Shown here: one piece after another, positions 1 to 64,000 of the stretch
How positions within the stretch are numbered: position 1 is the stretch's first letter
Layout: every line of letters starts with the position of its first letter
Program-made: the position numbers and the translations under genes
Notes under the pieces: generated by a model
The model's input: the letters and a program-made list of their open reading frames with translations, nothing else
Told to the model about the DNA's origin: nothing
Database searches by the model: none
NCBI GenBank assembly: GCA_012839585.1
Contig: DUNB01000075.1
Location: 1-64,000 of the forward strand
Direction of reading: 5' to 3'
Source: Alcaligenaceae bacterium
GTDB lineage: Bacteria; Pseudomonadota; Gammaproteobacteria; Burkholderiales; Burkholderiaceae_B
Length of the DNA: 64,000 nt

Positions 1-1
1 C

Positions 2-232
2 CATCGTTTGGACGCCATTAATGCCTGGACAGCGTGCGTAGATGTGGCGGGAGAACCACATGATCTTCTAGTGGTTTGTACCCAGTGTGGCAACGTCGCT
101 GAGCTCAGCGCACCTAGTTTAAGTCAGCAAATTAGCGACTGCATTTTACAAGCTGGTTTTGCTCTAGCTAGCAATGAAACCGAATTACGCGCCGTTTGCT
201 TGCAATGCCACGAGTCGTCCCCACATAGGTAG
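2..232 (+). CDS. Fur-family regulator, likely Zur, C-terminal fragment (5' end outside window)
   Basis: Frame is open to the left edge (HRLDAINAWTACV...); CTQC...CLQCH metal-binding cysteine pairs typical of Fur/Zur C-termini; adjacent to CobW GTPase. Confidence 0.75.
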   Translation, partial: HRLDAINAWTACVDVAGEPHDLLVVCTQCGNVAELSAPSLSQQISDCILQAGFALASNETELRAVCLQCHESSPHR

Positions 233-304
233 GCATTCTTTGTTGTCATTTGCGCTTCAGCCTACGCTGTGCTGTAATCGCATAAATTTATTGAGAGGCC
301 TTGT

Positions 305-1360
305 ATGAACGCCGCTATAGAAAAAATGGTTCCAGTCACGGTACTAACTGGCTTTTTGGGTGCAGGTAAAACCACCCTATTAAAGCGTATTTTGTCCGAG
401 TTTCACGGACGCCGTATTGCGGTGATCGAAAACGAGTTTGGCCCTGAAAACATTGACAATGAGCTCTTAGTCCAAGACAACAAAGAAGAAATCATTGAGC
501 TCAACAATGGTTGCATTTGCTGTACGGTGCGCGGCGACCTGATGCGTACTTTGAACGATTTACGTGTAAAACGCGAAAAAGGCGAACTGCAATTTGAACG
601 CGTCATCATTGAGACCACTGGCATGGCCAACCCAGGCCCCGTCTGCCAAACCTTCTTCATGGACGATGATATTGCTGAATATTACCGCTTGGATGCCGTC
701 ATCACGGTAGTGGACGCCAAGCACGGTATGGAGACCTTAGACAAACAAGCTGAGTCACAAAAACAAATTGGTTTTGCTGATAGAATCTTGATCTCCAAAA
801 AAGATTTGGTCTCAGACGAAGACTACGAGGCCTTACGTAAACGCATTGTACGTATTAACCCACGTGCTACTATCTCTGCAGTACATTTTGGTGAAACCGA
901 TTTAAAAGAAATCCTGGATATCAGTGGCTTTAACCTTAATGCCATTTTAGATATTGATCCGGAATTCCTCGCTGACGAATCTCATGATCATCACGACCAT
1001 GATCATGACCACGATTGCGATGAACACTGTGATCACGACCACCATCATCACAAAGCGCACCAAGACAGTGTGAGCGCTTTTGTGTTTAAGTCTCGTCGCC
1101 CCTTTGACCCAGAGCGACTAGAGGATTTCTTAGGTGGGGTGGTACAGATTTTTGGACCGGACCTACTTCGCTATAAAGGTATTATTTACATTAAAGGTGC
1201 CAATCGTCGTATGCTATTTCAAGGGGTGCACATGATGATGGGCGCCGAACCAGGCAAACCTTGGTTAGGCAAAGAAAAACCAGAAACCAAGTTAGTCTTT
1301 ATCGGACATAACCTTCCAAAAGAAGTTTTCATGCAAGGGCTAGAGCAGTGTCTCGTTTAA
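305..1360 (+). CDS. CobW/COG0523 family GTPase (putative zinc chaperone)
   Basis: GFLGAGKTTLL Walker A, CICC motif in NNGCICCTVRGDL, His/Asp-rich linker HDHHDHDHDHDCDEHCDHDHHHH, C-terminal CobW domain. Confidence 0.93.
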   Translation: MNAAIEKMVPVTVLTGFLGAGKTTLLKRILSEFHGRRIAVIENEFGPENIDNELLVQDNKEEIIELNNGCICCTVRGDLMRTLNDLRVKREKGELQFERVIIETTGMANPGPVCQTFFMDDDIAEYYRLDAVITVVDAKHGMETLDKQAESQKQIGFADRILISKKDLVSDEDYEALRKRIVRINPRATISAVHFGETDLKEILDISGFNLNAILDIDPEFLADESHDHHDHDHDHDCDEHCDHDHHHHKAHQDSVSAFVFKSRRPFDPERLEDFLGGVVQIFGPDLLRYKGIIYIKGANRRMLFQGVHMMMGAEPGKPWLGKEKPETKLVFIGHNLPKEVFMQGLEQCLV

Positions 1361-1438
1361 CCCTTGTATTTGGCCTAATATCTCAAGGCTTAACTTAGGC
1401 AGGAGCTGTAGCTCCACGATGAAAAAAAGGGAACTATC

Positions 1439-1882
1439 ATGGCAAGCAATTCGAATGTCAGTACAAACCCAGATCAACTGTTAACAGTGGACGAACTCTT
1501 AGCAATGCCCGAAACCGACTACATGAACGCGGCTCAGTTGGCATTTTTTCAGAACCGTTTGCGTGAATTAGAAAAAGAGATCTTAGCCAATGCAGGCGCA
1601 ACCACTGAAAACCTACGAGAAACCCAGTTTGTGCCAGACCCAGCAGACCGCGCTACTATCGAAGAGGAGCACGCTCTCGAATTACGTACCCGTGACCGCG
1701 AACGCAAGCTGCTTAAAAAAGTACAGCAATCACTCGCTTTAATTGACTCGGGTGAATATGGTTGGTGCGAGGAAACCGGTGAGCCTATCGGTTTAAGACG
1801 TTTGTTGGCTCGTCCCACAGCCAATTTATCTCTTGAAGCCCAAGAGCGCCGTGAGAAACGCCAAAAGCTCTACGGTGACTAA
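1439..1882 (+). CDS. dksA: DksA family RNA polymerase-binding factor with degenerate zinc finger
   Basis: YGWCEETGEPIGLRRLLARPTANLSLEAQERREKRQ; coiled-coil plus DksA C-terminal motif, only one Cys of the usual four. Confidence 0.9.
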   Translation: MASNSNVSTNPDQLLTVDELLAMPETDYMNAAQLAFFQNRLRELEKEILANAGATTENLRETQFVPDPADRATIEEEHALELRTRDRERKLLKKVQQSLALIDSGEYGWCEETGEPIGLRRLLARPTANLSLEAQERREKRQKLYGD

Positions 1883-1911
1883 ATGCGTTAACGTTTCGCT
1901 TTGCCATTTTA

Positions 1912-1940
1912 AAAGCCACTCTATTTTTGAGTGGCTTTCT
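1912..1940 (+). terminator. Rho-independent terminator after dksA
   Basis: aaagccactc-tattttt-gagtggcttt hairpin followed by T-rich tract. Confidence 0.75.
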
Positions 1941-1948
1941 TTATGGCT

Positions 1949-1976
1949 CTTGAATTTATCCGCTACAGCCCCACCT
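1949..1976 (+). promoter_or_regulatory. Putative sigma32 (heat-shock) promoter of hslVU
   Basis: CTTGAA (1949-1954), 14-bp spacer, CCCCACCT (1969-1976), upstream of hslV ATG at 2005. Confidence 0.65.
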
Positions 1977-2004
1977 ACAGAAACACACAACGCAGAGGAT
2001 CATA

Positions 2005-2538
2005 ATGGAACAATTTCACGCCACAACTATTATCGCCGTGCGTCGCGGCAACGAAGTCGCCATTGGCGGCGACGGTCAAGTGACCCTAGGTAATGTTGTC
2101 GTCAAAGGTACGGCACGTAAAATCCGTCGTCTTTATAAAGACCAAGTCTTAGCCGGTTTTGCCGGAGCAACGGCTGATGCCTTTACCTTGCAAGAACGCT
2201 TCGAGGCCAAACTAGAAAAACACCAAGGCCATTTACTGCGCGCAGCCGTAGAGCTGACTCGCGACTGGCGTACAGATCGCGTCTTGCGCAAGCTCGAAGC
2301 GATGCTGATCGTAGCAGATAAAGAACACACCTTAATTCTGACCGGAAACGGCGATGTGCTCGAGCCCGAACATGGCTTAGCCGCGATTGGCTCAGGGGGC
2401 TCCTTCGCTCATTCAGCCGGTCTGGCGCTATTACATAATACCGATCTGTCACCCGCTGAGATCGTGAAGAAATCCCTAGAAATCGCCGGTGACTTGTGTA
2501 TTTACACCAACCAAAGTCACATCATCGAAACTCTATAA
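2005..2538 (+). CDS. hslV: ATP-dependent protease subunit HslV
   Basis: [25 protein letters not shown]-terminal Thr protease signature; followed by hslU. Confidence 0.97.
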
Positions 2539-2561
2539 TTATTTAGCTTTAGGTCAATATT

Positions 2562-3893
2562 ATGTCAACAACCATGACCCCCGCCGAAATCGTTTCCGAA
2601 TTAGACAAAAACATCGTTGGGCAAAATAAAGCCAAACGCTCGGTGGCTGTAGCACTACGTAATCGCTGGCGTCGTCAGCAGGTTGCAGATCCCCTACGCA
2701 ATGAGATCGTCCCCAAAAACATTTTGATGATTGGACCCACCGGCGTAGGTAAAACAGAAATCGCCCGTCGTTTAGCCAAACTGGCGAATGCCCCTTTTAT
2801 TAAAGTCGAGGCCACTAAATTTACCGAGGTAGGTTACGTAGGACGTGACGTAGAAACCATCATTCGTGATTTGGTCGATGCTTCCGTAAAACAAACACGT
2901 GAAATCGCCATGCGTCAGGTCAAAACACAAGCCGAAGACGCTGCCGAAGACCGCATTTTAGATGTGCTGATTCCCCCTGCACGTAACGCCATGGGTGAGC
3001 CCGAGCGCAACGAAGGGTCCAGCGCACGTCAAACCTTCCGCAAACGTCTACGTGAAGGCAAACTGGACGACACCGAAATCGAAATCGAGTTGGCCCAAGC
3101 CATGCCACAAATGGAAATTATGGCTCCTCCTGGAATGGAGGAAATGACAGAGCAGTTACGCGGCATGTTCGCCGGACTGGGTCGCGATAAAACCAAACCG
3201 CGCAAAATCAAAGTCAAAGAGGCGTTCAAGATTCTGGTCGAAGAAGAAGCCGCTAAACGCGTCAACGAGGACGATCTACGCACCGAGGCGGTGCGCAATG
3301 CCGAACAAAATGGAATTGTGTTCCTAGACGAGATTGATAAAGTCACCGCTCGCGAAGGCAACACCAGCGGCGAAGTGTCCCGTCAAGGGGTACAGCGTGA
3401 CCTGTTGCCCTTGGTCGAAGGAACCACGGTAAGCACCAAATATGGCACCGTTCGCACTGACCATATTCTGTTTATTGCTTCGGGCGCTTTCCACTTATCG
3501 CGTCCTTCTGACCTCATTCCTGAGCTACAAGGTCGCTTCCCCATCCGTGTAGAGCTGGATTCACTGAGCGCTGATGAGTTTGTACAGATCTTATCTGACA
3601 CCGATGCTTCGCTTACCAAACAATACAGTGCTTTGATGGCCACCGAAGACGTAGAGCTCAATTTCCAACCCGACGGTATACGTCGCTTGGCAGAACTCGC
3701 CTTCGAGGTCAACGAGCGCACAGAGAACATCGGGGCGCGTCGTTTGTACACCGTGATGGAAAAGCTGCTTGAGGACCTATCTTACGAGGCCGGTTCCAAA
3801 GGCGCACAACAAGTCACCATTGATGCCGACTACGTCAACAATAAGCTAGCAGAAACCGCTGGTAGCCAGGACTTGTCTCGCTACGTACTCTAA
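2562..3893 (+). CDS. hslU: ATP-dependent protease ATPase subunit HslU
   Basis: [55 protein letters not shown]; ends in conserved SRYVL. Confidence 0.97.
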
Positions 3894-3960
3894 TGCTTGG
3901 GGCGGCCTAGTGCCGCACCTAAGCCTTCTCTTGTTGTCTCTACCCAAAGGGCATCATAAA

Positions 3961-3990
3961 AAAAGCCGATTTTCATTAATCGGCTTTTTT
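3961..3990. terminator. Bidirectional intrinsic terminator between hslU and the copper-binding protein gene
   Basis: aaaagccgat-tttcatta-atcggctttttt. Confidence 0.75.
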
Positions 3991-4029
3991 GCGTGCTAAG
4001 GCACTAAATAAGGGTGGGAACCCATCGGC

Positions 4030-4347
4030 TTATTTGCTGATTTTCGTCACCACATAGTCACCTGCGCGGCGTTCAGCGGTAAATTTCACCTTATCGCCCG
4101 GTTTAATATCAACCAACAGCGCAGGATCAATCAAATACACCAGCGTCATCTCGGATAACTCTAAGGCATCGATTTTGCCATGCTTAAGGGTGATTTTCCC
4201 TGCTGCCGCATCAATACGACGTACCTCACCTGTGGCAGTACCCTGTTGTGCCACAGCGGGAATAACGACCGCTGCCGTAGCACCCAAAGCAAAAATGACC
4301 GCTGCGGTGTGACGTGTAAATAATAAAGACATACAATCCCCTTTCAT
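4030..4347 (-). CDS. Periplasmic copper-binding (CusF-like) protein
   Basis: Signal peptide; TGEVRRIDAAAGKITLKHGKIDALELSEMTLVYLI...VKPGDKVKF-like CusF/EcfE fold pattern. Confidence 0.75.
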   Translation of the reverse strand: MKGDCMSLLFTRHTAAVIFALGATAAVVIPAVAQQGTATGEVRRIDAAAGKITLKHGKIDALELSEMTLVYLIDPALLVDIKPGDKVKFTAERRAGDYVVTKISK

Positions 4348-4381
4348 TCGTGTTCATCCCATTTTACTACGAGGTTTCCGC

Positions 4382-4891
4382 GTGAGCGAAGTGTTTGGCA
4401 ACTATATGTTGCGTACTGCTATTCCTGAAGACATTCCCCAAATCGTCAATCTGATGCGTGATATGGCGGAATTCGAAAAAATGCTGGACCAGTTTGAGGC
4501 CACCGAAGACGCCATTTATGACAACGTGTTCGGCGCTGAACCAGCGGCCAAAGCCTTAGTCATCACGCCCAAAGACCAGCCGGATCACCTCATCGCTTAT
4601 GTGTTTTGGTTCCACAACTATTCTACCTTTAAGGCAAAGCGTGGCCTGTACCTAGAAGATATTTATATCGCACCGGAACACCGCAACCAAGGGTTAGGCG
4701 GTTTTGTGCTAAAACAGCTCGCCAAAAAGGCCATTGAGTTAGATTGTGGTCGCTTTGAGTGGGTGGTTTTAGATTGGAACCAAAACGCCATCGATTTCTA
4801 CGAGCACCACGGTGCAACCGTCCTACCCGAGTGGCGTATTGTGCGTCTTGAGGGCAACTCCTTACATCAATTGGCAGCAACCCATGACTAA
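4382..4891 (+). CDS. GNAT family N-acetyltransferase
   Basis: RTAIPEDIPQIVNLMRDMAEFEK...LEDIYIAPEHRNQGLGGFVLKQLAKKA...FYEHHGA. Confidence 0.9.
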   Translation: MSEVFGNYMLRTAIPEDIPQIVNLMRDMAEFEKMLDQFEATEDAIYDNVFGAEPAAKALVITPKDQPDHLIAYVFWFHNYSTFKAKRGLYLEDIYIAPEHRNQGLGGFVLKQLAKKAIELDCGRFEWVVLDWNQNAIDFYEHHGATVLPEWRIVRLEGNSLHQLAATHD

Positions 4892-5423
4892 TCGTCTCTC
4901 TGTTATCACAACCCGTGCCGGCGATGACGGCAATACCTCTTTAGGTGATGGTCAACGTGTTTCTAAAACGCATTTACGCGTTCAAGCCTTGGGCGACGTA
5001 GACGAGTTGAACAGTCATATTGGGGTGTTGCGTTGCGAAGCGCTTCCCTCTGATATAGACAGTTGCTTAACCCGTATCCAGCGTGATTTATTTGATATGG
5101 GAGCAGAGCTCGCGGTCCCTGGCTACGAAGTGCTCACCAAGGAACATGTGTTGTTTCTAGAGCAACAGCTACAGCATTACAACGCCGACCTGCCGCCTTT
5201 AAAAGAGTTTATTCTGCCAGGTGGTTGTCGCGCCGCCGCGCTCGCCCACATCGTACGTACTGTAGCACGCCGTGCCGAACGCGCTGTGATTGCTTTGAAT
5301 CAAACGGATCAGGGTCTAAGTGATTCCAGCACGCATTATTTGAATCGCCTATCCGACCTGGCCTTTGTTTTAGCACGCCAACTGAATAAAGCGAATCAAA
5401 CCGCCGATGTATTGTGGCGATAA
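4884..5423 (+). CDS. Cob(I)yrinic acid a,c-diamide adenosyltransferase (PduO-type)
   Basis: TRAGDDGNTSLGDGQRVSKTHLRVQALGDVDELNSHIG...FILPGG...ARTVARRAER; ATG at 4884 overlaps the GNAT stop (ATGACTAA). Confidence 0.92.
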   Translation: MTNRLSVITTRAGDDGNTSLGDGQRVSKTHLRVQALGDVDELNSHIGVLRCEALPSDIDSCLTRIQRDLFDMGAELAVPGYEVLTKEHVLFLEQQLQHYNADLPPLKEFILPGGCRAAALAHIVRTVARRAERAVIALNQTDQGLSDSSTHYLNRLSDLAFVLARQLNKANQTADVLWR

Positions 5424-5424
5424 G

Positions 5425-6345
5425 CTATTTCCAATAAGCCCCAGTGTGATGCAGCTGATTTTCTGCCGATTGCAAACCGCTGAGGGCTTTTTTACCAGAA
5501 CGAGCCAAAATTTGTTCTATCAGCCCCTCGACCAGCGCGATAGCCGCCGTACTTGATGGAAAAAAAGACGGAACCTCGGTGCCGAAAATCAAATTGCATT
5601 TGGACTCCAAAGCAATAGGAGCTACCCGGCTGTCACATAGCGCAATAACTTGGCAGCCGCTTTCTATGGCGGCCTCGTAAACGCGCACGATTTCGTTAGA
5701 ATACGGCGCAAAAGCCGTCAACACCACCACGTCACCCGCTTGCAAGGCCCTGAGCTCCATCTCTAGTGTGCCGGCCTCAGAACGCAGCATAGACACCGAC
5801 GGTCTAAATAGACGATACAAATAATAAAACGTAAAAGCCGGTGCGTGAGAAGCTCTAAAACCTGCCACATAAACGCGTTTGGCTTTCACTAGAAGCTCTA
5901 CGGCTTCTGCCATCGTCGTTGCATTCAGCTCTTGCAAACTCATTACATTACGCGCTTGAGCTTGATTCATCTGTGTCAACATGGTCGTCGGATTGCGACG
6001 ACGCACCACGGCTTTGGCCTGCTCGGTATACGCCATTGGCGTCTGTCGCAATGATTGTACGAACACATCCTTTAAACCGGACCACCCGGCATAGCCTAAC
6101 GACTGAGCCAAGCGCACCAACGTCGCCGGCTGCACGCCAGCTTGTGTGGCAATCGTTCGCATCGAAGCTATGGGCACATCACCAGGATGATCAATCAAAT
6201 ACCGTGCACTGATCTGGAATTGCGTAGGCATCTCCGCATACGTGCTTTGTAGGCGTTGAATTAAGCTTTCTAGCGTTTGAGGTGGTCTATTTTTTTTACT
6301 CATAACATACAGTATATCGTGTTTATTGATGTGTTTAGGCAACAA
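5425..6345 (-). CDS. MurR/RpiR family transcriptional regulator (HTH + SIS domain)
   Basis: N-terminal RpiR HTH (ASMRTIATQAGVQPATLVRLAQSLGYAGWSGLKDVF) and SIS domain; divergent from aminotransferase. Confidence 0.88.
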   Translation of the reverse strand: MLPKHINKHDILYVMSKKNRPPQTLESLIQRLQSTYAEMPTQFQISARYLIDHPGDVPIASMRTIATQAGVQPATLVRLAQSLGYAGWSGLKDVFVQSLRQTPMAYTEQAKAVVRRRNPTTMLTQMNQAQARNVMSLQELNATTMAEAVELLVKAKRVYVAGFRASHAPAFTFYYLYRLFRPSVSMLRSEAGTLEMELRALQAGDVVVLTAFAPYSNEIVRVYEAAIESGCQVIALCDSRVAPIALESKCNLIFGTEVPSFFPSSTAAIALVEGLIEQILARSGKKALSGLQSAENQLHHTGAYWK

Positions 6346-6380
6346 CCCGATGATTCAAAACGTTTCATTTGCCCAATAAC

Positions 6381-6426
6381 TTGATTTATATGATTCATGC
6401 GCTATGCTAATAGAAACAACTGTTTC
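6381..6426 (+). promoter_or_regulatory. Putative promoter and RpiR-type operator in the divergent region
   Basis: TTGATT (6381-6386), 16-bp spacer, TATGCT (6403-6408), then palindrome GAAACA-AC-TGTTTC at 6413-6426 overlapping the expected start point. Confidence 0.55.
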
Positions 6427-6488
6427 ATCAGCGACTAAAAAGAAACGGTTGGATCAGCAACGTATTTCTTTTATTAAAGTAGGCCGCC

Positions 6489-7841
6489 ATGACACATGTT
6501 TTTCACCGTAACCCTCTACAGACTCTCCCTACCGCTGTTGCCGGCGAAGGGATAGAGCTCATCGACCAAAATGGTAAGCGCTATATTGATGCATCAGGAG
6601 GCGCCGCCGTTTCTTGTTTAGGCCATAGCCACGCTGATGTGATCAATGCCATCCATCAACAAATTGATGCCGTGGCTTATGCACACACCTCTTTCTTTAC
6701 TAATGATGCGGCCGAAGAGCTCGCCACCTTTTTAGCGGAGCGTGCTCCCGGTGATCTGAACCATGTGTACTTTGTTTCGGGTGGCTCCGAGGCCGTAGAG
6801 GCCGCGTTAAAATTGGCTCGTCAATACTTTGTTGAACTCAACCAGCCCAGTCGCCGCCTCTTTATTGCCCGTCGCCAAAGCTATCATGGCAACACCTTGG
6901 GTGCTTTAGCTATTGGTGGTAACGCTTGGCGTCGCGCACCTTTTTTACCCTTATTGACCGAAGCTCACCACGTTTCACCCTGCTACGCCTATCGCGATCA
7001 AGCCGAACACGAGACCGAGCAGCAATACGCGCAGCGCCTTGCTGATGAGCTAGAACAAAAAATTCTGGACTTAGGTCCCGATAACGTGGCCGCCTTTGTA
7101 GCTGAAACCGTAGTGGGCGCAACAGCCGGGGTGTTGCCTCCCGTTGAGGGCTACTTACAAGCCATTCGTGCCGTATGTGATAAATACGGTGTGTTGTTGA
7201 TCTTAGACGAAGTGATGTGTGGCATGGGCCGTACTGGGCATCTCTTTGCTTGCGCCGAAGACCAAATCGCCCCAGATATTCTGACGATTGCTAAAGGACT
7301 AGGTGCAGGTTATCAACCAATTGGTGCCATGTTAGCCAGCAGTAAAATCTACGATACCATTACTCAAGGTTCGGGCTTTTTCCAACACGGTCATACCTAC
7401 ATGGGTCATGCCACCGCTTGTGCAGCCGCTTTGGCGGTACAAAAAGTCATCGAACGTGATCAGTTGCTCGATAATGTGATGGAGCGTGGCCAACAGTTGC
7501 GCGATGAATTACACGCCGCCTTAGACCTTCACCCCAATGTGGGAGATATACGCGGTCGTGGCTTAATGGTAGGTATAGAGCTGGTCGCCGATAAAAACAG
7601 CAAAGAGCCTTTAAACCACAAGGAAAAAACCCATGCCAAACTACGTAAGGTAGCGATGGAAAAAGGGTTATTGATGTACCCAATGGGTGGAACCGTTGAC
7701 GGTGTGCATGGTGATCATATTCTCCTAGCACCTCCCTTTATTTGCACTCCCAATGATATCTCACGTATTGTAGAATTAGTCAGTGCTACTCTTTATGAAG
7801 TGCTGCCTTTTGCAATCGAACCTATAGCGTTACGCGCTTAA
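6489..7841 (+). CDS. Class III (PLP-dependent) aminotransferase
   Basis: YIDASGGAAVSCLGHSH, FVSGGSEAVEAALKLAR, ILDEVMCGMGRTG, ILTIAKGLGAGYQPIGA. Confidence 0.93.
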   Translation: MTHVFHRNPLQTLPTAVAGEGIELIDQNGKRYIDASGGAAVSCLGHSHADVINAIHQQIDAVAYAHTSFFTNDAAEELATFLAERAPGDLNHVYFVSGGSEAVEAALKLARQYFVELNQPSRRLFIARRQSYHGNTLGALAIGGNAWRRAPFLPLLTEAHHVSPCYAYRDQAEHETEQQYAQRLADELEQKILDLGPDNVAAFVAETVVGATAGVLPPVEGYLQAIRAVCDKYGVLLILDEVMCGMGRTGHLFACAEDQIAPDILTIAKGLGAGYQPIGAMLASSKIYDTITQGSGFFQHGHTYMGHATACAAALAVQKVIERDQLLDNVMERGQQLRDELHAALDLHPNVGDIRGRGLMVGIELVADKNSKEPLNHKEKTHAKLRKVAMEKGLLMYPMGGTVDGVHGDHILLAPPFICTPNDISRIVELVSATLYEVLPFAIEPIALRA

Positions 7842-7857
7842 TTATTGGAAGTGATTT

Positions 7858-8391
7858 ATGGCCCGTTTGCCTTATGCCGATTTAACTCAACCAGAAATCA
7901 GCAAACTTGTAACTCAGATAGAAGCCGAACGCGGCAGTGTCATCCACCTATACCAAATGCTATTACACAGCCCTGCAGTCGCGCAGGGCTGGTTAAATCA
8001 TTTGACAGGTATCCGTCTTAATAGTCAGGTGCCTGGTGATTTGCGCGAGCTCATCATCATGCGTGTGGCGATTTTAAATCGCGCCCCCTACGAGGCCGAT
8101 CAGCACGCCCCCATTGCACTAAAAGAGGGGGTGACTCAGGCCCAGCTTGATGCGTTAGATAACTGGCGCGATGCCAAAGATCTGTTCAACGAACAACAAC
8201 GTGCCGTCTTGGCCTATACCGACGAGATGACGCTTAACGTCCAGGTCCCCCGAGCCATTTATAACGAGGTCGAGCACCTCTTTAATGAACAACTAGTCGT
8301 AGAAATCACCGCTACCATTGCGACATATAACATGGTGTCGCGCTTTTTAGAGGCGTTGCAGATCCATACGGATGACGCCAAAGAGGCCTAA
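7858..8391 (+). CDS. Carboxymuconolactone decarboxylase/AhpD-like family protein
   Basis: Helical CMD-like fold pattern (HSPAVAQGWLNHLTGIRLNSQVPGDLRELIIMRVAILNRAPYEADQHAPIALKEGV). Confidence 0.8.
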   Translation: MARLPYADLTQPEISKLVTQIEAERGSVIHLYQMLLHSPAVAQGWLNHLTGIRLNSQVPGDLRELIIMRVAILNRAPYEADQHAPIALKEGVTQAQLDALDNWRDAKDLFNEQQRAVLAYTDEMTLNVQVPRAIYNEVEHLFNEQLVVEITATIATYNMVSRFLEALQIHTDDAKEA

Positions 8392-8408
8392 AAGCAACCC
8401 TTCCATCA

Positions 8409-8448
8409 AAAATGCCCCTTGGCTAAATCACCAAGGGGCATTTTTTTA
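8409..8448. terminator. Intrinsic terminator
   Basis: aaaaatgccccttgg-ctaaatca-ccaaggggcattttttt. Confidence 0.8.
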
Positions 8449-8470
8449 TGTCACTCGTTAAACGAGGTGA

Positions 8471-8602
8471 TTAGAGCATATCGCGCCCTTCTCGTTTAGC
8501 GGCACGTAAATCACGGAATAAAGACACCAGTAGCAGGGCCAAAATACCGGAAGAGATCACGGGCCAGACCAAAATATAAAAAACCAATGTGTTAATACTC
8601 AT
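8471..8602 (-). CDS. 43-aa single-TM protein (putative transporter small subunit)
   Basis: Not in the supplied ORF track; reverse strand reads MSINTLVFYILVWPVISSGILALLLVSLFRDLRAAKREGRDML*, 12 bp downstream of the SSS symporter and in the same orientation. Confidence 0.7.
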   Translation of the reverse strand: MSINTLVFYILVWPVISSGILALLLVSLFRDLRAAKREGRDML

Positions 8603-8614
8603 GGGGTTCTCCTA

Positions 8615-10285
8615 TTATTTGTTGATTTTCGCTTCGCTTAACATCGCGTTTTCTTCCTCGTGGAAAGAAACCACACGTTTAGCTAGCACTGAAAAATCAA
8701 AGCGCTCTTTGCTGTTCCAGCTCATGGCCACACAAACAATAGCACTTACACCATAAGAGGTGAGCGAACCCAATAGTACGGTGTAGTCACGTAAGAAGCC
8801 GATGAAATAAGGCATCAAACCAATCGAAGCCCCTACACCAACCACAATAGCCAACTGACGTGGGAAGAAAGCAAAGGTCATCAAACCAAGCACCACACCA
8901 CCACCAACAGAAGCCACTGCCTCAAAGAAAACGCCAATCACACCATCTAGGGGTAATAGCTCAAAGCGCACCAAGGTAAACAGTGCTACAGCAACGATCA
9001 CTGCAGTGGTAAAGGCTTTATTGGTGACTTTTTCCCAATAGAAGCTAACGATCACAGGGAACACAATCGCCCCCCACAATGCACCAACAAATACCAGCAT
9101 CACCAAAATATCTAGGCGTAAGCTAGCAAAAATCACACCCAGCATGGTGGCTACAATCATGGTCATACGACCCCACCACAACATACGCTGTGGGTTAGGT
9201 TTGCCTTTGGCGACGTTTTTACCGTAGATATCAGTCATCACAATAGCGGACAAGGCACTTAAGTCAGAGTCAGCAGTAGAAGACAAAGAGCCAATCACCA
9301 AAATAAAGAACAACGCAATACCCATTGGCGGCAAGTAAGTCGACGCCATCTGTGGAATGATGTTGTTCATGTCGCCATTTGCAGGCTCTAGCCCAGCAAA
9401 CAAGGCCAATAGACCCAACATACCTAAACCAATTACCACCGCACCATAACCAATCGTTGCGGTTAAGAAAGTGGATTTAATGAGGTCTTCGCGTACAGCA
9501 AATAAGCGCTGTGCAATGGTTTGGTTACCAATCGCATAGGCCAACACCGCCACAAAATACGGTGCACCTTGTTCTAGAATGGCTTTGGTAGAAAAGAAGT
9601 TGGCTTGCTCAGCATCCAAACGCCACATGTTTTCTTCTAGGAAAGAAGCACCACCAGCGTTATAAAAGATAAGCGGAATAATGATCACAGCGGCCAAAAT
9701 CATGGCAATAAGCTGGGCAAAATCCGTCATCACAGAAGCACGGAAACCGGACCATAGGGTGTAAGACAACACACCTAGACCAGCGATAAGTACACCTTGA
9801 ATAAAGCTCAAAGGACTGAGTACAGAAACCAAGGCACCCGCAGCGGTAAAGTTCACCATCAAGCTGATACAGCTACCAACAATGTTGGAACCGGCCATAA
9901 TCAACTGACTGGATCTGCCATGACGGGCATGGATTACCTCGGCGAGAGTGTGTGCATCGGGAGCCAGTTTACGGAAGCGTCGACCAAAAGGATAAATAAA
10001 CAAAATCATCAACGCGCCCCAGAATCCATAATGGATGGGACCAGAGAGACCGTATTTAAACCCAGAGGTAGCACTCGCGTAAAAAGAAGCTGCCCAAATC
10101 CATGTCGCAATCATACTCGCAGCGGACAATCCAAAACCCACTGCACTGTTGGACACCATGTAACCATCTACGTTTTCATTTTTGCGGCCGATCGTTAATG
10201 ACAGCAAAAACGTAGCTAGGTAAAAGCCCACCAGCAACAACAATGCGGTTGTCGTAGAGAGCTGAAAAAAACCTGACTCTTGCAT
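8615..10285 (-). CDS. Sodium:solute symporter (SSS family)
   Basis: Multi-TM protein with SSS features (IGRKNENVDGYMVSNSAVGFGLSAASMIATWIWAASFYASATSGFKYG; GSLSSTADSDLSALSAIVMTDIY). Confidence 0.92.
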   Translation of the reverse strand: MQESGFFQLSTTTALLLLVGFYLATFLLSLTIGRKNENVDGYMVSNSAVGFGLSAASMIATWIWAASFYASATSGFKYGLSGPIHYGFWGALMILFIYPFGRRFRKLAPDAHTLAEVIHARHGRSSQLIMAGSNIVGSCISLMVNFTAAGALVSVLSPLSFIQGVLIAGLGVLSYTLWSGFRASVMTDFAQLIAMILAAVIIIPLIFYNAGGASFLEENMWRLDAEQANFFSTKAILEQGAPYFVAVLAYAIGNQTIAQRLFAVREDLIKSTFLTATIGYGAVVIGLGMLGLLALFAGLEPANGDMNNIIPQMASTYLPPMGIALFFILVIGSLSSTADSDLSALSAIVMTDIYGKNVAKGKPNPQRMLWWGRMTMIVATMLGVIFASLRLDILVMLVFVGALWGAIVFPVIVSFYWEKVTNKAFTTAVIVAVALFTLVRFELLPLDGVIGVFFEAVASVGGGVVLGLMTFAFFPRQLAIVVGVGASIGLMPYFIGFLRDYTVLLGSLTSYGVSAIVCVAMSWNSKERFDFSVLAKRVVSFHEEENAMLSEAKINK

Positions 10286-10474
10286 GTTTTTTGTTCTCCT
10301 TCAATTTATTGACTGCAGCCCTTTCAGGTTGATAAGGGCGCAACCAAACCGTGCCATTACCCCATCAAAGGATGAGTTGCACATTTACACTGAAGGTGAA
10401 TAAGAAATGGAACCTATCCATTTATTATGCACCTGCTCTATTAAAGCCATGCGCTTTTTCAATAAAAAAGCTCA

Positions 10475-10503
10475 GCGCTAACGCATTGTAACGACCTTAG
10501 CGC
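10475..10503 (-). terminator. Possible intrinsic terminator
   Basis: Minus strand GCGCTAA...TTAGCGC 7-bp stem followed shortly by TTTTTT; position fits the end of the minus-strand Ap4A phosphorylase-like gene. Confidence 0.4.
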
Positions 10504-10547
10504 CTCCCGTCCAGAAACTGCAATCCCTTAAAAAACAATGTATTAGG

Positions 10548-11405
10548 TTAATTTGTCACGGAAGCCAGTACCTGAAGCACCCCTTTTTCCTTGACCCAAT
10601 CGATATGTTCTTGCTCTCGAACGTAGATCATCCCCGCAAAAGATAAGGCGTTCAGAATGATCTCATCGCAACGTTCTTGGGTGCGTGGTACCAGCAATAA
10701 CCAGCCATCCTGAATCAGCATATTCATCGGTGGCATCAAGCCATTTTCGTCTGGTGCCAGGGCTAATTTTTTACATGCCAGCTGATAAGCCTGGTACATG
10801 CCTCGGGCGTACTCATGGGCTTCTTCGGTAGGAGGCACATAGACAAAAGCATGGTCAAAACACCAGTCATTTTGTTGCTGAACCTGTTGTTCAGTATCTT
10901 TATCTAAGCCACGTATAAAAGGGAGCAAACTGGGATTTGAAGATGCAGCCGGCAACCATTGCAGATGCAAATGCCGTTGACTAGCCCCTGCCTCTGGCCC
11001 ACCATTGTAAAATCCTAAACCAGCATACTCAGACAGAACCAGACTCAGCGCCAAGAAGTCCTCGTACTGCAACACACTACGTTGCTCAGCAAAGGTGACT
11101 CTAGGAATCACCAGGTGGCGTTCACATACAGGGAACTTATTGAGAATCACATGGTGATAATCGCCCAATTTCCCTATAGTTAGCCTTGGGTCTGGAGGTA
11201 AAAAAGGATTGAAATTAGGATCGGTCGGACCACCCGGAAAACCGGCAGGGGTTTTAGTTTGCTTAAGCGATAAAGCAGGAATCCAACACACTCTAAAGTC
11301 TAGGTCTTTAGCTTGTACGGGTTGGACATAAAATTGTATGGGTTGTAAGTCACCAGAAGCTAAAGCCTGCTCCATACGCTGATCGACTGTCTGCATAAAA
11401 GACAT
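10548..11405 (-). CDS. ATP adenylyltransferase / Ap4A phosphorylase-like protein
   Basis: HHVILNKFPVCERHLVIPR, ASQRHLHLQWLP (HIT-like HxHxQ motif). Confidence 0.85.
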   Translation of the reverse strand: MSFMQTVDQRMEQALASGDLQPIQFYVQPVQAKDLDFRVCWIPALSLKQTKTPAGFPGGPTDPNFNPFLPPDPRLTIGKLGDYHHVILNKFPVCERHLVIPRVTFAEQRSVLQYEDFLALSLVLSEYAGLGFYNGGPEAGASQRHLHLQWLPAASSNPSLLPFIRGLDKDTEQQVQQQNDWCFDHAFVYVPPTEEAHEYARGMYQAYQLACKKLALAPDENGLMPPMNMLIQDGWLLLVPRTQERCDEIILNALSFAGMIYVREQEHIDWVKEKGVLQVLASVTN

Positions 11406-11530
11406 AATATGAATTGCCTCCTTTCTTGCTACTGAACTAGCTTATCAGACATAAGCTCTATAATCCCTTGATAGGCTGTTATAGATCTTCGTGATACCGT
11501 TACTTAATTATTTATTAAACAGGTCTAATT

Positions 11531-12046
11531 ATGCTGTACTTTACACGGTTAAACCCATGGCTAAAACCCTTAGGAACCCTACTAGGTGCTCTTGTTTTAT
11601 CCACCTCTACAGCATGGGCCGAGGAAAACAAAGCCACAAACGACCCCACCTTAGACGCCTTTCCTGCATCTAAGACTGGTTACGAGCGCCATGTAATTCG
11701 TCTTCCTATAGGTAATTATGAAAATAACCTAAAAATCGAACTGCTGCCCGGCAAAGTCCAAGAGGTAGACTGCAATATCACCCATTACAACGGCATGCTG
11801 CAGGAAAAAACACTCGAAGGATGGGGCTACAACTACTACGAGCTCAGTGACGTAACCGGTCCAGCTAGTACGATGATGACTTGCTCCGACGAGGACAAAA
11901 AACTGCAATTCGTACCAGTACATACTAACGGCTCTTTATTGCAATATAACAGTCGTTTACCCGTTGTGGTCTATCTGCCAAAAGGACTAGAGCTACGTTG
12001 GCGTACTTGGGTTGCTACCCCCTACAATACGGCAACAATGGAATAA
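11531..12046 (+). CDS. eco: Ecotin-family serine protease inhibitor
   Basis: Signal sequence; VEVDCN-like QEVDCNITHYNGMLQEKTLEGWGYNYYELSDVTGPASTMMTC (reactive-site STMM motif), LPVVVYLPKGLELRWRTW. Confidence 0.9.
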   Translation: MLYFTRLNPWLKPLGTLLGALVLSTSTAWAEENKATNDPTLDAFPASKTGYERHVIRLPIGNYENNLKIELLPGKVQEVDCNITHYNGMLQEKTLEGWGYNYYELSDVTGPASTMMTCSDEDKKLQFVPVHTNGSLLQYNSRLPVVVYLPKGLELRWRTWVATPYNTATME

Positions 12047-12069
12047 CCCTCTGACAAATATAGGTCGTC

Positions 12070-12429
12070 ATGCAAACCATTCTAGCCTTTGCCACGCTTC
12101 TGGTCTTTCAGCTGCTTGGAGAAATTATCGTACGTGTCCTTGCCTTACCTTTGCCTGGGCCCTTGGCTGGCATGCTTTTGCTATTAATTGGACTGATTTT
12201 TTATAAAAAAATCCCACAGGCGTTAGAGCAAACCTCGTTATTTCTTATTCAGCATTTTATGTTGCTGTTTACTCCTACCGTGGTAGGGGTCTTGTTGTAC
12301 TTTGACTTAATCAAAGAGCAATGGCTGCCCTTTTTTGTCACAGCTATTTTGGCTACGGCGGTTACCTTAGTCATCACCGCCTTCTGTTTATCCTGGCTAT
12401 TAAAACGCGGAAAGAACACCAATGAATAA
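12070..12429 (+). CDS. CidA/LrgA family holin-like membrane protein
   Basis: FQLLGEIIVRVLALPLPGPLAGMLLLLIGLIF...LLFTPTVVGVLLYFDLI. Confidence 0.9.
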   Translation: MQTILAFATLLVFQLLGEIIVRVLALPLPGPLAGMLLLLIGLIFYKKIPQALEQTSLFLIQHFMLLFTPTVVGVLLYFDLIKEQWLPFFVTAILATAVTLVITAFCLSWLLKRGKNTNE

Positions 12430-13162
12430 CGAAGGGCCCCAGCAGATCTGGTATACCTTAACCCAAGCTCCTTTGCTCTGGCTAAGTCTTACTCTGTGCG
12501 TTTACCTGTTTGCTCTTTTTATCTATAGACGTTGTAACTCAAACCCTTTGGTTTTGCCTGTCTTCACGTCGTTATGTATTGTTGCGAGCATTTTATTAAT
12601 TACAGACACCCCCTATGAAACCTACTATGAGGGGGCACAATTCATTCACTTTTTGGTTGGACCCGCCACAGTAGCCCTAGCGATCCCACTGTACAAGCAC
12701 CTGCCTAGACTGCTTGCTCTGTGGCGTCCGTTAAGTATCACGCTTATTATTGGCGCCATCACTGGGCTATTGAGCGGTGCTTTCATCACCTTGTGGACTG
12801 GAGGCAGCGCAGAACTGGCGATTTCATTAATGCCCAAATCCGCTACCATGCCTATCTCTATGGCTATGGCCGAATACTTTGGTGGTCACCCCTCTTTAAC
12901 GGCCATTTCCGTTGTGATAACGGGCATCGTAGGTAGTGTGATGGCCACCCCTGTTTTTTATTTATTGCGCATAGAGGATCCCGCTATCAAAGGGATTGCT
13001 ATGGGGGTGACGGCTCATGCGATTGGGACCGCCAGAGCCATTCAAATTAATGAGACCATGGGGGCCTTTTCTGCTCTGGCCATGAGTGTAACGGGCGTGT
13101 TAACGGCGCTTTTTATGCCTTTTTTGATGCAATGGCTGCAGCACATGGGATGGTTAAATTAA
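12422..13162 (+). CDS. CidB/LrgB family membrane protein
   Basis: FLVGPATVALAIPLYKHL, LMPKSATMPISMAMAEYFGG, GVTAHAIGTARAIQ; overlaps LrgA stop. Confidence 0.92.
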   Translation: MNNEGPQQIWYTLTQAPLLWLSLTLCVYLFALFIYRRCNSNPLVLPVFTSLCIVASILLITDTPYETYYEGAQFIHFLVGPATVALAIPLYKHLPRLLALWRPLSITLIIGAITGLLSGAFITLWTGGSAELAISLMPKSATMPISMAMAEYFGGHPSLTAISVVITGIVGSVMATPVFYLLRIEDPAIKGIAMGVTAHAIGTARAIQINETMGAFSALAMSVTGVLTALFMPFLMQWLQHMGWLN

Positions 13163-13794
13163 TGCCAATCATCACGGTAAACAAAACGCGGCATTTGCCA
13201 GTTAAAGCGTAAGGCTAAAAACCTAAAGGTTAGGCCAACCCCCATGGGCACCAACATACTGGTGAGTTCGCTAAAGGATTGGTCAATGGCGATCAGGTAT
13301 AAGCCACCGGTCACCATGGACACACTGGCATACATTTCTTTGCGGAACAAAAGAGGAATGTCATTACACATAATATCGCGCAGTACTCCGCCCGCACAGC
13401 CCGTAATCATGCCACTAAGCAGCACGATGGTAATGGGCAATTCCATTTCTAAGCCAATCTGACAGCCAATCACCGTAAACGTGACCAGACCTAAGGCATC
13501 CAACGCCAAGAACAGCTTGTGTAAATGACGCATCAAGCGTGCCGTCAAAGCGGTAAAAATGGCTGCGCCCGCTGTCATCCATAAATACTCAGGATGAGCG
13601 ACCCAAGTCAGTGGGTAATGCCCTAGCAACACGTCACGTACCGAACCGCCGCCCAGGGCCGTGATACAAGCGATCACGCACACCCCTACCCAATCCATAT
13701 CCCGCTTGCCCGCTGCCAAAGCGGCGGTCATCGCTTCGGCGGTAATCGCAATCAAATAAAAGGTAAGGAGCAACATGGGCTTACACCTGAGCAT
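13159..13794 (-). CDS. Trimeric intracellular cation channel (TRIC/YadS-like) family protein
   Basis: AEAMTAALAAGKRDMDWVGVCVIACITALGGGSVRDVLLGHYPLTW...GGVLRDIMCNDIPLLFRKEMYAS. Confidence 0.92.
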   Translation of the reverse strand: MLRCKPMLLLTFYLIAITAEAMTAALAAGKRDMDWVGVCVIACITALGGGSVRDVLLGHYPLTWVAHPEYLWMTAGAAIFTALTARLMRHLHKLFLALDALGLVTFTVIGCQIGLEMELPITIVLLSGMITGCAGGVLRDIMCNDIPLLFRKEMYASVSMVTGGLYLIAIDQSFSELTSMLVPMGVGLTFRFLALRFNWQMPRFVYRDDWH

Positions 13795-15013
13795 CCAATG
13801 CTATAAGCGTCGCTCGCTTGCGCCACAGCAGCCATAAGCCAGGCAAAGCGAGTAAGACGGTGACTAAAAAGAAACTCGGCCAGCCTAGTGACTCCACTAA
13901 AGGAGGCGTCAGCGGCCCAGCCAAATAAGTGCGCCCAACGGCAGATAAGGCAGACAACAAAGCAAATTGCGTTGCAGAAAACTGTTGATTACATAAGGCC
14001 ATCAGCAGCGCCACAAAGGCTGCCGTGCCCATCCCACCACATAGGTTTTCTATGGCCACCACTACGCCCATCAGAACCACATGTGGATCGTTCACTGCCA
14101 ACACCCAGTAACCAAAATTAGAAACGGCCTGCAACACACCAAAGAGCATCAACGAGCGGTATAAACCCAACCTAGCCATTAATCCGCCACCTACTAGGGC
14201 ACCAATAATGGTTGCCGCCAGGCCGAAGATTTTATTCACCATCCCCACCTGCGACACATCAAACCCGGCCCCACGAATCAAAAAGGTCGTGGACAGAGCC
14301 CCAGCAAACGCATCACCCACTTTATACAACACGATTAACAATAAAATCGTGATGGCCTCGGGGCGTTTAAAAAACTCTAACAATGGTTCTACCACCGCAC
14401 TACGCAGGGATCGGGGAGGCTGCACAACCACCTCGGGCTCTGGGGCGATAAAGGTAGCCACGGCACACAATCCCATGATCAGCCCCATCGCCATATACAT
14501 TCCGTTCCAGCCCAACCACTGATCCGCAATCACTAAGGCAAAGCCGCTGGAAACGATCATAGCGAGCCTATAGCCGAGCACCTTAACGGCAGCACCAGCC
14601 GCCCGTTCCGTGCTGCGTAATACATCGGTGCTGTACGCATCAAACGCAATGTCTTGGGTCGCGGACATAAAGGCCACAAAAACAGCCAGTAAAGCAATCA
14701 GCCCCAATTGGGCTCCAGGGTCAAACAGCCCCATCGCCGCAATAGAAAGAGCTAATAGCAGTTGGCTTAATGCAATCCAACCACGACGACGCCCTAAGAA
14801 AGGCACCGCATAACGATCTAATAAGGGCGCCCACAAAAACTTCAACGTGTAGGCCGAACCCACCAAAGTCAGAAAGCCAATCTGAGTTAGAGACACACCG
14901 GCCACGGTTGCCCAGGCCTGCAAGGTACCACTGGTTAGGGCCAAGGGCAGACCGCTGGCAAAGCCTAACACGAGTAAGGGGAGCACACGTGGGCTCAGAT
15001 AGACATTAGACAC
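13781..15013 (-). CDS. AmpG-family MFS transporter (muropeptide permease-like)
   Basis: LVLGFASGLPLALTSGTLQAWATVAGVSLTQIGFLTLVG...KFLWAPLLDRY...ATQDIAFDAYSTDVL. Confidence 0.9.
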   Translation of the reverse strand: MSNVYLSPRVLPLLVLGFASGLPLALTSGTLQAWATVAGVSLTQIGFLTLVGSAYTLKFLWAPLLDRYAVPFLGRRRGWIALSQLLLALSIAAMGLFDPGAQLGLIALLAVFVAFMSATQDIAFDAYSTDVLRSTERAAGAAVKVLGYRLAMIVSSGFALVIADQWLGWNGMYMAMGLIMGLCAVATFIAPEPEVVVQPPRSLRSAVVEPLLEFFKRPEAITILLLIVLYKVGDAFAGALSTTFLIRGAGFDVSQVGMVNKIFGLAATIIGALVGGGLMARLGLYRSLMLFGVLQAVSNFGYWVLAVNDPHVVLMGVVVAIENLCGGMGTAAFVALLMALCNQQFSATQFALLSALSAVGRTYLAGPLTPPLVESLGWPSFFLVTVLLALPGLWLLWRKRATLIALDAQV

Positions 15014-15027
15014 CGCTAGTACCGCGC

Positions 15028-15651
15028 TTAACGTACTGCATACGGCGACTCAAATCGATACACCGCCAGTGTTCCGCGCAAGCCGGGGAGTAAACGCACC
15101 TCTTTTTTGCCATCAAACACCACGCGATCTAAGATGCGCAAGCCCAAGGCTTTGGCTAAGTCCTGAAAGTCTCGTAAGGTACACAGATGAATGTTAGGCG
15201 TGTCATACCACTGGTAAGGCATTTCTTTAGAAACAGGCATGCGTCCAGCCAAAATAGATAGGCCATGGGACCAGTGACCGAAGTTAGGAAAGGACACGAT
15301 GCCGTAACGGGCGACCCTGGCCATTTCGCGCAAAATATGCTCGGTGTTAATCATGGACTGCAGGGTTTTAGAAAGCACCACCGTATCAAAGTGTTGATTT
15401 TCAAATAGGGCCAGCCCCTCTTCGAGGTCTTGCTGTATGACCGACACCCCACGACGCACACTGGCCACCACCGCCTCTGGATCACGCTCGATGCCAGAGC
15501 CATGAACATTTTTAGTGCGCTGTAAATAGGCGAGCAATTTACCATCCGCGCAGCCCAAATCCAGCACATGGGTAGAGGGCTCTATCCAGCTCGCGATACG
15601 AGCCAAGTCAGGACGCTGGGCTAGACTGACTGCATTTGCCGTGGTCTTCAT
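15028..15651 (-). CDS. metW: Methionine biosynthesis protein MetW
   Basis: [31 protein letters not shown]...[10 protein letters not shown]; downstream of and overlapping metX by 4 nt. Confidence 0.94.
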
Positions 15652-16868
15652 GCCAATACTCCGGTAGTGCGCTGACGGGCTCCTAAGCCTAGTTGCTCTG
15701 CAATCTGATCGTAATAACCCTGCACTACGCCGTGGTAATGACGGTCATCTAATAAGAACGCATCGTGTCCGTGTGGCGCATCAATTTCTGCGTAGGTCAC
15801 TGACCTTTTGTTTTTTAACAACGCCTGGGCAATTTCGCGTGAGCGCTGTGGCGTAAAACGCCAATCCGTCGTAAACGAGATAAGCAAAAACTTTGCTTTA
15901 ACTGCCGCTAAGCTCTGGGCCAGGTCCCCATTATATTCTCGGGCAGGATCAAAATAATCCAGCGCTCGTGTAATCAATAAGTAGGTATTCGCATCAAAAT
16001 ACTGCGAAAACTTTTCACCCTGATAGCGCAAATAGGACTCAACCTCGAACTCTACCCCGTAGTCGTATCGATAAGCACCATCGTCTTTGGGATCGCGTTG
16101 GGTGCGGCCGAATTTTTCCGCCATCATCTCGTCAGATTGATAGGTAATATGTCCAACCATTCTGGCGACCGACAGACCTCTTTTGGGCACGGTATTACGA
16201 CTGTAATAGTCCCCTTCGTAGAACTCAGGGTCTGTAATAATGGCGCGTCTAGCCACCTCGTTAAAAGCAATATTCTGGGCGCTAAGTTTGGGCGTGCTGG
16301 CGATCACAATGCAGTTCTCAAGGCGATCAGGACAGGTAATGGCCCAGCTAAGCGCTTGCATACCGCCCAATGACCCCCCCATCACTGCAGCAAATTTCTG
16401 AATGCCCAAATAGTCCGCTAGACGCGCTTGGGCATGTACCCAATCCTCTACCGTCAGTAGCGGAAAGGCGGCACCCCAAGGTTTGCCGGTGGCTGGGTTA
16501 AGGCTGGCCGGTCCGGTAGAACCAAAACAAGAACCAATATTATTAACGCCTATAACAAAAAAACGATCTGTATCCACGGCTTTGCCTGGGCCCACCATGT
16601 TGTCCCACCAACCTACGTTTTTAGGGTCCTCGGGATCTATGCCCGCCACGTGATGCGAGGCATTGAGCGCATGGCAAATTAAGACCGCATTACTACGATC
16701 GTGATTGAGGGTGCCATAGGTTTCAATGGCTAATTCGTATTGGGGTAATGTCTGACCGCTGGATAGCAAAAGCGGCTCGTCAAAGGCGATAATTTCAGGC
16801 GTGACCACACCCACTGAGCCATCGGAGGTAACAGTAGAAGAATGCAAAGATGAAGTATTTGAGACCAT
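15648..16868 (-). CDS. metX: Homoserine O-acyltransferase MetX
   Basis: [55 protein letters not shown]. Confidence 0.95.
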
Positions 16869-16872
16869 GTGT

Positions 16873-16935
16873 GGACCTCTTTAGCTGGATTTATGGAGCG
16901 CCCGCAAGCGGATCAAAGCAAATCGGCGCCAACAA
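16873..16935 (-). ncRNA. SAM-II-like riboswitch immediately upstream of metX
   Basis: Minus strand GGCGCCGATTTGCTTTGATCCGCTTGCGGGCGCTCCATAAATCCAGCTAAAGAGG; matches the recalled SAM-II core (GCGC..GAUUU...UUGC..GCGC..AUAAA..AGCUAAA..GG), ending at the RBS. Confidence 0.85.
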
Positions 16936-17144
16936 TAGGTAAGTAATAAGTGTAGCACCTTCATCCGCAAAATCCAGATCCCCTAGCAGGGAAAGCCCCT
17001 CATCGCCAAGTGTGAGAAATACGTAAGGATTAATACTAGATAAGAAAGGCTTGAGGTTTTTCCGAAAGCGGCAAACAATCCACCTAGATGTAACAAACCA
17101 AGACGGAAATGATTTTTATCTCTTTATTTCTCAAGGAATAAAAA

Positions 17145-17360
17145 ATGATTAAAAAACCCTTAAGCCCTAAAGAATATGAATGTTTGCACTGGGTCGCTCT
17201 GGGCAAAACCAATTATGAAATCAGTGTCATTCTAGGGTTGAGCAGTCACACCGTTAACTTTCATTTACGAAACATCTACTCCAAGCTGAACGTCTCTAAC
17301 CGCCCTGCGGCTATCACCAAGGCCTTTAACGCCTCGATTCTTAAACCACCTCTTAACTAA
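17145..17360 (+). CDS. Stand-alone LuxR-type helix-turn-helix protein (71 aa)
   Basis: LSPKEYECLHWVALGKTNYEISVILGLSSHTVNFHLRNIYSKLNVSNRPAAITKA is a complete GerE/LuxR HTH with no N-terminal sensory domain. Confidence 0.85.
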   Translation: MIKKPLSPKEYECLHWVALGKTNYEISVILGLSSHTVNFHLRNIYSKLNVSNRPAAITKAFNASILKPPLN

Positions 17361-17457
17361 AAGCTAGCCCCACGCCAAGCCCTTTCCCTTTAATCCTAAT
17401 GCGCATTACAATCGGCTTCATACTTAATTAGTCAGTGATAACAAGTGAACCTAGGTA

Positions 17458-19029
17458 ATGACATTGAGCCAGAATCGTTTAAAAACCCTCTCATCTAATC
17501 TTGCGCTGCTTAGCGATATTCGCCGCGGCGTAGAAAAAGAGGGCTTGCGCGTGAATACTGCCGCCTATTTAACTGCCTCCGCGCACCCGACAGCCTTAGG
17601 CTCCGCGTTATGTAATAGTCGCATCACCACTGACTATGCGGAATCACTGCTTGAACTCATCACCATCCCTCATCACTCTGTAGAGGAATTACGCGCCGAG
17701 CTACAGCAGGTGCATCAGTTCGTGGTGCATAACATTGGTGATGAAATTATCTGGAATCAATCCATGCCGGCCCATTTGCCTGCGGAACCAGATATTACAA
17801 TTGGCTGGTACGGTGAATCCAATACCGGCATGTTCAAACACGTGTATCGCCGTGGTTTGGCCGAACGCTATGGCAAACGCATGCAGTGTATTGCAGGCGT
17901 GCATTACAACTACTCCTTGCCCGATGCCATCTGGCCGCTATTACAAATGGACGGCCACACACTACAAGAACAGCGTTCTACCGGTTATTTAGCTCTCATT
18001 CGTAACTTCACCCGTTATTCCTGGTTGCTGATGTACCTCTTTGGTGCCTCACCGGTCGTATCCAAAGACTTTTTAGACGGTCAAAACCTGCCTCTAGAGC
18101 AAATCGGACCGGACTCCTATTGCCTGCCTTGGGCCACCAGCTTGCGCATGAGTGACTTAGGCTATCAAAACAAAGAGGCCCAGGCAGAACTGCAGCTCTG
18201 CTATAACGATTTGGATACCTTTTTACTTCGTATGCACAAAGCAGCCACTACCGTTTGGCCCGCTTATGAACAAATCGGTACACATCGTGATGGTCAATGG
18301 ATTCAGCTCAACACCAACATCCTACAAATCGAAAACGAATACTATTCCAATATCCGTCCTAAAAGCATTCCAACAAATGATGAACGCCCCTCTTCGGCTT
18401 TAGCCAATCGCGGGGTGGAGTACGTAGAGGTACGCTGCTTGGACGTGGACCCTTTTGATCCGATTGGTTTATCCGCTGAGACATCACGCTTTTTAGATGC
18501 GTTCTTATTGTTCTGCGCCGTTGAACCTAGCCCATATTTTCCTGATGGAGGCTTCTGTCAGGACAGCAAAAACAACTTTACCAAGGTAGTCACCGAAGGA
18601 CGCAAACCTGGTCTGTTGCTACGCAATCAACACAAACAAGATGTAGAACTCAAAAGCTGGGCCGAGGACATCCTCTTGGCGATGCGTCCTTACGCCGAGC
18701 TTTTCGACAAAGGCACCAGCCAAACGCTCTATCAAGACGCGCTTGAGCTACAACTGGCAAAGGTCCAGGACGCCAGTCTTTGCCCCTCTGCACGCCTGCT
18801 CGCAGAACTCAAAGCCTCCGGTCAAAGCTTTGTGGACTTTAGCTATGCCCAAAGCCAGCAACACAAAGAAACCCTGCTCAAACTGGACCTGCCCACCGAG
18901 ATCACCGAGGCCTTTAAACAAGAGGCTCTGGACTCCTTAGCAAAACAGCAGCAAATCGAGGCGGCTGAAAAAGACCAAACCTTTGAAAGTTTTCTCCACC
19001 AATACCAAGGTCTGCTCGAAAGCCAATAA
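17458..19029 (+). CDS. gshA: Glutamate-cysteine ligase
   Basis: RRGVEKEGLRVN, VHYNYSLPDAIW, LQIENEYYSNIRPKS, RGVEYVEVRCLDVDPFDPIG. Confidence 0.95.
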   Translation: MTLSQNRLKTLSSNLALLSDIRRGVEKEGLRVNTAAYLTASAHPTALGSALCNSRITTDYAESLLELITIPHHSVEELRAELQQVHQFVVHNIGDEIIWNQSMPAHLPAEPDITIGWYGESNTGMFKHVYRRGLAERYGKRMQCIAGVHYNYSLPDAIWPLLQMDGHTLQEQRSTGYLALIRNFTRYSWLLMYLFGASPVVSKDFLDGQNLPLEQIGPDSYCLPWATSLRMSDLGYQNKEAQAELQLCYNDLDTFLLRMHKAATTVWPAYEQIGTHRDGQWIQLNTNILQIENEYYSNIRPKSIPTNDERPSSALANRGVEYVEVRCLDVDPFDPIGLSAETSRFLDAFLLFCAVEPSPYFPDGGFCQDSKNNFTKVVTEGRKPGLLLRNQHKQDVELKSWAEDILLAMRPYAELFDKGTSQTLYQDALELQLAKVQDASLCPSARLLAELKASGQSFVDFSYAQSQQHKETLLKLDLPTEITEAFKQEALDSLAKQQQIEAAEKDQTFESFLHQYQGLLESQ

Positions 19030-19041
19030 ACCAACAGCCAC

Positions 19042-19080
19042 AAAAAAAGCGACCTAGAAATAGATCTAGGTCGCTTTTTG
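19042..19080 (+). terminator. Intrinsic terminator between gshA and tRNA-Arg
   Basis: aaaaaaagcgacctaga-aatag-atctaggtcgcttttt (imperfectly mirrored), T-run. Confidence 0.75.
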
Positions 19081-19087
19081 TTTAATC

Positions 19088-19162
19088 TGGCGCGCCCGAC
19101 AGGAATCGAACCTGTATCGAGAGCTTCGGAAACTCTAATTCTATCCATTGAACTACGGGCGC
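19088..19162 (-). tRNA. tRNA-Arg (anticodon CCG)
   Basis: Reverse strand GCGCCCGTAGTTCAATGGATAGAATTAGAGTTTCCGAAGCTCTCGATACAGGTTCGATTCCTGTCGGGCGCGCCA; acceptor, anticodon (loop TTCCGAA) and T arms pair; CCA encoded. Confidence 0.95.
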
Positions 19163-19373
19163 CTAACTCATCATTTTAACCCGTATAATGCATTTTGTTG
19201 AGTTTAATTTTTTTAGCGGTAAAATCAAGCACGATTAGAGATCCCCCCATAGCGTTATTAGTTCGCTATAATTAACTTTCGATCGACACCAACTATATAA
19301 ATCTTGCGGCCCCAGTAGTCATTTTCCGGTGGTCCGCCAGTCCCTACTCAGTACGAACTCGCAGGATCTGATT

Positions 19374-20309
19374 ATGAGCCTTACGGAAAAAAACTCTCAG
19401 AATAACGACACTACACAATCTGTACACGTCAAAAACCCCGTCCAAATCTTTTGGTTGGCGATGGTGTTTTTGGTCGTTGTCGGCGGCGCTATGTTCTTCA
19501 TTGACAAAAACACCAATGACTTACGTATGGGTAAAGCCCGCCCAGACACATCCGAAGGCGTCGCCTCTCGTATTCAGCCTGTGGCTCAATTTGCCCTTAA
19601 CATCGTCGAAGGGGATCGTCCTCTGAAAACAGGCAAAGAGGTCTACGATGCAACGTGTACGACCTGTCACGCCACAGGGGTTGCTGGCGCACCTAAGTTC
19701 GGTGACAAAGCCGCTTGGGCTCCTTATATCGAAACCGGTTACGAGACCATGCTACAGGTAGCCCTAAACGGTAAAGGCGCTATGCCTGCCAAAGGTGGTA
19801 ACACCGCGCTGGATGACCTAGAAGTCGAACGCGCTATGGTTTACATGGCAAACGAGGCAGGCGCTGGTTTCCCAGAGCCTAAAGGTGGCGAAGAAGGCGC
19901 TGCTGCAACCAAAACCGCTGCTGCCACTGACAAAGCTGAACCCGCACCAGCCGCTGAAAAAGCCGATGCCGCACCTACTGCTGAAAAAGCCGAAGAAAAA
20001 GTCGTCGCCGCAGCTGCTCCAGCCGCTAAAAGCGAAGGTGGTATCCCTGCTGCCAGCGCAGATGAGCTCGCCACAGGTAAAGGTCTTTACGATGCCGCCT
20101 GTTTTGTTTGCCACGGCTCTGGCGTAGCAGGTGCTCCTAAGTTTGGCGATAAAGCCGCTTGGGCGCCCTACATCGAAACCGGTTTAGACGCCATGCTACA
20201 GGTCGCCATCTCCGGTAAAGGCGCCATGCCTCCGCGTGGTACCGCGATGAATGCTTCCGACGAAGAACTACGTGCCGCCATTTTGTACATGGTTGAGCAA
20301 GTTCGCTAA
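19374..20309 (+). CDS. Membrane-anchored c-type cytochrome with two tandem monoheme domains
   Basis: N-terminal TM, two CXXCH motifs (CTTCH, CFVCH), duplicated GVAGAPKFGDKAAWAPYIETG..MLQVA..GKGAMP, separated by an Ala/Glu/Lys/Pro linker. Confidence 0.9.
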   Translation: MSLTEKNSQNNDTTQSVHVKNPVQIFWLAMVFLVVVGGAMFFIDKNTNDLRMGKARPDTSEGVASRIQPVAQFALNIVEGDRPLKTGKEVYDATCTTCHATGVAGAPKFGDKAAWAPYIETGYETMLQVALNGKGAMPAKGGNTALDDLEVERAMVYMANEAGAGFPEPKGGEEGAAATKTAAATDKAEPAPAAEKADAAPTAEKAEEKVVAAAAPAAKSEGGIPAASADELATGKGLYDAACFVCHGSGVAGAPKFGDKAAWAPYIETGLDAMLQVAISGKGAMPPRGTAMNASDEELRAAILYMVEQVR

Positions 20310-20325
20310 TTCGCACTTAGCTCTT

Positions 20326-20370
20326 ACGTTAAAAAAATGGCCCGTATCATACGGGCCATTTTTTTAACGT
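20326..20370. terminator. Bidirectional intrinsic terminator, perfect 21-nt arms
   Basis: acgttaaaaaaatggcccgta-tca-tacgggccatttttttaacgt. Confidence 0.9.
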
Positions 20371-20441
20371 GCGCCCCTTAGTTTAGGGCAAGAAAAAGGT
20401 CAACAACCTATCTCTGGGCAATCACAAATACCACCTAAGAA

Positions 20442-21962
20442 TTAGCGAGTCGTACGCAAGGACACGCCCAGTTGTACGCGACGCTGTAGCCACAGGCTAG
20501 GACGGTAACGCATATCCCCTGTGACAAACTGCATCGATTGCAAGATCTCTAAGAGCACCTCGCCCCCAACCTTATCTCCCACCGACAAGGGGCCACCATG
20601 TGGGTAACCTAGACCTAGAGACACTGCCGTATCGATATCAGCTGCTGTAGCAATCCCTTGTTGAGCAATATCACACGCACCATTCACGATGGATGCCACC
20701 ATGCGTTGTGCAACAAAACCGGCAGAGTCCTCAATCAGGCTAACCGAGGTGCCATCACTTGCAAACAACCCTAGGGCCAGCTGCGTCCAACGATCCTCTG
20801 TCAACAAAGAACGCATCACCACACGACGTTGACCAACCTCTAGACCAAAAGCGGTATCTAATGCCACCGTACGCGCTGCATCCAAGCCAAAATTAGCCAC
20901 AACCGTCGCCACATCTTCACCGTAAGGGGTGATGACGATCAAGGCATCTTCTGGTGCCTCATCACTTTGATCTAGTTCTACATCTAAGGTTTTAAGCAAG
21001 GCTTCTGCTCGTACGTAGCCCACGGGATGTATAGGAGCTAGCCACACTTTAAGGCCGGAGCTATGGGCGGGCGCTGGAGCCGTCTCGGGCACTTGTTTTT
21101 TGCCTTCCTCATAGCGGTAAAAACCTTCACCTGTTTTACGACCCAAAATACCCCCAGCATGACGCACAGCGGTAATAGGAGAAGGTCTAAAGCGCGGTTC
21201 TTGGTAAAACTGGTTATAAATGGACTCCATCACTGGATGCGACACATCCAACGCGGTTAAATCCATGAGCTCAAAGGGCCCCATTCTGAAACCGGCCTGC
21301 TCGCGCATAATGGCATCCACTGTGGCAAAATCCGCCACCTGCTCTTGCGCAATTTTTAGCCCCTCGATATTCATCGGGCGACCTGCATGATTCACAATGA
21401 AGCCAGGCATGTCTTTGGCACGCACCGGGGTGTGGCCCATGCTCTTTGCGATGGCAACCAACTGATCACAGACAGAGGAATCCGTACGCAGTCCCTCAAT
21501 CACCTCAACCACTTTCATTAAGGGAACGGGATTAAAGAAGTGAAAACCAGCCACACGCGCTGGCTTTGTGACGGCCTGTGCAATGGCCGTAATGGACAAA
21601 GACGAGGTGTTCGAGGCCAAGATACAGTCCTCGCTCACAATGGCCTCTAATTGTTTAAACACATCTTGTTTAACCTGCAAATTCTCTACGATGGCCTCTA
21701 CCACCAAATCGGCATCTTGCATTTGCTGCAAGTCGGTGCAAGTAATCAAGTTCGCTTGAGCGCTTTCTACTTGTTCTGCACTCATACGGCCACGCTCTAC
21801 TTGGCGAGCCCAGATTTTTGCTAGTTGTTCTTTAGCCTGAGTGATGGCCTCTTCACGCACATCAAACAAGCGCACTCGGTAATCGGCTTGGGCCGCGATC
21901 TGAGCAATACCTTGCCCCATGGCTCCGGCGCCGATAATACCTATGGTTTTCACTGCGGACAT
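20442..21962 (-). CDS. 3-hydroxyacyl-CoA dehydrogenase (PaaH-like)
   Basis: IGIIGAGAMGQGIAQIAAQADYRV, ILASNTSSLSITAIA, VAGFHFFNPVPLMKVVEVI, second HCDH C-terminal domain. Confidence 0.93.
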   Translation of the reverse strand: MSAVKTIGIIGAGAMGQGIAQIAAQADYRVRLFDVREEAITQAKEQLAKIWARQVERGRMSAEQVESAQANLITCTDLQQMQDADLVVEAIVENLQVKQDVFKQLEAIVSEDCILASNTSSLSITAIAQAVTKPARVAGFHFFNPVPLMKVVEVIEGLRTDSSVCDQLVAIAKSMGHTPVRAKDMPGFIVNHAGRPMNIEGLKIAQEQVADFATVDAIMREQAGFRMGPFELMDLTALDVSHPVMESIYNQFYQEPRFRPSPITAVRHAGGILGRKTGEGFYRYEEGKKQVPETAPAPAHSSGLKVWLAPIHPVGYVRAEALLKTLDVELDQSDEAPEDALIVITPYGEDVATVVANFGLDAARTVALDTAFGLEVGQRRVVMRSLLTEDRWTQLALGLFASDGTSVSLIEDSAGFVAQRMVASIVNGACDIAQQGIATAADIDTAVSLGLGYPHGGPLSVGDKVGGEVLLEILQSMQFVTGDMRYRPSLWLQRRVQLGVSLRTTR

Positions 21963-22046
21963 AATGTCTCCTCTGTGTTATCTACGCATATATTGAAACG
22001 ATACACTTATCAAGAATAGTATCAAAAATATGTGTTTATTTAAGCA

Positions 22047-22083
22047 TAAAAAAACCCGCTGTCAACGTGGTGTACAGCGGGCA
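22047..22083 (-). terminator. Intrinsic terminator downstream of the phosphoketolase gene
   Basis: Minus strand CCCGCTGT-acaccacgttg-ACAGCGGG-TTTTTTT. Confidence 0.75.
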
Positions 22084-22098
22084 AAACAAAATGGTCCG

Positions 22099-24474
22099 TT
22101 AGGGCAATAGAAGTTGTAGCGGATCACCTACCCCTAACACCGCATCCACCTCTTGGGGACTGAGGTAATCTTGGAGTTTAGTTTTGGTGCTATGTGCATA
22201 GGCCTGTAACACATGCGCCCAGGTGGCCTTGTTAGCAAACTGCATACCAAAATCATCTAAGGTTCCGCCCCTATTGATATAACCTAGAACCTCACTGTGC
22301 TGCGCTTTGGGGAACAAATGCCATAAATGTCCACGAAACACCTCAGGACGCATGTGTGTTAGTGCCACCCGGTGCACCACATACGATGGAAACAGCTGTT
22401 CAAGTTGTTCAGGGGTAAGTAATTGCTCTACCTCATAATCATCGCGAGCTAGACGTAATTTGCCTGGTTCTTGTACATACACCAAACGATAGCCTCGACC
22501 TTGATCTTTTAAGCGCTGCGCAGCGATCAACATTTGCTCCAACTGATAGCCGCCATTGGCTATTAATAAGGCTGGCTCTTGGCCTTGGTATTCCTCAAGC
22601 AGCAAAACGCCTTGCTGTGCTAGTTGCTGCGCCTGCTCTGCGGTGAACACCGTTTTTCTATCGCGCTTAGGTACCACCACACTGACAATTTGGCCGCGAC
22701 CACCGTAAATAGAGGGCAATAAGGCCATAAAGCTGTTGTAGTCCGCGGGGAATACCACTCTGGACACATCACTCATTTCACCTAATAAGGCCTCGGCAAA
22801 GGTGGTGTCTTGATGGGACTGCTGGTTTTTACCGTTTTCCCAAGTGTGCGAAGTGGCCACCACGGGCCAGCTAATCCATTGCGCCGGACGCCCTACCTCT
22901 TTTTGCTGTCGCGCAAAAATAATACGCTGACGCAAAGCCCCCAGCATCTTCACACAAAAGGCCTCATAGCTCGCTACTAAGTTCAAGCCACTTTGATTAC
23001 CAATACAGGCCGACACCACGGCTTCCTCATTCAGCGCAGTAATAATCTGACCATGTACCGATTCATTTTCACCCTCCGGATCAATCACTCGATGCTTTAG
23101 CGTTTTTAGCACCGTCACTAAACGGTTACTGGCCAACTCATCCGGATTACCCACTCTAGGACGTAAATGCGGATTGGCCTGGACCAGCTCTACAAAATAA
23201 CGATCTATCGCGGCCATGGGACTGATCTTCTGACCAGGCTCTACAAAATGCAGATCAGGCAAAGTAGGCGTTGTAGGATTTCTGTCTGCTAAGGCGTGGT
23301 CACGTTCTAACACACGTTGCTGTGCGCTGTGCGTTTGCAACACAGCCAAGCTTTTTGCTAATTCGTTCGGATCCACCCAAAGCGGCTTGGCGTACTCATT
23401 AAAAATCTGGCGCGCGGTCTCATCATGACGTGGATTGGCAGGCAACGGTAAGTTATGCGCCGCGTTCTCATCAGCGCCATAAAAACCAAAGCCCTTAGTG
23501 GTATGGGCAATGCCATAAGGAATGGCCAGCGGATAGCTTAGGTGACCGGCTTCCAGCATCTGCACACGCTGCTTGAGGCGCTGCTCCATATCCCAAATGG
23601 TATACACAAACATAGCCGGATCACGCCCATCAAACGCAATAGGGTCAAAGCCACAACCTTTAAGGTGGTCGATAAAACCGCTTAACCCTTCCAACGTCCC
23701 TAACTGCGTACGTTGTTCAATGCGACGACCATTCGCAATCATAATGGGCAAAGCCGCTCCCGTATCGGCGGCTCGCCACCATCTAGGAATCCAGTCACTG
23801 CCGCGTTGCTCCTCGGCCGCGCCATCTGATAAAAAAGCCACGAGCTTCTCACCAGGTAACGGCATATGAGCGTATTGCAGTTCAGCAAAACCTAAATAGC
23901 CCCCCTCAATCACCCCGCCGGCAGTATGAGGATTCACATGACTGCCTAGAGGGGCCGCGGCGGATCCATCCGGCGCTAAGGCGTAACCGTAAAAGTCCTG
24001 CAGCAGACGATTCAGACCTGCTTCACCCCCGCCATAACTTTTTTCTTGTTCTGGGTGCAAGTTATTGAGCAACACATTAATGGCCTCGATAGCTGCCACA
24101 CTATGTCCTTGTCCCATTAGCCAGGAACGGGTTTCTCCAGTTAACGCATTTAATGTCATATAGGCCGCGTAAGCGGGCACCATATTTAAAGCGCCACCCG
24201 TATGTCCCTCCGGTTGGTGCTTAAAATCCTCCGCCACTAAATCGCTCCCATCTAGACGGACCCGATTGGCGTAGGTCATATGAACGACTAACCACATGCC
24301 TGCCGCACTCAGCTGATCTAAGGCTATTAGCTTTTCATACACAGCTCCCAGATTAGGTTGCTTGCCCTCATCGACCAACTGCCGCGCCATATCAGCGATA
24401 GCAGCCTGCGTTTCTTTGCTGTGCTGAATCGGTCCATGACCTTGTTTCCAACGAGTAATCAGCGAGTTTGTCAT
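22099..24474 (-). CDS. Phosphoketolase family protein (xylulose-5-P/fructose-6-P phosphoketolase-like)
   Basis: EGHTGGALNMVPAYAAYM, LMGQGHSVAAIEAINVLL, GSHVNPHTAGGVIEGGYLGFAE, SDGAAEEQRGSDWIPRWW; start taken at MTNSLITRW rather than the upstream ORF start. Confidence 0.88.
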   Translation of the reverse strand: MTNSLITRWKQGHGPIQHSKETQAAIADMARQLVDEGKQPNLGAVYEKLIALDQLSAAGMWLVVHMTYANRVRLDGSDLVAEDFKHQPEGHTGGALNMVPAYAAYMTLNALTGETRSWLMGQGHSVAAIEAINVLLNNLHPEQEKSYGGGEAGLNRLLQDFYGYALAPDGSAAAPLGSHVNPHTAGGVIEGGYLGFAELQYAHMPLPGEKLVAFLSDGAAEEQRGSDWIPRWWRAADTGAALPIMIANGRRIEQRTQLGTLEGLSGFIDHLKGCGFDPIAFDGRDPAMFVYTIWDMEQRLKQRVQMLEAGHLSYPLAIPYGIAHTTKGFGFYGADENAAHNLPLPANPRHDETARQIFNEYAKPLWVDPNELAKSLAVLQTHSAQQRVLERDHALADRNPTTPTLPDLHFVEPGQKISPMAAIDRYFVELVQANPHLRPRVGNPDELASNRLVTVLKTLKHRVIDPEGENESVHGQIITALNEEAVVSACIGNQSGLNLVASYEAFCVKMLGALRQRIIFARQQKEVGRPAQWISWPVVATSHTWENGKNQQSHQDTTFAEALLGEMSDVSRVVFPADYNSFMALLPSIYGGRGQIVSVVVPKRDRKTVFTAEQAQQLAQQGVLLLEEYQGQEPALLIANGGYQLEQMLIAAQRLKDQGRGYRLVYVQEPGKLRLARDDYEVEQLLTPEQLEQLFPSYVVHRVALTHMRPEVFRGHLWHLFPKAQHSEVLGYINRGGTLDDFGMQFANKATWAHVLQAYAHSTKTKLQDYLSPQEVDAVLGVGDPLQLLLP

Positions 24475-24577
24475 ACATAACTCCGTAATAATTAACTTGA
24501 TAACTAAAGATAGCGTATTTCTTCTCTGTTGGGTTGAGTGGAATAACAACAGCCTTAGTGTCACTTAGGGTTTACCC

Positions 24578-24607
24578 TTGACATGACATAGGGGAAAACC
24601 CTATAAT
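24578..24607 (+). promoter_or_regulatory. Consensus sigma70 promoter for the 80-aa ORF
   Basis: TTGACA (24578-24583), 18-bp spacer, TATAAT (24602-24607); ORF ATG at 24654. Confidence 0.8.
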
Positions 24608-24653
24608 ACAAATATCAATACATACTAAGCTTCACTCACTAAGGGATTTATCC

Positions 24654-24896
24654 ATGACCACGCTGCTACATACTAATTTTCAATACACACGTTGGACTGA
24701 TTCTATCGAGCGTTCTGTGATGAACCAGGTACTTAGCAACGGTGAGGCTTTATCCATTAAAGATCTTGGCATTTCCGTAATGAAAGGTCTAAAGAAAATG
24801 GCTCGTGCAATCGGCAATGGCTTAGTAAGAACAGCTGAAGCCATGTATGAAGCACGCATGAAAGAAGCCGGCACAATTGCTCGTATGTACTACTAA
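24654..24896 (+). CDS. Small protein of unknown function (80 aa)
   Basis: Own consensus promoter and own terminator; no family recognised by eye (MTTLLHTNFQYTRWTDSIERSVMNQVLSNGEALSIKDLGISVMKGLKKMARAIGNGLVRTAEAMYEARMKEAGTIARMYY). Confidence 0.75.
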   Translation: MTTLLHTNFQYTRWTDSIERSVMNQVLSNGEALSIKDLGISVMKGLKKMARAIGNGLVRTAEAMYEARMKEAGTIARMYY

Positions 24897-24911
24897 GATA
24901 GATCCGTTACT

Positions 24912-24948
24912 CAAAAAACCTCAGCAAACAATGGCTGAGGTTTTTTTA
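24912..24948 (+). terminator. Intrinsic terminator of the 80-aa ORF
   Basis: caaaaaacctcagc-aaacaat-ggctgaggttttttt. Confidence 0.8.
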
Positions 24949-25116
24949 TGGGTGATGCATTCATCATGCTGTTTTCAGGAATCCATTTGATGGGTACTGA
25001 GCTAACCCGATCTAAAAGGATCTTTTTATGGCTGATGAGCACATCCCGTATCAAAAGATTCTCTTAGAGAGGATAAGTTGGTTTTAGCTCAAAATACCTT
25101 TTTTATGACCAACAAC

Positions 25117-27150
25117 TTAATCCTGTCGCAAAAGATCCTTCAGCATTCCTAAGCGTTCTTTGGGAGTGAGATGTTGTTGGGCGGCCTCGACCACAGCCGT
25201 CTCTGCCAATCCCATTTCAGTGATAAAGCGGGATTTTTCTCTGACGGTGTATTCTTTGCCCCGACGACGACGTTTGCACCAACTTAACCGTAAACTGCGC
25301 TGTGCCCGGGTAATACCTACATACATAAGGCGACGTTCCTCTTGGATGCGCTGCGTCAGCACGACCTCCTCTTGGCCCACCGGAATATCTTCATCGTCAC
25401 GACCTAAGTGGGGCAGCAAACCTTCTTCTACTCCAATTAAAAACACGTGTTTGTATTCTAGTCCTTTGGCGGCATGTAAAGTGGATAGGTGCACCGCATC
25501 CACCTCATCGTTCTGATCATTGCGTTCAAGCATCGTAATTAAGGCCACGTGCTGGGATAAATCCAGCAGGCTCATTTCGTCTTGTTCTGCTTTAGATTTT
25601 AACCAACCGGTTAGTTCCAGCACATTTTGCCAGCGCGCCAAGGCCGGCTTGTCGTCGAAGACATCATACAAATAGCCCTCGTAGTTAATCGCAGATAACA
25701 ACTCATCTAAGACCGCGGCTCCCTCCCGCCCGGTGCGCTCGGCCTTAACACGTAGACGTGAGATAAATTCAGCAAAAACCTGCAAGGGTTTTAACTGCCG
25801 TTCGGCCAGCTTATCGGTCAAAGCAATGGCATCAATGGCCTCAAACATAGAGAGCTTGTACTCCATCGCTACCTCACCTAACTGCGTTAAGGTGCCTTGG
25901 CCTATGCCACGCCGCGGTGTGGTCGCTGCCCGAATAAAAGCCGGGTCGTCATCGTGGTTAGCGATCAAACGTATATAAGCCAAAATATCGCGGATCTCGG
26001 CCTTATCAAAAAAGCTTTGCCCCCCACTCATGACATACGGAATACGCAAATCGCGTAGCTGCTGTTCGATGAGCCGCGCTTGTTGGTTACTGCGATACAA
26101 CACCGCAAAATCCCCCCAAGGCGCTTTACGTTCAAATTTTTCGGCAGATAGGCTAATTCCTACCCATTCTGCCTCGGCCTGCTCATCGTCACAGTCTTTG
26201 ATTTTGATGGATTCACCGATGCCTAAGTCAGACCACAGTTTTTTACCAAACACCACCGGATTGTGACCGATCACATTGTTGGCCGCCTCTAGAATACGTT
26301 GGCTAGAGCGATAATTTTGCTCTAATTTAATGAGCTTTAGATCGGGGTAATCCACCGTCAACTGGTGCAGATTTTCTACTGTGGCACCGCGCCAAGCATA
26401 AATGGCCTGATCATCATCACCCACCGCTGTAAACATCGCCCTATCGCCCACCAGAGCCTGCACAAGACGATATTGGCACGTGTTGGTGTCTTGGTACTCA
26501 TCCACCAATAAATAATGCACACGCTCCTGCCAGCGCTGGCGTACCTCATCGTTATTTTCTAATAACTGGGTGGGCAATCGAATCAAATCATCAAAGTCCA
26601 CTGCCTGGTAGGCACGCAAGGTCTCATCATAGCTACGATACACTTTGGCTGATTCGGCTTGGCTTGGCGTCAAAATGGCTTTATCAGCTGCATCTGGGCT
26701 TAATAAGGCGTTTTTCCATAAAGAAATGTCTTGTTGTACCGCACGCAAGCGCCCTTTGTCCGTGGTCGCTAGGATCTCTTGAATGATGCCCAAGGTATCA
26801 TTGGAATCCATAATGGAAAATCGAGGCTTCAACCCCGCGGCGGCGGCCTCCTCGCGCAAGATTTTCAAGCCCAACGAATGAAAGGTGCTGATGGTCAGTC
26901 CCTTGGCTAAGCGTTTATCAATGAGATCCTGCACCCTTTCTGCCATTTCGCGAGCGGCCTTATTGGTAAAGGTCAGGGCAATAATACGTCGTGCACTATA
27001 ACCACACTCGCCAATCAGATACGCAATTTTTTGTGTGATCACCCGCGTTTTACCACTACCTGCCCCGGCTAGCACTAAAGCTGGTCCATTTAAATAGCGT
27101 ACCGCTTCGTGTTGAGCGGGGTTCAAACCTAAAGCAACAGCAGACGTCAT
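25117..27150 (-). CDS. rep: UvrD/Rep-family DNA helicase (Rep-like)
   Basis: LNPAQHEAVRYLNGPALVLAGAGSGKTRVITQKIAYLI, VDEYQDTN, VGDDDQAIYAWRGA, LSTLHAAKGLEYKHVFLIG. Confidence 0.93.
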   Translation of the reverse strand: MTSAVALGLNPAQHEAVRYLNGPALVLAGAGSGKTRVITQKIAYLIGECGYSARRIIALTFTNKAAREMAERVQDLIDKRLAKGLTISTFHSLGLKILREEAAAAGLKPRFSIMDSNDTLGIIQEILATTDKGRLRAVQQDISLWKNALLSPDAADKAILTPSQAESAKVYRSYDETLRAYQAVDFDDLIRLPTQLLENNDEVRQRWQERVHYLLVDEYQDTNTCQYRLVQALVGDRAMFTAVGDDDQAIYAWRGATVENLHQLTVDYPDLKLIKLEQNYRSSQRILEAANNVIGHNPVVFGKKLWSDLGIGESIKIKDCDDEQAEAEWVGISLSAEKFERKAPWGDFAVLYRSNQQARLIEQQLRDLRIPYVMSGGQSFFDKAEIRDILAYIRLIANHDDDPAFIRAATTPRRGIGQGTLTQLGEVAMEYKLSMFEAIDAIALTDKLAERQLKPLQVFAEFISRLRVKAERTGREGAAVLDELLSAINYEGYLYDVFDDKPALARWQNVLELTGWLKSKAEQDEMSLLDLSQHVALITMLERNDQNDEVDAVHLSTLHAAKGLEYKHVFLIGVEEGLLPHLGRDDEDIPVGQEEVVLTQRIQEERRLMYVGITRAQRSLRLSWCKRRRRGKEYTVREKSRFITEMGLAETAVVEAAQQHLTPKERLGMLKDLLRQD

Positions 27151-27153
27151 GTG

Positions 27154-29226
27154 TTAAATATCCTGTGGATCGACTTCTAGAGTAAATTTGCAACGGTAAT
27201 GCTTGGCCAGCTCATCTAGCTGCCCGCCCCAGGTTTTCAAAAACACCTGTAGGGCCTGACGATGCTGGCTTTCGATCAGCAGCTGCGCCCGCTCTATGTT
27301 GGCCACCCGTACAATGCGTAGCGGCACAGCATCATATAAGAACACCCGATCTGCTCCTGGCATTTGAGGATGCTGCGCCCATTGTTTGGCCGTATTTAAA
27401 AAAGCCAATGCCTGATCAATGGTTTTAGCCTCGGCTGTGATCAGCGCCAAATACGCATAAGGTGGCAAACCCACGGTTTCGCGCTGTACCAGTTCGTGCT
27501 GGGCAAAGAGCTCGTAGTCTTGTTTTAATAAAGCCTGATAAACGGCTTGATCAGGGTAATCGGTTTGAATGAGCACCCTGGCCTCGTCGTGATGACGTCC
27601 AGCACGCCCAGAGACCTGCATCAGTTGCGCAAATAAGCGCTCGGGCGCGCGAAAATCCTGAGCAAACAACATGGTGTCCGCATTTAGCACACCCACCAAG
27701 GCTAGATTACTAAAATCATGACCTTTGGAGACCATTTGTGTGCCCACCAGTATATCGACCTCGCCGGCATGCACCTGCGCGAATAAAGCCTCTGCACTGC
27801 CTTTGCGGCGCGTGCTATCGGCATCAATACGCAGCAAACGCGCCTGCGGGAAACGCTCTGCTAAATATTCCTCTACGCGCTGGGTGCCTTTACCTAGCGG
27901 CTTTAAGTCAATATTGCCACAGTCCGGACAATGTTTGGCTACAGGGCTTTGTACCCCGCAGTGATGACACTGCATATAGTGCCGGTAGCCCTTGTGCAAT
28001 ACCGCATAAGCAGAACAATGTGGGCACTGACTGAGCCAACCACAAGAACCACAATGCAACACCGGCGCATAGCCTCTTCGATTGATAAATATCAAGGATT
28101 GCTTGCCTGCGGCTAAGGTTTGCTCTAAGGCCTCGATAAGCTGTGGTGACCAGCCCTGATCGAGCTGCGCGCGTCGTGTATCCACCAACTGAATGGTGGG
28201 CAAAGGCACGGCTTTTGCGCGCTGCGACAGGGTCAGTAATTGATAATGCCCCTTTTGCACATGGTGCCAGCTTTCTAGCGAGGGCGTGGCAGAACCCAAT
28301 ACCACCGGGATCTGTAACTGCTGGCCTCGCCAAATCGCCAAATCACGCGCTGAATAACGCAGCCCATCTTGTTGTTTGTAAGAATTATCGTGTTCCTCGT
28401 CCACGATAATCAGCCCCAACTGAGGCATGGCCGCAAAAATCGCCATCCTCGTCCCCAAGAGGATCTGTGCCGCGCCCTCTGTGACGTTTAGCCAAGCCTC
28501 TAGCCGTTTACCATCAGCCAAGGCGCTGTGCATTACCGCCACCTGATAGGGTTGCCCTTCGGCATCGACAAGGCGCTGACGCAAGGTTTGCTCAAACTGT
28601 GGCGTGAGGTTGATCTCGGGCACCATAAATAGCACTTGTTTGCCTTGAGCCAAGACGGCTAAGGCCGCCTGCATATAGGTTTCGGTTTTACCACTGCCCG
28701 TAATACCGTACAGCAAATAACGTGCTGCACCTGATTTTGCCGCGATGGTATCCACCGCTAGCTGTTGCTCTGCATTGAGCTCAGGCGCCGCTTTGGCTTT
28801 GATATTTTTAGCGGCCGCCTTTTTTCTTTTACGTAAGCGAGCTACCGGCCCCCCTTCGGCGCGTTTGCCGGTATACGCCGCCGGTCTACGTAAAGGAGCA
28901 GGCAACACCGGCATCACCACCTCTCCCAAGGGTCGCTGGTAATAGTTTGCTGCAAAGCGCGCCAAATCCAACCAAGTGCTAGGCATGGGGGCTACATCAG
29001 TTAACACCATGTCTACGGCTTTGACCTGATCGGCTTGAAATTCGGGCTGTGCCGGGGTTTCAATCACCATGCCGATCAGCTGTCTACGTCCAAAATGGAC
29101 CAGTACACGCGTGCCAATGGCCACTGCCTCGGAGTGATAGTAATCAAACAATCCCGGCAAAGGCACATCCAGTGCAACGCGTAACCAGTGTTTTTTCATG
29201 TTGGCTCTTTGACAAAAAAGGCCCAA
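27154..29226 (-). CDS. priA: Primosomal protein N' (PriA helicase)
   Basis: LLYGITGSGKTETYMQAA, IIVDEEHDNSYKQQDGLRYSARD, zinc-binding CGSCGWLSQCPHC...CHHCG...CPDCG. Confidence 0.95.
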   Translation of the reverse strand: MGLFCQRANMKKHWLRVALDVPLPGLFDYYHSEAVAIGTRVLVHFGRRQLIGMVIETPAQPEFQADQVKAVDMVLTDVAPMPSTWLDLARFAANYYQRPLGEVVMPVLPAPLRRPAAYTGKRAEGGPVARLRKRKKAAAKNIKAKAAPELNAEQQLAVDTIAAKSGAARYLLYGITGSGKTETYMQAALAVLAQGKQVLFMVPEINLTPQFEQTLRQRLVDAEGQPYQVAVMHSALADGKRLEAWLNVTEGAAQILLGTRMAIFAAMPQLGLIIVDEEHDNSYKQQDGLRYSARDLAIWRGQQLQIPVVLGSATPSLESWHHVQKGHYQLLTLSQRAKAVPLPTIQLVDTRRAQLDQGWSPQLIEALEQTLAAGKQSLIFINRRGYAPVLHCGSCGWLSQCPHCSAYAVLHKGYRHYMQCHHCGVQSPVAKHCPDCGNIDLKPLGKGTQRVEEYLAERFPQARLLRIDADSTRRKGSAEALFAQVHAGEVDILVGTQMVSKGHDFSNLALVGVLNADTMLFAQDFRAPERLFAQLMQVSGRAGRHHDEARVLIQTDYPDQAVYQALLKQDYELFAQHELVQRETVGLPPYAYLALITAEAKTIDQALAFLNTAKQWAQHPQMPGADRVFLYDAVPLRIVRVANIERAQLLIESQHRQALQVFLKTWGGQLDELAKHYRCKFTLEVDPQDI

Positions 29227-29242
29227 GAAACCTTGAGCCTAA
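29213..29242 (-). terminator. Intrinsic terminator downstream of hemE
   Basis: Minus strand AGGCTCAAG-GTTT-CTTGGGCCT-TTTTTG (one G-U wobble); lies inside the N-terminal extension of the called priA ORF, so priA probably starts at the internal ATG near 29199. Confidence 0.7.
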
Positions 29243-29261
29243 TGATTCAGATGACGGTGTA

Positions 29262-30338
29262 TTAACCTTGGTGATATTGGGCACTGTAACTGTGGACCTC
29301 GTCCACCAGCACTTTCACCATATCTGGATCAGTAAAGCGAGAAATACCGTGGCCAAAGTTAAACACATGACCACCATTGCCAACCTGACCGAAATCATCA
29401 ATCACACGGCGTACCTCTTTGCGCACGGCTTGTTCACCGCCGAACATGACCATGGGATCCATATTGCCTTGGAAAGCCACCTGGTCTTGTAAACGCTGAC
29501 GCGCCTGAGTCAGGTTAACGGTCCAGTCCACACCGACTGCATCGGCGCCACACTGAACGATGTCCTCTAGCCACTGCCCACCACCTTTAGTGAACACAAT
29601 AACCGGTACACGGCGACCATCGTTATCACGGATTAAGCCATCTACCACTTTTTTGGTGTACTGCAAGGAGAATTCCTGGAACAGGCTATCCGCCATTACC
29701 CCACCCCAGCTGTCAAAGATCATGGCAGCCTGTGCTCCTGCGCGAATCTGCTCGTTTAAGTACTGAATGGTGGTCTGTGCATTAATTTCCAGGATGTGAT
29801 GAACCAAGTCAGGACGTCCATACATCATACCCTTGATAAGACGGTAATCGGCTGAGCCTTGGCCTTCGACCATGTAACAGCCGATAGTCCAGGGGCTACC
29901 TGCAAAACCAATCAAGGGGACTTTGCCATCGAGTTCTTTGCGAATGAGGTTTACCGCATCAAAGACATATTGCAGTTTGGCCATGTCGGGCACAGCCAAA
30001 CGTTTCACATCGTCCTCGTTACGAAGAGGATGGGCAAACTGGGGACCCTCGCCATGCACGAAGTCCAAGCCCAACCCCATGGCGTGAGGAATAGTCAAAA
30101 TATCAGAAAACAGAATGGCCGCGTCTAAATCAAAACGACGTAACGGCTGCAAGGTGACCTCGCACGCGTATTCTTTGTTTTGGGCTAACCCCATAAAAGA
30201 ACCGGCTTCTGCACGGGTTGCACGGTATTCAGGCAAGTAACGACCAGCCTGACGCATAAGCCAAACAGGGGTATAGGGAACTGGCTCGCGCAACAAAGAG
30301 CGCAACAAAATATCGTTTTTAAGTTGTGGTAATGACAC
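29262..30338 (-). CDS. hemE: Uroporphyrinogen decarboxylase
   Basis: [49 protein letters not shown]. Confidence 0.96.
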
Positions 30339-30354
30339 GGCAATTCCTAAATAA

Positions 30355-31122
30355 TCAATGTCTGCTTATTTTAACGAATTGATGCGAATCTGGGCAGGCA
30401 GACACCCGATAAATATCCGCATCAATATTGTGTTTTCGCATTAGCTCCCAAAAGGAGCGTCTGTGTTTGTTGGCGGCACGCGCAGCACGCGTGATATTAC
30501 CCTGATTGCGCACTAACGTCGCACGGATATACGCCTTTTCAAAACGTTGGACCACTGTGTTTTTGGCCTGCTGAAAAGGTTGGCCATGTGCCGCATAGCG
30601 AGCGGCCACCGCAGCGGTGTAGGCATCTAATGGGGCCGAGCTTTCGTTTAATAAGAGCTCTTCATCATTAGCGTTGGGGACCTCGGTGCTGGTCTCGGGT
30701 TGGGGGTGATAGCGATTGTTTTTATGCAAACGTTGCTGCAAGAGCTTAACACGGATGGGAAGCTCTGTTTTGAGGCTATCCGCATGTAAAAAATCATCAG
30801 CCCCAGCATCGAGTACGTCTTGGATCGCAATCGCCTGTAAATTGCGCACTATGGCCAAAATGGGTGTGCGCAAATGGCGACGCGCATAATACAACTGACT
30901 ACGAATCCAGGAAAGATTTGCGGGGCTCACGGCCACTAAAGCCAAATCATAATGCAACAAACTAACAGCCCATTGGCGCAAGCCTTGATCCACCGTATCA
31001 CCCTGTAGCAGAGGCTCAAAGGCTAACGTGTGCACATGCAGGTTTTTATATCTACCTGCATAAGCAGAAGCCCATTGGCTTTGCTGATCGATCAACAGCA
31101 CTGCGTTTTTTATCGTATTCAT
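30355..31122 (-). CDS. Response-regulator-like protein with degenerate receiver and C-terminal Fis-type HTH
   Basis: Receiver-like N-terminus ([10 protein letters not shown]...[13 protein letters not shown]...[11 protein letters not shown]); C-terminus [40 protein letters not shown] resembles the Fis/NtrC HTH; no AAA+ domain. Confidence 0.75.
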
Positions 31123-31264
31123 GAGTGTCTCCTCGAGTTATGTTTCTATGTGGAGTCCATCATAAAAACCTAGCCCCAAAGACACTATGCGTACTTAACG
31201 CAGTTTTACACAAAATAGTAGCGTATAAATACGTAGATACTACTAAATAGAGGTGGCGCTACAC

Positions 31265-31294
31265 AAAATAGGCGCCTATAGGCGCCTATTTTTT
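31265..31294. terminator. Palindromic terminator downstream of atpC
   Basis: Perfect 28-bp palindrome AAAATAGGCGCCTA|TAGGCGCCTATTTT flanked by T/A run. Confidence 0.7.
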
Positions 31295-31312
31295 AAAGTA
31301 TCAACACGACGA

Positions 31313-31735
31313 TTAATGACGGGATACTTTACTGAATCTGCGAGCAGCCTCAGCCTGAGCAGACAACATAGCAAGCTCAGCTTCGACCACAGCAATGTCC
31401 GCTTTCTCTTTGGTATTACGTAAAGCCTCTTCGGCACGCTTGCGTGCTTCTAGGGCTTTTTGTTCATCCAAATCGGCTGCACGGATCGCAGTATCAGATA
31501 ATACTGCTACCTTACCGGGTTGAACTTCGAGAATACCGCCGGCAATGAAGATATGCTCTTCGGTGCCGTCGGCTAATTCGACTTTCATGGTGCCCGGACG
31601 AATGCGAGAAATCAATGGGGTGTGACCTGGCAAAATACCAAGCTCACCGGATTCACCAGGCAAAACCACAAATTTGGCTTCGCCTGAGAATAATGATTTT
31701 TCTGCACTGACTACGTCAACTTGAAGCACTGCCAT
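31313..31735 (-). CDS. atpC: F0F1 ATP synthase subunit epsilon
   Basis: [45 protein letters not shown]. Confidence 0.97.
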
Positions 31736-31745
31736 GAGTCAATCC

Positions 31746-34126
<2,381 letters not shown>

Positions 34127-34189
34127 CACACTTTCCTGTAAAGGCATTGCTGAGCCTGCTTATGCAGGCTCATTCAATGTGCCTATGAG

Positions 34190-35731
34190 TTAGAATGCGC
34201 CGTTCTTTTTAAAGTCTGCGATAGCAGCCGCTAACTCTGTTTCATCTTCTTTGCTGAGTTTGTTGTTATCAGCAATGCGTTGAACCAAATCAGCGTTTTT
34301 ACTGCGTAGCGAGTCTTTAAGCGCTTTTTCAAATGGCAATACCTGCTCAACCTCGAGGTCATCGAAGTAGCCGTTGTTCACAGCAAATAGAGCGACGGAC
34401 ATTTCCCATACAGGTAGTGTTACGTATTGTGGCTGTTTTAAGAGCTCAACAACACGACGACCACGCTCTAACTGACGACGAGTTGCTTCGTCCAAGTCAG
34501 ACGCAAACTGCGCGAAAGCAGCCAATTCACGGTACTGCGCCAAGTCGGTACGAATACCGCCGGACATTTTCTTCATGACGTTAGTTTGCGCCGCACCACC
34601 CACACGAGATACCGAGATACCTGCGTTAATCGCAGGACGGATACCAGCGTGGAACAAGTCAGTTTCCAAGAAAATCTGACCGTCAGTAATCGAAATTACG
34701 TTGGTTGGAACGAAAGCAGATACGTCACCTGCCTGGGTTTCAATAATTGGCAACGCAGTCAAAGAACCGGTTTTGCCTTTTACTGCACCATTTGTGAATT
34801 TTTCTACGTAGTCTGCGTTAACGCGAGCAGAACGCTCTAGCAAACGAGAGTGTAGGTAGAACACATCACCAGGGTACGCTTCACGTCCTGGAGGACGACG
34901 TAGTAGTAGAGACACTTGACGGTAAGCCCATGCTTGTTTGGTCAAGTCATCATATACGATCAGTGCGTCTTCACCACGGTCGCGGAAGTATTCACCCATG
35001 GTACAGCCAGCATAAGGAGCCAAGTACTGCATAGCAGCGGACTCAGATGCAGCAGCAGCCACAACGATGGTGTATTCCAAAGCGCCGTGTTCTTCGAGTT
35101 TACGTACTACGTTGTTAATCGTAGAGGCCTTTTGACCTACTGCAACGTAAATACACTTAACGTTTTTACCTTTTTGGTTGATGATGGTATCAACCGCAAC
35201 CGCTGTTTTACCTGTTTGACGGTCACCAATGATCAACTCGCGCTGACCACGACCTACTGGAACCATGGCGTCAATCGCCTTAATACCAGTTTGCAAAGGC
35301 TCATCAACAGATTGACGTGCAATTACCCCAGGGGCAACTTTTTCAATCACGTCAGTTTCTTTGGCGTTGATAGGACCTTTACCATCAATTGGGTTACCTA
35401 GCGTATCAACTACGCGGCCTAGTAGTTCTGGGCCTACGGGAACCTCTAGAATGCGACCTGTTGTTTTAACGGGGTCGCCTTCGGAAATGCCGGTGTAATC
35501 ACCCAAAATAACAGCACCAACGGAATCACGCTCTAAGTTAAGCGCCAAACCGAAAACGTTGTTGGGAAATTCAAGCATTTCACCCTGCATTACATCGGAT
35601 AAACCGTGAATGCGAGTAATACCGTCAGTCACGGATACCACCGTGCCTTGGGTGCGAACGTCTGTGGACACGCTTAAGCCTTCAATTCGGCTTTTTAGCA
35701 GTTCGCTGATCTCAGACGGGTTAAGTTGCAT
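34190..35731 (-). CDS. atpA: F0F1 ATP synthase subunit alpha
   Basis: [62 protein letters not shown]. Confidence 0.98.
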
Positions 35732-35767
35732 GTTCAGACTCCTGGAATCCTGTAATCTGGCCGGCGA

Positions 35768-36304
35768 TCAAGCTGCCAGTGTGTCGCGCATGCGGGCCAG
35801 CTGGGCCTGCACGGAAGTGTCTAGTACTTGGTCACCAACCATTACGCGTACACCACCGATCAGAGCAGCGTCCACGGTCACCTCGGGTATAAGCTTTAAG
35901 CCGAATTTCTTTTCGAGCCCAACAACAAGTTCGTTGATTTGCTCTTGGCTTAATTCATAGGCGCTCGTAATGCGCGCCAACGCAGTACCTTCGAGTTGGT
36001 GTTTTAAAACCTCAAATTGCTCAGCGATTTGTGGCAAAAGCAAAATACGCTCGTTGCCTACTAGCAATTCAAGGAGGTTCCGCGCTTTGTCAGAAAGCGG
36101 GGTTTTCATCAGACCTGCAAAAAGCTCATAACGCTGTTGGTTAGAAAGTCCGGGTCTAGATAGGACTTTACTCACCTCTGGGTGACCGGCCACCTGAGCC
36201 ATTTCGGACAACAGGGCCGACCACTGCTCTAGCGTTCCCTCATTGCGTACAGATGCAAAAAGAGCCTCGGCGTAAGGTCTGGCAATAGTCGATAGTTCAG
36301 CCAT
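35768..36304 (-). CDS. atpH: F0F1 ATP synthase subunit delta
   Basis: [50 protein letters not shown]; operon position. Confidence 0.96.
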
Positions 36305-36318
36305 GGCCTGCCTTCAGA

Positions 36319-36789
36319 TTAAAGTTGAGCCTTAAGCTGCTCTAGCAGCTGGGCATGCGCTTTGGAGTCAACTTCGCGTTGCAGAATCTGCTCCGCGCCT
36401 TTAACTGCCAACACCGCTACCTCGCCACGCAATGTATCGCGTAAGCGTTGTACTTCTTGGGCAGCGTCCTGTTGAGCTTGCGCAATAATGCGCGCTTTTT
36501 CCGCTTCTGCCTCATGGCGAGCCTGTTCGATTAGCGCAGCAGCTTGCTTTTCAGCGTCAGCCAAGCGCGAATGGTTATCAGACTTTGCGGATGCTTCCAT
36601 CAGACTGATACGTGCCTGAGCTTGAGCGAGGTCAGCTTTGCCTTTTTCGGCAGCAGCTAAACCATCAGCGATTTTCTGGCGACGATCATCGATTGCTTTT
36701 GTCAAGGGAGGCCATACGAATGTCATCGTAAACCAAGCCAAGACGAAAAACACGATCATCTGAAAAAAGAGAGTCGCGTTTAAATTCAC
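36319..36789 (-). CDS. atpF: F0F1 ATP synthase subunit b
   Basis: [48 protein letters not shown]. Confidence 0.97.
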
Positions 36790-36926
36790 GGTCGTTTCCC
36801 TTATATACCACTCGTGTCCGGCGCTTGGAAGCCACCTGACACTATCTAATCAAGCCGCTAGCGGCGCGTGAAAGTGCACCGCTTACGACTGCCTGTCCGC
36901 CTTGGGCCAGCGGACCCGCGCCACTA

Positions 36927-37199
<273 letters not shown>

Positions 37200-37275
37200 T
37201 CAAAATTACAAAAAAACGGCGTAGCAGAAGGATTCTGCATCCCGGTTTCGGTGACCGACCAAAACCGGAAACTGA

Positions 37276-38157
37276 TTAATGGCCTTCGTGAGCCTGACCG
37301 ATATATACCAGTGTCAGCATCATGAAAATAAATGCCTGCAATAGCACGATTAAGATGTGGAAAATAGCCCACACAGAACCAGCTAGTACATGGCCGATAC
37401 CCAAGCCAAGGCTTGCGCCATTAAACCCTGTCCATGCGCCACCCAAAAGGGCGATCAACATGAAAACTAATTCACCAGCAAACATGTTGCCAAACAACCG
37501 CATACCGAGTGACACCGTTTTGGCGCCGTATTCGATTAGGTTGAGAAGAATATTAAAAGGTGAAAGCAATACACCTGCAATCCCACCAAAAGTGAAGGGA
37601 GCAGTAAAGAGTTCTTTGACGAAACCACCGGGTTTTTTGATCTTGATGCTGTAGTAGAGCGTGAGCAATAGCACGCCTAGAGACATACCCATTGGTACGT
37701 TCAAGTCAGCAGTAGGCAAAATACGATGGTAATACAATGGATCGCCAGCCTCGGCACCTAAGCCGGTAGTGGCAAATGTCCATGGCAACAAGTCGACTGG
37801 TAACAAGTCGAGCACGTTCATGAGGACAATCCAGAGGAAAATAGTGAGTGCCAATGGAGCCACAAAACGACGTGATTCCTCATTGTGCACAATAGATTTA
37901 GCTTGATCTTCGACCCAGCTAACTAAAATTTCAATCGCGGCTTGAAAGCGACCAGGCACACCAACTGTAGCCGTACGTGCAGCACGGTACATGATGTAGA
38001 CGGCAATGAAGCCCATTAGCAACGACCAAAATACGGAGTCGTAGTTGATAACGCTGAAATTAGCGAGTACATCCTGTTTAGCACCAACGTTGTTCAAATG
38101 AACTAGGTGATGTTGGATGTAATCTGACTGAGGCGAATTAGCACTAGCAGCAGCCAT
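37276..38157 (-). CDS. atpB: F0F1 ATP synthase subunit a
   Basis: [25 protein letters not shown] and C-terminal TMs; operon position. Confidence 0.97.
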
Positions 38158-38174
38158 CTGTAATTACCCTGTTA

Positions 38175-38230
38175 TGTTAAAGGCCTAAAGCCCACGATTA
38201 AGTGTTAAAGGCCTAAAGCCCACGATTAAG
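38175..38230. repeat. Perfect 28-bp tandem duplication between atpI and atpB
   Basis: tgttaaaggcctaaagcccacgattaag at 38175-38202 and again at 38203-38230; the second copy covers the atpI stop codon. Confidence 0.97.
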
Positions 38231-38705
38231 GCAGCCTGCCCAAAGCAAGCAGCACTACGTATCCCTTTAAAACGCCTATCAAACCAAACAACAACGCTGG
38301 CCAGACTAACCAAGTTTGAAATTGCCAGGCCGAAAGACCCAAAATGGCAATAGCAGTGCCCAGTTTAAAAGCCTCACCCCAAAAAAACGATGTGGGACTT
38401 GCACTGGCACCACCCATCAAACCCAGAAGCAATCGAACGGCAAAAATGGCATTTGGTATGAAGTAGGCACCGGCTCCGATGAGCGCAGATGCTGCTGCAT
38501 AACTACCACCTAACCACCACGAAAGCAGTGTAACCACCAATGCAAGTAGTGCCTGAGCACCAAGTATCTGTACTATCCCGATGGAAGATCGGCGCGCTAA
38601 GCGCTGACGTTGCTCTGGTGTTAGTACGATTGCTTTGGTTTCTGTTTGATTTTCAACCGTCTGCATAGGCATGACTGGTTGACTAGGCTTGTTGACCCGC
38701 TGCAT
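38226..38705 (-). CDS. atpI: ATP synthase subunit I (AtpI-like)
   Basis: Four-TM protein preceding atpB (GIVQILGAQALLALVVTLLSWWLGGSYAAASALIGAGAYFIPNAIFAVRLLLG). Confidence 0.85.
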   Translation of the reverse strand: MQRVNKPSQPVMPMQTVENQTETKAIVLTPEQRQRLARRSSIGIVQILGAQALLALVVTLLSWWLGGSYAAASALIGAGAYFIPNAIFAVRLLLGLMGGASASPTSFFWGEAFKLGTAIAILGLSAWQFQTWLVWPALLFGLIGVLKGYVVLLALGRLP

Positions 38706-38901
38706 ATCCTAGTATCCCCTGTGAAATATTGCAAAGAGCTTTGAAAATGTAGGCTTTTTTGCGCTAAGGTGGTCTTAAAAAAGATAAGCTGCTGGCGTCA
38801 AGCCCATGAAGTATAGCGTTATTTTTTTGTTGCAAGCAAATCTGTTTTGCTTTTTATGTAACAAACAGGCGCTATTTTTAAAAAAAAACCACAGAAAAGT
38901 T

Positions 38902-38946
38902 AGGGCAAACCCTTGCTAAAGCCGCATAGAGCAAGGGTTAGGCCCT
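38902..38946 (-). terminator. Intrinsic terminator downstream of the enoyl-CoA hydratase gene
   Basis: AACCCTTGCT ... AGCAAGGGTT stem with outer AGGGC/GCCCT pairing; T-run on minus strand beyond. Confidence 0.65.
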
Positions 38947-38956
38947 CTATGAAAAA

Positions 38957-39733
38957 TTATTTGTGTTTAAAGTTGGGTTGACGCTTTTCTACAAATGCCG
39001 CCATGCCCTCTTTTTGGTCTTCGGTGGCGAACAGCGCATGGAAGTTACGACGTTCAAAAGTCAGTCCTTCGGCCAAGCTGCTTTCGTAGGCTCTGTTAAT
39101 GTTTTCTTTGGCCATCATCACTGAAGGCAACGACATGGAGGCGATGATTTGCGCCACATCCATGGTTTCTTCCATCAGCTTTTCCGTTGGCACCACACGC
39201 GATACCAAGCCCATGGCATCTGCCTCGGCCGCATTGATCATACGCGCCGTTAAAATCAGATCCATTGCTTTGGCTTTGCCCACAGCACGTGGTAGGCGTT
39301 GTGTGCCACCGTAACCCGGTATCACACCCAATTTGATTTCGGGTTGACCAAAACGCGCGTTTTCTGCGGCAATGATCATGTCGCACAACATAGCGAGCTC
39401 ACAACCACCACCTAAGGCATAACCGGCCACCGCGGCAATAAGCGGTTTACGGATTTGACGGAGGTATTGCCAATCACCCCCCAAGTAATCATCATTGTAA
39501 ACATCGCTAAAACCCCAGTCTTTCATCGCCCCGATATCAGCGCCGGCGGCAAAGGCTTTTTCGTTGCCTGTTAACACAATAACGCTAATGTCTGGGTCGG
39601 CTTCGAACTGACGCGCCGCCGCTGCAATTTCAGCAACCACGTCATTATTCAGGGCATTTAATGCTTTGGGTCGGTTTAATGTTAAAACGCCAACTCGACC
39701 ATGGGTTTCAACTAGAACTAAAGGTTCGCTCAC
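38957..39733 (-). CDS. Enoyl-CoA hydratase
   Basis: [13 protein letters not shown]-like, [61 protein letters not shown]. Confidence 0.95.
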
Positions 39734-39765
39734 ATTGCCTCCGCTTATTACGTAAAATAGAAATC

Positions 39766-41550
39766 ATGAACTACGATAAAAATTTATACCGTATCTGCCT
39801 GGATGATCTAAACGGTCACCGACTGTCTGTGCACCTAAGTATTCCGCAACCCAATCCACAAGGTCAAAAACTTTTTTTACCCGCCTGGATCCCTGGTAGC
39901 TATTTATTGCGTGATTTCAGTCGACAAATAGAAAGCATACAAGCCTTTTGCCATGGTAACCCAATTGGCATTCATAAAATCGCTAACCACGAGTGGCAAT
40001 GTGAGCCCTGCTCGGGTCCACTTACGATTTCTTATGTGATTTATGCGTGGGATCTGTCTGTACGCAGTGCGCATATCGATGATAGCCATGCTTTTTTTAA
40101 TGGCACCAGTGTGTTTCTCGGCGTGGACGGTCAAGAAGACCAACCCTGCTTGGTGGACATAGAGCGTCCCGAAAACAAAGCCGACTGGAAAGTCTACACC
40201 AGCCTACCTGAAGCCACCTCGTACGAAACAAGCGCACAACGGCACGGCTTTGGCCTCTACGAAGCCCCCAATTACGATGCGCTCATTGACCACCCCTTTG
40301 AACTTGGTACCCCACAATACATTCAATTTACCGCGCACGGCGCCGTACATGAGCTTGTGTTCACAGGGGTTGTGCCAGAGCTCGACCTAGAGCGTATTGC
40401 CGCCGATGTAAAGAAAATCTGCGAGGCACAAATTGAACTCTTTGAGCCTGAAAGCCGCTACGTGCCCTTTTTGGACAGCTCTGACCGTTATGTGTTTATG
40501 ACCATGGTCACAGCAGACGGCTATGGTGGACTAGAGCACCGTAGCTCCACAGCGCTCATGACGAGCCGCGCAGCGCTGCCCACCTTAGGCAGTGACAGCA
40601 CCAAACGTAGCAAAGACTACCAAGATTTTTTAGGTCTAGTGAGCCACGAATACTTTCATACTTGGAATGTCAAACGCATTAAACCTGCGGCCTTTGCTCC
40701 CTACGATTTACTACGTGAAAACCACACCAAATTACTTTGGGTTTTCGAAGGCTTCACCTCGTATTACGATGAGCTCATGATGTGGCGCGCCGACGTGATG
40801 GATCAAAAAACCTTTTTGGCACGTCAAGCCAACACGCTTAATTTGGTGATGCGCAACGGCGGTCGTTACAAGCAATCCACTGCAGAAAGCTCCTTTGATA
40901 CCTGGACGCGTTTTTACAAGCAAGATGAAAACTCCCCCAACGCTTTAGTGAGCTACTACAGCAAAGGTGCGCTCGTGGCGTTGGCGTTGGATCTCTACAT
41001 CCAGCATCACAGCCAAAAACAACGTAGTCTAGATGATGTAATGCGTCTGATGTGGCAACGCTATGGCCGTGAGTTTTACCGCTCCAACCCCATCGGCATT
41101 CCCGAAGAGGCCATGCCCGATTTGATCCTTGAGGCCACGGGTATCGATGTGAGCGAACTGATTAGCCGTTATGCAGAGGGCCGCGAGGATCCGCCCTTGG
41201 TAGAACTGTTTGCTTTGCACGGCATCACGCTGAAAGCAAAAGACACCCAAAAAGAGCCATCGTTGGATGTGCGCTTTAAGCAAAGCCAAGGTGAACTGCA
41301 TCTGGCCACCGTCTACGAGCACGGCGCAGCCCATGTTGCAGGCTTATCCGCCGGAGACGTCTTAGTGGCTGTCGATGGTCTGCGTGTGCAGACACAAGCG
41401 CAACTCGAGCAACAGTTGGCGACGTATCCCGTCGGCAAAACCGTGCCGGTGCATGTGTTTCGTCGTGACGAATTACGCAGCTATAGCGTCACGCTCACCC
41501 CCTCGATTCAGAAACAGTTTGAATTTACTGATTGCCATGAGTCAAACTAA
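39766..41550 (+). CDS. M61 family (glycyl aminopeptidase-like) metallopeptidase with C-terminal PDZ domain
   Basis: SHEYFHTWNVKRIKP (HExxH), LLWVFEGFTSYYDELMM; PDZ-like HVAGLSAGDVLVAVDGLRV; start at MNYDKNLYRI. Confidence 0.92.
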   Translation: MNYDKNLYRICLDDLNGHRLSVHLSIPQPNPQGQKLFLPAWIPGSYLLRDFSRQIESIQAFCHGNPIGIHKIANHEWQCEPCSGPLTISYVIYAWDLSVRSAHIDDSHAFFNGTSVFLGVDGQEDQPCLVDIERPENKADWKVYTSLPEATSYETSAQRHGFGLYEAPNYDALIDHPFELGTPQYIQFTAHGAVHELVFTGVVPELDLERIAADVKKICEAQIELFEPESRYVPFLDSSDRYVFMTMVTADGYGGLEHRSSTALMTSRAALPTLGSDSTKRSKDYQDFLGLVSHEYFHTWNVKRIKPAAFAPYDLLRENHTKLLWVFEGFTSYYDELMMWRADVMDQKTFLARQANTLNLVMRNGGRYKQSTAESSFDTWTRFYKQDENSPNALVSYYSKGALVALALDLYIQHHSQKQRSLDDVMRLMWQRYGREFYRSNPIGIPEEAMPDLILEATGIDVSELISRYAEGREDPPLVELFALHGITLKAKDTQKEPSLDVRFKQSQGELHLATVYEHGAAHVAGLSAGDVLVAVDGLRVQTQAQLEQQLATYPVGKTVPVHVFRRDELRSYSVTLTPSIQKQFEFTDCHESN

Positions 41551-42292
41551 AACTGCTCTTATCACTGGTGCTGCTAAGCGTTTGGGTCGAAAAATGGCCC
41601 TTACCTTAGCCGCCGAAGGCTGGGATATTGCCCTGCACTACCACCGCTCGGCAGCCGAGGCCGAGCAAACGGCTAGCGAAATTCGACAGCTAGGTCGGCG
41701 CTGCGAGTTATTTTGCGCTGATCTTCATGTGGAAAAAGCAGGTCAACAACTGATGCAGTCCGTCCTAGCCAAAATGGGCTCGGTACAGCTATTAGTCAAC
41801 AACGCGGCCCTGTTTGAATACGACAGTGCGGCGGATTTTTCTGCGGCCTGTTTGCAGCAACACCTCGGATCTAACCTGATCGCCCCATTGGAGCTGATCC
41901 AAGCCTTAGCCACACAAAAACCACAAAACCCGGCGGCAGTGGCAATAAATATGCTGGATCAAAAGCTTTGGGGCTACAATCCTGACTTTTTCTCGTATAC
42001 CTTGTGTAAGGCTGCGCTAAAATCAGCGACAGTGATGATGGCTCAGGCCCTCGCCCCCCATGTACGGGTGGTCGGCATAGCCCCCGGCCTGACCTTACCT
42101 AGCCACTTACAAAGCCCTGAGGACTTTGAACGCACGCATCAATTGTCCCCCCTAGGCCATGGCAGCAGCGCCGACGACATTTGTCGCACCGTGCTCTATA
42201 TTGCCAATACACCTAGCCTCACTGGCAGCTGCATCGTCGTGGATGCCGGACAACATTTGCTCGGCTTACAACGCGATTTCAGCTTACTTTAA
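41537..42292 (+). CDS. SDR family oxidoreductase (FolM/pteridine-reductase-like)
   Basis: ALITGAAKRLGRKMALTLAAEGWDIALHYHRS, NNAALFEYDSAADF, YTLCKAALK; directly upstream of folB. Confidence 0.85.
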   Translation: MSQTKTALITGAAKRLGRKMALTLAAEGWDIALHYHRSAAEAEQTASEIRQLGRRCELFCADLHVEKAGQQLMQSVLAKMGSVQLLVNNAALFEYDSAADFSAACLQQHLGSNLIAPLELIQALATQKPQNPAAVAINMLDQKLWGYNPDFFSYTLCKAALKSATVMMAQALAPHVRVVGIAPGLTLPSHLQSPEDFERTHQLSPLGHGSSADDICRTVLYIANTPSLTGSCIVVDAGQHLLGLQRDFSLL

Positions 42293-42311
42293 TTTTGGAT
42301 GTACCCGTTTT

Positions 42312-42683
42312 ATGACTACCCGCCCTACTTTGCGTCGTATTTTTTTTGATAAATTAACCATCGACGCACGCATCGGGATTCTTGAGCACGAACTACGTGC
42401 CACACAACCCATTTTCGTTGATGCTGAATTTGACACGGTAGTTAACCAGCCCAGTAATGACAATGAAATTAATAGTGTTCTGGATTATCGTCAGCTACGT
42501 CAAACCATTATTGACTGCTGCACGCAACAACACGTTAATTTATTAGAAACGCTCGTAGAGAATACGGCCCAAGCCCTTCTAGATTCATTCCCTGATGTCA
42601 TGCGTGTAAAACTACGCATTAGCAAACCCAACGCGTTTACTGACTGTGCCGCGGTCGGTATTGAAATTAAATTAGAGCGCTAG
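42312..42683 (+). CDS. folB: Dihydroneopterin aldolase family protein
   Basis: [33 protein letters not shown]...[12 protein letters not shown]...[14 protein letters not shown]. Confidence 0.88.
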
Positions 42684-42691
42684 AGCAAATC

Positions 42692-43681
42692 ATGTCCAAC
42701 ACAACTGAATTCCCGACCAAAGCCGAACTAAAACAAAAACACGAAAACAATAAATTAGAAAAACGTTTATTACGTGAGGCAGGACGCGCCATTAGTGATT
42801 TTAATATGATCGAAGATGGCGATAAAGTCATGGTATGTCTATCGGGTGGAAAAGATTCGTATGGGCTATTAGATATTTTATTAAAACTAAAAGCCCGTGC
42901 CCCAATTCATTTTGATATTGTGGCGGTTAATTTAGATCAAAAACAACCCGGCTTCCCCGATGATGTTTTGCCTAAATATTTAGAAAGTATTGGTGTGGAC
43001 TATCACATCGAAACGCAAGACACATATTCTATCGTGACGCGCGTTATTCCCGAGGGCAAAACCTATTGTTCCTTATGTTCACGCTTACGCCGCGGTATTT
43101 TATACCGGGTGGCCGAAGAGCTAGGCGCCACCAAAGTCGCCTTGGGTCACCATCGTGATGATATTTTGGCCACTTTCTTTTTGAATTTGTTTTATGGTGG
43201 TCGGCTCAAAGCCATGCCACCCAAGCTGCAGTCGGACAATGGCAAACATATTGTGATTCGTCCTTTGGCCTACGTGGCAGAAAAAGATCTAATTGCCTAC
43301 GCACAATTACGTCAGTTTCCTATTATTCCGTGTAATTTATGCGGCTCTCAGGAAAACCTCAAACGCCAAGAGGCCAATCGCATGATTGCCGAATGGGATC
43401 AAAAATTTCCAGGTCGCACTTGGAATGTGTTTGGCGCGCTCAATGCCGTAGTGCCTTCGCATCTTATGGATAGAGATCTGTTTGACTTTGAAAACCTCCG
43501 TGTTAGCGGCACCCCAGATCCAGACGGTGATACCGCCTTTGACGCGCAGGACTTCAAACCAGACCCCGCCGCCATACGATTTGGCGAGGATGAATCAGAA
43601 AGCGCCGAGCTGGATGCCCACGACAAACCCATGCCGCGAGTCATTCCATTACAACGCGTCCCTAACGGCCAGCCATCTTAA
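42692..43681 (+). CDS. ttcA: tRNA 2-thiocytidine(32) synthetase TtcA
   Basis: [18 protein letters not shown]-loop, [27 protein letters not shown]. Confidence 0.96.
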
Positions 43682-43763
43682 CCTACTCCTTCACCAAACC
43701 TAACGGCCCTGGTGGAGGAATCTCTGCGACCCTTAAATCGCCCTCCGTCCTCGTTTAAAGAAT

Positions 43764-43827
43764 AAAAAAAGCGCTGGAGCCATTACCCTATTTATAGAGG
43801 ACGATGGCTCCAGCGCTGAGTTTTTGT
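43764..43827. terminator. Bidirectional intrinsic terminator
   Basis: aaaaaaagcgctggagccat ... atggctccagcgctgagttttt. Confidence 0.75.
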
Positions 43828-43854
43828 AGTTCTAACTAGACGTGATTGATGGTA

Positions 43855-44673
43855 TTAATCATTAGGCAATAGCATCACCAGCTTGCAGTCATTACGCACC
43901 GCCAGCCTAAAGGTAAACTGCTGGAACACCAACACACCTTGTTCGGGATGGTTAAATTCGCGTACTCCACCTTCACGCTCGGTCACCATTTGCCGCCCCC
44001 ACCACTGCGTAAACATCTCGCTGTGTTCTTGTAGCTCGGATACCAAGGCGCGTACCTCCGGCTCGTCCACATGCACCCCTACATCCGCACGAAACTCCGC
44101 AACCACTCGGCGCGCACGCTGTTCCCAGCCCACCACCAGGTGCCGTGCCGCGGGATCTAAAAAGATGTAGCGCAGCAAATTGGGTTTATCACTGTTATCG
44201 GGCCAACCGGCAAAGAGCTCTAATAAGGCTGCATTGCGTGCCAACACATTCCAGCTTCTATCCAAAATATAGGCCGGTGCTGCAATATGGTCTACGCAAT
44301 CGCTGAGCCCCTGAGGCAACGGTTTTAATACGGCCTTACCCGCCTCGGGGTCGGAGCATTCCGCCAAATCAAACAGGTATTGGCGTTCCGCACTGGAGAG
44401 CTTTAGGGTTTTGGCCAGCCGCGCGCACACCGTAGACGAGATGGACACGTCTCGGCCCTGTTCTATCCAGGTGTACCACGTCACACTGATAGAGCACAGC
44501 TGGGCAACCTCCTCGCGGCGTAAACCGGGTGTGCGTCGTCGCGATCCCACGGGCAGCCCCCAATCCTGGGGCTGCACATGAGCACGCGCCTCGCGCAAAA
44601 AATGACCTAGGGCCTTGCGCCGCAGCGCGGCAGAGGCAATATCACCCGAGTTTTGCTCTGAGGCCTTGGTCAC
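43855..44673 (-). CDS. XRE-family regulator with MmyB-like ligand-binding domain
   Basis: LGHFLREARAHVQPQDWGLPVGSRRRTPGLRREEVAQLCSISVTWYTWIEQGRDVSISSTVCARLAKTLKLSSAERQYLFDLA and MmyB-like C-terminus. Confidence 0.9.
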   Translation of the reverse strand: MTKASEQNSGDIASAALRRKALGHFLREARAHVQPQDWGLPVGSRRRTPGLRREEVAQLCSISVTWYTWIEQGRDVSISSTVCARLAKTLKLSSAERQYLFDLAECSDPEAGKAVLKPLPQGLSDCVDHIAAPAYILDRSWNVLARNAALLELFAGWPDNSDKPNLLRYIFLDPAARHLVVGWEQRARRVVAEFRADVGVHVDEPEVRALVSELQEHSEMFTQWWGRQMVTEREGGVREFNHPEQGVLVFQQFTFRLAVRNDCKLVMLLPND

Positions 44674-44688
44674 AATAGACTCAGCCTC

Positions 44689-47600
44689 TTAGTTATCACG
44701 CAATGCAAAGGCGACGGCGCGACGTAACTCGGCCTCTTCGCGACCACTGCGTCGTACATAATCCGCTAATTGGTCTTCACCAATATCACCCACGCTAAAG
44801 TACTGCGATTGCGGATGACTGAAGTAGAAACCCGACACACTAGAAGCGGGGTGCATCGCTGAGCCTTCGGTGAGAAACATTTCAATGTCCTCACAACGCA
44901 TCACACGGAACATGTCTTCTTTGACCGTATGCTCGGGACACGCAGGATAGCCTGGCGCAGGACGAATGCCTTGGTATTTCTCACGGATTAGAGCTTCGTT
45001 GTCTAAGTCCTCGTCTGCGGCATAGCCCCAGAGGTCTTTACGTACGCGGGCGTGTAAACATTCGGCAAAGCCCTCGGCAAAACGATCGCCTAAGGCTTTG
45101 AGCATAATGTCGGAATACACATCTCCCTCGGCCAAGAAACGCTCTGAGTGCTTTTCAATATCCAAACCACCCGTCACCGCAAACATGCCAATGTAATCGG
45201 CAATGCCTGTTTCCTTGGGAGCGATGTAGTCGGCTAGACATTTGCTGTCCACGCCTTCGCGTTTTTCTGTTTGTTGACGCAAATTGCGCCAAGTAAACAA
45301 GACCTCGGTACGGCTTTCATCCGTGTAGATTTCGATGTCGTCGTGATTGACGGTATTAGCTGGGTAAAAGGCGATCACACCATTCGCGCGCAACCAACGA
45401 CCATCAATGATTTTTCTCAACATCACCTGCGCCTCAGCAAAAAGCTTTTTCGCTTCTTCGCCCACCACCTCGTCTTCTAGAATACGCGGATAACGGCCGA
45501 ATAAACTCCATGTCTGGAAAAAAGGCGTCCAGTCGATGTAGTTCAGGATATCTTCTAGGTCATAGTTTTTAAATAAACGACGACCAATGAATTTGGGCTT
45601 GGGAGGTACGTAGTTAGCCCAATCAATCTTAGGTGCATCAGCACGCGCTTGTTCTATAGAAATCAATGGCGTGTGCTGGCGATTAGCGTGACGCTCGCGC
45701 ACTAATTCGTATTCTTTGCGTAAGGCCTCTAGATACGGTTCACGGGACTCTTCCGACATGAGCTGGGTGGCCACCCCTACAGAACGGCTCGCATCCGGCA
45801 CATAAATGACGGGACCATCGTACTTAGGGGCAATTTTTACCGCGGTATGCACACGGCTGGTGGTGGCACCACCAATCATGAGCGGTATATTGCGTTCACG
45901 GAAATAAGGGTCGCGCTGCATCTCGGAGGCCACATAGGCCATTTCCTCTAAGCTAGGCGTAATCAGTCCAGAAAGCCCAACAATGTCGGCATTTTCCTCT
46001 TTGGCCTTAGCTAGAATCTCGGCACAGGGCACCATCACCCCCATGTTCACCACATCAAAGTTATTACACTGCAACACCACATCAACAATGTTTTTACCAA
46101 TATCGTGTACGTCACCTTTGACGGTGGCGATTACGATCTTGCCTTTGGAGCGCACATCACCGCCCGCGGCTTCGATTTGGCGTTTTTCCTCTTCGATAAA
46201 GGGAATCAAGTGGGCCACTGCCTGCTTCATTACGCGCGCAGACTTTACTACCTGTGGCAAGAACATTTTGCCTTCGCCAAACAGATCCCCCACGATATTC
46301 ATACCGTCCATTAGAGGACCTTCAATCACCTCGATAGGGCGTCCGCCTTTGGCCTCAATTTGCTGACGGATTTCCTCGGTGTCCTCGACGATGAAACTGG
46401 TAATACCATGAACTAAAGCATGAGCAAGGCGGCCTTCAACGGGCTGCTCTCTCCAGCTTAGGTCTTCTTCGCGTTTTTTACCGTCCCCTTTAACGTTCTC
46501 TGCCAACTCCACCAGACGTTCTGTATTCGAGCGATCATCATCGGCCTCGATTTTAGCTACGGGCGGCACACGGTTCAGAATCACGTCCTCGACCATATCT
46601 CTGACGATGGGATCAATATCCGCATAAACGCCTAGCTGCCCCGCATTCACAATCCCCATCGTGAGGCCTTCGCGAATGGCATAGTACAAGAACACCGTAT
46701 GGATCGCCTCACGCATGGCCTCGTTACCACGGAACGAGAAACTAACGTTAGAAATACCGCCCGAGGTTCTGGCATGGGGCAGATTGTTATTAATCCAGGT
46801 AATGGCATTAATAAAATCTAAGGCGTAATTATTGTGCTCGTCCAAACCGGTCGCCACCGCAAAGACGTTGGGGTCAAAAATAATGTCCTCTGGGGGAAAG
46901 CCCACCTGATTGACGAGCAAATCATAGGCGCGACCACAGATCTCTACACGACGATCGTAGTTATCCGCCTGCCCCACCTCATCAAAGGCCATCACCACCG
47001 CCGCCGCACCGTATTTTTTACACAGTTTGGCATGCTCAATAAACGCCTCTTCGCCTTCCTTCATGGAAATGGAGTTCACCACGGCCTTGCCTTGCACACA
47101 TTGCAAACCGGTTTCAATCACGGACCATTTGGAGCTATCAATCATGATAGGCACGCGTGAAATATCCGGCTCAGAGGCGATCAAATTCAAAAAGCGCTTC
47201 ATGGCGGCTTCGGAGTCCAACATGGCCTCATCCATGTTGATATCAATAATCTGCGCTCCGTTTTCCACCTGCTGACGGGCAACCTCTAGGGCCTCCTCGT
47301 ATTTTTCCTCGCGAATTAAGCGTAAAAAGGCTTTACTGCCTGTCACGTTAGTGCGCTCACCCACGTTAACAAAGAGGGTGTCTTTATCTATATTCAACGC
47401 CTCTAATCCGGACAGACGCGTCTTAATCGGAATGGTAGGTACTTCGCGGCGCGGTAAGTCTTTTACCTGCTTCACAATGGCGCGAATATGGTCTGGCGTG
47501 GTCCCGCAGCAGCCACCCACCATGTTCACCAAGCCAGATTCAGCGAACTCTTGCAACAAGCCAGAAGTATCCGCCGGCGTTTCATCAAAGCCAGTTTCGG

Positions 47601-48471
47601 CCATGGGGTTAGGCAAGCCCGCGTTCGGGTACACGCATAAATAGCTGTCACAAATTTTGGCTAGCTCTGCAATATAGGGGCGCATCAACGCAGCACCTAA
47701 GGCACAGTTCAGACCGATGGTCACTGGGCGTGCATGGCGTACGGAGTTCCAAAAGGCCTCTACGGTTTGACCAGAGAGAATACGACCGGAAGCATCGGTT
47801 ACCGTACCGGACACCATCACAGGCAGGCGAATACCGCGCTCTTCGAAGACAGTCTCTACGGCAAAGATGGCAGCCTTGGCATTTAGGGTGTCAAAAATGG
47901 TTTCGATCAAGATGATGTCGACTTCACCATCGATCAAACCATTTAATTGTTCGGTATAGGCGTCGCGTAATTGCGCAAAGGTAATATTACGTACAGAGGG
48001 ATCACTGACATCAGGGGAAATAGAGGCCGTTTTAGGTTGTGGTCCTAATACCCCTGCCACATAACGCGACTCGCCTTTTTGATTGAATTCGTCACACACG
48101 CGGCGCGCCAAACGGGCGGACTCGAGATTGAGCTCGTAGCCAATGTCGTGCAACTCATAGTCACCTTGCGCCACCGCTGTCGCGCCAAAGGTGTTGGTAC
48201 AGATCACATCTGCCCCTGCCTCTAGGTATTCACGGTGAATGGTTTCAATCACGTCGGGGCGTACTAGAGATAACAGCTCATTGTTACCCTTTACATCTTT
48301 GTGGTGATCTTTAAATCGGTCGCCTCGGAAATCCGCCTCGCCTAATTTATATTGCTGAATCATCGTCCCCATTGCACCATCTAAAATGACAATGCGTTCA
48401 CCTAGTAGACGAACGAAGTCAGCAGCGCGAGTGTAAGACGATAAGGGATAAGGGGCGGCGGGATAAGACAC
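44689..48471 (-). CDS. metH: Cobalamin-dependent methionine synthase
   Basis: 1260 aa; [49 protein letters not shown] (B12-binding DxHxxG), AdoMet activation domain. Confidence 0.97.
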
Positions 48472-48548
48472 GGTGACTTCCTACAAAATGTATCAAAATA
48501 ACAACAGGATAGCGCGAAAAAACAGTGATTTTTTTCACTAGAAATACT

Positions 48549-48591
48549 GAGCGCAAGTGGCCAGACTCTAATTGTAGCCTTAGCCTTGCTC
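48549..48591 (-). promoter_or_regulatory. Stable hairpin in the metH 5' leader
   Basis: Minus strand GAGCAAGGCTA-aggctacaattagagtc-TGGCCACTTGCGCTC pairs over about 11-12 bp with a small bulge. Confidence 0.5.
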
Positions 48592-48620
48592 ACTATGCTG
48601 CTCTTTGTATAGATCTCAAA

Positions 48621-48649
48621 GTTATATAGACTTGAAAACAAAATGTAAA
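48621..48649 (-). promoter_or_regulatory. Putative sigma70 promoter of metH
   Basis: Minus strand TTTACA, 17-bp spacer, TATAAC; predicts a leader of about 140 nt. Confidence 0.5.
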
Positions 48650-48654
48650 GAAAA

Positions 48655-48835
48655 CGGCATAATTACGGCTTCTCTGTGACTGGAAAGGTACGTTTTAGCT
48701 AAAAACAAGCCTGCTGCCCCCGCAACGGTTGTCTCATCAGACTAGCCCGACCCAGTCACCTCTCGATTTTGCTTGGCTGATGTAAACACAACACATCGCC
48801 ATTGAACCGACGTGCGGGGACGCGCGTCTCTATAG
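48655..48835 (+). ncRNA. Cobalamin riboswitch upstream of btuB
   Basis: Contains B12-box-like gcctGCTGCCCCCGCAACGGTtg and surrounding conserved segments (ggaaaggtac, gcccgacccagtcacc); directly upstream of a BtuB-like receptor. Boundaries approximate. Confidence 0.88.
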
Positions 48836-48843
48836 GCATAGAC

Positions 48844-50685
48844 ATGACACCCTTCTCTCTTCGCCCTAGCCTAGCGGTATTGGCTAGTTTATTTTCCCTT
48901 TCCGCAATAGCTCAACCTGTAGTTCAAGAGCTAGATCAAGTCGTAGTCACTGCAGCACGTGCTCCACAGTCTGCCCAACAGGTAGTAGGTGACGTCACTG
49001 TCATCACCCAAGAGGAACTGGTGCGCGCCGGTCAAAACAGCGTGGCTGAGGTCTTAGCTCGCCAGGCCGGTATCGAGTTTTATAACAACGGCGGTCCTCA
49101 AGCCGTAACCGGCGTTTCCATCCGTGGCGCAGAAGCACGCCACACCTTGGTGCTCATTGACGGTATGCGCGTAAACAGTAGCGTCAATGGTGGAGCCAAC
49201 TGGAATGCCATTGATACCGCTAATATTGAGCGAATTGAAATTGTGCGTGGCGCAGCGAGCAGCTTGTATGGTTCTGATGCCATCGGCGGTGTAGTCAACA
49301 TCATCACCAAAACGGGGCAGTCCGGACAGCCAGCACAGCTCTATGGCTCTATAGGCTATGGAAGCCACGGTACATTTAAGTCCAGCCTAGGTCTATCTGG
49401 TAGCCACGAAGGTCTAAGCTATCACTTTGCAGCCAGCATGGCTGACAGCGATGGCTACAATGCAACGAATAAAGACAACGCCTTTTCCTACCACGGTGAC
49501 AAAGACGGCTATAGCCAGCACAGCTTTAACGGTGCTATCGCCTACGAATGGGCCGCAGAACAAAAAATCGGCTTCAATGCCTATAACGGTTATATCAATG
49601 GTGACTTTGACGCTGGTGAGTTTTCCCCAGGTGCCTTCACTCAAACCCGTCAACAAAGCTACAACCTCTATAGCCAGAACCGCTTGGCTGCTAACTGGTT
49701 AAGCACCCTTAACATGGGTTTAAGCAAAGAGTTTATTGCTAATCCCACCTATAGCAATCACCTAAGCACCTTGCAACGTCAATACCGTTGGCAAAACGAT
49801 ATTACGCTCACTGCGGATCAACACCTGTCTTTGATTGCAGAGCGTCTTGAAGAGCGCATTACCCATAACTTGGCCTACACCAACACAGACAGAAACACCA
49901 ACTCGATCGCTGCTATTTATCGCGCACAATACAACCCACATCACATCCAAATCAGCCTGCGCAATGACGCTATCAGCGGTTTTGGTCATCGTGTGACTGG
50001 GGGCATTGGTTACGATTTAGATCTGGATGCGAATTGGACTGTAGGGGTGGCCGCCAACACCGGTTTTAAAGCGCCCTCTATGTCGGATTTGTACTATCCG
50101 CTAGACTGGGGATTCCAGGGCAATCCAAATCTTAAGCCCGAAAAATCCCGCAACATGGAAGCTCATTTAGGCTACGACAATGGCGTCAGTCAGTTCAAAG
50201 TCACCGCTTTTCAAAACAAAGTGCGTGATCTGATCGACCCGTATGTCTGTGATAGCAACTTCCAATGCACAGCACTTAACGTAGATCGCGCCACCATCCG
50301 TGGTGTCTCGCTCTTTGGTGCTCACGACTTTGGCAACCTCAACCTCTGGGCGTCGGCAGATTTTACTAACCCTCGTGATGACAGTACGCGTAATCAGTTG
50401 ACTCGTCGTGCCAAACAAAACGTCAAAGCAGGGGCAAATTATCAGTGGCAAGCATTGAACGTAGGGGCAGAATACCAATACGTAGGTAAACGCTATGATG
50501 ATCAAGCCAATAACAATGCACTGGGTGGCTACAGCTTAGTTAACCTAACCGCCGAATACGCCGTCAATCAAAACGTCACAGCGCAAATCCGCTGGAACAA
50601 CGTTTTTGATAAAACCTATCACAACGCCTATGGCTACAACATGCCGGGTTCCAATGTGTTTCTGAACCTAGCCTGGCGTATGTAA
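48844..50685 (+). CDS. btuB: TonB-dependent vitamin B12 receptor BtuB-like
   Basis: Signal peptide, plug domain (LDQVVVTAARAPQSAQQVVGDVTVITQEELVRAGQ...IERIEIVRGAASSLYGSDAIGGVVNIITK), C-terminal beta-signal; riboswitch upstream. Start placed at MTPFSLRPS. Confidence 0.9.
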   Translation: MTPFSLRPSLAVLASLFSLSAIAQPVVQELDQVVVTAARAPQSAQQVVGDVTVITQEELVRAGQNSVAEVLARQAGIEFYNNGGPQAVTGVSIRGAEARHTLVLIDGMRVNSSVNGGANWNAIDTANIERIEIVRGAASSLYGSDAIGGVVNIITKTGQSGQPAQLYGSIGYGSHGTFKSSLGLSGSHEGLSYHFAASMADSDGYNATNKDNAFSYHGDKDGYSQHSFNGAIAYEWAAEQKIGFNAYNGYINGDFDAGEFSPGAFTQTRQQSYNLYSQNRLAANWLSTLNMGLSKEFIANPTYSNHLSTLQRQYRWQNDITLTADQHLSLIAERLEERITHNLAYTNTDRNTNSIAAIYRAQYNPHHIQISLRNDAISGFGHRVTGGIGYDLDLDANWTVGVAANTGFKAPSMSDLYYPLDWGFQGNPNLKPEKSRNMEAHLGYDNGVSQFKVTAFQNKVRDLIDPYVCDSNFQCTALNVDRATIRGVSLFGAHDFGNLNLWASADFTNPRDDSTRNQLTRRAKQNVKAGANYQWQALNVGAEYQYVGKRYDDQANNNALGGYSLVNLTAEYAVNQNVTAQIRWNNVFDKTYHNAYGYNMPGSNVFLNLAWRM

Positions 50686-51527
50686 TGCGTTTTATTTGCA
50701 ATAGCTTGATTGCGCTACTGACACTGCTGTGCTCGCACAGCAGTGTGGCCTATGAGCGCGCTATTAGCCTGGCACCTCATATTACCGAGCTCATTTATGC
50801 TATTGGAGCGCAAGACAAACTGATCGCTACCGTAAAAAGTAGCGATTATCCGCCCGCAGCCAAACAACTGCCCCGCGTAGGCGATGGCATCTCTGTTTCG
50901 GCTGAGCGTCTTTTGGCGCTCAATCCTGATGTGATCTTCGCTTGGCAACCCACCCGCGCCTTGCAGGCCCTAGAAAGCACGCTTAAATCCAGCCAGATTG
51001 CACTGCATTACATCAATCCGCTGACGGTGGACCAAATAGGTACTGCCGCCTTAGACTTAGGGCATTGGTTAAACAGCACAGAAACGGCCCAGCAGTTCAA
51101 CCAACATTGGCAGCAACGCCTCCACCAATTAGAGCAGCGCTACCACAACCCCCATCCTAAAACCGTTTTCATCGTACTCAACAGCCACCCCTTACACAGC
51201 ATCAATGACTCGCTGAGCCAAGACGTGTTACGTATTTGTGGGGCTCAAAACTGGGCGCAGCATAGCCCTACCGTGGCCCCCGCGATTCATTTAGAACAAT
51301 TACTAGCCACACCTTTTAGCGACCTGGTCTACAGCCAAAAAGACGAGGCACTAGAGCAATTAATTGAGCTATTAGAACGTGCTTACGCGCGCCCCCTACG
51401 TACTCACCAAGTACAAGCCGATCACTTTTATCGTGCTGGGCCGCGCCTACTTGAAGCCACTGCTCAGCTCTGCGCCCAACTAGAGGCTCAGGCAGAAAAA
51501 CGGGTTTTCTCCACCAAAGGTGACTAA
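50685..51527 (+). CDS. Cobalamin-type ABC transporter substrate-binding protein (BtuF-like)
   Basis: RAISLAPHITELIYAIGAQDKLIATVKSSDYPPAAKQLPRVGDGISVSAERLLALNPDVIFAW; overlaps btuB stop. Confidence 0.87.
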   Translation: MRFICNSLIALLTLLCSHSSVAYERAISLAPHITELIYAIGAQDKLIATVKSSDYPPAAKQLPRVGDGISVSAERLLALNPDVIFAWQPTRALQALESTLKSSQIALHYINPLTVDQIGTAALDLGHWLNSTETAQQFNQHWQQRLHQLEQRYHNPHPKTVFIVLNSHPLHSINDSLSQDVLRICGAQNWAQHSPTVAPAIHLEQLLATPFSDLVYSQKDEALEQLIELLERAYARPLRTHQVQADHFYRAGPRLLEATAQLCAQLEAQAEKRVFSTKGD

Positions 51528-51590
51528 ATCGTTTATGCTTATGGGTATTATTTAGGCTGTAACAACAGTCAACAACAAATGGCTATATCC

Positions 51591-52403
51591 ATGACTCAAA
51601 CTACCCCTAACGACCCATTTATTATTGCTGGAAAAACCTATTCCTCCCGCCTATTGGTTGGCACAGGAAAATACAAAGATTTCGAAGAAACCCGTGCTGC
51701 CATTGATGTGAGCGGTGCTGAAATCATCACCGTTGCCATTCGCCGCACAAACATTGGCCAGGATCCCGATCAGCCTAGCCTCTTGGACTACGTTCCACCT
51801 TCTAAATTCACGATTTTGCCCAATACCGCAGGCTGCTACACCGCTGACGATGCGGTACGCACCTTGCGTCTAGCTCGTGAGTTACTCGACGGCCACAACC
51901 TCGTCAAACTAGAGGTCTTAGGTGATCCCAACAATTTATTCCCCAACATGCCCGAAACCTTAAAGGCTGCTAAAACCTTAGTGGATGAAGGTTTCGATGT
52001 GATGGTGTACTGTGCTGATGATCCTATTCAGTGCAAAATGCTCGAAGACATGGGCTGCGTGGCTATCATGCCACTAGCCTCTTTGATTGGTTCTGGTATG
52101 GGGATTATTAACCCATGGAATTTACGTTTAATTATTGACCAGTCTTCCGTCCCTGTTTTGGTAGATGCCGGCGTAGGTACTGCATCGGATGCTACTATTG
52201 CCATGGAACTAGGCTGTGATGGCGTGCTGATGAATACAGCCATTGCAGGTGCCAAAGACCCCATTCTTATGGCTGCTGCCATGAAACACGGTGTACTCGC
52301 TGGCCGCCAAGCCTACTTAGCCGGTCGTATTCCCCGCAAATACTATGATGCTGATCCAAGCTCTCCTGAAGAGGGTTTAATCCATTCTCGTACCAATGCA
52401 TAA
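51591..52403 (+). CDS. thiG: Thiazole synthase
   Basis: [86 protein letters not shown]; start at 51579 also possible. Confidence 0.95.
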
Positions 52404-53229
52404 ATTCATTCCTAACACCCTAACTATTGCTGGCGTTGACCCCTCCGGGGGCGCCGGCATTTTGGCAGACATCAAAGCCATGAGCGCCTTAGGCGCCTAT
52501 GGTACAGCGGTTATTGCTGCGTTGACTGCTCAAAACACCCAAGGTGTCACCGGTATCTATCCCGTGGACCCTGCGTTTATTAAGCAACAGATTGACACGC
52601 TATTCGACGATGTGCGCATCGATGCCGTCAAAATTGGCATGTTGGGCCAACAGCCCGTTATTCGCACCGTGGTAGATGCTCTGACCCATTGGCAGCCCAA
52701 ACACTTGGTACTAGACCCAGTCATGGTCGCCAAAAGTGGGGATCATCTATTGGAAAAGGCCGCTACCTCTGAAATGCGTGAGGCCATGTTGCCTCTGGCC
52801 ACCATGATCACCCCTAACCTGCCCGAGGCCGGTGTGCTCTTGGATATGCGTCCTGCAGAAAACGTCAAAGAGATGTACGCAGTAGCCGAAAAACTACGTC
52901 GCTTGATGGCAGACAAAAGTGATCGTTGGGTATTTTTAAAAGGTGGTCACCTGCCTGGTTCCGAATGTACGGATTTGCTGTTCGATGGCGATCAGATGAT
53001 TGAAATGCCCGCACAGCGCATTGATACCAAAAACACCCATGGTACAGGTTGCACCTTGTCTGCGGCACTTGCCGCGCTGCTACCCCAATCCGTTAATGCG
53101 GTTCAGGCAGCCAAAGCCGCCAAAGAGTATCTCTACAAAGCCATTGCCCGCTCCGGGGACTTAACAGTGGGCTCAGGGCATGGCCCAGTCAACCATTTTC
53201 ATGGTTGGTGGCAGCCCATTGATTCTTAA
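52396..53229 (+). CDS. thiD: Hydroxymethylpyrimidine/phosphomethylpyrimidine kinase
   Basis: [55 protein letters not shown]. Confidence 0.94.
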
Positions 53230-53250
53230 TCCGTTTACCTAGAGATACCC

Positions 53251-53976
53251 ATGAATTATCCGCTAACAGGCATTATTGTTGCGATGCAAGAAGAACTCGA
53301 AGTCATTTTGCAATCGCTGAACAAAGAAAAAACCGTAGACCGCGCTGGCATGCAGTTCCATGTGGGTCAGTACGCCGGACGTCCCGTCGTTGCCGTGATT
53401 TGTGGCATCGGCAAGGTCAACGCCGCCCTCTGTACGCAAATCATGATTTCTGAATTTGCGGTTGACCAGATCATTAACCTAGGGGTGGCTGGTGGTCTGG
53501 GCGCTGATATTAAACCGGGTGACATTGTGATCTCTGACACCCTCGTGCAACACGATATGGATGTGACGGTCTTTGATTTACCCAAGGGGCAAATTCCACG
53601 TTTAGACGTGTTTGATTTCAAAGCTGACCCCACCCTGTTGGACGCTGCGATCACTGCCAGCCAACACATTACCGAACACAATCATTTTGTTGGTCGTATT
53701 GTGACGGGTGATCAGTTTGTGGCTAGCCCCGAGGGCGCTAAACGCCTGCACGAGGAGTTCAATGCTCTGGCCTGTGAAATGGAAGGCGCCAGCATTGCCC
53801 ATGTGTGCCATGTGAACCGCATCCCATTTGTCTGCATCCGTTCTATTTCGGACAATGCCAATAGTGGAGCCCACATGGATTTTGAACAATTCACCCCTAT
53901 CGCCGTGGCAAATGCCAGTGTGTTGTTGCAAAGCATGATTCCTTTGTGTGCGACAACGGCCCCCACTCAGCCATAG
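53251..53976 (+). CDS. mtnN: 5'-methylthioadenosine/S-adenosylhomocysteine nucleosidase
   Basis: IIVAMQEELEVIL, VVAVICGIGKVNAAL, NLGVAGGLGADIKPGDIVIS, CEMEGASIAHVC. Confidence 0.92.
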   Translation: MNYPLTGIIVAMQEELEVILQSLNKEKTVDRAGMQFHVGQYAGRPVVAVICGIGKVNAALCTQIMISEFAVDQIINLGVAGGLGADIKPGDIVISDTLVQHDMDVTVFDLPKGQIPRLDVFDFKADPTLLDAAITASQHITEHNHFVGRIVTGDQFVASPEGAKRLHEEFNALACEMEGASIAHVCHVNRIPFVCIRSISDNANSGAHMDFEQFTPIAVANASVLLQSMIPLCATTAPTQP

Positions 53977-54054
53977 TTCAAGGCATAATACTGCTATGGC
54001 ATAGGTGATCTACCTATCAATTACTCTTATTGTCCTGCTCACATAGAAACTGCT

Positions 54055-54735
54055 ATGAAAATAAACGCGTTGTCTGATATCGAACTCGCCCGCTATTACA
54101 TGGTTGAACAACAAATTCGTCCTTGGTACGTCGAAGACGAACAGGTTTTACAGGCGCTATTCGATGTGCCACGCGAACAATTTGTTCCACCCTCATTAAA
54201 AGGTATGGCCTTTGCTGATACCGAGGTGCCATTGATTATTGATTCGGTGGACACCAACGAGTACATGCTAAAACCCGTTATCGAAGCACGTCTTGCGGTT
54301 GAACTACAGCTGCAACCCTCTGATGGGGTGCTAGAGATCGGTACCGGCTCTGGCTATCAGGCGGCGTTATTATCTCGCTTAGCTCAACAAGTCACCACCA
54401 TTGAAATCAATAGCACCTTGGCAGCCTTTGCAACGGACAACCTACAGCGTCAGCGCATAAGCAACGTCACCGTAGAAATTGGTGATGCGCACGAAGGTTG
54501 GGGTACGACTGAATACGATGCCATTCTATTAACTGGTTCTGTTCCTGTGGTACCGGATGCGCTCAAATACCAACTTTGTATCGGTGGACGTTTGGTTGCT
54601 GTAGTAGGCACAAGCCCCGTTATGACGGCCATTCGTATTACACGTACCAGTGCTGCCAGCTTCGAAACCACCCCTTTGTTTGATACCGTCATCAAACCGT
54701 TACGCGGCAGTCGCATCAGCCAGTTCAATTTCTAA
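54055..54735 (+). CDS. Protein-L-isoaspartate O-methyltransferase family protein
   Basis: YYMVEQQIRPWYVEDEQVLQALFDVPREQFVP, VLEIGTGSGYQAALLSRLAQQVTTIEI. Confidence 0.88.
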   Translation: MKINALSDIELARYYMVEQQIRPWYVEDEQVLQALFDVPREQFVPPSLKGMAFADTEVPLIIDSVDTNEYMLKPVIEARLAVELQLQPSDGVLEIGTGSGYQAALLSRLAQQVTTIEINSTLAAFATDNLQRQRISNVTVEIGDAHEGWGTTEYDAILLTGSVPVVPDALKYQLCIGGRLVAVVGTSPVMTAIRITRTSAASFETTPLFDTVIKPLRGSRISQFNF

Positions 54736-54738
54736 GCA

Positions 54739-56067
54739 ATGTCAATTCGGCTGCTTTTTATTCTGGCGCTTAGTTTATGGGCAGCCGCAGTCCGGGCGAC
54801 TCCCTCGTTAGACCTATGGCAGGCTTGGCAGTTAGCACTACAACGAGATCCTATTTACGCCGCTCAACGTGCTAACACCCAAGCCAACCAAGAGCAAATC
54901 ACCCAGGCCAGAGCCAAGCTTTTTCCTTCTATAGAGGCTGTTGCCTCAGCCCAGCATAACGACTCTCGTCGCGCTAGCCGACTCAATCAGGGACGTAACT
55001 CAAACCTAACCCAATGGCAATTACGTCTTAGCCAGCCTTTGCTCGACTTAAACGCGATAGCTCAGTTTGAACGCTCGCGCTATTTGGCCGGCATGGCGGT
55101 ATTGGATTTAGAAAATGCCAAGCATGAGCTTGCTTTACGGGTCACCCAGGCTTATTTTGATGTGTTGTCAGCCCAAGACACGCTGCTTTCTTTGCAAGCC
55201 CAATACAACGCCATAGAGCAACAGTTGTTGGCCGCACAGCTTGCTTTTGAATTAGGTGGTGCCACGATTACCGACACCTACGAGGCGCAGTCCCGTTTGG
55301 ATTTACTTAAAGCGCAACAAATTACGGCGCAAAGTTTTTTACAAAACAAACAAAACGCACTCAGTCGTATGATTGGGGAGCCCGTGCACACCTTAGCGCC
55401 CCTGAATCCAAACGCCATCTTGCCCGCTCCTGAGCCGGCTCAGCTGGATGCTTGGACCACCCAAGCCTCCTTAAGCAACCTATTCGTCGCCAAGGCCAAT
55501 TTAGCGGTGCAGGCGCAACGTTATCAGCTCCAGGCTAGTCAACGTGAACATACCCCTACGGTCTCTTTAGAGGCGCGCAGTGGCAGCCAAAGCAACCAGG
55601 GGATCTATGGCCCCAACTCTAGTCCGCGCGCCTTAGACAGCAGCATTGCCATCGAGCTATCTATCCCTCTTTACCAAGGCGGAGCCATCTCATCGCGTAT
55701 TCGTGAGAACGCCTCGGTATTACAACAGCGTCATCTAGAACAAGAAAACGCACGACGCCAAGCCATTGAAAGCACACAGAACCATTTCAGCAATGTCACG
55801 GCCGGTTTGCTACAAATTCAAGCCCTAGAGGCCGCCGCCCAGTCCAGCTCTGCTTCTGTGCAAGCCAATCAAACGGCTTACGAAGTTGGCGTTCGCATTA
55901 ATATTGATGTGCTCAACGCACAACAACAGCACTACGAGACCCAACGTGCTCTCGCTCAGGCCCGTTACCAAACCTTAATCCAAGGACTAGCTCTTAAAAA
56001 AGCTGCTGGTCAACTCCAAGACAGCGACCTCGATCAACTAAATCAACTGTTGCTCAGCACTCCATAA
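54739..56067 (+). CDS. TolC family outer membrane protein
   Basis: LWQAWQLALQRDPIYAAQRANTQANQEQITQARAKLFPSIEAVAS; coiled-coil repeats, SIPLYQGG. Confidence 0.92.
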   Translation: MSIRLLFILALSLWAAAVRATPSLDLWQAWQLALQRDPIYAAQRANTQANQEQITQARAKLFPSIEAVASAQHNDSRRASRLNQGRNSNLTQWQLRLSQPLLDLNAIAQFERSRYLAGMAVLDLENAKHELALRVTQAYFDVLSAQDTLLSLQAQYNAIEQQLLAAQLAFELGGATITDTYEAQSRLDLLKAQQITAQSFLQNKQNALSRMIGEPVHTLAPLNPNAILPAPEPAQLDAWTTQASLSNLFVAKANLAVQAQRYQLQASQREHTPTVSLEARSGSQSNQGIYGPNSSPRALDSSIAIELSIPLYQGGAISSRIRENASVLQQRHLEQENARRQAIESTQNHFSNVTAGLLQIQALEAAAQSSSASVQANQTAYEVGVRINIDVLNAQQQHYETQRALAQARYQTLIQGLALKKAAGQLQDSDLDQLNQLLLSTP

Positions 56068-56130
56068 GGCTCATCCAGCCAACTAAACCAGAGCAGCTCT
56101 CATCATCAACAACGTAGTTAGTGGGACAAT

Positions 56131-56180
56131 AAAAAACACCCCAAAGCTTGGATTGATATCCAGCTTTTGGGGTGTATTTC
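56131..56180. terminator. Intrinsic terminator between convergent tolC-like and hldE2-like genes
   Basis: aaaaaacaccccaaagctgg-like stem: acaccccaaagcttgg ... ccagcttttggggtgt. Confidence 0.7.
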
Positions 56181-56223
56181 ACCGTAGCCGTACGCTATTT
56201 AAGAGACGAAGAGCTACCTAAAA

Positions 56224-56712
56224 CTAGGTCTGAGGCTGTCTAATCTTTTTCACCAACGAGGTCGTTGAGCGATCAAACTCGATGGGAATGGCTACCGCAT
56301 CTCCTCCCCAACTGCGCACCAGGGCTGTCTCGGGCAGCGTTTCCATATCGTAATCGCCGCCTTTGACGATCAAATCAGGTTTTAACTCAGCAATGATCGC
56401 CTCGGGGGTGTGTTCGGTAAACACCGTCACCACACTGGTAGAAGACAGCGCCGCTAACAAAGCACATCGATCCGCCTCGTTGTTTATCGGTCTGTCGTCC
56501 CCTTTGTTCAGCGTACGCACTGAGGCATCTGAGTTCACCGCCACAATCAAGGTCGCTCCTAATTGGGCGGCCTCGTCTAAATAGCTGGCATGACCACGAT
56601 GCAAAATATCAAACACCCCATTGGTAAACACAATGGGGCGCGGCAGCTGCCCCTGAGCTACAGCTGCCACTAAAGCATCGCGCGCATACACTTTTTTCTC
56701 AAAAGAGGGCAT
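56224..56712 (-). CDS. D-glycero-beta-D-manno-heptose 1-phosphate adenylyltransferase (RfaE domain II)
   Basis: VFTNGVFDILHRGHASYLDEAAQLGATLIVAVNSDASVRTLNKGDDRPINNEADR. Confidence 0.92.
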   Translation of the reverse strand: MPSFEKKVYARDALVAAVAQGQLPRPIVFTNGVFDILHRGHASYLDEAAQLGATLIVAVNSDASVRTLNKGDDRPINNEADRCALLAALSSTSVVTVFTEHTPEAIIAELKPDLIVKGGDYDMETLPETALVRSWGGDAVAIPIEFDRSTTSLVKKIRQPQT

Positions 56713-56716
56713 GGTG

Positions 56717-57571
56717 TTAGGCGGTCACAATTTTACGGCTTAGGTCTTTGCGGTAACGGTTTAGTGCCGAAGGAGACTCAAAGTCCTCGCCCATCAACAA
56801 AGACATATTATGCAAAATGCGTGTGCTGACTTTGCCTTCCCACTCTTTATCAAAGCGAATTTGGTTGTCTAACCAGTTTTCTAACCAACCGGGTGAAGGC
56901 AGCTGAGACTGTACGGTGTCGTTGGGGTACATGTCTTTGTTCACGTGTAGGTTAGTTGGGTGTAAAGCCTGAGCGGTGCGATGGGCCGATGCCATTAGCA
57001 CCCCAATTTTGGAGAAGGCCAAACGGGTTTCTAATTCGGACTGTTCTGTACCACCGAGTTTTAACGCACGGCGCATATAACGTAAATAAGCACCCGCGTG
57101 ACGGGCCTCGTCCTGGGCGACGATCTGATAAATGGCTTTGATGACTGGCTCGGTATGCCAGTCTGCAGCACGTCGGTACCAGTGGTTCAAGCGAATTTCA
57201 CCGCAGAAGTGCAGCATGAGTGTTTCCATCGCGGGCGCGGGATCGAACTCAAAACGCACTTTGTGTAGTTCTTCTTCGGTGGGAACGAGCTCTGGACGGA
57301 AACGACGCAAATACTCGATTAATACCAAAGAGTGTTTTTGTTCCTCGAAGAACCAGATGGACATAAAAGCACAAAAATCACTGTCATCACGATTATCGCG
57401 TAGGAACATTTCCGTCGCAGGCAAGGCAGCCCATTCAGTAATCGCATTCATTTTGATGGTGTAAGCTTGCTCATCAGTGAGCTTGCTACCATCAAAATCA
57501 TCCCAAGGAATATCGTGCGCCATATTCCAACGGACGGCTTCCATAGATTTAAAAAGTTCAGGGTAAAGCAT
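56717..57571 (-). CDS. Ferritin-like diiron protein (acyl-ACP desaturase-like fold)
   Basis: Paired carboxylate/His motifs FFEEQKHS and QDEARHAG; start at MLYPELFKSMEAVRW. Confidence 0.7.
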   Translation of the reverse strand: MLYPELFKSMEAVRWNMAHDIPWDDFDGSKLTDEQAYTIKMNAITEWAALPATEMFLRDNRDDSDFCAFMSIWFFEEQKHSLVLIEYLRRFRPELVPTEEELHKVRFEFDPAPAMETLMLHFCGEIRLNHWYRRAADWHTEPVIKAIYQIVAQDEARHAGAYLRYMRRALKLGGTEQSELETRLAFSKIGVLMASAHRTAQALHPTNLHVNKDMYPNDTVQSQLPSPGWLENWLDNQIRFDKEWEGKVSTRILHNMSLLMGEDFESPSALNRYRKDLSRKIVTA

Positions 57572-57734
57572 AGTTATCCTTATGAATTGTTTGAGTGGTA
57601 ACAAGACACAATGCTTACACCACCGCATGACAAGTCGTAGACGCAGGAAAGTATATTCGTCTTAAACATACGACTTATGTCTTTCAAAATGAAGGCCGTT
57701 GCACCAGGGCAACAAGCCAGTTTAGATCAAATGA

Positions 57735-59288
57735 TCAGCGGACTAATGCCCACAAAGCCACCACTAAGGCTACAGCCAAAACAGCGCACAGCACGGCAAC
57801 CAGGCGGTTGTTTTGCTGCTGTGCCGCCCTGAGCAGCTGTAGCTCTTGCTGCAGCTGCGGCAGCGGATCTGGGCGGTTGAGATTATCAAACACCAATCGC
57901 GGAATTTGAGGCAATAACTGGGACCATTGCCCAGCCTCTTGGCTTAAGCGTTGCTTTAAGCCCTGGACACCCACCCGCTGGTGCATCCAGTTTTCTAGAT
58001 ACGGCTTGGCCGTATCCCATAAATCTAGTTCAGGATCTAGTTCGCGTCCCATGCCCTCGACGTTTAATAAGGTTTTTTGCAGCAACACCAGCTGAGGCTG
58101 AATTTCCACATTAAAGCGGCGTGAGGTTTGAAAGAGACGCAATAACACCTGACCTAAAGAAATCTGTGACAACGGTCGATCAAAGTAAGGTTCGCACACG
58201 GCGCGAACCGCACCTTCGAGTTCTTCTTCGCGCGTATTGGCCGGAGCCCAACCGGACTCAATGTGCAGCTGCGCAACCCGTCTATAGTCACGTCGGAAAA
58301 ACGCGAGAAAGTTCTGCGCCAAATAATTTTTATCAAACTCAGACAACGAACCCACAATGCCAAAGTCTAGCGCAATATAGCGACCTAAAGTATCGGGAGC
58401 ATTCGATACATAGATATTACCAGGGTGCATGTCCGCATGAAAAAAACCATCGCTAAAGACCTGACTAAAAAAGACCTCTACCCCTTTACGGGCTAAGTCT
58501 TTGAGGTCTACGCCCGCCTCTACCAACTTGTCGACCTGGCTGACGGGAATGCCTTTCATGCGTTCCATGGTGAACACATTGGTCGCGCAATAATCCCAAT
58601 ACACCTCTGGCACAATCAGTAGATCTGAGCGCCCTGTTTCTGGGCTAAAGTTTCTACGTAACTGACTGCAGTTCGAGGCCTCTCGGATTAAATCTAATTC
58701 GTCATGCAGGTATTTTTCAAATTCGGACACTACCTCGCGGGGACGTAAGCGTCGGGCATCGGCTAATAAGCGGTGCACCATATTGGCAAAGGTACGCATC
58801 AAGGCCAGATCTTTATCGATGACCTCTCGCATACCAGGACGCAAGACTTTAACGGCCGCCTCTCTGCCATCTGGCAACACGGCAAAGTGCACCTGGGCTA
58901 TAGACGCCGAGGCCACCGGATCGACCTCAAAATGCTTAAAAATCGTATGGGGTGAAGCGCCCAAAGCCTTTTCCACGGTTTTCGCAGCAAGCTCAGAGGA
59001 AAATGGTGGCACTCGATCTTGGAGCAAAGCCAGTTCCGTGGCCACATCCATAGGGATCAGGTCCCGACGAGTAGACAGCACCTGCCCAAACTTCACGAAC
59101 ACCGGCCCTAAGGATTCTAGAGCCAAACGTAAACGTACACCACGACTGTGTTTAGGTTTGCTGCCTAAACGCACCCAACGTAATAAACGATAAGCCCATG
59201 GATGTTGAATGCTGGATAAAACCAATTCGTCCAAACGGTATTTGAACGCAATATACATAATGAAGATAAAACGACTGATTCGTGTCAT
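57735..59288 (-). CDS. ubiB: Ubiquinone biosynthesis regulatory kinase UbiB
   Basis: [19 protein letters not shown] (KxGQ motif), [23 protein letters not shown]; two C-terminal TM segments. Confidence 0.95.
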
Positions 59289-59292
59289 CGCT

Positions 59293-59928
59293 TTATCCTT
59301 TACTGAGCTGCGCCGTGCGCTGCTCTAAGTCGGTTAAACGTTGTTCTAACTGAGTAAAACGCGCCTGCCAAATCTGATAATAATCCGTACTGACCAGGAT
59401 GCCGCTTTCCTCGCCCAAAAATTCCGCCATATTTCCCTCTACGTGCTGTGCGGTACGTTGACCGGATTGCATCAGCTGTTTAACTGTTGCAACCAAACGC
59501 ACAGCAAGCAGATCACCCGTAAAACGCGCGATTTCCGCCTCTGGGTCAAAGCGTAATTGACTGACAACTTGGGCTAAGGCATTGGCTAATCCCGCATCGC
59601 CCTGAATATGAATTAAGGCCAACAAGGCATCTGGATCGGACTGTGCTAATACATTAGGAATCGCCTTAAGCTTATCCGTAGTAACAGTGAGCTGCACATC
59701 CGCCACCTCGGAACTATCCGTTAAGACCAGGGTGCTAGCGTGCGTTAGGCTTAGAGGCAAGTGCAAAGCCGCTAATTTCAAGGACACAGTACGACCGGCA
59801 TACTGAGCTAAGCGCTGTTGAGCCCAAGGCTCTCGGGCTAAGACGGCATTAAGCGCCCGCACGAGCACAGCCGTGGGGCGCAAACCTGCCGGTATAGGCA
59901 GTGAAGCAAAAAGGGTTGGCAAAGACAC
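59293..59928 (-). CDS. ubiJ: UbiJ-like SCP2-domain protein
   Basis: SCP2-like domain ([22 protein letters not shown]...[40 protein letters not shown]); adjacent to ubiB. Confidence 0.87.
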
Positions 59929-59980
59929 AGTCCACCTATGAATTGGAGAATCGCCTTAGTTTAACCCGTAGTGCCGTTGA

Positions 59981-60958
59981 TTAGTGCGTCGGATTAATCT
60001 GTTGGATGCCAGCGAGCAACCAGCCAGCACCATCTGCTTTGTAAAGGTTCCAGACTTCTTCGAAGCTGAAGGCCTCTGCATTGGCGTCTTCGCGCAACAT
60101 ACCGGAATAACGAACACTCGCTAAGTGACCACCTGCTACTTTTTCAATACCGAGCAACTCGGCATTCAACAGAACGATTTGGGTGTTCTGAGCGCCTTCG
60201 CGAGCGAGAATTTCAGGTGTTAGCTCTTTAAGCAAATCATCGGTGAGCACATCACGTAATGCCGCAGGGTTCCCTTGATCCCAGAGCTCTTGAATTTGAC
60301 GGAACTGCTGCTTGGCATTGGACAAGAAGCTCATGATGTCAAAGTCATCAGGAATAAACCAGGAAGGGTCTACCTGTTGTACGGGCTCAGCGGATGCTGT
60401 GGCTGCAGGAGCCGCATTAAAGGAGGCGTTTTGAGCCGGTGCAGATGCAGGCGCGGAACTGGCTGGCATCTGTGGCGTGGACTCACGGTACATAGGATTG
60501 GCATTACCCGCTGCCTGAGCGGCAGGTTTAGCACCACCACGTAAGCGACGTACCAAAAAGATCACAGCAAAGATCACTAAGCCGATCAACACCATGCTGG
60601 ATAGAGCCTCTAGCAAAGGACCAGCTAGGCCGAGGCTAGACAGCAACGCAGCAATACCCAAACCTGCGGCAATACCCGCGATAGGACCTAAAAAGCGAGA
60701 AAATCCGCTTTTAGGTGCCGCAGCGGCTCCGCCTCGTGCAGCATTGGCTGTAGAGGGCGTGGTAGCGCTACGAGTGGTGTTTGCTGCAGGCGGCTGAACA
60801 GCCTGACGTTGTTGCGTTACGTTAGAGGACTGGCGACCAAAACTTTTGCCCCCCCCCATACGACGCGCCTCGGCATCAAAAGACGCCCCAAGCATAGTTA
60901 AGGTGGATACAGCGATGACTGCCACCGCCATAAAGCGAGATAGACGCTTAGAAATCAT
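59981..60958 (-). CDS. Tim44-domain membrane protein
   Basis: Signal/TM N-terminus, RMGGGKSFGRQSS, C-terminal Tim44-like domain; ATG at 60958 with AGGAG upstream preferred. Confidence 0.88.
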   Translation of the reverse strand: MISKRLSRFMAVAVIAVSTLTMLGASFDAEARRMGGGKSFGRQSSNVTQQRQAVQPPAANTTRSATTPSTANAARGGAAAAPKSGFSRFLGPIAGIAAGLGIAALLSSLGLAGPLLEALSSMVLIGLVIFAVIFLVRRLRGGAKPAAQAAGNANPMYRESTPQMPASSAPASAPAQNASFNAAPAATASAEPVQQVDPSWFIPDDFDIMSFLSNAKQQFRQIQELWDQGNPAALRDVLTDDLLKELTPEILAREGAQNTQIVLLNAELLGIEKVAGGHLASVRYSGMLREDANAEAFSFEEVWNLYKADGAGWLLAGIQQINPTH

Positions 60959-61056
60959 GACATCTCCTGTGGGCGGTATCACCCCACCCTAAATAGCGTA
61001 ATAAAACTGACTAGAAGCTGACAGATTAGCATAAAACCTACGACCTTCACCATCTT

Positions 61057-62640
61057 TTATTTGATCAGGTCTGCCACTAATAACCCAGAACCACCGCCTA
61101 AGCCTGGACCAGGATGCGTTGCCGCACCAATGTGAAATACGTTTTTAATCGGTGTCTGATGGCCTTTGACCGCACCCGTTTTAGCAAAAGGACGGAACCA
61201 GAAAAACTGATCCAAAGAACAAGTCCCAGAGTAAATATCGCCGCCAACTAAGTTAGGATTCAGTTGTTCTAGGTCGGTGGGGCTTAATACCCTGCGTCCA
61301 ATAATCTGCTCGCTGAGGCCTGGCAGTACGTTTTCAAGTTGGCCTACGATACGATCCGCCACCTGTTCACGCACCTGTTCGGTCCAGCCTTGGGTGGCGT
61401 CTACTTCGATCTCCCCTTTGGCATCCCCTTTGAGGACACGTGGCATGTCTTGAATTTGTAGCCAGAAAATCCAACCACCTTCAGGAACACGACTGGGGTC
61501 CACCGCGGCTGGCTGCCCTACCGCCACAGTGGGCTGAGTCGGGATCAAACCGCATTCGGCTTGCATCACAGACATAGACACCTGATCTAAGTCCGTGGCC
61601 AAATGCGCCAACGGCACGTTTAGCATTTCTTCGTTCGCCCATGCGGGTCGAGAAGAAAGCGCCAAATGAATCTGCATAGCGCCCCGGCCATAGCGGTAAT
61701 TGTTTGCGGCCTGGGTCACTTCGGGGGCCACATTAGGTAATAGATGTTGATAAAGCTGAGTGGGGGTCACATTACAGACCACGGCCTTATTGGCCATATA
61801 GGTTTTTTGCCCTGCCTCAACCCCTACGGCTTTGCCATTTTGCACAATAATTTGATCGACCTGCGTATTGGCCAGCAGTTTGCCGCCATGTTTCTCGATA
61901 ATAGAGACCAAAGCGTTGACTAGCTGCGTGCCACCGCCTTTCACCACAGGCATACCGCCGCCCACCACTGCCGCAAAGGTCAGCTTACCGATCAGGGCTG
62001 AACCGGCGTCTTGAGGGCCTAGACCTGAGTGCAAGACCCACGGTGCCATTAAGGCTTCGGTTAACGGATGCTTGATGTGTTTTTGTGACCAGCTTCTGAA
62101 GGGGATCAAAGCCTGTCCAGCAAACTGCATCAGCTGATCCATGCCGCGTTTACGCCACTGCTGGAACAACAGCTTAAACGTGGAAAACTGATAAGGAGAG
62201 CCACCTAGCAGGCCAAACAGCAGCTCGCCATTCTTATTAAAAATCTCATCGGCCATGGCACCAATTAAGGCGCCATCACCTGCTGCCACACCATCTAAGC
62301 GTTGGATGGCATCGGCTATATCTTGTTTGAGCGCCAAACTTCGACCATCGGGCAAGACCACACCAGTGGTGTAACCATTATCGATGAACTCCACTCCAGC
62401 CTGAGCAATGTCGTCTTTGAGTTTGGCATAAGCGCCGCCGCCTAAAAACAGAGGGTACCAAGATGCCATGAGCTCATGCTGGTAGCCAGGGAAAAGCTCT
62501 TCGGTACGTATACAGCCTCCGAATACGGCATTGCGCTCTAGTACCAGCGGTTTAATGCCTTTTTTGGCTAACAACGCTGCACACACTAAGGAGTTCAGCC
62601 CACTACCTACAATAATGACATCGCTACGATCATCACTCAT
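61057..62640 (-). CDS. FAD-dependent oxidoreductase, phytoene desaturase/PYROXD2-like
   Basis: DVIIVGSGLNSLVCAALLAKKGIKPLVLERNAVFGGCIRTEELFPGYQHELMASWYPLF; C-terminal HIGAATHPGPGLGGGSG. Confidence 0.9.
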   Translation of the reverse strand: MSDDRSDVIIVGSGLNSLVCAALLAKKGIKPLVLERNAVFGGCIRTEELFPGYQHELMASWYPLFLGGGAYAKLKDDIAQAGVEFIDNGYTTGVVLPDGRSLALKQDIADAIQRLDGVAAGDGALIGAMADEIFNKNGELLFGLLGGSPYQFSTFKLLFQQWRKRGMDQLMQFAGQALIPFRSWSQKHIKHPLTEALMAPWVLHSGLGPQDAGSALIGKLTFAAVVGGGMPVVKGGGTQLVNALVSIIEKHGGKLLANTQVDQIIVQNGKAVGVEAGQKTYMANKAVVCNVTPTQLYQHLLPNVAPEVTQAANNYRYGRGAMQIHLALSSRPAWANEEMLNVPLAHLATDLDQVSMSVMQAECGLIPTQPTVAVGQPAAVDPSRVPEGGWIFWLQIQDMPRVLKGDAKGEIEVDATQGWTEQVREQVADRIVGQLENVLPGLSEQIIGRRVLSPTDLEQLNPNLVGGDIYSGTCSLDQFFWFRPFAKTGAVKGHQTPIKNVFHIGAATHPGPGLGGGSGLLVADLIK

Positions 62641-62661
62641 TTTTATCTCCTCTGGATATTC

Positions 62662-63456
62662 TTATTTTTTATATTCAGTATTTTCAAACCAGTGTCGGGG
62701 CCCTTTACCTTGATCCGGCCCCAACACGGAAAAGCCACCATCCACAGGAATGTCCACCCCTGTAATCCAGCTCGCCTTGGCAGAGGCCACAAAGCAGACC
62801 ACCTCGGCCACCTCGGCACCGTCTCCCACTCGACCTAAGGGGTGTGTAATCGCCCCCACTTGATCGGCTTGCTCTCTGTTTTCATTTGCCATAGAGGCCA
62901 AGGTTGGCGACCACGTCCAGGCTGGCGAGACCGCCACGGTACGTATCCCTTTGGGGGCCAATTCCACCGCAAGGCTTTTTGTCAGATGCAACATCGCCGC
63001 CTTAGAGGCGGGATACAACAGTCGGCCAGCGGAAGCTATTTTACCGCCTATGCTGCCCATGTTCACCACTACCGATCCTGGTGCCATATGCGGTGTGACT
63101 TTTTGCGCCATCAAAGCCGCCGACACCAGATTCACTCCTAAGGTGAAATGCCATTGCTCTCTGGTTGATGCGAGTCCAACGTCTTCATACACGCAGGCAT
63201 TATTCACCAACACATCGATGCGTCCAAAGCGCTCTAGGATTTGATGAACCCCTTGATCAATGGCTTCGTCACTTTGAATATCGATAGGTATAAAAACAGC
63301 CGTACCCTCAGACTGTAATTGCTGCTCGAGTTGCTCACCGATGGCTTGGTTTTGATCCACAATCACCACCGCATCCCCTTGAGCTAAAAAGGCACGTACT
63401 ATTTCCGCGCCTAATCCTTGAGCTCCCCCGGTCACTATCACTACTCGCTGGGTCAT
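62662..63456 (-). CDS. SDR family oxidoreductase
   Basis: VVIVTGGAQGLGAEIVRAFLAQGDAVVIVD, NNACVYED, YPASKAAMLHLTKSLAVELAPKGIRTVAVSPAW. Confidence 0.93.
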   Translation of the reverse strand: MTQRVVIVTGGAQGLGAEIVRAFLAQGDAVVIVDQNQAIGEQLEQQLQSEGTAVFIPIDIQSDEAIDQGVHQILERFGRIDVLVNNACVYEDVGLASTREQWHFTLGVNLVSAALMAQKVTPHMAPGSVVVNMGSIGGKIASAGRLLYPASKAAMLHLTKSLAVELAPKGIRTVAVSPAWTWSPTLASMANENREQADQVGAITHPLGRVGDGAEVAEVVCFVASAKASWITGVDIPVDGGFSVLGPDQGKGPRHWFENTEYKK

Positions 63457-64000
63457 GGTTGGTTCTCCGCAAAAAGAGGAGCCATATCTGTCTCTTGATA
63501 AATTCGGGCAATAAGACTCATGCTCTTTAACGAGGCTTGATGGGTTTCTAGAGGCGCACCACAGGCCTCAGCGGGCACAGTGACTCGATAGCCCATATCA
63601 ACAGCGTGACGCACGGTACTTTCTACTACAGAGTGCGTTGCCACCCCTGCGATGATCAAATGATCCGGCTTTAATTGATTCAAAACCGCCTCTAAGGTAG
63701 AGGCGTAAAACGCATTAATTCGTTTATGCAGCACGACAAATTCGGAGCTGCTGCCTTCTATCGGCTCTAGGCCTGTAAAAAACTCGCTGCCCCAACTGCC
63801 CTCTTGGACAGCCTGTAACTTCCGTACACCTTCAAAAATGGGGGCATTATCAGGCAAATCCGCATAATCAGGTCTATACGCCACCCGCACATGCACAATG
63901 GCAATTTTTTGCTTTCTTGCCTGCTGCAGCAAGTCTTTTGCTGCAGTAATAATGCCCTGTCTCTGAGAGCTATTTGCCTCGATGCCGACGCGAATTTTGC
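63453..64000 (-). CDS. Isochorismatase-family cysteine hydrolase (5' end outside window)
   Basis: HLIIAGVATHSVVESTVRHAVDMGYRVTVPAEACGA; frame remains open upstream of the listed TTG start to the window edge (KIRVGIEANSSQRQGIITAAKDLLQQARKQ). Confidence 0.88.
   Translation of the reverse strand, partial: KIRVGIEANSSQRQGIITAAKDLLQQARKQKIAIVHVRVAYRPDYADLPDNAPIFEGVRKLQAVQEGSWGSEFFTGLEPIEGSSSEFVVLHKRINAFYASTLEAVLNQLKPDHLIIAGVATHSVVESTVRHAVDMGYRVTVPAEACGAPLETHQASLKSMSLIARIYQETDMAPLFAENQP

Follow-up and report, generated by a model that had tools for sequence, protein, structure and literature searches.

Three genes follow one another on the minus strand of the window, the 64,000-nucleotide stretch of DNA from an Alcaligenaceae bacterium analysed here: metX, encoding a 406-residue protein of the homoserine O-succinyltransferase type (15648–16868; NF047916, 665.8 bits against a cut-off of 560); metW, the start of which overlaps the metX stop by 4 nt (15028–15651; TIGR02081, 261.7 bits against a cut-off of 189.5); and, 14 nt after metW, the gene of an AmpG-type muropeptide transporter (13781–15013; NF008867, 664.3 bits), which is probably carried on the metX–metW transcript. 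Directly upstream of metX–metW, in sense orientation and reaching the in-frame metX ATG at 16868, is an element assigned here as a SAM-II aptamer with an overlapping, predicted translational expression platform (16868–16933, minus strand; matched by RF00521 and by a lineage model, R1). Between metX and the glutamate–cysteine ligase gene lies a 71-residue open reading frame (17145–17360, plus strand) comprising a LuxR-type (GerE) DNA-binding domain alone (PF00196, E 3.9e-20).

At the head of the leader, all features of which are on the minus strand, is an extended −10 promoter-like motif recognized by reading the sequence, TGCTACACT (16949–16957), from which transcription would be expected to start about 10 nt before P1. 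In 32 of 33 Alcaligenaceae metX loci (L009–L041) the aligned element is preceded, at a distance of 22–44 nt, by a TGnTAnnnT motif; a generic sigma-70 scan gave no promoter at the leader, though the conserved extended −10 motif is visible. The P1 hairpin, placed by the RF00521 structure line and by covariation, is formed by GGCGCC (16925–16930) and its partner GGCGCT (16897–16902), with an outer G-U pair. Between the two strands are L1, GATTTG (16919–16924), equivalent to G8 and U10–U12 of the structure 2QWY (residue roles from PMC3764141); the P2a 5′ strand GATC (16911–16914), placed by the alignment register; and, from alignment and covariation, TTGC, which holds the P2b 5′ strand and the G22 and C23 equivalents and is followed by G16903 of a tertiary pair (16903–16907). 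Beyond P1 come the A-rich strand of L3, ATAAATCC, with C16887 as the 3′ partner of that tertiary pair (16887–16894; alignment and covariation); GCTAAA (16880–16885; alignments A2 and A4), equivalent to G42–A47, of which U44 and A47 contact SAM (PMC3764141); and GAGGTC (16874–16879), read as a Shine–Dalgarno sequence GAGGT overlapping the P2a 3′ strand GGTC.

P1 (GGCGCC with GGGCGC/U), GATTTG, TTGC, the A-rich strand and GCTAAA thus keep the order and spacing of SAM-II (the metA element; RF00521, SAM_alpha), with which the leader shares the P1 hairpin, the H-type pseudoknot P2, the invariant GATTT/TTGC/GCTAAA pocket and a methionine gene downstream. A preliminary description of this DNA had proposed such a layout within 16873–16935 from a minus-strand sequence that is present at 16930–16876, and the end-to-end RF00521 alignment bears it out. 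Its pseudoknot, CTTT with AAAG, was drawn in the wrong register: that of SAM-II has two P2b pairs (U16907–A16881 and U16906–A16882) and four P2a pairs (G16914–C16874, A16913–U16875, U16912–G16876 and C16911–G16877). Nor is the CTTT/AAAG strand a conserved feature, since GCTTTGATC in L1 of the window copy has an extra T that the nearest relatives, with GCTTGATC or GCCTGATC, lack.

RF00521 aligns end to end with 16939–16860 at 32.1 bits, below the family cut-off of 36, with an E-value of 1.9e-5 over the whole 2.3 Mb genome, in which the runner-up scores 16.6 bits. R1, a covariance model built in this analysis from 50 burkholderial sequences (alignment A2), gives the element 73.2 bits (E 3.0e-17; runner-up 17.0 in the same genome), a score that is partly by construction as the window sequence is among the 50, whereas counts over other genomes are unaffected. 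Both matches stand well clear of chance. Genome-wide, R1 finds this one copy, and a search of plasmids for the element gave no match. A cmscan of the window at gathering thresholds reported a single tRNA and nothing else, and the remaining Rfam families score at chance level around the element. The preliminary description had named a cmsearch score under the threshold as grounds for giving up the assignment; the score is indeed under it, but the element is the best place in the genome and the shortfall arises because RF00521 is skewed to Alphaproteobacteria. Relatives from the same genus or family score 28–46 bits, on both sides of the cut-off (36.2–39.5 bits for the close relatives above it), and the top copies in other classes of the phylum, which follow the alphaproteobacterial consensus, reach 80–90 bits. 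By sequence and structure, the element is best described as a genuine member of the SAM-II class, ordinary for its order.

Covariation was examined in 45 betaproteobacterial and alphaproteobacterial sequences. P1 is paired in 97.8% and three of its six pairs are changed on both sides (CG–UA, CG–GC, with the outer pair occurring in six types), and the covariation score of the structure is 0.275, against at most 0.108 for every shuffled and every slid version. The window P1, GCGCC/GGCGC, differs from the CGUGG/CCACG of alphaproteobacterial SAM-II. The tertiary pair G16903–C16887 is G-C in the window and the other betaproteobacteria and A-U in the alphaproteobacteria used, both sides switching together, a pattern consistent with the extra Watson–Crick pair predicted in SAM-II by mutual information (PMC2258182). 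P2b is invariant. P2a, with four pairs in the window (one G-U), is paired in 70.6% of the sequences and changed on both sides at three of its four pairs; it is the weakest part of the SAM-II assignment. The differences between the two classes may reflect few evolutionary events, and the six types at the outer P1 pair occur mostly within the betaproteobacteria.

These properties, namely homology, P1 covariation, pocket letters, gene context and the overlap of P2 with the Shine–Dalgarno sequence, were computed for the window leader, and from them we infer SAM binding, the direction of control and the coupling of metW to metX. The leader very probably contains a SAM-II riboswitch that works as an OFF switch at the level of translation. 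In the absence of SAM, P1 would be formed and the 3′ strand GCTAAAGAGGTC, which in the window holds both the pocket strand and the Shine–Dalgarno GAGGT, would be held weakly, leaving GAGGT accessible and metX translated. Abundant SAM would bind in a triplex of L1 (GATTT), TTGC and GCTAAA and lock P2; GGUC would then be tied to GAUC in P2a, the Shine–Dalgarno sequence, 6 nt before the AUG, would be buried, and metX would be repressed, with metW likewise through coupling. This burial by SAM-stabilized P2 is predicted from the anatomy and from the Agrobacterium tumefaciens member, in which SAM binding and the need for P2 were demonstrated (PMC1273637).

When folded with nested pairs only, the leader has its Shine–Dalgarno sequence paired with codons 1–4, opening of which costs about 5.8 kcal/mol, so the SAM-free state may be just partly open. 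A weak start-codon hairpin (16858–16879, minus strand; GAGGUCC with GGUCUC) competes with P2a, and hairpins like GGUC(N5)GACC recur in many Alcaligenaceae. As a selected competitor of P2 this hairpin was considered and set aside: 34 of 42 are more stable than shuffles, yet selection is not claimed because the mean z is small (−0.57) and the sequences are related.

The expression platform sets the window apart from other SAM-II members. Unlike in alphaproteobacterial SAM-II, the P2 3′ strand is here the Shine–Dalgarno region, and the start codon lies 8–14 nt past GCTAAA in all 33 Alcaligenaceae loci (L009–L041; 11 nt in the window), a spacing too short to hold a terminator. Neither in the window nor in the Alcaligenaceae loci is the element followed by a terminator-like site. 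Taken together, the entry of P2 into the Shine–Dalgarno sequence and this spacing make SAM-driven translational repression the best mechanism for the Alcaligenaceae. In other families of the order the start codon is farther off, about 38–157 nt in most, and strong intrinsic terminators stand behind many copies (−13.9 kcal/mol or lower in 14 metX loci). In a subset of these relatives the terminator carries an 8–12-nt perfect complement to the aptamer strand GTTCAGCTTGCG/CAGCTTGCG, plausibly an antiterminator; the pairing is strong in that subset and modest on average (6.8 versus 5.6 nt). The same aptamer might therefore be thought to act in the window by transcription termination, or through Rho, as in most other Burkholderiales, but with the compact layout common to all 33 Alcaligenaceae loci and no terminator-like site after the 11-nt spacer this is improbable. 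Translational control in the window accords with the earlier proposal of a SAM-II-type riboswitch leading metX–metW with its pseudoknot running into the ribosome-binding site, which the model matches, the gene families and the uniform spacing uphold.

All the SAM-pocket letters of 2QWY (U10–12, U20, U21, G22, C23 and G42–A47; PMC3764141) are present in the window element. GCTAAA is invariant in alignments A2 and A4, although A2 was collected with a pattern demanding the pocket letters, so that its invariance is not independent evidence. Better evidence, even if its elements were located with R1, comes from metX loci picked by protein, in which GATTTG, TTGC and GCTAAA are kept in 67 of 67 full-length aligned matches.

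A diverged relative with another ligand, either SAH or SAM and SAH alike, could be suspected from the burkholderial P1 and loop lengths, which are unlike the alphaproteobacterial consensus, and from the missed family cut-off; it is very unlikely given that every SAM-contacting residue is unchanged, that the SAM/SAH, SAH and SAM-V families have no match near the element at E ≤ 10, and that the assayed SAM-II member rejects SAH (PMC1273637). Elsewhere in the genome there is no credible SAH riboswitch (top RF01057 match 18.6 bits). SAM-V (RF01826) and SAM-II long loops (RF01726) are related pseudoknot SAM sensors; neither matches the window stretch at E ≤ 10. There is similarly little chance that the copy has decayed, its pocket spoiled by the extra T in L1. 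That base is absent from the nearest relatives and the RF00521 score is below theirs (32.1 versus about 36), but all pocket letters and pairs are intact and the same L1 length recurs in locus L031 (GCACTGATCC) and in the alphaproteobacterial locus L146 (GAGCCGGCC).

Such elements are widespread in the order. The preliminary description held a betaproteobacterial copy to be notable, a view that does not survive the published record or the counts: a Bordetella bronchiseptica sequence is in the founding SAM-II alignment (Corbino 2005, PMC1273637), betaproteobacterial SAM-II was discussed by Barrick 2007 (PMC2258182), and Meyer 2009 (PMC2704228) places SAM-II in Alpha-, Beta- and Gammaproteobacteria. 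RF00521 at E ≤ 0.01 matches 184 of 399 Burkholderiales genomes (69 above the cut-off), and R1 finds the element in 297. Among 80 metX loci gathered by protein similarity alone, 68 have it upstream of the gene (R1); those without are mostly from Massilia, Duganella and Pseudoduganella, in one the contig stops close to the gene, and the metX element has apparently been lost in these lineages and a few relatives. The loci lacking it include L043, L046, L060–L062, L064, L067, L072, L078, L082 and L085.

Within the order, SAM-II copies stand before metX, metZ, metK, metH and a gene of the cystathionine gamma-synthase family, usually with a terminator at metZ, metK and metH; copies with a terminator precede metK (L132, L137) and metH (L145), and a copy precedes the cystathionine gamma-synthase family gene at L130. 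In the metX copies L042, L044, L055, L059, L063 and L081, which belong to Burkholderiaceae and Oxalobacteraceae and are missed by RF00521 and RF01726 alike, an extra hairpin inserted into L3 separates P1 from the A-rich strand. Tandem SAM-II aptamers with a terminator after the first (L183:1522–1754 and L187:1531–1692) precede short genes that have no Pfam family.

Part of this distribution is recorded under other names. In the regulon study of Leyn 2014 (PMC4239095), SAM_alpha is placed in Rhizobiales and Rhodobacterales alone, betaproteobacterial metK and metY are left without a known methionine regulator, and a 'metXZ' element, which in betaproteobacteria precedes metXW or metZ, is called new, the metX leader being treated as a terminator/antiterminator element. 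As described there, the metXZ element shares with SAM-II the metXW and metZ genes, the lineages, Alcaligenaceae included, and six conserved blocks with pseudoknot pairings 1–4 and 2–6 as in P1 and P2; it has a downstream terminator, which is absent from the window and the Alcaligenaceae loci and present in other families. On the genes, lineages and topology reported in that study, rather than on alignment, the metXZ element is most likely SAM-II.

The second name is RF02424, the Burkholderia sRNA Bp2_287, for which Khoo 2012 (PMC3521395) reported an RT-PCR product and proposed a cis-acting methionine element. RF02424 matches the leaders of relatives on the opposite strand (for example L050:2716–2855, 47.3 bits; further matches at L182–L188 and L190), and 8 of 10 fetched matches cover the R1-defined SAM-II element in antisense. 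When reverse-complemented, its consensus reads GCGTCGATTTGATTTCAGCTTGCGGACGC...CAGCTAAAGC, a SAM-II element with P1 GCGUC/GACGC. RF02424 spans the SAM-II leader of burkholderial metX or metZ together with its terminator but models them as an sRNA on the other strand, and from its sequence it appears to be the reverse complement of that leader plus terminator. That the window leader is such a small RNA instead of a riboswitch is scarcely credible, the relatives' matches and the RT-PCR product notwithstanding, given the opposite strand, the reverse-complementing consensus, the cis-acting role favoured by the family's own authors and the lack of any RF02424 match in the window's genome at E ≤ 0.01.

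SAM-II, RF02424 and probably metXZ appear to be three descriptions of one element; a limited literature search found no paper equating SAM-II with RF02424 or with metXZ. It is probable that SAM-II, rather than a separate metXZ element or sRNA, is the widespread methionine regulator of metX, metZ, metK and metH in Burkholderiales, acting mostly via terminators and purely by translation in the Alcaligenaceae, and partly hidden under the RF02424 and metXZ names because the Rfam cut-off misses most copies.

The window copy itself is to be expected, SAM-II being standard equipment in Burkholderiales, and what makes it interesting is mainly the confused naming of its relatives. Rfam appears to hold a wrong-strand duplicate of the SAM-II riboswitch as an sRNA family (RF02424), and a betaproteobacterial SAM-II model would mend annotation in hundreds of genomes. 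SAM-II copies precede metK, metH and metZ in the order, where the 2014 study left metK and metY of betaproteobacteria without a known methionine regulator. With one aptamer and two expression platforms, Burkholderiales offer a natural comparison.
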